Positions 1 through 64,000 of a stretch of DNA of 64,000 nt are shown here, piece after piece (the first letter of the stretch is position 1; each line of letters opens with the position of its first letter). Made by a program: the position numbers and the translations under genes. The notes under the pieces were generated by a model, which saw nothing but the letters and a program-made list of their open reading frames with translations, was not told the DNA's origin and did not search any database. The stretch is from Tomocerus qinae (taxonomy: Eukaryota; Arthropoda; Collembola; Entomobryomorpha; Tomoceridae): positions 57,352,909 through 57,416,908 of the forward strand of contig CM034547.1 in the NCBI GenBank assembly GCA_020055645.1. The letters are read 5' to 3'.

Positions 1-3000
1 AATAATACTAATCTAAAGTTAGTTTGCCACTTTAGGAACTAAGTAATAAAAAGCTGATTGTAAAAGCTTTATAAAGTCTTTTTTGTTTATTTGGTGATGC
101 ACTCAAATAGAAATGTAACAGGGACTGTATATAAATCGACGAAAGGGGGACGTATTATACTAGGTACAGCAGAAATACCCATATTTTATAGAAACTTTGG
201 TATATACTTATGTCACAGTAAAAATAAAGTAGATCGTCTGTCCTACTTACTTGCATATCAAACTGTAGTGATTTTACAACGTGGCAAAAACAAGTAGGTA
301 TCTGTACATAGACCTACTTGAATAAATTGCGGTTTTATTTTCTCCGGGCAAAAGCGAGCAAATTTCTTTGCAATTTCATTAGCCTCAGATTTAATTTTAA
401 AGTAGTGCCACACAGCTTTATCAAGGAATCAATATTCAATTAGCTCACATCAAGCCATATTTTACATACCTACGACTTGGCTTGACATAAATACTGCAAT
501 GAAACGTTCGCAGTAATTTATTAGATGAAGGAGTATACATAGAAGGACATAAATAAGCTGTGAGCTTCATTTTACTAGTTCGTTAGTACTCGGACGATTA
601 TTTTCGCCATGCTTAGTGGGATAACGATAAAGTATTTAATTTTTGCTACATTAACTCCTACTTAAGTTTTTACTACAATCTATTGCACTGCAAGAAAGAG
701 AATGTATGCCAGGCAGGTGTTCGGCTATTATTATATATGGAGCTTGCGATACAAACAATGGATTACATTCTAATCCAGTTTCTGTATATTCGTACCTATT
801 TAAAATTGAAACTGAAGGCATTACCGTGAGAATTGGGAAAGCGTCTTCATGTATATATAGAGCAGAACATTCAGAGCCCGTCGTCGGTGGTTTCGACAGC
901 CAAGGCAAGTCTAGACGTTCTAACTAAATGCTGTGCTCATGATTTATAGAGATTTGCTTTAATAAATCTTATGAAATTATGAGCTTTTATTAGACAGAAT
1001 TACTACATGCAATGGAACATACCTTATATGCAAATATTTCAGTACAAGCTGATTTGTATTCAGACCATGAAGCAACATTACCCACCTACTTCAGTCAATA
1101 TCAGAAGACCACTACTACAACGGGCTGAGATAAGGCCACAAAAGGAACTCGGATCCTATAGGCAATAACCCGCTAATCATAAAAATGTGAAAAATGATGA
1201 AGAAGGAATGTTATTGATTAGACTATTAGGTTACTTATCTCCAGTCACCTCCCGTGTACAACTATTCACGTAATGTATCAAAATGTTCCGTTTCCTTTCT
1301 CAATCCATACATGACATGTACCTCGAGCTATTTAGTATGTGTAGGTGTGCTTATAAGTACCTTATGAATATTGTACTCTCTCTCCTTGTAAAAGTTACAA
1401 GGATATACTAATAACAGGTGCATGACATAAATAGTAATATGTATGCAGGTAATGCTATTACTTAATATATTAGGAGTGCCTAATAGAAATCTACGACTGC
1501 TGGGTCAGCTTATAAATCCCTATTGCCAGTGCATGTTGCAAGTAATTAGCACTCGAAAATAATCCATTTTAATTTCTCCATATCGAATAAATAAAGCAGC
1601 TGCATTTCTCCAGGTACTCAATGTGTGTACGTACATGCATTTATGCAATTATTCTGTTCTTTCCTTCAAATTCGACTAATCAGCTCAGTCAAGTCAGGAA
1701 CTCGCTCCGTTTGCTCAACCTTTCAAATATTATTCCGTTTTCTATTTCAGTCCCAACCACACCATTGGCAATAAACTCATAAATATTTACATAGTTCACG
1801 TCAAAACGTAGCGAGGCATATACAGCGTTGGTGTAAATCCAGTACCGTGATGGAAAAGAAACGAGCCTGATATATTTAGCTATAATATAATGTAAGTATG
1901 TATAATAGCGGAGATTAGAATCGCGGACTCACGCTACCTATACGAATAATTATAATCACGGCTTTGATTTCCCCAGCTCCGCAGGTGTAATGTGCTGATA
2001 AAATTTATAATGCTCGATATATTTAATATATCTTTATATCCTGTGCATAATAAAGAGTGTTCACTCATCTTACTCTTATCTGAACATATTTCTGTGGCTT
2101 TGTTTTATTGGCTTTCAGTACAAATGTTTTCGAAATTCCGGCGTGCTCTTTCCAGTCGATAATTTTTCAAAGTAGGCTTTGTCACCATATGACTTTGTAA
2201 CATGTTTGCTTGAATGAAATGAGATAAATGGAATAAATAACAAAGCTGACCTAACTTACTTTAATGCTTGTTAGTGCTGTGACAATTATTTGTGGTCACT
2301 ATTTTCTAGAACTGTCGGATTTCTCCAGTAAATCTCAATGAAAGAGGGGAATTTAGATACGTTAAATTATCAACGTGATAAATGCATCTTGGTCCTCTTC
2401 CTACTAATTTGACCCTTATTGGAACAAGGAAAATATATGGAAGACAATCTACAAGGTGATTGCATTGACTCTAATACCCAAAAGGCGAAAACAACTGAAT
2501 ATTTCATGTATTTATCCTTTAGGAGTTGCAAAAACACTAAGTTGTGTTTATTTGAAACGGGAAAAGATTCAATCAATGTCCAAACAAGATAAATTAGCAC
2601 TAAAAATAATGTGATTGTGCAATAGATTCGGTTGACTACATTTTGATCATGCAAACGCAATCGTTCCGAATCAAATCAAAGTGTCACTGTCAATTAACCT
2701 GTGTATGTATGTATATATGCCAGGAAATATATAGACATTAAAACGTACTTTAGATAGTCGAACACTAGTTTACTAAAGATAAATTGGAGAAAGCAAGTGA
2801 AAACCTCCTTTTGTAGATTGGATTTATTTGCCACGTACAAATGCATGGAGAAAACAGTTTGATTATTATATATACATGTACAGAAAAAAAGACTAATGTA
2901 CACTGACTGCATATACGTTAGTGTGAAACTTGTGCAAAACGCTAGTAATGACATTGACGAATCTGCTTTCCTTTCCCATATCCGACTTACGTGGCAAAAC

Positions 3001-6000
3001 CACCAAGAAAATTATGGAACAGTTTTCTGACACAGCTTCTTTACTAGCTATATACCAAATTACCTATTACAACTCCCACGGTTAAAAATTTGTGTCATAA
3101 TGCCCATCGTAATGTAGCCCACATTAGTAAGAATATATTGCATTTATACAAGTTACTTTAGGAATTCAATAGTGAAATAGAAGAAAAAGAAAATAGGAAA
3201 AGGTTGAAAAAAGATATTGACCGGTTAGAGAAAATGTACCATGTTGCATCTGTATTTGTCTACTCTTGTATGTATCATGGGAATCAAATTACAATCCAAA
3301 TAAAAGCTCATACCTACAGTAGATATAGAGAATCGGACGGAAATACAAATAGAAGTGAGTAGAAAAGACGGGTGTAGCATACATAATGACAGTGGGAACG
3401 TGAATACGTTTCTACGGTCGGTCGTCGGTCGGGTCGACCACACCAAACCCAGGCAGACTAAGAGAACATCAGAAATAGGAACTACCTAGTATTATTACGT
3501 AAGCACAATTGTACCCGGGGAGTCTTAGTTCGACCTATTAAATTACAATACCAAGCATAACACGAACAGTAGGATATAATTCTACTAAATACGGCTGAGG
3601 AGGACTTGGGTTAAAATACATGTCCTTCGATCTCTTAAGCATCGGAATGGAATTAGAGTCAGCTACCTAAAATATACCCGAGTCTCCGATAACTCCTATT
3701 TAATATCCTTCGCGATGCATTATTTCCACCTTATTCCGATAAAGAATTCTTGGGATTTCGAATTAATTTAATGTTTCAGCATGGATTGTACAGAATACAG
3801 AGAATAAATGTACGTTCTTTCTGGAGAAATCCATGGAAGGGAACAAACGGATGGCTTACGTACCTCTGTGTAAACAAATATATACAAATAGAGATACACG
3901 CCAGAATATTTACCCAGAATCTCAATCATCTCACTCTAAATCGGTTTCACTGGCACGCCAAGCCAACCAATAACACGAGCGTACTATTTATATAGAGGAT
4001 ATCTGTATTTTGTCCTACCAACTCACGGAAAATATTTTATTTTGCAACCAGGAAGCCTGGGTAGACAAGATATAGATTGCAGATCGTCGGGGCCTGATGT
4101 CTTTGTATGCATACAAATAAAGATTTACTATTGCTCCACTAGCTACTCTGCTCCAAGTTATCATTGTATTTGGAACGTGATCGTATTGTATTTTTCCTTT
4201 CAGTCAAAACTGAAAGTGTGTAAAGTGTAAACTTATGAATATGAAATGATTCTGTTGTGTAGCAATACACTGATAATGTCATTCTCCATAGATTACCCAG
4301 TGCGTAATCTCAATTCTGCGATTTACCAACAATGCCTACTCTAGTACACTCAGCTAATCTATTGCTTATTCATGTTTGCATTCGTGGAGTGTGTATTAAT
4401 ACATACGCAGCAGAGAATAGTCAGGTATTTTGTTTACCTTAGGTATTACTTGGTACTTGGTAGGTATTACGTTCACATTCCCCTTGGAATTTTAGATAAC
4501 CTCAAAATTTTAATATTGTCCTCTGGCATATTATTAGTTATGGCATTGACTACCAATACTTAGGCATCGTGTGTAATTAAAGTTTGGACACAATAGAGAA
4601 TCAGTCACAATTTTCTCTCCAGATACACGTACCATTGTACAGCAAAGGGTAACCCTTCCCTTCCTGTCTGGATGGCAATCCTGCAACGACAAGAGGTGAG
4701 ATAACTTTGGATCACGTCTTTGTGTCTGGAGACGTGAGAGGTGAGCTCGGAAATCAAGTGCAACGTTGAATGTCAGAAGAGACTTTAAGTGAACGCTGAG
4801 CACGTCTCCTATTTGTATTCCGAGGGCGTTTCCCTCTCCTCTAAAATCAAAACAGGAAGTTAAATAAAGTAACAAGTATCTCATCATGGAGAAAGAAAAC
4901 TTATTTTTTACACTCACGTAACGAAACGAGGTTAACTTAACACACCTACAGCGCCTATTATCACAGTCTACTCACCTACTAAAGGTCATTCCTAAAATCC
5001 CCGAAAATGATGTGATAATACATTTTAAGAAATTCATTTTGCTAATAAACCTTGATAATACGGTAATTACAATTTCAAACACAATTTATGGACTTTATTT
5101 ATTTATTTAAAAGACTAACTGACTCAAGTTTCCTATCCTCTTTTACAAATTAATTTCTCAACTGGAGAAAGTTTCGGTCTAACAAAGCTTTGTACTTTGT
5201 ACTCAATTCTCAACCAGCAGCCGTTCGCTCCATTTTTGCTAGGTATCTGCCATCTAACTTTTACTTCAACTTTCATCGGTGTAAACTTGTACTTTCTTTT
5301 CTTGTATTCTTCATCCTTGAAAATTCAAAAATGAAATATTATGAAAAACAAATACTAAATACTTCTCCATTGTAATCATTTCAATACACACGCATGAACA
5401 GGATCCCCATTAAAAACCTAATTGACATTAAGGGTAAAGTAGTATATAGTATAAATTACTTTGCACATCATGTAAACTGAGTTAATTGCTAATGGGAGGA
5501 TTGTATGATTTCAATATACTAAATTGTACAGGGGACTGCTGACCGTGAGTTACAGTTTTAAATGCAGCTTTCACGACGAGTTTTCACTTTTCACTTAAGC
5601 AGCAATTGAAAATTTTTTCTCTCTGAAACGTTGAAAAGAGTGCAAAGGTTGTTGGGTTGAAAATGGACATTAGGAAGACTAATGCATTAGAATAGAGAAG
5701 GTTTGTTACCATTTCCTTAAGATAAGGTATTAAATCTTGTATTCAAAATGGTATGTTGTTGAGGTGGAGGAGTATTTTAATTCCTGCTGTTGGAAGTGTG
5801 AGTAGTGATGTATTAAAATGGTGTGGAAAGAGAAGAGAATGGTTGGAGGTATAATACCTCTTTTGAATATAGCGTAACATACAAAAGTACTTAAGTAGAG
5901 GAGCGCAAATGGAGAATTCGCATAGAAAATGAAGGAAGAGGACGGGGAGAGAGGGAAGCCAAGCTGAAGTATCATCATTGTCACCTTGAAAGGAGAACAG

Positions 6001-9000
6001 TTTCATCATCATCACCGTTTCCTTTCTCTCAGTGAGTCGTCTCTTAGACTCCTTTTCACTATCTCTTCCATTCTTGGGTGAAAGCGACTGACTTGTCTGC
6101 AGTCGTCTACTTCTCCAAACGAACGTACTTTCCTCGTTGTCCTATTCAAAGTCATCATCATCATCGCCATCATCATCATATCACGCCATGGCTCGCTAAG
6201 CGAAAGGTCTTCCAGCACTTGCATCTAGTCCCTCCTCTATATCTCTAATAGTGTTGACTTTACAGTAGCTACTATCGAACCACCACTGGCTCAGGCATTA
6301 CAAAAAGGAAAACTAACAATAAGAATCCAAATAAGGATGGGAAAATGAAACAAGACGAGAGCCACGACCAGGATATGAGAAAATAGCGGAAAACTCTCTG
6401 AAACTCCTCGGCTAAAAACAGGAAACTATGAGCATGAACTATTCTAGTCAACTAACTTGTTCGTGTATAATTCAGATATACTACGCTCTAATACTCTAAT
6501 ATATTTACTTAACATTACAGCAGAGACTAACCATCACCAAAAACTTATGAACCAACTTTCTTCAAATGCTTTTCCTACCCTTCACCGCGCTTATTGTCTT
6601 CTCATTGTCATTACCTGTCATTAAATTTTTAAAGAAATATTACAACATACATCCGCAATAACTTTATTACAGTTACACCCTCACTACAGTTACAATTGCA
6701 ATCATTAATGACATTTTTACTTTTGTTAAATGGTAAATTCTCTGAATCTTATTTTGAACCCCACCTTGGCATACATAGCAAAGAGACAATGACACCTGCA
6801 TTATGAGTTGAATTTTAATTCACTAGCATTACTCATTTTCTAAATGCTGTTAATCTTATTTTAACATATTTACTAGTAATGGGAAATGCTTTGATTTAAG
6901 CATTTTATTGAACTCATAAAGTCAGTGATTGAGTCCTGCGATTACTTTGTACTGCTGCGCGTAATCCAGTAATACAGAATATAAAAAAACTGTTAATGGA
7001 CAAATGGTTGTGAATAACACAATTAGTTTGTAAAAGACACTGGTGAGGTGGAGTATCAAGTTGCACTTTGTTCTTCTGAAACTATTTGAATCTATTTCTG
7101 ACATATTGAAATTAGTGTACATATTGATTTTCTATGATGATTAAATAAGAGAATAAAGATGATAACACATTTAGAGAGTAAAGATTTGAAGGACATAATA
7201 TTTTTGGTAAAAGAATTAGAAAGTTGATAAAAGTTGTGGATAAAAGTAAAATAGATATTTTACATGTTGGGGGTAAGTGATAAATAGGTCGTGGTGGTAA
7301 AAGATGTGAGTTGTAAATGTGTGGAAGCACTTTAGTACAGTTAGTAGGTGCATCGCATGGTCTTTATGTTAGTTTGAATTACTACATTGTGTAAGAAGGG
7401 CGAAAAAAGTGGGTATGACGGGAATAAGTATGAAGTATGAAAGGAGTAAAACGAACTTTGCCCTCCTTAGCTGGAAGTTTGAAAGGATGTAAAAATATAT
7501 ATGAAGTATAGTTAGCCAATGAAGGGAAAGGCGTCTGTTCTGTCGGTTTGGATTGCTGTAGATTTTGTAAGGAAGAGTGGGGAGTCGGGAGTAAGTGGAG
7601 AAAGTATGTCGTCGTCCCTACATAGATAAGCATCCGTCCATTGTAAGTATTTGTATGAACTGGAAAGTACTTAGAAGCAGAATAGGGCTACATAGGAGTA
7701 AGTAATACATTATTATTATACATTATGAACTACATAAACTAGTCGTGATTGTGAGTCTGAGGACACACCTACAGAGTGAGGTGAACTCAACTAAATAGAC
7801 GAGAGTGAAAGGAGTGCTAGTTAGAAATGTATTGTTAGAGTCCAAGTGTATCGCACTGCTACTTATCGTATATACTATATACTAGGATGGTACGTAGTGC
7901 TATAGGTTGACTTTGATATGATAGTAGTAGTGAGTGTGGTGGCATGGCATGGCGTGTCATCATTGCCAACTCTGTAAAAACTCACCTCTCGAAATATAAA
8001 ATAGTTTCACGAGGGGCTTATAATCCTCTTTTCCTTCCACTATTACATTAGACCGAGTCTTATAAATCTGGGATGGTAGTAGAGAGGAGTAGTAGGGTAG
8101 AGTGGAGAGATAGATAGAGGATCTTCTTCACTTTAGCTTTCTTTTTTCAATTCAGTTCAGGGTCTTCCCCAATACGTCATCTTTCTCCACACTAGCAGGA
8201 TGCATCCTGACTCTATTTCATGACACTGTGCACGAAAATAAAATTTTCTCTGTCCCATTATGAGAAGTTGAGTTGAGAAGAGTAAGTTGAGTTGAGTCGT
8301 GAAGTGGGATTGGATTTAACTTTCAATATAAATTAATAACTTTGAGCTACTATGATATACTGGGAGAAAGTGGAGGATTTATTACTATTAGAGGATACTT
8401 TCAAACTTTCGGCATTTCAACCATATCTTGGCTTCTTAACGTTTTATTTCCTTCACTTTTGGATTGGCATACCATGTCATACCGTAACATAACATACCAA
8501 CCTAAGCCAATCCACATCCACTATCTTACAAGATACACATTTCTTTACCTTCTCTGGATGTAATGATACAGATGCACTTTGCTACGATCGTATAGTCTCA
8601 GACAGTTATACACATCCTTTTCTTTGCTTAAGTATGTACTCTGTCTGTGTATTAAGTACACAGGAGCTATAAAGGAGAAAGCAGCATGGCCATCATAGTT
8701 TCTCTGCCCTGACACAGTTTAACAGATTGTTCAAACTTTTATTTAAAACTTTGACAGGGAGTAGTGATGGAGCTTTAGAATAGAATTACGTCCTTTCCCA
8801 CTATGATGCAACTTTAATTCTTTTCTAATCTCCAAGTATAAAGATGAGAGTGGGGCCCACACTACATTGTCAAGATTAGATTTAACGTAATACATCAGCT
8901 TTTACCTACCTGCTTTCACTTTCCACTTTCCCTCGTCACGTTATCTTCTTCAGATTAGTAATCACTGCTGCCGAAAGAAATAATCGACACAAGTAGTCAA

Positions 9001-10524
9001 AAGCTCCTAATGGGTAACTATAAAAATGCACATTATATTTATACAGAGTTAGGTGTAGGGTATACTATTTTATATACATTACCCCGTGATTCATGATCCT
9101 TCATAAAGTTGAAAAGCATGAGCAAAGTGTACTTTCTTCGAGATAGCTCAGAATAGACACTAAAAATAATTATACAGCGGATATACAATAGTGACTCTAG
9201 CAAACCCAACTCGTAACTATTCCACTATGATATTAAATCAACACAAAGTTTTCCTACGGACGATTATACTACAGTCAGCTTACGACGCTCCAGCGTTAAA
9301 TTTCGCTCGTTATTTTCATCTTACTCAGCAAGAAATGAAATCTCGATTCTAATAATTATAATAGAGAAGACAATTTTCAGATGAACTTCAGCACAGTAAA
9401 CATTATACGATTGCACTCTTACGCTTATTGCAATCGTTACCATTATCATTTCGAGAAGGGATGACTAGGGATGAATTAAAACAATACAAAGAAACTAAAC
9501 GTCCATAGAGATAACAATATATGTAGGCAGGAAGGGCATTGTGATGCAATGGACAGACAAAACTCTTTCACATCCATTCTACAACACTATATAGACTCAC
9601 TCGGCAGAGATATAATATTATTTGTTTAGCAAAAGTAAATGGGACTAAGCGATTCATTCATTCATACATTCCTTCATTTAGTATGCCATTTGAGTCAAGT
9701 TGCGTTCAGTTAACTCAAGTTGAATTCAGCAGTTGAGTGCTGGTCCTCGCTGCTCGTATCTATCAAGACCCTACTCTACATTAGTCAACTAAGTCGGGGA
9801 ACTTACGTAAAAGGGTGATGGGAACGGCACAGCATTTTTCCGCACTCCAACTCCTCATTTGAATGGAGAAAGACGAATTTTAATTGGGAACCGAGACAAA
9901 GTTTTAAGTCTTTCTTTTCCTTTCTTTCCCATACTCCCTCAGTCCTATGCAATTCGCTACTCGACATATAATATTGCATGTAGTACTATATAGTAAATAC
10001 GTCCCCTCACACTAAGCTTCATTCACTCTAAATCCATATGTACAAAGGCATGGGGCATGAGTATACTCTCACTCACTTAAACCACAAATCTAGGTTATAA
10101 TGCTAGTGAATTTGTACAATGGAATTATATATATTATAAATGCAATGCACAGATCTAAATAAGCATAGAAAACTGTTGGCCGACAACAACATTGATGAAT
10201 ATGCCAACTAACATTTCTACCTACCTATAAATTTTGACAGAAAGATATTCGAGGCAGGCTAACTGTCTTCAGGATTTCCATTCCATAAGTCTCCACTCTC
10301 CGTATGGTTCATAAAACTGCTCATAAAGAATATCTCAAAATCCTGAAACTTTTTGTTAACAGTATAGATTTTGTACACTGTAAATATCTGTATGATTCTA
10401 CATGTAAGATAATGGAATACTTTCGATTTCTATATTGGATCAATCTGTGTGACCAGGACCAGACCATCGTTGACTTAGGACTCAGTAATTTTACTTTGAC
10501 CTTTCATACTACGTAGATAACACC
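1..10524. other. gene-poor AT-rich DNA
   Basis: No gene is supported here. All open frames are short, most lack good splice contexts, and none resembles a family I know. There are simple-sequence patches: CAT/ATG triplet runs around 6,002-6,016 and 6,149-6,181, and ATTC-type runs around 9,655-9,680. A somewhat GC-richer patch at about 4,560-4,880 holds a 127-codon minus-strand frame that I could not identify. The stretch could be intergenic, or a long intron of a gene lying outside the window. Confidence 0.6.
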
Positions 10525-10699
10525 CATTCATCCTCATTCGTTTCCATTTTTACTCATTTGCTCATTCGTCCGCATTCGTCCTTATTCGTCGCCATTCGTC
10601 ATCATTCGTCCTCATTCGTTTCCATTTGTCCCCATTTGCTCATTCGTTCTCATTCGTCTCCATTCGACCTCATTCGTCCCCATGCGTCCTCATTCAACT
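10525..10699. repeat. 10-bp tandem minisatellite
   Basis: About 18 head-to-tail units of a 10-bp motif close to CATTCGTCCT, with substitutions. Two 8-bp short units (CATTTGCT) occur about 90 bp apart, each after a similar run of units. That suggests a higher-order duplication of a 4-6 unit block. The array is non-coding as far as can be seen. Confidence 0.9.
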
Positions 10700-12536
10700 G
10701 GCGCATGTAGTTTCAGATAAAAAGTTGCGAAATAGCAAACAAAATCATTTTTCCTTTCCCAGCGCTCATTAACAAGTACTTACAAACGTTTATTGCTTAA
10801 TATTATTTTGATACAGAGGGCACCAAGGGTTCCTTTTGTCTGTCAAGCGAGAGATTAAGGTCCAACTATATTCGACATATCTAACTTAACAGACAGAGAC
10901 AGAACCATTAAAACAAACAGGAAAATATGTATTAGAAAAAAGAAGAAATGTTTTTGAAGACTTACAAACTTAAACTCCAAGCAAGTGTAAATTAAACTAT
11001 TGTAATATCTACTAATTACGCAATAAATGTGTAGAAAACTGAAATAAATGCGGAAAAATTGCAAATTAATACACAGTAGGTATTCAAGGAGTCATTTTCG
11101 TAATCCATCAATAGTTCGCTCTGCTACTCGCATGCAATAAAATTATTAAATTATTTCATACGGATAGTCATATTCTTTGAACTGTGGAATTCTTAATTCT
11201 GGCCAGCGTGGGTGACTGTGCATATTGTTATATACCTACGTGTATTATGTTCAGAGTCTTGTTATAGTTAGTGTAACGAGTATACGAACTATGAACTTAA
11301 TGCATAAAAAAGACTTGTAGCCTCCGAATATAATATGCGTGCGCTATAAGTCAATATGATGTGCAGATATATGCTTAAGCGAAAGATGAAGAAGAAAGAG
11401 TAGAGCAGGAAAAGAACCCACGAAATATTCGGAATAACAAAAGGAGGACGTTTCATACTTCATAAACTTTGAATGACCTCCTCTCTTGAAGCCCCTGAAG
11501 CTTTTCGTACGAAAAACTAATAAGTGACAAAATTCTCGCTCGGAAATTTCTGACAGATATTAATGTAAATTTATTTTGCTACGGCTCAATGGAGCACGAC
11601 ACGATTTAAGAGCTTCTATGCAATGTATGTTGCTGTTGCCTTGCTCCTCCATAAATATACTACACAGTTGACTGATGTACACTATAAGAATAGCACCGTA
11701 CGACTTTCACGGGGCTTCTGCTTACACAACTCCCGGAAAGCAAAAACCAAAGTCGAAAATACGAAAGTTCTTTGTAGTGTATAGTTAGTTACCTACCACA
11801 TTAGAATATGAAATGCGACAAAACCCAGAGCACAGCTACTATTCTGCTATACTGTGCATTATGAAATTCTGAAATGTACTACCCATAGGGTTATAATTAG
11901 AACCTTCTCTATGCTAACCACCGAATAAATCCCATATATGTTTGTAAGGCTATTGGAACATATTTTCATAATCATTCAATTAGAAACCCATGCTTAGTAT
12001 TACTATATTAGAGAACCTGACGTTGCGGCTTACATCTGCGTAATAGCAGCTCTGTTTAAAGCCAAAAGCATAAACTCCAACACAAAATTGATTATTGTGA
12101 GAGTTATTTTTAAAAGAAAATTGTGGGTATCCGATTTTCTTGGAAAGAATGATTATTGCTAGTGTGGTTAGTAGGAAATTGATAAAATAAAGTCGTGAAA
12201 TAACTTCTAAACAACATGCAACGCTTTTCATCATATCAGAATTAAATCTGAAAATCCTTCGAACTGAAATCTTTATCGTCATTTATTAAAGACAGATAAT
12301 TGTCATTCCAACTATACTATCATTATAGTTTGAATTATGCGATTGTGATATGGCAAACCAGAAGATTCAATTTTCCCAAAGTTCCCGAAAAACTATTTAT
12401 TAACGATAATAATATATTACATTATTGAAAATAACTTACATTTCTGCAAAACATGGAATGTATTTATTTGTGTACTTGTGTGTAAGGCATGGCTATAGGT
12501 ACATCATATTATATAGGTTTTGTAAGCACAGTCACT
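10700..12536. other. no gene seen
   Basis: AT-rich sequence between the minisatellite and the 297-bp MITE. The longest frame (100 codons, minus strand, about 11,980-12,282) has no recognisable similarity and no convincing exon borders. Nothing else is supported. Confidence 0.5.
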
Positions 12537-12544
12537 GATAATAT

Positions 12545-12841
12545 CATATATATAGAAACTATAATACTATAAGGATATTTCTATATGACGCATTGTCTAT
12601 ACCTTCAATGTTAAAAAATTTTCATTCTTGTGATTGGAGGGAGTCATTGAGCGAGGTCTCCTCCGCAATCTTTTAAAATGAAGTGCAATTTATTTACATA
12701 CAGTGACTAAAACCGGTGACTAAAACCCCATCTTCATATGGAAGCATTTAATTTTTTTGCGGTTTGGGACTAGCCATGTCATATGATTTTTATTGTAGTT
12801 TTCTCAATGTTTAATATAGTATTATAGTTTCTATATATATG
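12545..12841. mobile_element. 297-bp MITE with 27-bp perfect inverted repeats
   Basis: The first 27 bases (beginning CATATATATAGAAAC) are exactly the reverse complement of the last 27 (12,815-12,841). The element is flanked on both sides by the same 8-mer, GATAATAT (12,537-12,544 and 12,842-12,849), which fits a target-site duplication. There is no coding capacity. An 8-bp duplication is typical of hAT-superfamily elements, but the terminus is not a classic hAT CAG(T/G)G end, so assignment to a superfamily is inference. Confidence 0.85.
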
Positions 12842-12849
12842 GATAATAT

Positions 12850-13445
12850 AAGAAAACAAAAAATAACTACCGAAACCCAAATACTGGGAAATTACACACC
12901 TGTACTAAGTTTGTTAGCACTAACCCGCATTGACCAAGGTTTCATGATAATACATTACTCGTTACAGTTATTAGCTACCTATACAGATTTAAGTACAAAA
13001 TTTAATTATCTTACCTCCAAATAATCTATTTACAATCTAATTATAATCATTTCAATTTCAATTACTCACTAAATATATACCTGCAGAAAACTATTGAAAA
13101 GATTGGAATTGAAAATGAACCGCACCATAATTTAAGTAATATACTATTGTGCAATAAGTAACCGTAAATACCGGGCACGAATGGAAGACATCTTTAGTTG
13201 AAGCTGTGGTTTTGGTTTTTTCGACGAAGCCTCCAACTGATTCGATATTGAATGACCTTCATAAAAAATACTTAATTAGCAAGCTAGTAAACATATCAAA
13301 ACTTTTGATTTATATCAAAGAGTACTCAAGCGTTAAATGTGACCCATTCATCAGTAAATATAGTAACTACTTAGTTTTCTCCGTCATTTTACACATATTT
13401 TTGTTACTTTCATTTATACCACGTACATTACATTTGACATGCATG
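12850..13445. other. no gene seen
   Basis: AT-rich spacer between two small inverted-repeat elements. The 88-codon plus-strand frame at 13,206-13,472 runs into the next foldback element and resembles no family I know. Confidence 0.45.
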
Positions 13446-13629
13446 TTTGGATGGGACCAAAGGGTGTGCTAAGTTGAAGGCCCACACTCCTCTATAACTC
13501 CTGAGATTACAATTGTTGCAACCCACTGAAGATGTTATAATATATAAGTTTCTATTTTCCAGTGTTGCAACCGCAGGAGTTAAAGAGGAGTGTGGGAATT
13601 TTGGTCCAGACAATTTTGGTCCAATCCAA
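13446..13629. repeat. 184-bp foldback (MITE-like) element
   Basis: The two halves pair imperfectly. 13,481-13,503 matches the reverse complement of 13,574-13,596 with one mismatch in 23. The outer ends also pair (TTTGGATGGGACCAAA against TTGGATTGGACCAAAA). GTTGCAAC, itself a palindrome, occurs at mirrored places in both arms (13,515 and 13,564). No target duplication could be assigned, so the outer borders are approximate. It has no coding capacity. Confidence 0.65.
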
Positions 13630-14269
13630 CCCTAACCCTCATGCATTCTTATTTACAATCCTACCAGCGCAGCGTTTCATCTTCATGTCACATACACACT
13701 TAAATATAAACGTGAAAACTTAACCATTTGGATCATAATACCCGTCTAAAGATAATGAAAAGGAATACAATTGGGCATATCCAAAGAATGGAGACATGCA
13801 GCATCTGAATGATAACTTAATGGCTAGTTCTCCAACATACATAAGAATTCCAAAGCTAAGCTAGTACTATGTGCCCAATGTCCAATGTATACTGTACACA
13901 TTATAAGAAGAAATTAAAAAAAATAGAACATATATTTGATATGTGGAGTAGAGTATTAAGGAGGGGTGGTAACTTTCAGAGCAAGAAGGATAAATACTGT
14001 GACACTTTGCGAGGTGTGCATAAATTGCGATACAATATTATTAGCTCAATATCGTAAACAAACGCAATGAGGGTATTGCTTATTATTAGTTTACTTTTCA
14101 AACAAGCCAAAAACTGTCCTCACTTCAATTTTGTTTGGTGATAATCTGACCTGAATCATAAATATCTGGGTAAGTACATTACTACCGTACTAACGACTTG
14201 TATCAGATAACGTTTTTTATATCTTAAAAATATTGCGATACTGTACCTAATATACCATTTAATTTGCAG

Positions 14270-15718
14270 TACAACAATGAGTCACAAAACATGTGCATCT
14301 TTGCCTCCACAAAAAAGGCAATATATTATATTCCAAAAGAGGTGGTAAGTACTTCATTTCTCTCCGAGTCATTTATTACTTTTAGGCATCAATCATCACT
14401 TAAAGTTAATTCAGTAAGAATAGTATACTTATTATTTTAAATTAACAGGAAGACATTTTGGAAATGTCAAAACATTTGACACCAGATGCTTACCACTGCC
14501 TGACTTCTGAAATTGTCAAGCGTAGTCCGTGCAGCCGCATCCAAATGAACTCTGCTAAAAATCTTATCGTGGAGATTAACAAGAAGCCAAAAGCTGCTAT
14601 GCCTCCTAATGAGGGTCAGGAGACGTCTGTGAGTAGGCCCTCCAACCCGATTGACCTCGGTGCAGCACCAGTTCCTGGCCCCAAAATTTTAAATTGTGGC
14701 TTACCTCATTTCCCTACCGTAGTCAGTTTAATTGAGGATGTTTAAAAATATTTAATGAGTTGGCAAGATTTTAATTACACTATTATAATTGGAAATAGGT
14801 GCCGTTTATTTACAGAGGTAATTTGATCGCTGAAGCTAAGGAGGTTTCTTTTGACGTAGAGAAATTAGAACTCCAGGGAAGTCATAAGCAAGCAGCGTCA
14901 TCAATTGCCGTGGTCAATGAAAAAGGCAAACTTTTACTGTGGGCAATTATAAATTATCCGAAAATATGCAAATATTTTACTAACCTAACAGGGATAACCA
15001 AGGAAATGGTAGCTAATGGAAAAACATTAGAGGAGGTTTGTGATTATCTTTTTTTATTTAATGATCTACTGGGATTACAATTACTTATTTTATGCTACTA
15101 CTCACTCATGAAATTTCCACGAAATTAAATACAAATTAATTTTAACAGACATTGCCTTATATAAAGTCGTGTCTAAAAGGAAAAGTGGTCGTTGCAACTG
15201 AAATACAAAAATATTTGGAGTCATTGGATTTGAATGCTAACACCGTTGAAGCTAGTCAACTAATCGACATTCAAGATTTTTACGTTGATATGAAAAAACA
15301 GAAAGTTGGAATGTCGTATTTAAGCAAGCATTTTTTTGGGGTCGACCGGCAAAACATAAATGGTCATCATTCGGAAATTATTGATGCCCGACTGACTATG
15401 CTGTGCTATCACCGGATGAAATGATTTTGAAAATCCACCCAAGTCTACAAAGTTTTCGCTGTCCTGAATTTGACGAAGAGCGATCTGCCGATGAAAAAGA
15501 AAAAGGAACATCTAAAATGGGAAAAATGTACCTGTGGGTATGCAAAGCCGAAAAAATATCGTTCTCATCTGCCAGAGCATTAGGGTATTTTTGGTAATGC
15601 AAATTCAAAACTTTTTGATGATGATAAGTGGGACTTTGGGGGATCAGCGACTCAAAGTAATGTAAATGATGACGAGTGGGGAGTAAGTATTTTTATGATA
15701 ACATTGGCTATTGGATGA
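14270..15718 (+). pseudogene. DEDDh RNA-exonuclease-like gene (REXO4/ISG20 type), broken
   Basis: Four exons join in frame at GT-AG sites: 14,270-14,344, 14,449-14,628, 14,799-15,035, and 15,149 onward. The first ATG in frame is at 14,291; no upstream exon was found. The product resembles the DEDDh exonuclease domain of REXO4/ISG20-type 3'-5' nucleases. An N-terminal segment (PKEVEDILEMSKHLTPDAYH) precedes the ExoI motif SFDVE (Asp104, Glu106 counting from the first exon), an SIAVVNEKG strand and an LTGI motif. ExoIII follows as HSEIID (His238, Asp243). The ExoII aspartate appears replaced by Tyr186 (QKYLESL where xxDLxxL is usual). Two TGA codons (15,422 and 15,428) and a TAG (15,581) then interrupt the frame. 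Beyond them the same frame still encodes a possible zinc-binding tail (CTCGYAKPKKYRSHLPEH) and an acidic end, closing at TGA 15,716-15,718. It is therefore a recent pseudogene, or a truncated protein of about 255 residues. It lies inside the 4.3-kb transposon. Confidence 0.65.
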
Positions 15719-15731
15719 CACATGATTAAAC

Positions 15732-15737
15732 AATAAA
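15732..15737 (+). terminator. AATAAA poly(A) signal of the exonuclease-like gene
   Basis: A canonical AATAAA lies 14 bp after the last in-frame stop of the exonuclease-like reading frame. This supports the idea that the gene once ended here, before the facing transposase. Confidence 0.45.
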
Positions 15738-16049
15738 ACATTATATTATAATTAAAATGAATTGATTATTTACACCATATTAGGATTGCTACCCAATAAC
15801 ATTACATATTATTATCATGCACTTTGAAATAATGTAAAAATGTAGTAATTATAAATTTTGAATCAATTAAATTGTCACTCCGGGGTAATTACCATTACAA
15901 ATCCCACTCGTGAGCTGTAAAATTTTGAATTTCTATCCTACACTCAAAAAATTATATAGTCTATAAAGTAATTGCATTCATTTCTACATCCAAATAACAT
16001 TACACATTATTGCAATTTACCATATAATTTTTCCATTAATTAAATTGTC

Positions 16050-16965
16050 ATTCAGTCATTCATTTAATCCAAATTTAGTTTTCATGGATTCTTGTACATT
16101 AACAAAAACACTCGAATCTTGGTCAGCTATCATTTGTGAGTAATACATCCCATGCATTTCTTCACTTTTGAGAAATCCTTCGACAATTACATCTGTTTCT
16201 ATTGAAGTGCTTGTTCCGTTATAGTTTTAAAACATTTGTGCGGAGAATCAGGATGAACTAAACAAGTGTAGCAGCATTTATTTCGAATGTCGATGTGCAA
16301 CAGTTTACCAGTTCGTACTCCGATGATAACCGCACAACCAGAAAGAGATTTGTATGAGTCTCCGTACGATAGCTTTCCCTAACTACCGTCACAACTTATT
16401 GCTATACATGGAATACCATCATAGTAAAGTTTTTTCATCTTCTAGGGCTAATCGTAGTTCTTCCTTGCCATTTTCTTTTAAATTTTGAATCAAAGATAGT
16501 TCTTGGTATTCATGTATTTTATATTCATTTGATTTGTATAATTTAAAATTAATTGGAGGGATATCCATTATTTTTAGTAAATCAAAAAGAGAATCATAGC
16601 CCCCACCAGATTCCATTGTTCCCCAAACTGCGGCAGTATTGATTGGTAAGGAATTGTTTTGAGAGTCCATCAAGACTGTAAACTGCCGACCGCAGTGGCC
16701 ACATGCAATGTGAAATCTGCGACGCAGTCAATCCATGTCTCTTTTAAAAAAATTTTAATCACTTTTTGAGGCAAAATTTCACATTCTTTTGTGTTTCTTG
16801 GATTAGTATTTGTAATGATTCGACTGAAACCATTCTTCTTCCATTAATGTCCCAAATTTCGTTCTCTTTTTTGCTTTGATTTTCTAGCACAACAGGAATA
16901 AGCTTTTTTGGCTTAAAGTTTTTAATTCTAGTCTTGATTGGTCTATGTCCGCATTTTTCACCCAT
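16050..16965 (-). pseudogene. decayed Mutator/Kolobok-like transposase (N-terminal half)
   Basis: The frame opens with ATG at 16,965. Four blocks follow in family order, split by stops and frameshifts. First is a GRRMVSVESL segment (16,965-16,759), typical of the start of the 'Mutator-like transposase' domain found in many invertebrate elements. Next comes NTAAVWGTMESGGGYDSL (16,673-16,419). Then, after a frameshift and an internal stop, comes GIPCIAISCDGS and SYKSLSGCAVIIG, the region that normally contains the first catalytic Asp. Last comes VIVEGFLKSEEMHGMYYSQM followed by an IADQDSSVF block. Similarity stops near 16,050, so the C-terminal half with the later catalytic residues is missing. 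Assignment rests on remembered family motifs, not on a search. Confidence 0.75.
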
Positions 16966-17074
16966 CGTGCAAAAAATCGTCTACCGGGGTGTAGCCGTTT
17001 GGGTATCCCACTCAAACGTTTGTATGCGAGTATCACAATACTTCTTGTCTGACTGTCTTGTATACAATAATATT

Positions 17075-17640
17075 GCCAATTAAATGAGGATTGTATATTT
17101 TGATCTATACGTTGATGTCTTGTCGAGTCTGGCTTCTTACTCTAGTTGACCACGGTGACACTGCTGAAATATGAATAATGAGTTACACTATTCATGCTTC
17201 ACGTTTTAAAAATAGGAATATCGTATCTAGTAATATGCAATAATAAACTATTCTGTTTACCCGAATTGCTATGTATGCTCTACGACGTTTTGAGGATTGC
17301 AAACAATGATCTTATTGGATTCCCAGTCAATTCATGCAACTAAACACAGTCGGTGACAATTACTGTTGAAATACAAAAAAACTAGTTATAATACTCCAAG
17401 ATGTAGTTTATAAAAATGATGATTTCGAAACTACTAATTTGCAATAAGAAATTAATCTTAATTCGCAATTTTTTACCCGTATCAGCTGACGAGGATTTCA
17501 AGATCAAACAGAATGATATTTTCGAAGGTTTGGACTCCTAGTCGAGTCTGGCTTCTAAATCTGGTTGACCACGGTGATAGTTACTGCTGAAACATGAAAA
17601 TATAATTGCAAAATTTGATGCTGCTAGTAATTTATATAAT
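17075..17640. repeat. three degenerate direct repeats, about 210 bp each
   Basis: The motif GTCGAGTCTGGCTTC, followed by GTTGACCACGGTGA and CTGCTGAAA, occurs at 17,122 and 17,541. A more diverged copy starts near 17,326, so the spacing is 204 and 215 bp. Sequence between copies also aligns loosely (the AGTAAT...GCAATAA part after each motif). The block lies between the transposase start and the right end of the 4.3-kb element. It could hold transposase-binding sites or simply be an old tandem duplication. Confidence 0.6.
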
Positions 17641-18268
17641 TAATATGTCACCTCGAATTAGTTCTCTTATACTTACCACCTCAATTTATCCTTTTCAGAT
17701 GTAGAGTTTGATGAGGGGCGAGGTCAAGAATTTTAGGGTTAAATGATTAAAAAATTAAAACTGATAGGAAACTGTCAGAAATAACATTTCGTAATTCTAA
17801 AGGAATGCACAATCAACAATTGTACAATTGTGTTTGTTGGTTGTATTTCCACCATTATTTATGAATACTCCGTGCTGTCCTCCCGCAATTTTTGTCGCAG
17901 TTCTTAGGCAAAATTTTGCATGTAAAATCTTTAAAAAATGATTTCAAGATTTTGGAAAAACGTAAAAATATAACAAAAATGCCATAAAAAAGAGGGGAAA
18001 AAATGAGGGAGAGCATGAGGCACCTTTTTTTGAATTTGTGTCTGCAAATGTGAACAAAAATTCAAAATATATTTCTTACATGTATTTCCCCACTCAAAAT
18101 CAAAATTTTCAAATTGAATTTTCGATGACTTAAAAAATGATTTTTGAAAATTGGGCTTTCATGCTCGTCTTAAAAATCTTTGTAAATTCTGAAATAGAAA
18201 ACCGCATGCCTGTACGTTTAGTCCATTGCTCTGAGTAATATACGCTGAAAGTCCCCACCCCTCCTTAA

Positions 18269-19653
18269 GTATTGCCATTTTACTTTGTTCCGTTTCACAT
18301 TTTCATTCATTGCATTGCATAATGCTTACACATTTATAATTTTCATCTTATTATCCCTTTTGTCCATGTAAATTAGATTCTGCTATCGTGCTTTAGCTAC
18401 ACTAGGCTGCTTTACATATTCGATGTCTATTTATTAAAGAAATGCAAGAAAGTTCTAATTCCACTTTATATTCCCTGTCTCCGACTCATGTCACCCAAAC
18501 CGGCTTTCTGATTTTATTCAAAATGTCCGAAAGACTATCTTATAGGAAGTATATTATCAGTACGGTATTACTGTTGTGATGAAAAGGAGAAGGTACTTCT
18601 ACCCGATACTGACTAAACTCTTCGTACAACTTCACCAAAGTCAGACAAAGTCGACTTTTCTGCACGAAACCAGAAAGTAATATTCTCATTTCACACTCTG
18701 ACGTCCATCACGCTGACTGGTAGAAATAGTATAACAATACATTCAACAGTAGCAGCTTAAACTAACTTGAATTACAAAAGTACATAAGCTGGAGTCCGCT
18801 CGACTCATCATGCATGTCAACTCTACCCTAAGAAAACCATGAGTGCCTCGTCTCCTGTCGGATCGCGCACACAACTCCAACTTTTGTCACGGCGTCACTT
18901 CGAATTCTTAAGCAAAGCAATACAATCTCCGTGTCTAGTCTAAGTCTCAAGTATTAGTCATAGTAGTAGTCATAAATCAATCCGTCAGCTTTCTTGTGGA
19001 AATTTTAAACCCATCTTTCTTTCGCCTTTAACGAATGTACATTCTAACTACTGAATAGAGGCATAACATTATTTCATGTTAAAATTGTAATCTGGAATGG
19101 AATATGTAGGATTATTACAGCAAAAAACTGGTTGTTTTGCAGTATGATTTAGTAGATACTTTTATGATTGTAGTTGTCGCTAACTGCGAATAATTAATAA
19201 TCAGCAGGCAAAGTAGCAATGACAAATAAATATAGTTTTAACAAACAACATTCTGTTGCCCTACTACCACTTCACTAGTGCAAGAATTCATACCCGTGCA
19301 GGAATTCTTCCGAAAAATCCCTTTTATTTTTAACCCATTTAACGTTTGCTGAGTTCCTCAGAGGGTTGCCATATAATGTGGAAAAAGAATCTCTACAAAC
19401 GAATGGCTAAACGCGGTGCCATTGGTACCAAGTCTGCGGAGAGCCTTGGCTTGAGACAATTATACATACATACAGATATTTATGGTATGCTTAAAGTTAA
19501 AACTAAGCTCACTATAATCATTTTGAAATATTGAAACTACACGATAGCATACTGTGCACGAGTACATCTGAAATATGATAATGATATTGTTGAAGAGATT
19601 TACGAAAATGCGAGTCTAACCTGAATTAACTTTCTTTGATCACAATAGGTGTA
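18269..19653. other. spacer between the transposon and RALGAPB
   Basis: No gene is supported. The stretch probably contains the RALGAPB 3' untranslated region at its right end. A short frame around 19,370-19,530 (MWKKNLYKRMAKRG...) is unrecognised and too short to call. Confidence 0.5.
19323..19328 (-). terminator. possible AATAAA poly(A) signal of RALGAPB
   Basis: This AATAAA on the minus strand lies about 325 nt after the RALGAPB stop codon. It is a candidate only, since such hexamers are common in AT-rich DNA. Confidence 0.3.
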
Positions 19654-22600
19654 TCACACCTGCACAGACGAAGGAGGCTGCTGTTGCAAAGGCTGTTGAG
19701 ACACGGTAGGGCTTTGGTAGAAATGAGTGTAAAACTCAGGAGAAGACATCACACTCGGAAATTTACTTAAAATTTCTTGAATTTTCAGCTTTCTTCGAAC
19801 GTGTGGTGGTTGAAAGCTAAGAAATTGGAAATTATTAATAGTGGAACCTATATAAAAGTAATTTTAACCCACCAATAATCAGCACTAAATTGTTCTTACT
19901 TTTCATTTTCAAGTCGTTTTCTTCGTGCCATGTTCAAAGCAGTTTGTCGCACAAGACTCCCCAAAATCCTGCGGCTTACGACCATTCCGTCAATCAGTGG
20001 AGTCGCCAAACCCATTCTAAGGATATTATAGAATACAGATATAGAACAGAATATTATTATTATACACATTTTAATTTTACTTGCATTTGCACTGCAGATT
20101 AATATTAATTGTTAAAATACTAAATGTGACACAACACAATAATTAGTAATTCGGACAGAAAGTAAGTGAAAGTTGAAAACGGAGTAAATGATAACTACTT
20201 TCTATCTGATGTCTATAGGTTCGATAAAAAATGTACATCCACAAGCCACAAACCTTAGCGATTGACCTTCCATGTGGATTCGGAAAAGGCCATTGCGTAG
20301 AGCATGAATAAATATTATTAACGAGGGCTCCATTGGTCTGGTTCCTTCTAATCCAGTGTAAGTACATCCCAATAATTCGGCTGAAAATGGAATTTTTAAA
20401 TATAAAAGCCCAATAAAAAATTACAAAACATATCGATATTCAAAGCCATGTAGTAGTAACCTGCTGGAAAATGGAAAGAATCTTCAAAGCTCTCCAGCCA
20501 AACCACAAAAATTTTTGTATCACATAGTTTCCCAGCCATTGTTTTTCTTGCTCTATTCGTTTCATCAGACGTTACAGAATGCTTATCAAACTCTAAAGAT
20601 GACACATGAGATTTTTCTTCTGATACGGTTCCTCCTACAGTAAAACAAAAAATGGAAAGCAGCAATTATAAATCTATTTCAGAGACCAATATTTTCAGTA
20701 AATTAACGTTTTACATGCTTTGCACGACAAAGGTGATGTGAAAGTGAAATGCATAAACAACAAACCTAGTCCAGATGATTGACTTGTTCCATTGGAAGAT
20801 GCATCACTTACATGCCACACTGACGTTTCATTCCATGCAGATCTGCAAGTGGGGACAACAAAAGCTATCTCTGATACCACATCCGTCCAATACAAAACTT
20901 GCCGTTCCCCATTGTATAAGCTTCCGCCGTGTATTTCATTTTGATTCGCAGAAGTATGTACTTTATTACTTTCCAAAAGATTAGTTTTAGTATGAGAATC
21001 GGAGCAGGATGTACGCCTCCAACTTGTAGACGCATTTCCTGTCCAACCGGAATGTCTATGTACATTTACAGGCCATCCCAGTGACAACAAAAATTCTAAG
21101 AAATGAGGGTGTATATTTGTCCGGTTTTGCTAAAAGATATATAAATAGACTTAAAAGTAATTGCTCATTAATTGCCATCTTTCTAAACAAGTTGAATAAT
21201 AAAATACGTAGCCAGAGTTAAAGTTAGCATACCACATTGGCCAGAATTTCCTCTGTCTTTCTTTGTCCAGCACGAACATAAAATACATGGACGGTATCAC
21301 TAGTGCGGCAGCTAGTTGCATCAAGAGTTTCCAATTCAGTTATAAATTCAGGATGGCGTGAGTCGATAGGGGCAAGTTTTGGTAAAGACATATCGGCCCG
21401 ATTCTAAAAATGAAAAACATCGAATTAATAACAGAGTACACTTAAGCATTCCTTAGTTCCCAAACAGATAGAATAGCAATCCGTTATTCAAGCAAAGCAT
21501 CCTCAATTAGAATGCTGGATGCTGGGATACACATAATATCTTTCAAGGAATAAGTATACTCCGGTTACCGGTACGGTCCAGCTGTCCCACTGTCTTAACA
21601 AGATTCTTTTCTCGCAACTTAATCTCATATTGAAATTTAGAGTACTATCCAAAAGTATAATCGCTGACATTTTTTGTGGCTAAGAAAAATCCGAAGCCTC
21701 AAATTTTTGAATCCAACACGAAATGATTTTTGACTGTCGACTCTTAATATAGCTACGGTATCATTCGATTTGCCAAAGTTCTAATGATACAGTTCTAATT
21801 GATGACATTTCATTGCACAAAGTAATAACGTTATTAAATATAACGACGTACCTGAACAGAAATAAACCCAAGGTGGGAAAGAAGAAGTCTAGCCGTCTGA
21901 AATTCTTGTGAAACGGGTGGTGGCTGTGATTCAGTTCTTAGATTAGGATAACTTTCGTCAGCTTCTTCTCTTATCATATTTGCTACCCTCTTCTCCAGAT
22001 GAATTTGATTCTCTAGTATTATCGAAAGACGACTTTGCTCGAGTGAATCTTGATCAGCAGACGTTGAATTGCCAGTTACAGCATCCAAAGAGGGAATTGC
22101 TTTATCTCTGTAAAAGAGAGCAAATAAAAAATTAACTAAAACATTGCAATTGGCAATTTTGAATTGTCAAATGCATAACAATTACCAAAATTTCTAATAT
22201 ACTATATACCTCACTATAATAAAATACTGCCAACAATAATGATAGAAAAAATCATGTAATTCAATTCATTTTTGAAATTTAATATTAATTTATTTTGCAC
22301 TTTCCAATAACAATAAAATTAGAAACTATTCCGGCTCCACTTACGCTTTACAGGGAACTATCCTGTCGGCACTTTCTGGAAAGTACCGATGCTGAATGTC
22401 ATACTGAATTCCCACATCATTCATCGGTAACGGGCGCCCGGGGTTGCTTCCTGAGGGGGAAAATGATTTACCTTTATTACGAGGCATATGACGTAACTGT
22501 AAAGTCCACGCGTGCCGTCCAGTTGGCCCTCTTAAAATGGCAGTTACAGTAGGCTGAGGGTCTAAATGTGCAAAATATTATTCGTTAAAGAAATGCATAT

Positions 22601-25600
22601 AGATTATTGGAATTTTAAAATATATATGACATCCAAAATTCCCCATAAAAGAAATTGTTGAATTTTGCCTCCACAGACTATTATCATTATAAACAACAAT
22701 TAGAAAAAACATACCCTGATCGTTTCCCAAAGGTTCTTCAAGTAGTGCGATCATTATTGTATGGTCGATTACAAAATAACGGAAATTATTGATGACTTCT
22801 TCTTTACTTAAATTTCCCTGAGTACAAACTTGATTCAAAAGCACGCATTCATCTACGAGCGACGAACTCCTTACCCCACTGCTTGGTGTGTAGCGACCAA
22901 CCTGCCATACATTGCATTAAAGATTTTAAAACTTATAAATCAACTTGAACAGACACATTGAAAATATTTTAAAACGGAAAATATAATAAACATAATAAAT
23001 GATAACTTCATTTCAAAACCAAACCTGTTCAAATATAACTGCCAACAATGCTTCTGCAGCATCTCTGACTCGGAGAGACACTGGTTTTAGTTCTTTTTCA
23101 TTTTTTAGTTTAATTGGTTCACCTGGTTTTCCCTGCAAGTTATTTATGATAAACATTAACATTGATCCGTTAACTATTTATAAAGCGACAACTTCATGAC
23201 ATCAATCAAAGTTGTGATATGATTTGGGGATAAAATGACGACAGACAGAGTGAAAAAAAGAGAATATTTACCGAACCTTAACAAGAGTTAAATAATTAAG
23301 AGACATATTCAGTATTTTCGTAAATTTAATGGTTTGTTGTAATAAATTTACGGAACTTTACTGTAAATGACAGTACTGCAAATTAGACAAAAATGTCTTA
23401 AAATACTAGACATAATACATCACGAAATAAAAGTCACCTTCTCAGCACTTTCTCTTTTCTAACGCTAGACGCTAAATTCCATATTTATATGGAAGCTATA
23501 CAACATTTACCGTAAACTATCTTTGACATTGATTATAATTTCGGTGAAAGTACTAGTGAAAGATGAGTGAAAGTTTAATATGAAGTTAAATAAAGTTAAA
23601 TATGGAATATTAACATGAATATGAAAAACGAGAAAGTACTATGTAAAGTGACTATCGTACCAAACGATATACATATTATGCCCTCAATAATTAAATCTAC
23701 AATCAAGTCAACCTATCAAAAAATTTTGGTGTCTTGTACCTGAGATTTTAATCCTGATATTCCATACTCAACAACTTCCAGAACAGTGCAGAGAGATTCC
23801 TTATCTTCCAGTAGATATGGATGTGCTGTAAGCCATGTGGTGACACACTGAAAGGCAGCAACAATACTTGAATGCAGATCTTTAGAATGCGCTGGAGGTG
23901 GTCTTGAACATTGATGAATTATAAAATCGCAGATCCATTTCACAGCTCGTCTACATTCCAAAGGATCTATTTACCCATACAAAAACAACTTTTTAAATAT
24001 TGCACCCTCAAAATAAAAAGAATTTCTCTGGAATGTGTTTTACAATAATAAAAGATTCACACCATTTAATATGAAAAATCTTTAGTTTAAGTAATTTCAA
24101 TTTATTAAGAGTTGTATAATTAGCATTAGTGCCATCATTTTTATACCTTGATCTTGTACTTTAATCCTAGCTAATCCATTAAGAAGCTCCAAAGCTGCCA
24201 ATGACACAGGTAGGTCAATCTTCCATGTAGATATCAAACGATGGCACACCAAATATGTCGCTCGCACAAATAGTGCATGTGCAGAATCTAAAATTGCCAT
24301 CACAAGTTAATCTTTTCTGTCTTAATATAAAAATGCTTTTATGGCAGTGTTACTTTAATATATTATTATTACTTCACCATTTTTCATGCTCATAAAATTA
24401 GTGATTGATTCTTAAATGCAAACTGTGAATGTAATCCAAAGCATTTATAGCTATAATATTAATTTGTGTTACAGGAAATAAATGACAACAACAAGGGTGA
24501 GCCAGAACAATGTACACAAAGTCTAGGCCTTATAGCTCCTAAATGGAGGCTGCTACGGAAATGAGACTACCACCATTGAAGAGAGGGTTAACCTAAAATT
24601 AAAATGGGCTATACGAATATTTTTATTGATATGCGTTTTGCAAATTAAAAATCAAGAAGTCCAAGGCCAAAATTCAGTGTTAAATTCCCTTTAATTATTA
24701 AATTTGTTCGCCGTCTTTCGTTGACTTTTTGCGATGCCTTCCAAACGATTTGCAAGCCGAATTGCAAGAGGTATTCATTAACACTTTTTTGCGATAATCC
24801 TCTTGCAGTTTAGTGGCCACTTTACTTAAATTTTTTACCTTCTCATGAGTTAAACACCATATTGGCCTTTGGGAGCGAAAGAGACCAACATAAAGAATCG
24901 ACAGCGAGTGTCACCTGGAATGTAGCGTTTAAATTCCTTAAAGACTGACGAGAAAATGACTTTGTTTTCGAATTTCAAGGAAATGAATGATTTCCTTTGA
25001 AACGAACGTCTCTGTCTCGTCTTTAAATGCGCAGTTTTAACGAGCTGAAATCTTCAAGACGTTTTCAAGGGAAATCCTTCATTCATCATTCCCTTCTTTC
25101 TTCCCAAAATATTTTTAATGAACTCCTCTTGCAAATCGTTTGGAAATCGTTGCAAACAATCACCGAAAACTGACGAATAGATTTAATTGATTAAAAATAA
25201 TTTTATGTTTACTTGGAAAATTTAACATTGAATTTTGGCCTTCGACTTTTTGATTTTTAAATTGCAAAATGCACCTCAAAAAAAATATTCGTATAGCCCA
25301 TTTTAATTTTAGGTTATCCCTCTTTCCAATGGTGGTCGTCTCATTTCCGTAGCAGCCTCCGTTTAGGAGCTATAAGGCCTAGACTTTGTGTACATAGTTC
25401 TGACTCACGGTGTATAAACCATTAACTAAAACAAGATAAATATTTAAGTATAAAAAATTTCATATTATGATTACATGCATAATGGATACGCAACTCGCAT
25501 TTCTAATTCTTACTGAAAACAAATTAGCCAAAATTAAACAATATTGTAAGCAAGCCTTTCCGATAGAGTAAGGTGTCTGCAAGTATAAATATAAACTAGC

Positions 25601-28600
25601 CAGCCAGAAACATTTATCACATTTAATTATAACATTTAGTATTAAACCAAAATAATAAAATAAGAGTATCTGTCTAAAGCCTTAATTACTTTTTTGTCAG
25701 TTAGCACAGCTTTTCTAGAGTTAAAAAAGTTATAGCTAGTATTTCTGTAGCTTATAGCACAAACACAAACACAGAAAACATAATAAAAAACATAAAAATA
25801 TAAAACAATAAGTAAGCAAATACCAAACTGCGTTTCTCCGGACTCAGTCAAACCCAAAGTGTGCTCGTCAAAGCTGTTGCTGTATTCGCTAAGACTGCGA
25901 ATGCTTGTATTTTCTGGTGAAAGTAACATAAATAAATAACAGTGATAATGTACGATATAACCATTATACAATACGTACAAATGATGACTACAACTGGGAC
26001 AAAAGCAGGGTACACATGATTTTATTAAAAAAATAAATCCAGTTAATTTTTTTCTATTAACTGTCAAAGGAAATCCAATTTTTGGACATAGGTACCGCAT
26101 TGAACTGAATTGCCGAAAAGCTCATTCAGGCTCACTAAATTTACTCAGAATATTGAAAACTTACTGGATTGAAATAAAATGCAAACAAACGTTCCCAAAA
26201 CTTTTATAATTTTAATTTTGTACCTGAAGACAGCAAATTTGTGGGTGATTCTGTCCCCAAAGTAATTGAAGACTTGTCAACCTCTTCAAAAGCAGCTGTG
26301 TCAGCGACAAACATCATTAAACCTCCTATTACAAACATTATGAAACAATTTTACCCATTGATTCTGATTAAATAAAAATAATAATTAACACAACGAGTAT
26401 AGAAATGTCATATAGGATTGGCCAAGAAAATATACAAAGAGGCAAGTTAATAAAATATTAGAAGAAAATATTAGTCCTTACCTAGCAGCATTTGAATATT
26501 CAAAGAGTCGGTTTCAACTTGCAGCGCATTGATTAGCAAGTTAGCTAGTCTGGGTTTAAGTTGAATAAAGCTAATGCTATGTCCACTTTTGTCAAGAACT
26601 TCTTTTATTGGCACATTCTAAAAATTTCAAAACAATCACACACGAACAAAATGAATCATGTTTCAGTGACCAGCTTTTATGTAGTTTTAAGTTCACAATC
26701 TTAACTCGCCAATTCAAAAGAATATGCTTTGGCTTACCAGGAAATGCAGTGGAAGTGGCAAAAGAGATAACAACAACTGGATAGCAGATCTTCTAAGGTC
26801 GTTTCTAAGGGTGTCTTTACTTGGCAAAACAGCTTCTAAGGCGGTGACCACAGTCGGCACTAAAACGGTCACCCCATCTAAGTCCACCCTAAGTAGATTC
26901 GGAGAGCTTGAAAGAATAGATATCAGAACCTCGTGGCGAGCATCCTATGTCAAACAAAATCATCGGTTATTATAGTTATCTAAATTAAACTAAACAAAGT
27001 ACTGAAGTACTAAACTGTATTTCAGAATGATATACTAATATGATATCACCATACTTTAAGTCCTTTCCTAACGGCAATGTAAAATCTGGCTAAATAGGCA
27101 GGAAGAATTTCTTCTCCAGTTTTCTTAGAGCAAAAGATTCGGCACAAGGTCCCCAAAGCCTCTGCTCTTCCATGATAATACTTGTCAATGGTAATAGCAT
27201 AAGGTATATCTATTGACTCAGGCAATGCCGCTGGAACTGCCGATCCCCTTGAAGTTCTTCTAACCTCCCCATCTTAACGAATAGCAGTCAAAATAATACA
27301 CAGTGAATACAATACTGAAATTTTCTCTCAACGAATATTTGAATAGAACAAAAATTTTGATTCATAAATATTTACGTCTAAGGACATTGTTTAAGTTAAT
27401 AGAAATCAGAAGGAATCGGTCACTGTAGTACATGACATTCATACCTGTTTTAGTGGTTTCGCAAGAAATTAATGCAGCTTCAAAAAGCCAAGGCCCAAAA
27501 AGATGAAGAATGCTGTTAACTTTTGGTCTTGCTGCAGATGGAGACGGGCGGAATACAGTTTCTTGATTGGACATGGACACAGAACCTACGCTCTGAATAC
27601 TGGAATGAGATGAGGATGGTATTGAAGATGTGTCTTTAGATCTGTTCGATGTTAGTCCAAGTAAAGACGTTCTTGGTAAACCTGAAATTGACCATTAAAC
27701 TAATCGGTTAAGACCTATTGCTACTAATATACTGCTACAATTCACACAAAAAATATATATCAGCGAAAATAAAATGCTGTTAAATAACACAAAATAGGTT
27801 TCACACTTTCAAACTATTGCGTCGTCTCTTTCTAAGTTCTAGTTCTAGATATCTAACTAAAAAAATAGATCGAGCTAAAACCTAAGAACACACACATTTT
27901 TTAATTGTTAATAGCTAGAAAATGTTATTATTATTAGAATTATTATTATTATTATTAGAATTAGAAATGACAGTTCGAACGGGATATTTATTTGGACCTT
28001 TGAACGCGATTAAAAAAATTTTGTTAGTCGTTTGCGGCAGTATAGGATTACTAATTTGTTTGTGTTAGGAATTTAGGGGACTGAGTTTACAGCGTTATAG
28101 CGTTAGATTTAGCAGACCAACACCAATTAAATCCGTTGCTTCAATTACAGATACAAATATAAATAAAATACTGTCCCTGAAAGTTGTTCCCGTCCTTTCC
28201 ATCCAACCAAACCACCATAGTAAAAATAAAACAAAAAGCATCGATTTGCATTCCATTTGCATAAGATAAAAGATAAAAGCAAACATTACTAAACGTGACA
28301 AGTAAAGCAAAAAAACAAAACTTTAGTGCAAAATACTCGGCTAATTACAAAAAATATTAACTATAATAATTTATCTCAACTTATATACGTATTTAGTGCT
28401 AGTGCTAGTTCATATTTACAAACAACAAACCATACAGATAAAGAAAATTTTGATACAAAATAGTTTTACATCCATTACAGAGTGCTATGAAATATAAGTG
28501 CATTTTAAGAGATACCCTTATGAGCATTCGAAGAAGAGGTAGCAACACTAAAGCTTTTGGCAAGCCTTCTCACGGGTGGAATTGGACTCGGAATTGGTTG

Positions 28601-30773
28601 GGACTCATTGTCAGAAGAAACATTTCCCAAAGTTTCTTGAGGAGGAATTCCTAAATCCATTCATTAATTTAGACTAGATAATTATTAGCAGAGATAAATT
28701 TTATAAATTTACATCTCGAAATACAGAAGTAAACTTTCCTTTCACATTCCCTAAAAAATTCTTTAGTGGATTTCCATTTGAACTTTTATATGCATTTTTG
28801 GTTTTACTGTCACTTAAAATTCATTACTATCATTACCCAGAAATGCATCAACCAACGCCGCAATTCCTTTCATGGCTTGATGAAAAATGGATGGCAGAAC
28901 AAATAGACATGGGTGTTGGCACGGATCAACAACTGCTTCACTTGCAATAGCAAACTAATAATCAAACAAATGTAAAGTTACTAATAATGGCTGTTTTTAA
29001 ATAATATTTTTAAAAAATTAGTGATATAATAATTATAAAAAGAAGCATAAAAATTACGGAACCTGGAGAAAATTTTGAGTTTGGCTAATTATAGTGGGTT
29101 GGGTGAGCTCAACAGGATTTCCTAAGCAGTGGAGAAATCGAAACCAAGTTTGAACGACACCGTCGTCAGTCATGTCAGGAGGAATTAAAGTACTATCATC
29201 TTCCACTAAAACAACATTGTAATATGGCTGGAATATCAACTTTAAACAATACCGATTTGCATTTTTAACAAATACTTTTTGCTTTATACGTAGATAGTGA
29301 AGAAATAAATTACCTAACTTAATGTAATCTGGCCCATACATTATATTAAGCATTCGGCCTGTTAGGAGAAGATTAATTCGATTCCATTGATCAAATAAAT
29401 TAGAACGATGACGCCATGACCTGCAAGCCACTCGTAAGGTTTTCCATAAAGGAGGAGACGGAAATGATTTGCCACAAGATAATAACCAAACTTCAAAAAG
29501 AACGCTTAGAACTCGTTCACAAAGTTGATCTCCAATATCTTCCTTAATTGACGGAGGCGAAAGCAAAGCGTCATTAATGGCTATCAAAAACAGCAATATA
29601 CATTCCCATGTTTCTGTATCCAAAGAATCTGATGTTCGTATCACATTTTGTAATGTTCTCAGAACCCTGTGACAGAGAACTGCTTGTCTATTGATAGTAT
29701 CTTGAGCTAAAGACAAAGTAAACAACTAGTTACAATGGATTCTCTTTTTAATTTTTAACTTCAATTCAAATACCTAAATCACTCCGATATAGAAATGGCC
29801 AGACTTGCAAAGAATTACAAAACAATTTTCAACATTTACGAATACAATTTAGAATTATTAATACCCATTTGGACGTGACAGTAAATAAATTCTGTACTTC
29901 TTCATTACATAGGATTAACAAACACAAACATAGCTATTTACTTTTATAAATACTATAGCATAAAACGTAACACAAATAATTATTAAGTAATACCTAGTCT
30001 TTTGGAACAATCTTAGAAACAAAACAGAAGGAAGACGCGTCAAAATAGTTACGTCCGTTGCATGGTATTAAAGAAATTAAATTAAATTCACTACTTCCTT
30101 GCAATGAAATTATCTTTAACATACAAGTACTATAAGAAAATGAAAAGGAGGGTAGAACTTAATATTGAAGATTTTACCTTCACTTTTTCGAGGGGTAAAT
30201 AAATGATATAGGTGGTTTATCATTTTTCTAGAGTAGAAGTTGGCTCTCTCCGCAACTGGCTTTGGTACTGATATTTTGGGAATGGGAGCTAAACAAGATA
30301 ACCATTCGCAATAGATACTGACACAATCTTTAATAATTTCATGTTCAGTCAGTGGAAGGCTTAGACCAAAGCATACAACCTATGGCAAATGACAAACATT
30401 AAATAATGTACAGATTAAAATGTCCAAAGTTTAACAAAATTAGTCCCAAATATTTTTGACTAGCCACATATCAATAAGCCAAACTATGTAATTACTACAT
30501 ACTAAAGCTTTGGTTGAGTAGGACAAAAGAAAAATTGCATAATAAATCATTATAAACTTATACCTGTAGACACCATTCTACTTCATTATCAGTGTTAAAT
30601 GTACTGGGCAAAGGTGGCTGTGATATTCCTAAAGAAGCTACAATGTGTCGTACAACTGGAACTACAACATCTTTGGCTGCCTCTCCAGGGAGTCTATCCA
30701 GGACAGAAGCCCTGTCGTTGGAACTGTCAGTGTTGCTACCAGCTCCAGAAAGTGTAGTCCATTCCCAATACAT
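19654..30773 (-). CDS. RALGAPB: Ral GTPase-activating protein subunit beta
   Basis: Orthologue of the non-catalytic beta subunit that binds and is needed by the RalGAP alpha subunits, which switch off RalA/RalB in the cytoplasm. Complete 24-exon model, 1,480 codons (human about 1,494): 30564-30773, 30178-30379, 29314-29706, 29063-29205, 28837-28954, 28516-28650, 27445-27681, 27055-27272, 26738-26944, 26482-26617, 26224-26325, 25824-25913, 24147-24287, 23740-23966, 23025-23132, 22715-22901, 22345-22561, 21852-22107, 21233-21403, 20766-21129, 20461-20634, 20254-20380, 19900-20016, 19654-19816. All joins are GT-AG and keep the frame. The start is the ATG whose product begins MYWEW (human MYSEW). 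Conserved blocks include [104 protein letters not shown] and the C-terminal [20 protein letters not shown]. Residues about 1,110-1,430 correspond to the Rap/Ran-GAP-like domain. The last codons (CAG GTG TGA) could also be read as a donor, so a further tiny exon is not excluded. Confidence 0.97.
24493..25414. mobile_element. foldback DNA element in a RALGAPB intron
   Basis: Two arms of roughly 300 bp (about 24,493-24,790 and 25,115-25,414) are inverted copies. The outer 190-200 bp are about 90% alike, including GTACACAAAGTCTAGGCC and the following run through GGGCTATACGAATATT; the inner parts are more diverged. The tip reads ACACCGTGAGTCAGAAC on the right and is slightly altered on the left. 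No open frame of note lies inside and no target duplication is clear. It occupies most of the large intron between coding exons 12 and 13, oriented so that it does not disturb the splice sites. Confidence 0.8.
29206..29313 (-). other. 108-nt stop-free intron of RALGAPB
   Basis: This interval has GT and AG borders on the minus strand, is a multiple of three and contains no stop in the reading frame, so naive gene callers will read through it. Removing it joins ...MYGPDYIKL to [12 protein letters not shown], which matches the family ([23 protein letters not shown] in human). Retaining it would add 36 residues with no counterpart in the human protein. Confidence 0.8.
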
Positions 30774-32573
30774 GGTAGACGACAGCTTTAAATACTTTGG
30801 CTCAAACAAAAACTATAAAACTAATAATAATAATACGTAAGTTTGACCACATTTTACACTCCGGTTATGATAAGTAAAGCTCCCATAATATAGCTTTCTC
30901 TACACAATGATATGATATAATTTTTCACTGACAGACTAAAATTTCTTGAAAATACTTTGCACGATTTTTCCATAAAAAAATTTGATTTCGCATAACTTTG
31001 AACTTTCACCCTAAGAATCCTTGAGATGGAGAGAACGTTAAAAATATTTTCAAGTGAAATAACTGTTTACTTGTGAAAGATGTGCGAAGTTTGAAGTGTT
31101 ACTTTATAATGCATACTATACACTATTTTGTTATACATATTATGCAAAAGTGCAATAGTGTGAGTAAAGTCTCACCTTTTTCGATTTTTTTCATTCTCAA
31201 TGAAACTCGACCGTCAAACCAAACTGTCCAGTAAAATACTGAATTGAATACCATCTGTGGTCAACGAGTCTTCATAAAACTCATTAAGTTTTGTCATTCT
31301 AAGTTTTCTTTTACTGTTGACTTTCTCTGTTCTCATTACCAAACATGTTCTTATTGGTTTAGCTCATAAAATCTGTTAAAAACCCAACGATACATATTGT
31401 GGATAAATGATTCCTTAACGAATCTATATATCTTAATTACTAAAGATGAAGTTACAAAATTAGATTACAAAAAAACTTTAACTAAGAAAAGATCAACAAA
31501 GGTACCAAAAATGAAATCACGTCTGACGTCTTTTGGTTCCGATTCGGTTCAGTAAGTTCTGTTAACACTAACGACTAACAGTTCCTCGGTCATTTACAGA
31601 GAGGTCGAAGTCCCAAATCTTGTTAAAAATGAAGCGCTTTTGAAATAACGTCAGTTAATATTTGCAAAATACAAAACGTGTTTACAAAAACTTTACAATA
31701 ATATTTTTACATCTGCTCCAAGTTACATGTCAAAAAGTCTGGAATCAAACTAAACCTCCTTTTTGGTGACGTCCCATATAAACACACGCGGGAGATTAAA
31801 CTTATCCAAGTAATTTTGAATATAAATTAACTTTGGGGAAAGGTCTCTAACATTTCATCGGAATTGTCCGTCATAAAGCGTCTAAATTATTTAAAAATGA
31901 TTTTGAATTCATTATCAATAATTTTGAGGCGTGTGGAAAGATAATAAAAGACTTTGGTGGATAGTTTAATTAGTATATTATAATTTAATTACTTGAGGAG
32001 TAGAATACACGTCGTCGATCTAAATCCTCAACCGTCATTTTTTAACGTCATTGTGCCAGTTGCCTGCAACTTCAAATAGAACACGAGTGAGATAGGAAAA
32101 TTGTGTACATCGAATACGTAACATACGCAGTACGTGTAAATTACTGCCGTGCACATAAAAAGACACAGCCCAATATACAAGTTCAGACTTGCCAGTTCAT
32201 TGCTGTTTGCTAAAGGCAACAACGCGTAGAAAAGATCGCAGTTCGTGTAATCGTGCATAGTGTATAGTGTATATGTAACAGATTCGTTTTGGCTTCTTGC
32301 TTTGTTAAAAAATGAACAGTAGAGGATTGGTACCCATCTGTGTACTACGAGGACGAGCTAAATAGTAGATACATGTTATGGAACGAGCATGAAGATTTGA
32401 ATAGAGAGTCTGATTGAGTATTGCCTGATTTTATTAGGAAATAGGAAAAATAATTTTATTTTATTTTATCATTTTTTCGAAATTTTAGCATCTTGACCAA
32501 TCAACATAACAAAATTTCGAATGATAAATATTAGTAGGGGTATCTTTATATTTATAATCTCTTAAACAGTAAG
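30774..32573. promoter_or_regulatory. shared upstream region of RALGAPB and INTS6
   Basis: 1.8 kb separate the two start codons, which point away from each other. The interval must hold both 5' untranslated regions and both core promoters, unless far upstream leader exons exist. I see no unmistakable TATA or initiator motif in this AT-rich sequence, so no precise site is given. Confidence 0.5.
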
Positions 32574-35500
32574 ATGACCATCATAGTATTTTTATTGGAT
32601 ACGTCTGCTTCCATGAATCAACGAGTCTTTCTCGGTGGAAGACCTACTCTTCTCGATGTGGCGAAGAGCGCTGTAGAAACGTTTGTCAAGGTGCGTTTGT
32701 AATGTTTACACTATAATAGTATATTTTTATTACATTTTTGGCCGGATGATAATATATGTAAATGAGGGCATGTAGATTATACGCATTCTGTATTTTTTAC
32801 GTACTACTTTCCATTGTATATTTGTGTTGTTTTCTTATGCACAGGTTTAACTGAACATGGAGATCATGACTTTGCAGGGTTAACATTCTTAACATGTCAT
32901 ATTTTTAATATTTCAGGTACGACAAAGATCCATGGATAGCAGAGGAGATCGTTATATGCTTTTAACGTTTGAAGATCCACCGATAAATATTAAAGTAATT
33001 TTTTAAAGAAATTATTTCACATATATACAATATAGCTGAGTATATTTATGGGATGCTAATGTTTTGTGGTTCTGTACATGACATAGGCTGGTTGGAAAGA
33101 AAACTTGACTACTTTCATGTCCGAGTTGAAAAATTTACAAGCAAATGGACTAACAACTCTTGGTCAAGCACTGCGAAACACATTTGATACTCTTAATATT
33201 AATCGCATGCAACATGGTATTGACACATATGGACAAGGGCGATGTCCATTTTATTTAGAACCTTCCATAATCGTAGCCATTACTGACGGAGGTCAACTTT
33301 CCTCAAACTCAGGAGTTCAAGATGAGGTAAGCATCTACGTAACAAAGTTTTAGATTCGAATTAAAATACATAGAATTGTTTAATAATTGTAATTTCATTT
33401 ATAAAATGTTATTAGCTAAAAATGCATGGTTCAAGTCCCGGTTGCGAACTAACTAGAGAACCATTTAGATGGGATCAGCGTTTATTTAGTTTAGTGTTAC
33501 GAATGAGTGGTCAGCCATCTGGAGATAGAGAAACAGGTCTAGTTCCTTCAGATATTTCGCCGATTGATGCAATGTGTGAAGTTACTGGAGGTCGTTCATA
33601 TTGCATTACATCTCATCGCATGTTACATCAGTGTATTGATTCGTTAGTACAGAAAGTCCAAGCTGGTGTAGTCATTCATTTTGAAAAATTTGGAAATGAT
33701 CCTCCGCCTATTGCAATCACAGCGGACGGTAAGTTTTGCTTTGTCTCTTCTGTGGTTTCCTCACTTGTCGACTAATACTGTTTCTACATTTTTGTGTACA
33801 GGTTTAAAAATTGAAGAATCCGAGCTTGATTTAATTGAAGATAAAAATGGAGTTGTTAAGTTAGGATGGCATAATTCACGGAAAATGATCTACGTGCCTC
33901 GGTCCAACCAAAAAGGTGGTTTTGCAGGTGGCTTTTGGCCAATACCAGAGTCTTTTTGGCCGGATGCTTCTTTACCAACTTTACCTGCTCGTTCAGCTCA
34001 TCCAAATGTCAAGTTTGTTTGTACTCCTCATGAACCACTGGTGATAGAAAATTTCCCGTTTGACAAATACGAGTTGGAGCCTAGTCCACTGACTCAATAT
34101 ATTCTTGCTAGAAAGCAACCAACAGTTTGCTGGCAGGTTCGTGTAATTTCTGTCAACCGTATATTGGAGTGTTCAGTTAAATATCGTATCTACTTTTTTG
34201 TAATCTTTTACTTTGGTTTTTAACTCTTAGGTTTTCATGGCAAACAGCTCAAAAAATATTCCTATGGGTCATCCGTTCGGTTATCTAAAGGCTTCTACTA
34301 ACCTTACATGTGTAAATTTGTTTGTGATGCCTTATAACTATCCAGTGTTACTTCCTCTATTGGATGAGTTGTTCCGTGTTAGTCGGTTGCGACCTCACAA
34401 TGAATGGAAAGTCCAATTTGGAATCTACTTGGCGAACATGCCACCGTATTATGCAGGGCCATTAAAGCGGGCATTAATAAGAATGGGTGCAACTAATATA
34501 GCACAAACAATAATCGAAGAAAATTATCTTTCATATTCTGTTTTAAATTATCTTAAAAAAATTAAAAATCAAGCTAAAGCAGAGTATGATAGAACGTGCA
34601 ACGAAGTTGGTATTCGTGCTAAACTGGCGGAACCGAAAAGGAACATTACATCGTTTAAAAATCCATTCGATGTACCTCGTCATCAACTTTTAGATCATCT
34701 AGCACGATTAAGGTCTCATTTCCTTAAACCATCACAAATTCCAATTGTACAGCAAGGTAAGTACTTCGATTTTATTTGTTGTACAGCTTCATTATGTGGG
34801 GATTGTTTCTCTTCGATTGAAAAGTCGATGTTGCTATTTATTAATACTAATTAATTTGTGTATTAATATGATATTTTAGATTTATTGCATAATATGCCCG
34901 TGGGTCAAATGGGAAATTATCAAGAATATTTGAAAAAGGTGGCTACCCCATTGAGAGAAATCGAATCTACCCCTGTACGACAGCACATGTTTGGGAATCC
35001 TTTTAAAATTGATAAGCGTATGATAATCGACGAAGCAGACATCGACTTATTAGGACAAGGATCGAAATCCAAGAAAGATCCTAACCAAAATCAAAACCAA
35101 AACGCCACTAACCCTCTAGCTCCTATTCAAGCACAAAATGTGGGAAGTACCGCTGCTGTAGTTAGAGCACTAAAGAGAAAGTCTGGACCACTGCCAAAGG
35201 ATTACGTTTTTAATCCGAGAAAACATCGAAAGTACAGCAGTAATGATTCTGACAGTTCTTATAGTAATCCAGTGTCCCCTGCGGATACTGTTAGTGAAAG
35301 CGATACGGAAGAAGTATTAGAACCAATCGTCGTAGCTCCGAAAGAGGAACCCAAACCCATGGTTATAGATGAACCTGTGATTCCACCTCCCGTGGTTAAG
35401 TCTGATGTGCGCCATGAAGAGACAAGTGTCAGTGGTGTGAATGCGGAACCAATATCTTTCAACAGCGAAGGAAATTTTGATAATACTCATATATCTAGTA

Positions 35501-36291
35501 CAAAGGGAGGGAGTAATCATAACACCACTGTTAACGAAGTACAAGAATTTCCCAGCATAATAGTAAAAGAAGATAGTGTTCGGATAGAAAATGTGAATGG
35601 TTTCATGGTGAACGGAAATGCAAACGACATTGAAAATCATTCTTCAAACAACTATAGTGGTTTCAGTGGACTTTCACTTACAAATCATCTAAATGATTAC
35701 GAAGAACCTCGTCCAACTAATAGCTACTTAATGCTGAATCATGTTAATAATAATGATGATAGTGGTAAACAAGTGGCTCTTGCGCCTGTGCCTTCAATAA
35801 TGGAAACAATGGAGAACGATGGTGAAAATAATGATTTCCTTGATGATGAATCAGTTCGGCAAAACAACATACAACTTAGGGCGGAGTTACATAAAGAAAT
35901 ACGTCGACCAATATTAAGTGCGTCTTCCTAGGAAAAGTGTTTTACTATTCGTCATTTACTTTTCATTTACATTTTAAAATGGCTTGATTTCTTCTATATG
36001 CTATGATTTACCTAACGCTTACTAACAAATAGTAAATATTATGCCTAAGGTTGTTAGAACAATATCTTTAACGGGACTGGTTTATGGATGGATTTTAATT
36101 ATTCACTTTCTTTGTGTTTTACTGAAGGAATGGACTTTCTGTTGAGTCAACTATCAGGAGTTGCCGGATCTTATGAGACAAAACTACGTTTTGTTAAATC
36201 CCTTGAGAAAGAAGCACTTAGATTTAAGCGGAAACGATTGGCAAAGATTTTAGACGAACAAGCTCAGCGCCTATCCACTAGTACACATTAA
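32574..36291 (+). CDS. INTS6: Integrator complex subunit 6
   Basis: INTS6 is a nuclear subunit of the Integrator complex, which cleaves snRNA and other nascent RNAs; in other animals it helps recruit PP2A to paused RNA polymerase II. Complete model of 8 exons, 936 residues (human 887): 32574-32690, 32917-32994, 33087-33326, 33416-33728, 33802-34136, 34231-34756, 34880-35917, 36128-36291. Every join keeps the frame. An N-terminal von Willebrand A domain carries the MIDAS residues: Asp9, Ser11 and Ser13 in DTSASMNQR, Thr88 in GLTTLG, and Asp132 in ITDGG. Family blocks follow: CEVTGGRSY, KYELEPSPLTQ, HPFGYLKAS, CVNLFVMPYNYPVLLPLLD, MPPYYAGPLKRA, LLDHLARLRSHFLK and QMGNYQEYLKKV. The large exon 7 ends in a long Asn/Ser/Glu-rich low-complexity region. 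The last exon gives the conserved C-terminal helical module (ETKLRFVKSLEKEALRFKRK). The model uses a GTGCGT donor at 35,918; without that splice, reading would stop at 35,931 and lose the C-terminal module. About 60 residues present in human INTS6 after the YLKK segment are absent. Confidence 0.96.
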
Positions 36292-37509
36292 TATGATACA
36301 CAAAACAGTCTTTTAATAAGTGTAATTAAGAACTTAAATATCAGATTCCGCATTTTGCACATAGTATGTTCGCATTTACACCGAAGTTATAGACCTATCT
36401 CCAGTTAAGGATCTATTTAATTGTAAGTAATTTTGTACAAGTAATTGATATGAGCCTACACAGACTTTTGTCTAAAAGTACCATTTTTGTTTTAAAATGG
36501 GACAAGAATAACAATTAGATGATCGTCACCATTAAAAGAGACTTAAAAAACTTTTATAAAAGAAATATTATGCCCTTTAAATGTAAGCATGTGTCACAAA
36601 GTTTAGTGTAGCTAGTTGATATGATATTCATTTAACCCTACAGTTGTATAGAGATCAATTACAATTTATATTATATATAATTAGTGAGAACGAAAAGTGA
36701 GTTTGTTTTGTAAACAGGCTCTGGGATTGTGTCCAAACTGTTATCGTGTTATCATTTTAATTCGACTCCATTTTGAAAAACTGCATACAAATTGAAATTG
36801 AATAGGGCATTGAAAACTCAGTACAAATTATTCATAATAATATTATTTCATTATAATTCATATTTTAGCGTAGGGAAGATTCACCTGTATATTATATACT
36901 AAACTTCGTTTTGTTTTACACTGCTAGACGAGATATGGTTTGCATCTAATCAAGTCATACATAATTTTGTCTTTTCATTCATAGTTATTAGTTTGTTGGT
37001 AATAATAAGGTTCATGTAAACTATAGTATCCCCTCGTATCGAGTATGGACGAATTTATGTTATATATTGTGATAAGTGACATGAAATCATTAACTATACC
37101 TCCTAATTATTTAAATGTGAATATGTAGATATTCAAGTCCTGTTAATCTAAGGACACGTTTGTCTTGTCATCAACCGCTGAAGCGAAGGGACTGAAGGAG
37201 ATTTAGAAAATGAAGATTATGGTTAAGCTTTAATATGCCAAGCCAAGTGCTAGTAATAACTGCTATGGAAAATGTATATTATATTTAATTATGTCTGCAA
37301 TGCAATAAGTATATCTAGTCACTAATTATTGTATTCTAGGATGGACTATTGAGTCATCTCATCGCTCCTGCGTCTTGTGCTAATGACAATGAATCATGTT
37401 ACTGGATAATCTAATGATAGGTAGCCGACTTTTAATTATGCTGCTGATGATTGTGATAGTTTACTTAACGTACAGTAGATAGTAGAAATGTAAATTTTAC
37501 TTAAAGAAA
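36292..37509. other. convergent 3' region of INTS6 and the acetyltransferase
   Basis: 1.2 kb between two facing stop codons, expected to contain both 3' untranslated regions. No canonical AATAAA was seen close to the INTS6 stop; ATTAAA occurs near 36,531. No gene or repeat stands out. Confidence 0.5.
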
Positions 37510-38369
37510 TTATAGCTGAAGACACAAAATAGCGGTACAATCCTCGTCTGCAGCGTCCTTGAAATCTCTTTCTCCGTTTTCATCATGAAAGTCTTTCAAG
37601 TACACTCTGGCAATTTCCGTGAATCCTAAATTACTTGCAGCTTTTCTAGTGTAGGGACTTGAAAATGCACTTTTGCACAGCGGATACCCTTTTGATCTGA
37701 GCAACTGGATAGATCTTTTATACATCTCCGAAGCCAAACCCTTCCCTCTAAATTCCTTTCCCGTACAAGCCAACAAAAAGTTTGCCAGGTAGTCTATTCC
37801 GTATCGTTCATAGATATTTGCCTGCTCATCCAGTTTTTCTATCAATTTCAATACCTTTTTGCATCCTTCCGAATTCACTTCGTATTGGGACCAATCGTCA
37901 GTTTTCCTTGATGTAAAAGTTAAACGCAGTGCTGCTATCTAAAAGAAATAAAAGAGCATGAGATTACAAATAAATGCTTAATAAGCGTCATCGTATGAAG
38001 TAGGATTTAAAACAACATGAGGACATAAAACCAAGGTCATCACTTGAAACTGTTGAAACTCTGCAGATTACAAAATTGCTCATTCGTTGGCAATTTGAAT
38101 AAATAATTTTTTGTAAATGTCAGTTCTGCAACGCGTCTTACTTCTTTGGAAGCTTTGTCCCACGCTATGAAACTCGTGTCTTCCTTAAAAGCTAATTTAC
38201 AAAACCGTTCAAAATCTTGAATATATTCTTCGTCGTAGCCAGCGTTTTTGGTCATGAGTTCGTCTGGGTACCAATTTTGTCTCAAGAATGCAAAAATTAA
38301 CTCATGATCTGCAGGTGTAACAAATTTGAACTCAAATTCTTTCCAATCTCCTTCGACCAAGTCTGCCAT
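37510..38369 (-). CDS. GNAT N-acetyltransferase, arylalkylamine (dopamine) type
   Basis: Two exons (38142-38369 and 37510-37938) join in phase 0 to give 218 residues, the usual size of insect-type arylalkylamine N-acetyltransferases. The start is the ATG giving MADLVEGDW. The N-terminal half contains a pattern typical of that group (FVTPADHELIFAFLRQNWYPDELM...). The acetyl-CoA-binding motif A is visible as RGKGLA at residues 140-145, following the beta strand YLANFLLACTG; this matches R/Q-x-x-G-x-G/A. A second conserved part, AASNLGFTEIA, follows, where GNAT enzymes carry the helix and strand of motif B. In arthropods such enzymes acetylate biogenic amines or polyamines in the cytosol; the substrate here cannot be read from sequence. 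No signal peptide or membrane segment is seen. Confidence 0.85.
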
Positions 38370-41300
38370 ATTGCGGTTGTTCGCTACTCGTCTGCGTGTA
38401 TCAAGAAAAACTCTCAAAACAGGGCAGAATGATATAATGCTATATTATTGTCTCTTGCTCTTGAGTTACTTTTAAGGATTGAAATTGGTTTGTGTTTAAT
38501 GTGCTGACTAACCTTAGAAAGAGTTGAATGCAACGTACAGTACGTGTATTCCGGAGGATTGAAAATGAGAGAAGGAATTGTACAGGCTTTTAACTTTAAA
38601 CTACAAATGAGTGTTATTACTTCTATTTATCGCCTTTTTCTGACGAGTGCATCGCTAAATACAAGTTCAGAGTTGTATAGGAGGTGTAGGTATACCCAGC
38701 ATCAAGTAATGTATAGTAGGTACTAAATGTATAGTATGCGCGAAAGGAAACTCAACGAAACGTAGTGAAGCATGGATTGAAATGGAATAATATATAGATA
38801 AAGCATGAAATATAAATGGTCTGGTATACAGAATACAGGCTACAGGTACATGGAACATTATCATCTGTTGTACATCTGTTGTGTCGATACGCATATACTA
38901 CGGAGTCTCACTCAGTCTCGCCTCAGCAAGTATTGATATATACTTGTTCTCCAGAATTTATATTTACTTTTATATCATGATTATATTATCTGTAAGTGAA
39001 GTATCTCCTTGCATGCAATCCAACCACCGAGCAGGATTAGATTTAGATTTTAAGATGCTATCATATAGATGTAAAATCCCAAATACGCTTATTGAAATGT
39101 GATTCGTGATTTGTATAGTATATTACGTGGGGCCCACAGATTAATTTTAGTTATTCCAGTAAGCTTACCTCAGTAGTACATGGTGGGGGCCGAGCCTAGA
39201 TTTACTTATTATTGTAATGATGACTCTACCATGAAATCATAACCTTACAAAGTTGTGAATTCGTACTGTTTTAAGCGTCTCTACTTATTCATCCATGAAC
39301 TATGAACCTATATTAATAGGAACTTCACAAATTATTCATTCTTAGTATTAGGGGTAACTGAGTGGTAATGATATGATTATAGTTCAGTGACAGTAAAAGA
39401 GATTGGTACCTAATACATAGAATTACATGATTACTATTACTAGGTACTACTATATAAGTACAAATTAATAACATTGCATGTTATATCCTCATCCAGTTTG
39501 CTGAGTAGTGCATATTGCACATTCTATTTCGTACTATAAGTAACATTTCCTAGTAGTTAAAATAGTCATTTCTGATTGACTCACCACTGTGAGTGGGAGA
39601 GATGCGATATCGGATTCTGATAATTTACAGAAGAGTTGTAACAAATAATTCACATCTTTAACCCATTTTTGTATTTAATCTGTACAACAAACGAAAATTG
39701 AGATATTTATGGGATGATACTACTGCAGGACTGATGTTGAGTTGAAAGACAGCTTTAGAAAAATGCCTAAATGATTGTGCAACATTTGATTTGGGAATTT
39801 GGGATATGATACTACATTATGCCATTTCAATGATCGAATGATAATAGCAAGCCTAAGACTGTTTAACTGTAGTATGTATAGTTGATATCTCACAATATCA
39901 TTTTGCCAAGTACATGCGACTTTTCTAATACCCTTGTCATTTGTTGGTACTTTGGTAAGTCCACAACTATATATTTAGTGTACTGAGTTAGTAAATGATA
40001 CTGCCACATAACCGCAGAGCTGATAAATTATATCATGCTTTTTTACGCAATTAACCTTGAAATATTAATGATTGTCAACTTGGATTAGAGGTGCATGGTA
40101 ATCTATTATAAGTAGTTAACCACAAGTTTTCATCTCCAATAATGTATTTTTAATATGCCAAATTTTTATATTAACATCAATCCAACTGCTGACCTGTCTT
40201 TCTATATGTAAATCCCTTCTATGAAAATTGTATTTAGTATAGGACTATATATAGTTACTCAGGTACAGCATTATGTAACAACATTCTCACAGTACAGTGT
40301 AAAATATTGATACTAAAGCCAATTTCAAGGGGCACTTCACAATCTTTTCATTTCCTTGTTGGCATTGCTATATCATTCTTTAACAGCTCGCATTAAACTT
40401 TACATTAATTTACATGAAACACATATCATTCACTTTCCAACTTTTATTTATATATTTAATCTACGTGATATCTGCACTTGCATTATTGCTTATCAGTACA
40501 AACTCCACAAAACAATGATATTGTCGTTCAGCACGAGCATACATGTATGTGAATGTGTCCCCTGCCAGTAAAACCACTTGCTACATGTGGTATAAGGACA
40601 GATTATTAGCAATTTTTTAATACGTAACACGTACTTACTAACATCGGCTTCAGCCGATGCAAAATAATTATGCCAATTTCAGGGAATTTGGAAAACTAAG
40701 CAAGAAATGTATACCATGGACCTTGACGATAAACTCTGCTGTCATCTTAGAAATGGTTATGCAATCTAAAACGAACACCAATGATTATCCCATTTTATTC
40801 ATAGGAATACCGAGATGTTATATGCAATGAGCAAAACCACTTGCTCAAAAGGAAACTGAATCTATCTAGGTACAGATTATAAATGAAAATGCTTACATAA
40901 GTCACAGAAATGTGTTAATGGATTTAGTAGACGAAAAATAAATCTTTTTGGGATTCGTATCAGGTTTTATTTCTTTGATTTAGTAATAAAAACGGTATAA
41001 CAAACAACAATATTAACATTGGCAGCTCTCCAGTAGATATGTTTAAAATACTATATGAAGGAAAACAGTAAATATTCTCAATCTATATGATATCGCCATT
41101 ACCAGTGGCCGTAGCCGTGAATTGATAAGACAAGAATTATTATCAGTTTCGTGGTTTCAAATTGTGCACTATGCAAATAGTGATATAACAAATATTACAT
41201 ACAATATGGATTTTTGCAATAAAGTATCACATTATTAGTACTTCTATATAACATACTTATCTATAGGTACTGGGTATACTTTATACATTACATTAATAAT

Positions 41301-41910
41301 GCCTATATTTTTATGTAAATATAAAACTACCAATACTACAGAGGAATCAGTTTCGTGCATTTCGTTATGTAGGAGATTATCTGCATGGTTTCCATTAGTT
41401 CGGACTCGTCTTTCTTGTAGCAGGACAATATTATGTTTATTTTTCTTGCATCAGTAGCAGCCCAATTTGTTTATTTTTGTTTTCATTTTAGTATGCAAAG
41501 TGTCTTGGGTGAAGTCGATTTCCAGATTTCCGCTTCTCCTTTAGGTGGAAACAATTTCCGGTAATTCGCCAATTACACTAAACGTGGAAAAGCATGACTA
41601 ATTCTAATTACTGCCCTGCTTCATGCGTTTTAAGTGCAGACAATTTGAGTCCTACATAATACACGCATTATATAATAAAAGTTCTGCATTAGTGTTTGGT
41701 TGGTTGTATAATCTAGTTATCTATATAGTTACAGTCAGTTATAAAGAAACATTTGCTATAGACAACTGTGAGAATGAATCGTTGCACATGTTCATTTAAG
41801 ATTCACACACAGTTCTTTAAAATTTTAATACTTAAAATCCATCATCCATAACTGCAAAGTGGTACCGTAGGTTGTACATAAGATTCTTGCATGCAACATT
41901 TCATTTTCGT
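38370..41910. other. no gene seen
   Basis: AT-rich intergenic DNA upstream of the acetyltransferase and downstream of the acyltransferase stop. It should include the promoter of the former and the 3' untranslated region of the latter; minus-strand AATAAA hexamers lie around 41,437-41,475. Open frames are short and unrecognised. Confidence 0.5.
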
Positions 41911-44900
41911 TCAAGCAAATCCTTCAGTCCGAATGGTGCCATTACCATTCCTAACCCCAAGACCCAGATTTTCAATTTCTTTAGTTGTACGGTTGATACT
42001 GTAAGACTCGTCAGGAAAGTGAGATAGCAGTTCTTGTAGTTCAAGATGTAGATAATGTTTCGTGACTAAGTCAATACTCTTCTGGTCAGGAAAGATATCT
42101 TTATTTGCGTAGATTGTGTAACCAACCTTTCCGTTATGGGTGTACACGGCAGCAGCTACGGCTGTTGAGAAAATAAAAAGAATAAAATATTTAACTGTTT
42201 GCTAAATTTGTACTTAAATGTATCCTACTCATATTTAAGAGAGGGCTATTGTATCACGGCTATCTACACAATTTATATGACGACAATGATCTGCCTACAA
42301 TTGGGCAGGTGCTTATAGTAAAAAGGATCACAATGGTACTCTCATCCTCTTTGCAAAAGCGACCATGTTATTGAGGCAGGATCATTTTACAAGGTATTTA
42401 AATAACCACATACGTATTACATTAATTACCTTGTACACACCTATCTAATACATCCTTAGTATTCTCACGCGGCCCTCTTTGCTGCTATTGCGTAATATTT
42501 ACGATAATAAGCTAGTTCAACACGTCTTCCATAGGTATACACCCTGTCAAAGTGTTGATTCTAAACAGGGATGCAGCGTGGCATTGTTTTGAACGTAAAT
42601 GCTTCTCGCAAAAAAAGTGATGTGGTATTATTTATGTATTTGTTTGGATTAGACAAGAGATGTGGGTACAGTTTATCTACATGACCTTGCAACTGTTTCT
42701 AATCCTACTGCTAATGCTTTTGCAGATCAGGTACAAATAGTCTAGCGTCTAGCTTTAAACATTGAATTAGCTAAAAATCATTTACATATCATGGTTTGTA
42801 TTTTATGTATTTCTGTTGTTTTAATGGACATTCTCAGTCCTCAAATAACTTAAGTTGCAATTAAACGCTAAATTCTGAGGACAACTTCTTAGTATAGGAA
42901 GGCTACGGCAAACTACATTGGATTCAATATTGGATTTGACCTATTGTATGCATGTAAGCTCCTAAACTAAAAAAAATGCCATTACTACCTATCTACAACT
43001 ATCTACATTAAAGCTAAATAACAGATGTGACTTGTTATGTGACCACGCAATTGCAAGAAAGTACTTGCTATGTATTCCAAGGGAAACGCTACACATGCAA
43101 AAAGCTCAGAAAAGCTCATGAATTCGTGTCAAAATAAATTATGTTCACAATTTACACATCACTCCACACAAAGCGTATATCTTGCATACTGGATGGGTAC
43201 ATTACTTACTGATCACAAGTTATATAAGCCAAAACTTCTTATTTACCAAACCACAAACTACCTTGCTAAGCATATCCATTTTATGTAGGTAATATACACG
43301 TGGGATTATATACGTAGTATTGCTATGCAAGCTCATTGCCAGTTATTCCAGATATAGTATTTTCTTGACACGAAGGTAAACAAGGATTGAATATTTACTT
43401 AAATCCGGCAATAGTAAATTTGGTAAATAGAAAGTGCATTATTATACGATTGCAGCACAGACTGGCTCTGACGAACTTAATATTCATTTCACATCCGTAC
43501 AAACTCATAATTTGAAATTCTTATCAACCACGAGGCAGAGATTTGGAAATTTTTTTGCAAAAATAATTTTAGCTCTGCATAAATTACATGAAATTAAGTC
43601 AGCGAAATGTCCATTGTTATTAATTTTCCTCATTGCATCATGTACGCAAAAGAATGGCCAACTAATCATTTACGGCAGAAGTCAACCACAGACAGATCTA
43701 TTTAATATTCATGAATAAATTATGTTAAAACTGCTCTGACAATTATTTTTTACGAAGTAGGGAGGGGAGAGGATAAAAGCATTACTAATGCTATGAATCT
43801 AATTATTAGTTTCCTTACTATAATTATTACGACAGAATTGATATTAGACCTGTTTTTAAAGACATCTTTAAAAAACAATGTGAAATAAAATCTCAGACCA
43901 CAGCGAAGGGCAAAAATAATGAAGCGAAATTAGAACAAATGAATTTGGTGGCAAGAATGTCCAGGGAAATGTAAACATATCTAACAACAGAGTGGATGTG
44001 TAGGTACAGATATATCTGATAAAACACAGCAAAAGAAATATAATGCCGTTCTCGTGCATGTGCATGCAGTAGAGTATTTACTGTTTTTGTAGGAAACGGC
44101 TCATTAAATTAGTGGGAACTAGGTGTAGGATAATTATTTACATGTCAAGAGAAACACTATCATCCAACATACATAATTTCTGATGGAAGTTCATCAAGAA
44201 GGAAATTTTGTTAATGACCACTTACCACTTTGTCTCCATTGCAATCCAAAAACTTTCCAGAGTCCAATAACTCTATGCCCGAAGACATCAGCCTCTTTTT
44301 CATATGCTGGAATGCTTGTGAATCCCATGCTTGTTCCAAAGTTCATGGAGAAGAAAACCTTCAGAATGGGATAAGGAAACAATCTGAAAAGTGGCATGTG
44401 GTTATGCAGTAAATGCTCAAACTGTGATTGCATGTATTCCCCAAAACTCTTTTCCGATTTGTATAAACGGTCCAATGCAGAAGTTGCGGCTTTCAATGGC
44501 ATTTTGAACAGACCAACTCCCCTGTTTTCAAATTATGCTCTTGTTATTAAATACGTATTAATTGTGCAGGAAATACTACGTGATTAATATTGATACGTAA
44601 ACATGTTCATACAATGCCATTATGCATAGTAAAGTTCTCACCAATGGTTGCACATTTGACCACTAAGTGGGTGGTTAGGTTTTGGCAATGAATGCATAAT
44701 GCTGACAAAATTGGGCAGCTCGACGTTTTTTCCATGCTCCGTAAAGTATCGCCGTATAGCACCAGTCATCAGACACATCCCAACTGTAGCAAAATGAGTA
44801 TTTGTTGCCCGTCGGATAGTCTTCATTGCTTTCAGCGATAATGTGGTCATGGACATAACTCCAGATGAACTTTGTTTCCTCTGGGTAAAGTAATCCTTAC

Positions 44901-47900
44901 GTTGAAACCCATCATCGTAAAGAGTTGCCAAGAGCTGTGGAGTTCTCAATGTAAGAGATGCCTGGAAAATAAAGATTTCATGTTATTGTTTACTTCGTAA
45001 TCTCATGCGCGTGTCCAGATACTATCGCTTATTATATTATTAACAAAAAAGTGGCACTATCTATTATATAATGAAAAAAATTACTGGAAAAACTTGTTTG
45101 ACTACAATTATTTCTGAAATGCTTAAAACATATTTTGTTGATATGAATTCCTGCACTCTTTTTTGCAGTCCTGATGCAATTTTTTGTGCTTTTGCAAGAT
45201 GAGCAGTAGGTAGTGCATATAATATGCACTAACTCTTGTTCTGTATGAACCTAACCTATATACAACTTTTAAGAATTCAATGTTAATAACAGTACTAGCA
45301 AAGTTGAATATTCTGATTGCTAAGCATGAGTTGGCCTTTACCCAGTATTGCGTATTATCTCAATGGTTCGGACCTGATGCTAAATTGAAAAGGAGAGACA
45401 GCTTCATTTACATAAATTGCAATAGGCAGTCAGTTCACAAAGTGCATACTGCAATCTGTTTTGGCCAGATAATATTTTGTATATGTTTATATACTTGCTA
45501 CGCATACAAATGTTACCAAACAAAAAACTGTTTTTCACTTTGTTGTTATTTATTAGCAGTCTCAGTTTGGTAATGACTGTACATAAAAATTCAGTCTGTT
45601 GCTGCTGTTTTTCCATAATAACATATTACTTTTTTTCATAAGGACAACATACCATATTAGATACAAAACTCATTTTCTTATTAGATAATTTAATTTAGGT
45701 ATGATTTTATGATGGGCAGATTGAATAATGTGGGTACGTGTAAATTATATAATTCTATATGGTGGTCCAAAAGAATTCTTGACAATTTTAGACGGACACT
45801 TTAATCTCACCCTACTACAGCAATTACCTAACAAGAAACAAGGAAACGAAAACCTGATTATAGGAAAGTGGGAGCAAAATAAATGGAATGATTCTACTTA
45901 ATGAAGATTAGATGCAAGATTTAGAATTGATTCCTATGTCTTATCTGTATTTGCATTGCAACCATACAAAATGTAACGTAACCTGTCACAAGTAAGCTCA
46001 TTCGTTACAATCTCTTGAAGGCAGCCGGTAATGTGTTCACAACGAACAGTTTCTACGAATTAAGCTATTTCTTATGGTAATTACTTACAATGTAAACAAA
46101 AGAATTACAATTACACCAAAAAACCTCATAAGTACTGGTACACATTTATCATTTATGATACAGTGTTTAGAAGACCTATAGGAAATAAATGAAAAAGGCA
46201 TATACCTACATTAGAACGCTTCAATTTAGACGTCACTAAATAACAGAAAAAACTCGATATTTTTCATGCATAGGCTCTTCTAAGTACATAAGCACCTACT
46301 TAAGCAATTATGTATACATGCGGAAATGATCAACGGAGCACTCTAAGCACTTATTAAGAGATAGTCAACATGGCCCTATTTGGTTTTTGCCGTTATTTGA
46401 CTTTCCTCAGAACCTGAAAAAGTGTTTGTATATGGACAGTGATATTTTGGAGACGTCACTTTGTAAATCTGCCAGACCAGATTGGAGTCATGCCATATCA
46501 ACAAATGGCTTATTTGGATGGGCAGAGTTATCATTTTTTCTATGCAATGCATCATGCATTATTCTCTCTTTGATCTCTGTCATTAACCTGTGATAGGGCA
46601 AATGGGTTTGCCCTTAGCAATCCAATTTTCAAAAGTTTGAAAGTTGTATGCTGCAATTATCTACTCGGATTTCCCCGACCAGGTTTAAGAATTGCATACG
46701 TGTAAACAAGTTTCTCAGAAACATTCGTCCGATAAATTCATATTCGATATAGGTAAATCATTTTTTGCCATTATCTTCAATTCTGACATAACATGCCCGC
46801 AGTGGCAATTATATTGCATCTTGAATGCACAAGAATTACCATAACGTAAGGTAATAACAAAAAACTATTTCTAAGACAAACAATAAAATTTCCACTCTCA
46901 AGATGTAGGACCGAGATTCAGACCAAAAGAATTTTGCTTTCAAGCTTGACTTAAATAAAATGTTCTCAGATGTATAGTGAATTGGCAAATAAAAGCGAAA
47001 TGATCTCATGCATCAAGTTGTCTATTGTTGTGCTGCAGTATTCAAAGAAGTTTTAATTCATGGCCAAACTATTATATTAGGTTGCAGACTCTGGTTTGGC
47101 TTCCTTATAAGTAGACAATGTATATAATGTGTAGTAATTTACTCTAATACATCATGGATAGATAATAGATAGTATATTATTATTATAATATGTAGTAAAA
47201 CCATTTTTAGCATTAATACGCGTGGTTGTATATGATGGTTCTAGTGCACACTTATGGCTATAAGGGCGTAACACGTGGAAAAAATTATTAGATAAGTAGG
47301 AAATTTTTTGTCGATTCTTATTGTATTGAGTACTCTTAAGCATTGCACTGAACATTTAATTATTCATAAAGTGGTAATACCCAATTATTTTTCGAACTTG
47401 TGTTAAGCGATTTAAATTCATTCTGCGAGTTTACCAATGGTGAATATAATATGAGAATCTACCAGGTACACTTAGGTACTCTTAAAGCGTAGATTGGATG
47501 CTAATATCTTAAATCACGATATTAAACGTGGTGTGATGATGCACTAATGCCAAATCACTTAATGGACTTTAGGCTAAAGTCTCCAGCTACGGTATAACCT
47601 TTCCTACTGTCTAGCATTGTATGTCTTGAAGGCATGTTTAAAGAAAGGAATGGAAAGCATTGGCTTCAGTGACATTGAATTCAGACGAGAATTTTATGCT
47701 AATCAAATCTTTGTTGCTCCTCTTCTGTGCGTGCATACATTTCCCAAATGAAACAGAAATGTTTTTGCTGCCTCTCTATTCAAAAGGATTTTCGTCCAAT
47801 ATCAGACGCTTACCAGAAATCTACCTGAGATGTTCATCTAAATATTTCAACCGCCTTTAACTAGATAAGATAGTCGCACTAAGAAGTAATGCACCCGTAT

Positions 47901-49945
47901 TACGTTGCATCCTTACTAGCTAATAGGTGCTACCTAGTCTAATAAGAATCAACATTTGTTTTACTGCTGATGTTGGGTTTAGTATTCTGTTTAATTTACA
48001 GGGATATCTTCGGCAGTGCTACATGCTATCTGTATCTCCTACTGGGTCTGTGCTGTTACCCATCTGGCAATATCCTTCACTAAACAATGAATTGCACATT
48101 GGACTTCCAGAAGGTTATTTTTATTGTTTGCAAGTACCTAAACTCTTTTTGTCAGCTTAGATATCCTAACAGTCATGTCCTGACTGAGCTTAAACATGCG
48201 AAGATGAATAAGCTGAAAATTAGAGGACTTTTTTGTCTCATTTTGCAATTCCTTTTGCCAACCGTGCACTGTTTTATAATAGGCTATTTTTGGGACATTA
48301 TCAATTCAAACAGGCAGAGATTACTAAAACTAAGTCTACTGTGTCGATCTGCATAATTTGTCGCGCCTGTAACTTTTACTACTTTTCATTTCTATGCTAA
48401 AAAGATATTACACATTTAAATGGTAAAATCGCAGCTTAGCTACTCATTATTTTTGGTAATTTATAATGACAGATGAATTCAGCCGGCCACAAATCAAAAT
48501 TTATAATATTAGCACGAGTTCATCCGATTGTAAGTATGGAGGAACATTCATAAAAGCACAATGAATATTTTAACGACAACTACACTGATACACATTATGC
48601 TATTTGAGGAATGTGAAGATGAATTGAAATTTGGAATTTTGTATGAATCTGTCTCACTGAAAATTCTGTACTCATCGAGAATAGTCTAGAACACAAAGAT
48701 AATTATAGTAATTACCAAATGTAGTCCATTTATGCCAAAGCTACCTTTTTAAGTCACTTTTTTGGTTTATGTTGATTTTTACAATTCCTGAATATGTTAT
48801 TATGTAGTCAATTATTTGAGAAGGGAAATTGAACAAAAACATACACTCCAGCATTATTATTGACATATACTATATTACTTTAGTCTATTTAATGTACCCT
48901 ACCCACTACACTTAGGTATTGTAATAATTCTATTCTAATTATTCACCCAGGTACTTTTAGAGATAGATTGCCAAATGGACCATGAAAAACAAAAAAACTG
49001 TTTGATCACGCAACAAAGTGAACTATGTAAGAAAAGCCAAATAGAGTGAGCTGTATCAGCGACGGTGATATGACATATACGGACACAGAAGAAAGACAAT
49101 AGGAATCCAAAATTATGAATATTATGTCTGATTATACAGGCACATGTAAATGTTATTTGTTATTGGATAATAAATAGAGAGAACCAGCTCACCTTGTCTT
49201 GTAGCGTTCTTTTGCGCTCCGGCTTAACCAAGTATGGACTGTCTTTCTGTATCATTTGATCTACCAGATGATTAAAGGTATATCCATCGCCGAGAGTGTG
49301 GTGTAGGCGGAAAACCAAAATACTTTGGTTTCCCTTGTACCCATTTAGCAAAAGAATTTCCCAAAGAGCAGATTCGTTAGGTAAAGGTGCAGTCATGATA
49401 TCACCGATAATCCTCTGTAATTCATCTTCATGGGAGTTGATGTCATCCGTGTAATGCTCACTAAGTCGAAAATCATGAATTTTGCGAATATGTCTTGTGA
49501 TGTCCACTTTGACGTCTTTCCAGAAGAAATAGCCCCCAAAAATCACAGGAACTTGTCTAAGTCTGAGATATTTGTACTGATCTTCGTTGGTAGTGACATC
49601 CAAAACGTGTCTTTTAAAGCCGTCCCGTAGAGTTTCTGTGTCAATATTTCCTTCGACATTGAATAATGTGACGTTAGCAGCGTAGGGTTTAGTGTAATAT
49701 TCGTCTACTGCAAAGATACTGTCATATCCGGTTAGCAGATCTTTGAGATCTTTTCTATATCTTTTTGCTAGGAGAACTACAATCCCTTTGAAAATGGACA
49801 AGGGAACTAAAATAAGAATAACAATAGGTATTATAAAAACAGCTAGGACGAGAGATGTGAACAGGGAGACTGCGGGTTTGTTCGGAGACTGATAAGTATC
49901 TTCCTTCCCCGAAGTAGGGACAGTTCTACTTTCTGGAGCTGGCAT
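41911..49945 (-). CDS. WS/DGAT-type O-acyltransferase, membrane-anchored
   Basis: Four exons (49193-49945, 44642-44961, 44226-44521, 41911-42161) join in frame to 539 residues. A hydrophobic segment at about residues 27-58 predicts an N-terminal membrane anchor, and a basic patch (KRYRKDLK) follows. The active-site motif HHxxxDG of wax-ester synthase/diacylglycerol acyltransferases is present as HHTLGDG (residues 215-221), with the usual preceding strand (SILVFRLHH). The C-terminal domain shows the NHWGVGLFKMPL element and an FTSIPAY...GLWKVFG segment that fits the WSD1 C-terminal domain. Such enzymes esterify fatty acyl-CoA to alcohols or diacylglycerol at the endoplasmic reticulum. Which acceptor is used here is unknown. 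The introns are unusually large for this window (4.2 kb after exon 1, 2.1 kb before the last exon). The stop is TGA after ...RTEGFA. Confidence 0.88.
44962..49192 (-). other. 4.2-kb first intron of the acyltransferase
   Basis: Bounded by a GTGAGC donor and an AG acceptor. It holds no exon I can recognise. Several 65-100 codon frames lie on both strands, but none shows family similarity. Confidence 0.6.
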
Positions 49946-52900
49946 TTTTGCAACTATCTCCTGGTGTCTAACAAGATTTTCCTTCTCATCAATCAGTCTT
50001 AATGGAAAACAGTCCGGAAAACCTTGGGGATCTTTTCAAAGGGAATTTGCACGATGAGATTTAATTCACTCAAGTTTCAAGTTCAATTTCTATTTGCACA
50101 AAGACTGTTTAGAATCACTTTGTAAATTGCAACTTGGTAATAACGTGTAACTATATGTTAATGCAGTTGAATTATGCAAGTCCGTCTTGGACTCTCGCTG
50201 AAATGAGACTGACGTTTGAGGTGCACGAATTTACAAGTCAACAGAAGTGAAGAGGTGAGGTGAGATAATATTTTTGACTCGCTCTTAGTTTTCTTGCATA
50301 TCCTGCACGTATACGGTGTCTACGTACGTGTGCATCCTACACGGAAAGTACAGGCCACTTCTCCATACCAAAACAACAGGTTGGGTTGAGACGATGAGAG
50401 TTGAGACTGGCCATTCATTACTAGGCATGTAACTGTATAGTGTATATAGCAATGCACATTGTCGGTTTATTATGCTAAGGGTGGAGAGTAAATGCTAAGT
50501 GATGGTCAGTCATATACAATGGAAACATTTACTATTTATATCGCCCTACTATACTGTGCTACTAATTGTATAACAACTATAATATTATATACCAGCTTAT
50601 TATTATACTTTTAATAGTTGTTTCAAGACAGAATTTAAGAATAGACCACATAAATATTGTAATTTTAAGAGACCAGAGGTACCCAAAGATTTAAATGCTG
50701 TCTCTCCAATACATGACTAACTTATATTGTTGTATGCAGAATACAATCAACCAGCATTATCAACACATCTACTTTAACACTTTGCCTGCATTACACTAAA
50801 TTGGAATTCCACATTTTGGAAATTATATTAGATAAACACTAAAAAACAGGAAATACTTATCACGTTAATAAGCGTAATATTGCATTGTTTACTTTCTGCA
50901 TCCATAACTATTGTGATATTAGTACGAATGTTTGAAGGTACGTGTTATCTATGTCTAGGTATGTTCCACTGTGATATTATGTGCATCGTGTGCCTTATAG
51001 AAACAGGAATTGGCTTCCAAATACAATATTTGACGTATGGTTAGAGCTAAAACAATAGACGTAACAAATGACCTTTTCTTAGACTTACTCTGGCTTTAGA
51101 AACAATAATATTTGAATTGATATCTTAGAAACAATATAAGTTTATTTGTAAAATCAAAAATCAATGAAAAACTGAAACAATAGAACATATACGAAGATAA
51201 TGCACATATGAATGCATATAAAACATAATTTAAATTGTTCAGTTTTATTCAGGGAGATTAAGGAGTCATATATCTACGGTTGGTCATCATCATTGTACTC
51301 TATGTATATGATATCCTATTATGTTGCTCATTTTTACTCGCCACCCATTAGATGTTACATGCCATTGTTATTGTCTAGAGACGCATGGCAAAATCATTGA
51401 AGGATGAAGAAAGAACATTTCGCATGTGTTAAACTGCTAAAACTTCATGTACTTACAATTCTTAACCATTTCATCTTTTAGCTTCAGGTAAACTAAGGTT
51501 CGTTATGGTAAAGCATTTGTTGAACCAACGTGATTACGTGAATCATCAGGAATTTATATTCAGATAGTTCAAGTTGTATGATATTAGTTTCAAGTTTTAA
51601 TTTTGCTAGACAAAAAGTTCTGTTGTAAATCGTAGGATTAAGTCGCGAAATTATAAGGCTTGCCATTTTCAACCTATGTCCTAGATAAACATTACTGTTA
51701 TTACAGCGTACACGTCTGTCATACGCCTTTTTGTGTTAACATGTAATGAAATGCTGTAAGCCTTGTATGTAGATTCGAATCATTTGAATCTTATTCGTGA
51801 TTAACCAGTTCGCGAATTTTTAGATCTAATTTCTCCAAACTACGTAAGCATTCTCTTGAGAAGAAGTCTTGATAAAGCGGGGATCCCAGAAATGTTAAGG
51901 GATTCCCTGATTCCTTATCGAGTCTAAGCATGACAGTATTCATGCAAAACGAAACGAACACTTAAATATATAAAATTAAATATTAAATTGTTGCATCTCA
52001 AACACAGGTACATGAAACAGGTTTCTTAATAAATACTTTGCAAATTGCAAAAAAATCTCCTTACAGGTTACCCACTTGTAGAAAATTGGCCAAACAAAGA
52101 TTTTGCATCTTGAGAGATACAAGAATACGCGTGTAGAAAATGCTTCACCTTACACTTAACTATGCTATGATGCTAAAGACTATGATGCGGTTCATTACGT
52201 CACTCATGTGTACTAAACTGGATTAAAATGAGATTGAATAAATTAAACTTGTTTACCAACTGTTTATTTGCATCCTACTCGTAGTTTTCTTGCTCTTGAA
52301 ACTCGGGCGTGGGTTTATGTGTTTGTGAGGAATACCACAAACAGTCGATCAGTCTCATCGAACTAATCGTAAACAAGAAAATCAATGTATAAGTCGTCAT
52401 TAGATTCAATGAATTGTCTGTATTTTCATTCACGTCATTCTTAAGAACCTGATCATGTTTAATATGCTCATCTCAGAGTTTTCTCGATTATAAGCACAAG
52501 GATTATAAGTATATACAATATTATCAAGTGAAGTGTTAATATAGTATTGTGCATTTTTTGTATCTGGAACAAAGAAGATCGTTCTTAAAACTTACTGCAT
52601 AGGTACCTTACGAAAGATCAGTTGGACAATCCCCATATATTTACGTAATTTCTGTTGATTCATATCTGTACCAAGAACAACATTACCAACTTTGTCCAGT
52701 TCAGATGCATTCTGCCTTACAAGACGCTAAAAACAACTTTCCACTATTTTTTGCCCTCTACATGGAAGCTTTTAAACTTGAATAGCCATCAATACTAAGT
52801 ATTTGAAGATTTTTGGGCTGGATTTTCCCTGTTATATACAGAATATTTTCGGGAAAACATGTTTCATTATGACTTGACGTTTTGCACAGGAAAAAGTAAG

Positions 52901-55900
52901 GAAGTGACTACTTAACTAAGCAATTGTAGTACCCTAGTAATTACTTATTGACCACTTAATTCTCATGAATTAATTCATCAATACTAATGCCACTAATGCC
53001 AATAAAAATTATCTATGACTAAAAACGAAATAGTTGGGTACAGACGCTCTAGGAAGTGTTTTACTAATTAATCTCCATTTACAACTGGACTGGAGCACGT
53101 GGTTGAATTTCGAAAGGTAGTTGTTCAGTAAAGACTTCAGAGTGACGTTAGTTGCGATGAATATGATATAATATGAAAATCAATAGCCCTGATTTTGTTA
53201 TGAGACATCGTTTTTTGGTTACATCATCGAGGATATAGATATACATTACAAGTATTAGAAATAAGGAAGTTAGATTACTTATTATTATAAGTTATAACTA
53301 CTTATAACTGTTGAACATGAATTCTTGCTAACCTCGGAAACTTTTTATGAATATAGACCATTCATTGGGTGATCTGAGGATTGCAACATTAAAATTGTGT
53401 TATATCTACATGCACCTGAAAATTTTAGAACGCAAAAACTGGCCAGTTGACTGCATCTTTCCACTTATTCATGACCAAATAATGACTTTCCATTTCACCT
53501 CAGAGCTTCACTAGTATTTACCTAGATATTACTACATAATACATAGTTGCATTTTTATACATGCGTATGTAATTTTTATTTATATTTGAATAAGTTGTAA
53601 GTTCACGTGTAGCTATTCTTTATATAAATCAAGCCAACTTTGTGTGGTACTTGCCCATAATATTGCGAAGTGATCCCACTCAAAATGTATTGTCAAGAGT
53701 AATTGCACTGACAATAAGTATCACTGTATTTCATTATGGTATAACAATGATAGTGCAGATTGTATTGCCCAAAGATACCTAATTAAGCAATTATACAAGT
53801 GTTTAGGTACATGCAAATCTAAAATCATGAATAAATAAATAATAGATGTAGTAGTTACTTGGGGATATTGTATGACATGTGATTATTGATACCCAAACTA
53901 ATCGCCAGCTAATTGTAAGGTTAAGTCATTTTATTGTGTAGATAATAGTAGATACCTAAGCCATAAAGGTAGTACATAATCCAAGTCAAGTAGTGCATCA
54001 AATCATGGCTCCATTGTGTAATGTCATAAACGTTTATTTTTTATGGATTGCATACAAGATGATATCAATGAATCATGAAAGAAAACGTATTTAATCTACT
54101 AGCTTTATATATACATAAAACTACCTTGCTAATTTGGTGAGCATAAACATTACCTTAAGAACTGAAGTACGCATGAAGATTAGGATGAGACAGGTACCTT
54201 GTATATCATGGTATTAATAGGATTATCAATGTTGAAGATATTTAAGTTGTATATACGTGTAACGCATGGCATAGCTAGGTGTATCTAAAATTTGACACAT
54301 AAGGGATGGATAAGGATAGCAGGATAAAGATTCATATTCATATCACACCTTGGCCTTGGCACAATTGCCTATTCTTATTATATGTAATACTCCTTCTTGC
54401 TTGTCTCCAGTCTAACATCTCAACTCAAATATTTGTCATGCAAAGATTGGAGCACCTTTCTTGCGTGTGGAAGTGCAATACACTTAATACTCCTACCTGA
54501 CAGCACATCTCATAATACTCGCCAAAGATAGATTGGTCAAGTATACCTGTGTTTTTATTTTATTTATATCTTCCAATGTACATACAGTGAGACAAATCTC
54601 TACTGTAGCCTGGCAATAATCATATGAAAACACTTTCTATGCTATTACTGTTTCCTCTTACGTTAATGAAATAGCCACCTTGGGCTTTAACTACATTTCA
54701 AACTGTTTTCTATTGTTGATGTACGTTTTCCCGATTTTTTCTGAATCAGACTATCACGCTGAACCCTAATCCATGCTGAAAGCATTCATTGCACGTTCCA
54801 AGTTTTTTGTGAGAAAATGTAATCATGTTACCTGATCAAAACAAAGGGATTTCCTCGATATACACAATCAACAAAAACGTGGTTTAAATAGAGGAGAATA
54901 CCAGTATAGAGATTCAAATGATTAAACTTAGTTCCTCTATTGCAGGGACACCCTTGTTCACAAACTGAGGGTCGGGTGATCAAAATGATAGCTGATAACC
55001 TTTAAAATGTCAATTTGGTTTGGACAATACATTCTAATACGTACTAACTAGTATACCAAACGAAATGCATCGTTTTTCATTAACATATTACCAAGGTGTA
55101 TTAAAATCACATTGTATTCAAGTTAAATGGTTCTGAATGATATAATGCATGGGCGAATGGGAGACATCCGAGCATTGTTATCTTACTCATCATAAATAAA
55201 TGTATGATAAGATATACAAAGTATTTCTTTTATATGCATTCATAAATAAGCATTTCATTCAAGCTGGTTCAAGTTGAGATGACAAATCTTACTTTCTGCC
55301 TTCGTATGTGACTCTGTGTTTACACAAATAAGATGAGTTAAACAAATAGTGGATGCACTCACTGCTTCTAGAAGCCTAGCCTTTATAATGAGCGGATTTT
55401 CTTGTGGTTAAGCATACTATAATTTATTTGTACAAGTGCCGAAGTAGAAGAGGTCGAATATGTACTAACAGAATAATTTAGCCGGAATAATGCTTGTTAG
55501 TGAATTGGTACATAATAAATTGCAAAGAAATATGTCAACCAATACAAGCTTATTCTATCCAAAATACTCTTAACTGAGATTAGTGGGTTTTTTAATTGCA
55601 GTAATAAGATCAATTTGACTTCATTCCTATGGCTTATGGAAACTAGATAATGCTATAAATTGAGGCTAAAAAGAAAACGAAATGTATGCTAATAATATTA
55701 TTATTTCTATGTAATGAAACTGAAAACCAAATTACTGAGTATGTTGCGTAAAATTGGGGTGATTATCAAACATTTTCATTCGAGGATAATGTGTATTTTC
55801 ATACTGGAAGATTTAACGCCTATTACGTCATAGTATCATGTAGTATAACTTGCAAGTCAACCCTTTTAGTTTGTACCATTCCTAGAATTTAGAGTGATCG

Positions 55901-58900
55901 TTGTAATAATTTAATGGTGTAAGCAAACAATGAGAACATTACTACGAAGTAAAAGTAAATATGAAAAAGAGATTTGTATTCTGAATCCACATTCTTCTAT
56001 CCTGCTATTAGACTTTACTTACAATAGTGTTCTTTGTATGTATGTCTTGGGCACAGCAGACCACAAATAAATCAAGCAATTTAATGTGCGATATTGTAAA
56101 GTAATGGCAACTATATACGTCAGATTAGATTGTAAGAAGCGATTCGACACGTAATTATAGACACATGCGGTATTGACGTGGTAAGAAATGTGGCTTGTAA
56201 TGTGTGGCTACCAATTTTAAGGAAATCAAAGGGGTGTACTTTTACAAAGTAAAATGAGGAAATATCGCATGCAGTAAAGCATCTTTTCAGAAATAATAGG
56301 AATAACAATAACATTAATGATGTAGTAAACAACAAATCTTTAGATTAAAGATGCTGATTAATCAAAAAATAAAAGAATGTGACTCACATAACGTAAGAGG
56401 GTGAGTATATTAAAATAGGGAAGTATAATAATATGTAATAATAATAATAAAAGATCTTAGAAGTCTAAAGCTAGATTGACCTTTGTTTGCTATTCTGTAA
56501 TTAAAATGGGCTTCGTTGCAAGGTGAATGTTTCTCAAGCGTAACAAAAGCAGTCTTAGTCTGCGTATATTTATATTTAGGAATTACTATCAGACCTGGCT
56601 AAGTGTTGGTTTTTATCTGCAGACATAGTTTATGGTATACATAATAGTTATGATACAGTAGATAGCAAACTTCATTTTCACTTGTAGTAGTTTTAGCTGC
56701 CAAGCAAAAAAAATCTTTCGAAGTAGTGAGCATTGTATGTATTGCACTTTTTTGCATTCGACAAGTAGGCGAGTTTTTATTTCCTATACATTTTTTCTGA
56801 CTCTGACCCTTATGGCTTATTTTTAATAATTATACATGCACTAATGAATAGACGGCATAGAGTTTTATTCAATGCTATTATAATTGACGCCTTATATAAG
56901 TATAATACTGCATTAGTTACCAACATTCATGGTTATTTATAGCACCTTTCTATCTGGAATAGTCCAAGCGTGCATTTGGAAGATGCTAATAGAAGATGAT
57001 TAGAACAACAGTTTCTTTTGCTCAAACAACTTCCTATGCCACATGGAAAATTTCCAGTGAGTTAATTGCAAAAATCTATTGTCAAACATTCTGAGGGTGG
57101 ATCTAGGATCTGCTGCGTGATTTTCTTGCATCAGTTACGAGAAATGCATAGGCACAATCAAAACCTTCCACCGGAATAACCATACAAACATGCCCATCAT
57201 GTGTCCATTTATTCAAACTAGGATTAAGATTCATACAAGATAATAAGAATTAAGCCTACATACATACACCCTTACACAGGATCTTCATTTCTTCACGGTC
57301 AAGATCTAAAGAATCATTATAAATGTAAACAGAATGTCCAAAATAATTTCACACTTGTCATACGCTAAAATACCACCCTTAACAGCTCTGTGAATAAAAA
57401 CAATGAAAAGGTGTAGGTGATGGTACTGGAAATCTCATCAGATACGAAATAAGTGGACTTTGTAATAGTCATAATGTTGCAGACATAGTAGGCCTAAATG
57501 TCAGGTGTCGAAAATTTAATTTCATAAACGATTTCCTGAAAGTTAGTTAAACATTCTACCTTGTGCTACTTTTAATCTGAATATTCCTTGTTCTGGATAA
57601 AAATTACCAAAACCTATTCGTGTGGTATTTGATCAGAAACAGAGATGAGCATGTATCTTAGACAAACAGTTATCGAGAAAAATATGAGCAATTTAGAATC
57701 TGAGCCTTAACCTACTTAGTCTACCTAGCACTGTACACATAAAGGAGGATCATATAAAAGTAGGACCATATAAGGCATTGAATTTAGTTGAAGTTTACAG
57801 ATAATGAGTCTTATATAGAGCATGGTGGTCTTCAAATCTAAAACTCTCACTTTTAAGAAATTCCTGATTAATTTCTCTTATTTCTTGCAAATCTGCTATG
57901 GGAAGCAATTATCACATCCGGAAATCAAGGTGACTATAACATTGTAAATACTTTATCATTTATACAGATGAGGATATTGAGCAACTTGGAGAAATCAACT
58001 GGAGTTCCAAAATTAGCAATTCCATTGTGAGCACTCAGAGAGATTCCATCAATGCAATTGTAACTTGTAACAGGTTTTATATGTTCCATTGTTACTCTCC
58101 TTGCTGGTTACAATGATAGGTTACATGTCCCATTTTACCTAATATTCTGTGATGAATTTCGTTTCATTTTCGTCTCAGGGTGAAATATTGAGCAATTTGT
58201 TAAAAGCTGCTTTCGCGATAGCTTAAAAAATTGTCTAGGTTCTTCGATATGCGTAGCACGTGTTAAGTTACATAGAATAAACATCAAAGGGTATACAGAG
58301 AAGAAGAAGTAATTGTATAGCACATAAAAAATGTGTAAAATGATGATATTGAATATTGTATAACATGTTACAACTTTTCTAGACAAGTCATAATTTTATG
58401 TTCAATCAATCGCATCATTAAATAACGCATTACACGACCAAGTGCATGAGGATCACTATAAAGAGCATAGGAGCATGCAGTTAGGACACAGAGTGACTGG
58501 TAAAAGATTGCTCATCATAGGTATGTACAATATAAAAAAGCATCTTTTATTTCTTAGTAGTCATTCATTCATCAGCAAGGAGCCTACTCGACCTTCACCT
58601 ATGGACTTATACGTATAAGTATAGATAGCAGGCACCTTGTACTACTTTAATCCTAGCAAATTTTTATCTAGTTTACATTTCCTACCTACCCATACTTTCC
58701 TATATTTGACAATTCCCTTTCATATTTTAGCACCAAACATACAATAATCAACTCTTTGCAAGAGGTGAACATCTAGAGGTAGTAGAAGTTGAGGGATATT
58801 GACCCAAATGTACAAATTCTGTTTGCAGCACTTCCAACAAGTATAAGCACACATCGATAGGTTCAGTTATTGCTTGCAGGTGCATTTAACCTTACATATT

Positions 58901-60185
58901 CTTTTAAGACAAATGCATGGCAAATTACATTCAACACATGCATCTTAGCTTCAGATCTGCTATAATCTGCATTATGCATGGAGTACATATCAATAAAACT
59001 TGTGTACAACAAAAAAGAACTTGAACAGATTACTTCACCTTAGTGAGGGACAAATTATAAGCCACACGTTACTGACTACAGTAATACTGGTTCCCATAAG
59101 GTCAATAAATGGTTTGTCTAATTAAATGATCATTTTTTCCTTTTGTACAACTTAATCTTTGTTGAATCGTGTATCATTAATTACCTACTGACTGTACACT
59201 AAAGTACCTATATTATAGCCATAATATGCAATTACGACAAACAATGTGTGATCTTTTCGTTGTAGTCAGCACATAAATTACTTATAGACTATCAAATGTT
59301 CACGAACACTGTAAATTTTAACATTAAATGAATTAATGAGTTCACCTATGAAAACAAGACAATAGTTTGGCTTTATACACCTGGTAACTTTATATAGGTA
59401 TGTTCAAAACCATTTTTATGCACACTTGCTTACAAGCAGTTACAGAGCATTTAGATAATTGTAATAGTTTTAGTCATTACTGTGTACTATGTGAACTGTT
59501 ACTGTACCAAGACCGTAAGAATCGTATTTATGTACTTATGTCAATCATTTCAATTTTAAATGTACTATTTAGTTTTTCCACATAAAAGATTGTGAAAAAT
59601 GCAAATGGGTAACTTTAATGGATGATTCCGATTTGTAGCCTAAAAGAAGTATACAACAAAAATTATGTATAGGTAGGTACTGTAAAAGTTTCTAACACAC
59701 AGAAGTCTACCTCAGTCCAAGTTTCCTTAAAGGTTCTAATTGGATAGAAGTAATTAATATTTGTTCACCATTTTGTCCTTCAGCAGATAAAAACTGAAAA
59801 TGGATATTATAAGGACGATAAGTACCCTAAGCATACCACAAATAGTACGACCTGTAACGTACACCATGACCTAATTCACCGGACCCCAGTCTTGCCAACC
59901 TCCCCTAGTCTATATTCAAAGCAGGCTTACTCTTTGTAGTTTTGTAGTGCTCTCACAACTTATGTACATACAATTAATGTGAAGACATGCGTTGAGGTAA
60001 AAATAGTTATTTTACCCAAATAAAAGGAAAAGTGGAACACTCTTGGAATAAGGGTAACGGTTAACTTCTACCTTATAAGAATATCTCACTATTACTATAT
60101 TATAACAAGCGAATTGCTAGTGACAAGTACCGAGTACTCAATGATGGACGATCAGAAAAGTAGACAATAGACACACAGGGATGGC
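49946..60185. other. long gene-poor AT-rich interval
   Basis: No coding region, RNA gene or large repeat could be supported in these 10 kb. Open frames are mostly under 90 codons. The first few hundred bases presumably hold the promoter and 5' leader of the acyltransferase gene. Confidence 0.5.
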
Positions 60186-60193
60186 ATTTTATA

Positions 60194-60739
60194 CAGTGTA
60201 CAAAATTTACCACTTTTTAGGCTTTTTTACCATCACAGTGGTAAAAATGCACTTAATGGTAAAAATGCATTTAATGGTAAAAATGTTACTAAAACCAAGA
60301 TTCCATATGGTTTCACCCATTTAAAATTGAGATAAACGTGTCAATTTAATTGCAATTAATTTCTCAATCGGCAAGGGTTGTTAGTGCCCCAAAAGTTTTA
60401 AAAAATTAAAAAGTATTTGGTATCGCCCATTTAAAATTGATGCTAATTGAATTGAAATTAATTTCTCAATCGGCAAGGGTTGTTTCGCATTGGTTGAATC
60501 CTACTCTGTTTAATGAACACTTACCAATTTGTGACCAACAATGATCATCTGCTAAGCCATTTCATATTTGGCACCGCATTTTATTCAAAATTGAAACACG
60601 AAATTTAAATGAAACTAATTTTTGCCATTTATACCATCAAAAACCATTTACCACTACATTTTAGGTAGCGGTATTTAACGTTAAATACCATTAAAAACCA
60701 CTTACCACTGGTAAGTGGTAAATGGTATTTTGTACACTG
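60194..60739. mobile_element. 546-bp non-autonomous hAT transposon (MITE)
   Basis: The ends are inverted repeats starting CAGTGTACAAAAT, and CAGTG is a typical hAT terminus. The flanking 8 bases are identical on both sides, ATTTTATA at 60,186-60,193 and 60,740-60,747, a perfect target-site duplication of hAT length. Near the left end the unit GGTAAAAATG(C/T) is repeated (60,239-60,288), and ACCA/TGGT motifs recur near the right end, giving subterminal repeats. The interior has a direct duplication of about 60 bp around ATTTCTCAATCGGCAAGGG (copies at about 60,318-60,382 and 60,426-60,484). There is no transposase gene. Confidence 0.92.
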
Positions 60740-60747
60740 ATTTTATA

Positions 60748-62434
60748 CTAGTAAGCATATTATGGTAGTTGTTAAGATGCTGTTGCTGCATAACTAAATG
60801 GACTCCACACAAATGAGCTATGGAACTACCAGGGTGTAAAATAGAAGTATCACAAGATACTATCAAAGCTTGCAGACATTTGCCTAAATACGGTACGCAG
60901 TATGTAGATCTTAAACTTCTGTCTATATAGTCAATGTCCACACTCCACAAAATATAGACAGTTATTGGGTATTCATTCATACAAATAAATGTAGATGTAT
61001 TACCAAACTACGAGTATATCCTATTCCTAGTTTTTGTACATTATACGAAAATCAGAGTAGTGATTGTCAAATAATGCCCTAGGTATTCAAAACGAAATAC
61101 AGAGAGAAAATAAAGCAACAAATCTTGTCTTGGAAAATAACATTCTAAGCTTCTTATAAAGCTATAACATAATATCTGAGAATAAACTCTGGCCATATTC
61201 CATTAAACACTACAAGACAAGTGTTCATACTTCAAATTATACAGTAGAGTCACCGTACAACGGAGATTATAAATATACTAGTGAACCCAGCAAAGGGACG
61301 AACCTAGCACTCAAGAGAAATTCAATAGGCAACCCATCCCAGGAATAAAAACAATCCCAAAAAAATCATTGCTATTTACCTTAGTTGCCTACTATGGTTA
61401 TGGCATAGCACACTGTCCTGAATTTTAAAATAGCGCTACAAATTTTCAAAATGCTGAAATCCATTGAGTCTGTCGAAGGGTATGTAAAAATGTTATTTCA
61501 AACCATTTTGAGTCAGTCAAATGTTTTGGTAGCTCGTAACCCCCGTCTGGGGATATCACTGCCCCCTCTGATAGTAATTGATTCATATTAAAAGTAAAGG
61601 TCCCTCATATTTACTAAAATATACTTGCCAAGTTTTATTTTAAAAGTCCCATTACTTTCTGAGATATTTAATATTAAAGTCAATTTTTTTGCACACATTT
61701 TCAAAAAAAACTGCTTCTGAGCAGCATTAGTCCTGTTGCTTAAATTCAATTTCGCAATTTTTCACTTTCACAAGTTTCGCAAAACAATCCAGGTCGACAA
61801 TTTTTAAGTTAAGAAAGATACTTACCTACAGATGAACAAACAATCAATACCCGAAAAGCAATACAAAACATGCATATCTACTACAAACACAAAGCACAAT
61901 CAAAATCAAAGATGTTGTTAGTTTTGAAATAATCATACACCAGATCTTAACACAGAAGTTGTATTTTGATATCTGATGTTGTTCGGTGGTTTAGAGAAAG
62001 TGAGCATGCGCATTTTGCTTTTTGGAACACCCTACCAACCGTACATACATAGATAGAAATATAGACACGTAAATTTTTTCGACTCTGCGATTATAAATAG
62101 AGATTACATGTCAAGGACCGTTACAGAAATCTAACGAGTTACTATTGTGTACTATTTGCCTACACAAAATAAAATACTAAAATTAATAACGCACATGCAT
62201 TTGCTTTTTTCGTCTTTCAGTTCTTTATATAAAGACAAAGTGAGCATAGTATTCCAAGCCAACTGGAATCAAATGCAGCAGTATTCAATAGTGCTAACAA
62301 CAGCAAATAACAGAAATAATGAACCTGATAATGAAATAGTGAAAAAAACAACAGTACATAATTATTTAATTCGGACAAAAATTAAAACCCAAACCAAATA
62401 AAACTATAAACAAGAAAATTACACCTTTTTTACT
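60748..62434. other. no gene seen
   Basis: Spacer between the hAT MITE and the ClpP 3' end. The 84-codon plus-strand frame at 62,147-62,401 begins with GTG rather than ATG and is unrecognised. Confidence 0.5.
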
Positions 62435-62440
62435 TTTATT
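62435..62440 (-). terminator. AATAAA poly(A) signal of CLPP
   Basis: A canonical hexamer on the minus strand about 65 nt after the ClpP stop codon, a normal distance for a short 3' untranslated region. Confidence 0.6.
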
Positions 62441-62503
62441 AACGAAATAGATTTTGTAGACATAATGACACAACGAAGATTATTAGCCTAACCAACATAT
62501 GGT

Positions 62504-63717
62504 CTATCCACTAGCGGCTGCTACTTTTTGACGCTCATTTTCAGCATTATCAGAAAATTTAGGTGGATGTTCTAAAACTGCATCGATGATACCAAATTGT
62601 TTTGCATCTACAGGGCTCATAAATTTGTCACGTTCCATGTTGGATTCTAAATTATATTAATTTTTAATTAATGTTGTATACAACTAATATAATAATTCTA
62701 GTCTTAAGATAACGGTGACGAGAAGAGAAAAAATATATACTTACCTATTACACTAAGAGGTTGGCCTGTATGCTTAACATATATCGCATTAATCTGCTTT
62801 TTCAGCTTCAGAATTTCTTCAGCTTGAATCTGAATATCTGTTGCCTGTCCTTGAGCACCTCCAGACGGTTGATGTATCATGATTCGTGCATTAGGTAGAG
62901 AATGACGCATTCCTGGAGAACCTGTCAATTACCAAAATCACGTAGAAAAAATGAGATTTTTTTTCAATAACGCCCCTTCCAAATTAATTTATTATTCACA
63001 GATTAGTTATTAGATTTACTACCTGCAGCTAAAAGAAGTGATCCCATTGAGCAAGCCTGACCAACACACCAAGTTGCCACAGGAGGAAGAACATACTGCA
63101 TAGTGTCATATATTCCCAAACCAGCTGTGACACTTCCTCCAGGACTATTGATATAAATATGTATCGGCTTTTTGGAACTTTCAGACTGAAGAAAAAGGAG
63201 TTGTGCAATCACCAGCGAGGCCATATTGTCATTTACCTACAAAAATATTTATTATTGAAATAACATTTGGTAATCTTCCTTTAAGCTCCCATCTTTTAAG
63301 TCATCTTTTTGAGCATAGGTTCATAAATTGTAAGATGTAATAAAATTATACTTACAGGTCCCATGAGGCATACAATTCGATCCTTTAGCAAGCGAGAATA
63401 TATGTCATACGCTCGCTCACCTCTGCCACTTTGTTCCACTACAATAGGTATTGTCTGAAATTTTCTTGTTTGCGTAGTTATCAACTGAATTTCTCGTATA
63501 ACAGGCATCTGAAATATGAGATGTAAAATTTGCTGTAAAAGGTACGATGAAAAATATTTTTATATAATGATTCATCGTTCCCGTTACCTCACACTTCACT
63601 CTTATGTCAATTTATGTCATATAAGTCACTTACCATGTTGAACGACGATATCAACTTGGAAGAACACTGTTGTCTTTGAGTTGAAAACAATCTTGTTATG
63701 AGCATGACGTTCTTCAT
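62504..63717 (-). CDS. CLPP: mitochondrial ATP-dependent Clp protease proteolytic subunit
   Basis: ClpP is the serine peptidase that, with the ClpX unfoldase, degrades proteins in the mitochondrial matrix. Complete model of five exons (63634-63717, 63356-63508, 63023-63236, 62745-62921, 62504-62646), 256 residues, all joins in frame. The first ATG gives a basic, Ser-rich leader lacking acids over its first 28 residues, consistent with a mitochondrial presequence. The mature enzyme starts near [22 protein letters not shown]. The catalytic triad is visible: Ser142 in GQACSMGS, His167 in MIHQPSGG and Asp216 in ERDKFMSP. The oxyanion-loop sequence [11 protein letters not shown] is intact. A Cys precedes the catalytic Ser, where the human enzyme has Ala. 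The C-terminal tail is short compared with human ClpP (about 256 against 277 residues). Confidence 0.97.
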
Positions 63718-64000
63718 TTTATTGGAGATGGCAATTACTTGTTACGCAAGGGAAACTGAAATGTGTGGCCAAAAAATATCAATTAATTGTTGATAGTACA
63801 AGATAATAATTCTGTAACTATTCTAATTATTACGTTGTAAGCAAGTAGGGTTGGGTTGGTGCAATGTGTCCCTCTAAGTTAAAGTACCACGGACCCTCTA
63901 TATCTCAGAATATTTAGACATGACCCCCCAATTTTCGTCGGATGTTTATCGGACATGACCTGAAGGTCACGTTTACACCCTCCCCACCCCCGACGGGGGT
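63718..64000. other. upstream flank of CLPP at the window edge
   Basis: Contains the presumed ClpP promoter and leader. The last 130 bases turn C-rich (runs of CCCCCC and CCCCACCCCC) in contrast to the AT-rich window, perhaps the start of another repeat. No gene is visible before the edge. Confidence 0.4.

Follow-up and report, generated by a model that had tools for sequence, protein, structure and literature searches.

The element at positions 13960..18264 of the window (the whole stretch of 64,000 nucleotides analysed here) is best explained as a non-autonomous Kolobok DNA transposon, reduced to 4.3 kb by deletion, from a parent lineage that carries two nucleases and may use them to process DNA ends, and we give this reading as a whole a probability of roughly 0.55. 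In cut-and-paste transposons the transposase alone is usually thought to be sufficient. In the lineage described here, two exonucleases whose expected polarities are opposite were retained until synonymous sites were near saturation, and this long retention makes the role of accessory nucleases in DNA transposons directly testable; a natural experiment is provided by 34 copies that spread with a dead exonuclease of their own.

Two converging gene relics lie within these 4,305 bp, which are bounded by 20-bp ends (18 of 20 positions matching) and by TTAA. The borders consist of a TTAA target site duplication (13956..13959), a left terminal inverted repeat that starts with 5'-GG (13960..13979, plus strand), a right terminal inverted repeat that closes with CC-3' (18245..18264, minus strand) and a second TTAA duplication (18265..18268); the unstranded TTAA sites were placed by sequence, inverted repeat and copy comparison, and the right repeat by the inverted repeat and the genome-wide end pattern. 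Taken together, 13956-13979 and 18245-18268 form an inverted repeat of 24 nt, TTAA included, that is 92% complementary and tops a list of 36 pairs, in which two longer pairs have a complementarity of 72-73%. An end pattern of 24 positions, with 2 free and up to 2 mismatches, matched the genome 176 times (92 forward and 84 reverse), and its reversed control 0 and 0 times. Comparison of the element with its own genome yielded at least 35 matches, at least 34 of them full length, with identities of 96.9-100%; these numbers are lower bounds, since 32 of 347 candidates were scored. TTAA flanks both sides of 31 of the 34 full-length copies, the other three having ATAA/ATAA, TTAA/TTAT and ATAA/TTTA, and no similar pairs of 300-bp flanks were found between loci at E 1e-5; the substitution counts made in that comparison leave gaps out of account. 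The initial annotation had proposed a single transposon whose ends belong together, which is borne out by both ends being common to at least 34 copies and by their TTAA sites; an origin of the ends from two different insertions is ruled out. Pairing of the first 100 of the 176 end matches, 10 of which remained unpaired, gave 45 pairs of terminal inverted repeats of the window family, all of which enclose the exonuclease. Ends lacking it, which had been named as evidence against a resident exonuclease, were absent among these 45 pairs, and the idea of a resident enzyme is upheld both by this enclosure and by conservation under selection across subfamilies.

On the plus strand, the exonuclease gene may begin with a domain-free exon 1 (14277..14344; ATG and GT donor, a prediction read from the sequence) and a possible exon 2 without a Pfam match (14447..14745), which is also open in 6-kb copies as a 95-aa frame (L046 and L047). 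The exon with catalytic residues 1-2 (DxE; 14799..15035, homologous to L047:1157-1393) is free of out-of-frame indels in 29 of the 34 copies and has one or two in the remaining 5. The last exon (15149..15686), which holds the third Asp site, the His, the fourth Asp and an acidic Trp-Glu tail, is interrupted by stops and a frameshift, and carries at least one out-of-frame indel relative to L047 in 34/34 short copies. At the third catalytic Asp site, a TAT codon (15212..15214, plus strand) encodes Tyr in all 34, where the 6-kb copies and other subfamilies (8/8) keep Asp. The window exonuclease matches Pfam RNase_T at E=1.1e-4 with 23.2 bits, slightly below the cut-off of 24. An internal deletion site, unstranded, at 15943..16064 marks the loss of approximately 1.8 kb of the 6-kb element, comprising the transposase C-terminus and a YqaJ/lambda-exonuclease-like nuclease, as judged from the correspondence of element positions 1-1985 to L047 343-2303 and of 2105-4305 to L047 4127-6336. 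Beyond it, on the minus strand, lies the transposase relic (16065..16965), with the N-terminal part, catalytic Asp sites 1 and 2, and a CCHC zinc finger; it has stops and frameshifts and is without the third catalytic residue, CxxH and E having gone through the deletion. A minus-strand frame matches the Mutator-like transposase model PF20700 at 8.7e-12, in agreement with the Kolobok-type relic that had been proposed. The transposase is thus a relic as first described, but the exonuclease is not intact either, and the account of a two-gene element, correct for transposase and exonuclease, missed the lambda-exonuclease-like domain of the full-length element, which is deleted in the window copy. 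Loss of the transposase C-terminus and out-of-frame indels, together with the Asp-to-Tyr change and the frameshifted last exon of the exonuclease, make all 34 short copies look non-autonomous. The window copy as an intact autonomous element is ruled out by the dead active site and the indels in both genes.

Full-length relatives of about 6.0 kb, with ends as in the window element, occur in the same genome. They and other subfamilies have three domains, namely a Kolobok transposase with a lambda-exonuclease/YqaJ-like nuclease behind it, plus a converging DEDDh exonuclease. The second nuclease matches solved lambda-type exonucleases (3syy at 7.8e-11, lambda exonuclease 1avq at 5.5e-7); in L049 it shares a single 1,024-aa frame with the transposase, and in some subfamilies the two would be made as one spliced protein. 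We tallied 74 transposase loci, sorted by hand out of 121 transposase matches; the tally leaves out short copies of the window type, any second fragment of a locus, and at least two matches that were weak (C4:115128 and C1:102489279). The excluded match C1:102489279 has an exonuclease. All three domains are present at 40 loci, many of which are copies of few subfamilies and hence not independent cases, and transposase plus DEDDh exonuclease at 10, one of which (C1:136904976, in L038) belongs to the 34 short copies and five further of which are 4.26-kb derivatives that share the ends of the window family. The DEDDh exonuclease thus accompanies 50 of the 74 loci, and a lambda-exonuclease-like PD-(D/E)xK nuclease lies downstream of the transposase at 62. 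No exonuclease was detected with three queries at 22 loci (34 with two queries), which indicates that the enzyme is not required by every Kolobok element in this genome; the distance limit was 8 kb in the three-query tally and 6.5 kb in the two-query tally, and two of the 12 loci gained by the third query lie at 6.6 and 6.8 kb. Besides the TTAA duplications, Kolobok traits include 5'-RR/YY-3' termini (PMC9587614), seen as GG...CC in the window family and in the subfamily C copy L041, and a DDE transposase with C/DxxH between the second D and E, present by the PF20700 match. Pattern searches recovered the D2, CxxH and E motifs in subfamilies A, B and C and in L049, and all but the E in F; the pattern for the first catalytic D missed 4 of 5, the residue being visible in the alignment. 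The CCHC zinc finger that follows this residue, a trait of the KolobokD/E/P/5 group, was recovered by its pattern in 5/5 (A, B, C, F and L049).

The initial annotation, to which such an exonuclease was not a standard component of TTAA-using transposons, missed KolobokD, a TTAA-using Kolobok with a DEDDh exonuclease that has already been published (Kojima and Bao 2022, PMC9587614). As described there, KolobokD shares with the present elements the Kolobok transposase, the TTAA duplications, the 5'-RR/YY-3' ends, a CCHC zinc finger that follows the first Asp, and the DEDDh exonuclease gene. Its exonuclease is likened in PMC9587614, descriptively and not by way of definition, to exuperantia, TREX and ERI1, whereas here ISG20, ISG20L2, PAN2 and SDN1 rank first by sequence and fold. 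Exuperantia, TREX and ERI1 are absent among our 13 PDB sequence matches (PMC9587614 used other searches), and Foldseek places an ERI1-type structure at rank 41, with TREX absent among the 50 ranks listed. A lambda-exonuclease-like domain goes unmentioned in the main-text description of KolobokD; a nuclease of this kind characterizes KolobokE, a separate lineage in PMC9587614. L049 corresponds to such an element, while the exonuclease-bearing elements here differ from KolobokE by an additional DEDDh exonuclease on the opposite strand. An additional enzyme, nuclease or helicase, also marks the lineages KolobokP and KolobokH, which are distinguished in PMC9587614 by a His-Me finger nuclease and long terminal direct repeats, or by a RecQ helicase; Pfam scans of 8 proteins from the present elements found neither a His-Me finger nuclease nor a RecQ helicase. 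In the literature searched, the main text of PMC9587614 included, we found no published Kolobok with both nucleases together. Within that literature the new point is the joining of the KolobokD trait and the KolobokE trait in one element, each accessory enzyme being known separately.

By sequence and fold, the transposon exonuclease belongs to the ISG20/REXO4/PAN2/SDN1 group of DEDDh enzymes, of which REXO4, ISG20 and PAN2 form a single cluster in PMC3985635; the initial assignment to the REXO4/ISG20 type agrees with both. The 13 PDB matches include ISG20L2 (2.1e-12), ISG20 (1e-11) and SDN1 (5e-7), and ISG20, ISG20L2, PAN2 and SDN1 occupy Foldseek ranks 1-14. In L047, a 6-kb copy, the exonuclease clears the RNase_T cut-off with 33.2 bits; of five subfamily members, RNase_T detects just 2 with an E of at most 0.1, and none of the NCBIfam models came near its cut-off. 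Subfamilies such as B and C have open exonuclease frames. Common to the transposon enzyme and the group are the DEDDh fold and all five catalytic residues, the latter invariant in 5/5 sequences of one alignment and in all 8 subfamilies examined. The transposon enzyme is 19% identical to ISG20 across the fold match, and further differs in an acidic C-terminal tail past the catalytic core (..D/E..WE, conserved in 7 of the 8 subfamilies) and in lacking an arginine: the equivalent of ISG20 Arg53 and SDN1 Arg185 is Phe, Tyr or Asn in 8/8 subfamilies, in a distant profile alignment. This arginine contacts the ribose hydroxyls, and SDN1 activity is much reduced when Arg185 is changed to alanine; ISG20 prefers RNA, and also cuts single-stranded DNA (PMC9157404, PMC6123492).

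The short copies would be moved by proteins made elsewhere, so that the exonuclease, if needed, would act in trans. We infer that its function is 3'-end processing of DNA: the 3'-5' DEDDh exonuclease and the lambda-exonuclease-like domain (expected to be 5'-3') would process the DNA ends that arise from excision or donor-site repair, after which the break might be filled by copying, or the ends made fit for joining. Loss of the ribose-contacting arginine favors DNA over RNA as substrate; the nearest solved relatives, mostly RNA exonucleases, point instead to RNA. These neighbors in sequence and fold, and the purifying selection on the gene, would also suit an enzyme that trims or destroys small RNAs of the host, or further RNA from its silencing pathway, much as plant microRNAs are trimmed by SDN1. 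Such a small-RNA role is possible and less favored, and we consider it unlikely, given the missing arginine and the DNA-type second exonuclease alongside at 40 of the 50 exonuclease-bearing loci tallied, a usual pairing that suggests shared work on DNA. Quite unlikely, in our estimate, is a division of labor in counter-defence, in which the SDN1/ISG20-like 3'-5' enzyme would trim silencing small RNAs or transcripts and the lambda-exonuclease-like domain serve transposition; if true, a single DNA transposon would combine a DNA-end-processing nuclease with an anti-silencing nuclease. The conserved acidic end could also mean that the protein is a transposase partner that binds nucleic acid or protein, with catalysis of little weight, but a purely structural role has no need of five invariant catalytic residues, making this improbable.

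Across subfamilies, purifying selection has maintained the exonuclease, but in the short copies its active site is gone (34/34). Its pN/pS was 0.22 (0.17-0.28) for F-G, 0.25 (0.19-0.32) for H-I and 0.39 (0.32-0.47) for A-B, values from Nei-Gojobori counts that serve as a guide rather than as exact ratios, the pairs being saturated; for the transposase, F-G gave pN 0.13 and pS 0.68. PF00929 gave three exon matches in a genome search for a host source, which says little, as the transposon exonucleases are also missed by this model; a search for phage relatives returned four weak matches (best 2e-3 at 30%), and none of 34 pattern matches in viral contigs was a relative. INTS6, RALGAPB and a WS/DGAT acyltransferase point to an animal as the host. 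The exonuclease-bearing clade of the transposase tree, from which L058 was left out for its large gap, is compatible with a single gain of the DEDDh gene. Several independent captures would fit the at least 3 changes of the exonuclease label on the unrooted tree (as low in 35 of 500 shuffles) and the absence of the gene from 2 of the 9 rows of the clade, but we strongly doubt them: the eight exonucleases align over their full length, seven of them with the tail, and L062, downstream of the exonuclease-less L051, retains a short stretch of 34 residues that resembles the exonuclease C-terminus (best E 1.6e-4), so that this absence is probably a loss. A useless passenger, captured once by chance from the host, is suggested by the dead enzyme of the most numerous family seen and by the loci without a detected exonuclease, and is very improbable in view of the low pN/pS retained between subfamilies despite near-saturated synonymous sites, and of an exonuclease tree that mirrors the deep split of the transposase tree.

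The Kolobok copy at 13,960-18,264 of the window, which has TTAA on both sides and 20-bp inverted ends agreeing at 18/20 positions, belongs to a family with at least 34 full-length 4.3-kb copies genome-wide (96.9-100% identity). TTAA is present at both ends in 31 of the 34, and the 300-bp flanks compared between loci show no similarity. Nearest-copy distances, with gaps ignored, are 0-7 substitutions per 4.3 kb for 30 of the 34 copies, 9 and 12 for two further copies, and 60 and 64 for L035 and L038, so the family has been active recently. The end pattern matched 92 times in forward and 84 times in reverse orientation (reversed control, 0). From the first 100 matches listed we built 45 end pairs, and the exonuclease lies inside all 45; 37 of these pairs span 4.26-4.32 kb and six span 5.99-6.00 kb, with single pairs at 7.8 kb and 12.0 kb.

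In the exonuclease of all 34 short copies Tyr replaces the third catalytic Asp, and both its last exon and the transposase part carry one or more out-of-frame indels. Compared with L047, a 6-kb copy, the short family also lacks ~1.8 kb, which in L047 contains the transposase C-terminus and a downstream nuclease. We infer that the short copies are mobilised by proteins supplied in trans.

In L047 and other subfamilies, a PF20700 transposase is followed by a YqaJ/Viral_alk_exo domain that matches lambda exonuclease, and the DEDDh exonuclease gene converges on this transposase-nuclease. Splice-like borders of a stretch between the transposase and nuclease frames of subfamily C (L041) lead us to predict a fusion there; in subfamily F (L048) a 440-aa frame holds the nuclease and the end of the transposase, and L049, a locus without the exonuclease, has both within a single 1,024-aa frame. 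Some 6-kb copies are defective, the L047 transposase having two stops and the L046 exonuclease a frameshift; at other tallied loci the transposase domain is open. Among 74 transposase loci tallied, 40 combine transposase, YqaJ and exonuclease (38 under a stricter distance limit), 22 transposase and YqaJ (24 under that limit), 10 transposase and exonuclease, and two have transposase alone. For C1:99140269 and 17 other YqaJ matches, no PF20700 match is listed in the vicinity, although some of them (C1:82560682, C10:26477, C1:75624884) are close to exonuclease matches; they may be degraded elements or other genes. A multi-copy group of exonuclease exons with no listed transposase nearby (C5:8311801, C3:982290, C5:341284, C4:5840509 and similar) is perhaps another deletion-derivative family.

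Five subfamily exonucleases, aligned at 37-54% identity to that of subfamily A, share D19, E21, D101, H153 and D158, which three more subfamilies also keep. Pfam RNase_T was matched at E 0.1 or better by two of the five, and NCBIfam matches fell far under cut-offs. The five-member profile gave 13 PDB matches, led by ISG20L2 (2.1e-12), ISG20 (1e-11), SDN1 (5e-7) and PAN2, with TREX and ERI1 not among them. An AlphaFold model (mean pLDDT 69, core blocks 71-92), in which an intron was read through and forms an insert of low confidence, had ISG20, ISG20L2, PAN2 and SDN1 as fold matches at ranks 1-14 (TM by target 0.77 for ISG20). Profile and fold ranking thus agree with the REXO4/ISG20-type naming of the initial annotation. 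In seven of eight subfamilies the exonuclease C-terminus is acidic and includes Trp-Glu, as in ..DDEWE and ..DEDDWE (for example L041:2181-2205, + strand, and L048:3108-3132, - strand), perhaps a docking tail.

Exonuclease pN/pS was 0.22 (0.17-0.28) for the bootstrapped subfamily pair F-G, 0.25 (0.19-0.32) for H-I and 0.39 (0.32-0.47) for A-B, and transposase values were close to these. A tree of 14 transposases places seven exonuclease-bearing rows and two without in one group (support 98/97), and the five rows outside it all lack the exonuclease. The exonuclease label requires at least three changes (35/500 shuffles as low), which fits, without proving, one gain and two losses on this unrooted tree; L051, one of the two exonuclease-less rows inside the group, has a short C-terminal exonuclease-like remnant downstream (best E 1.6e-4). 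The deep split of A-D vs F-I is common to the exonuclease and transposase trees, subfamily I having no transposase in the latter.

Active sites are conserved, selection acts, and copies whose own genes are dead have spread. Most likely, the exonuclease works 3'-5' and, together with the lambda-exo-like domain, processes DNA ends during excision or repair. As a rival, its nearest relatives suggest that the exonuclease acts on RNA, against silencing; however, the Arg through which ISG20 and SDN1 contact the ribose hydroxyls (PMC9157404, PMC6123492) is aligned with Phe, Tyr or Asn in all eight subfamilies, which weakens this role and makes strict RNA specificity doubtful. Kojima and Bao 2022 (PMC9587614) described a DEDDh exonuclease in KolobokD and a lambda-exo-like one in KolobokE, two separate lineages, so the finding is not new in kind. 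Our literature searches found no paper on two nuclease types in one element, selection or ISG20-side affinity, and these are what is added here.

Several copies are paired. Short copies lie head-to-tail with one TTAA between them at L022 (C2:36477283-36485896; 4 substitutions apart) and L029 (C2:66309131-66317733; 1 substitution), which insertion into a TTAA adjoining an existing copy would explain. At C2:44604838-44616836, the 12.0-kb pair consists of head-to-tail 6-kb copies; TTAA adjoins each of its outer ends, whereas the inner ends are separated by AA alone (L047:6337-6338). Such a junction is unlike the product of insertion into the TTAA of a neighbouring copy and is reminiscent of end-to-end joining or of a circle. 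L039 (C5:20963007-20971577) holds two inverted short copies with 0 substitutions and 29 bp between them, each flanked by TTAA. Host exons in the window encode a RALGAPB N-terminal domain (29054-29725, - strand), an INTS6 beta-barrel (33672-34854, + strand) and a wax ester synthase/DGAT (49160-50035, - strand).
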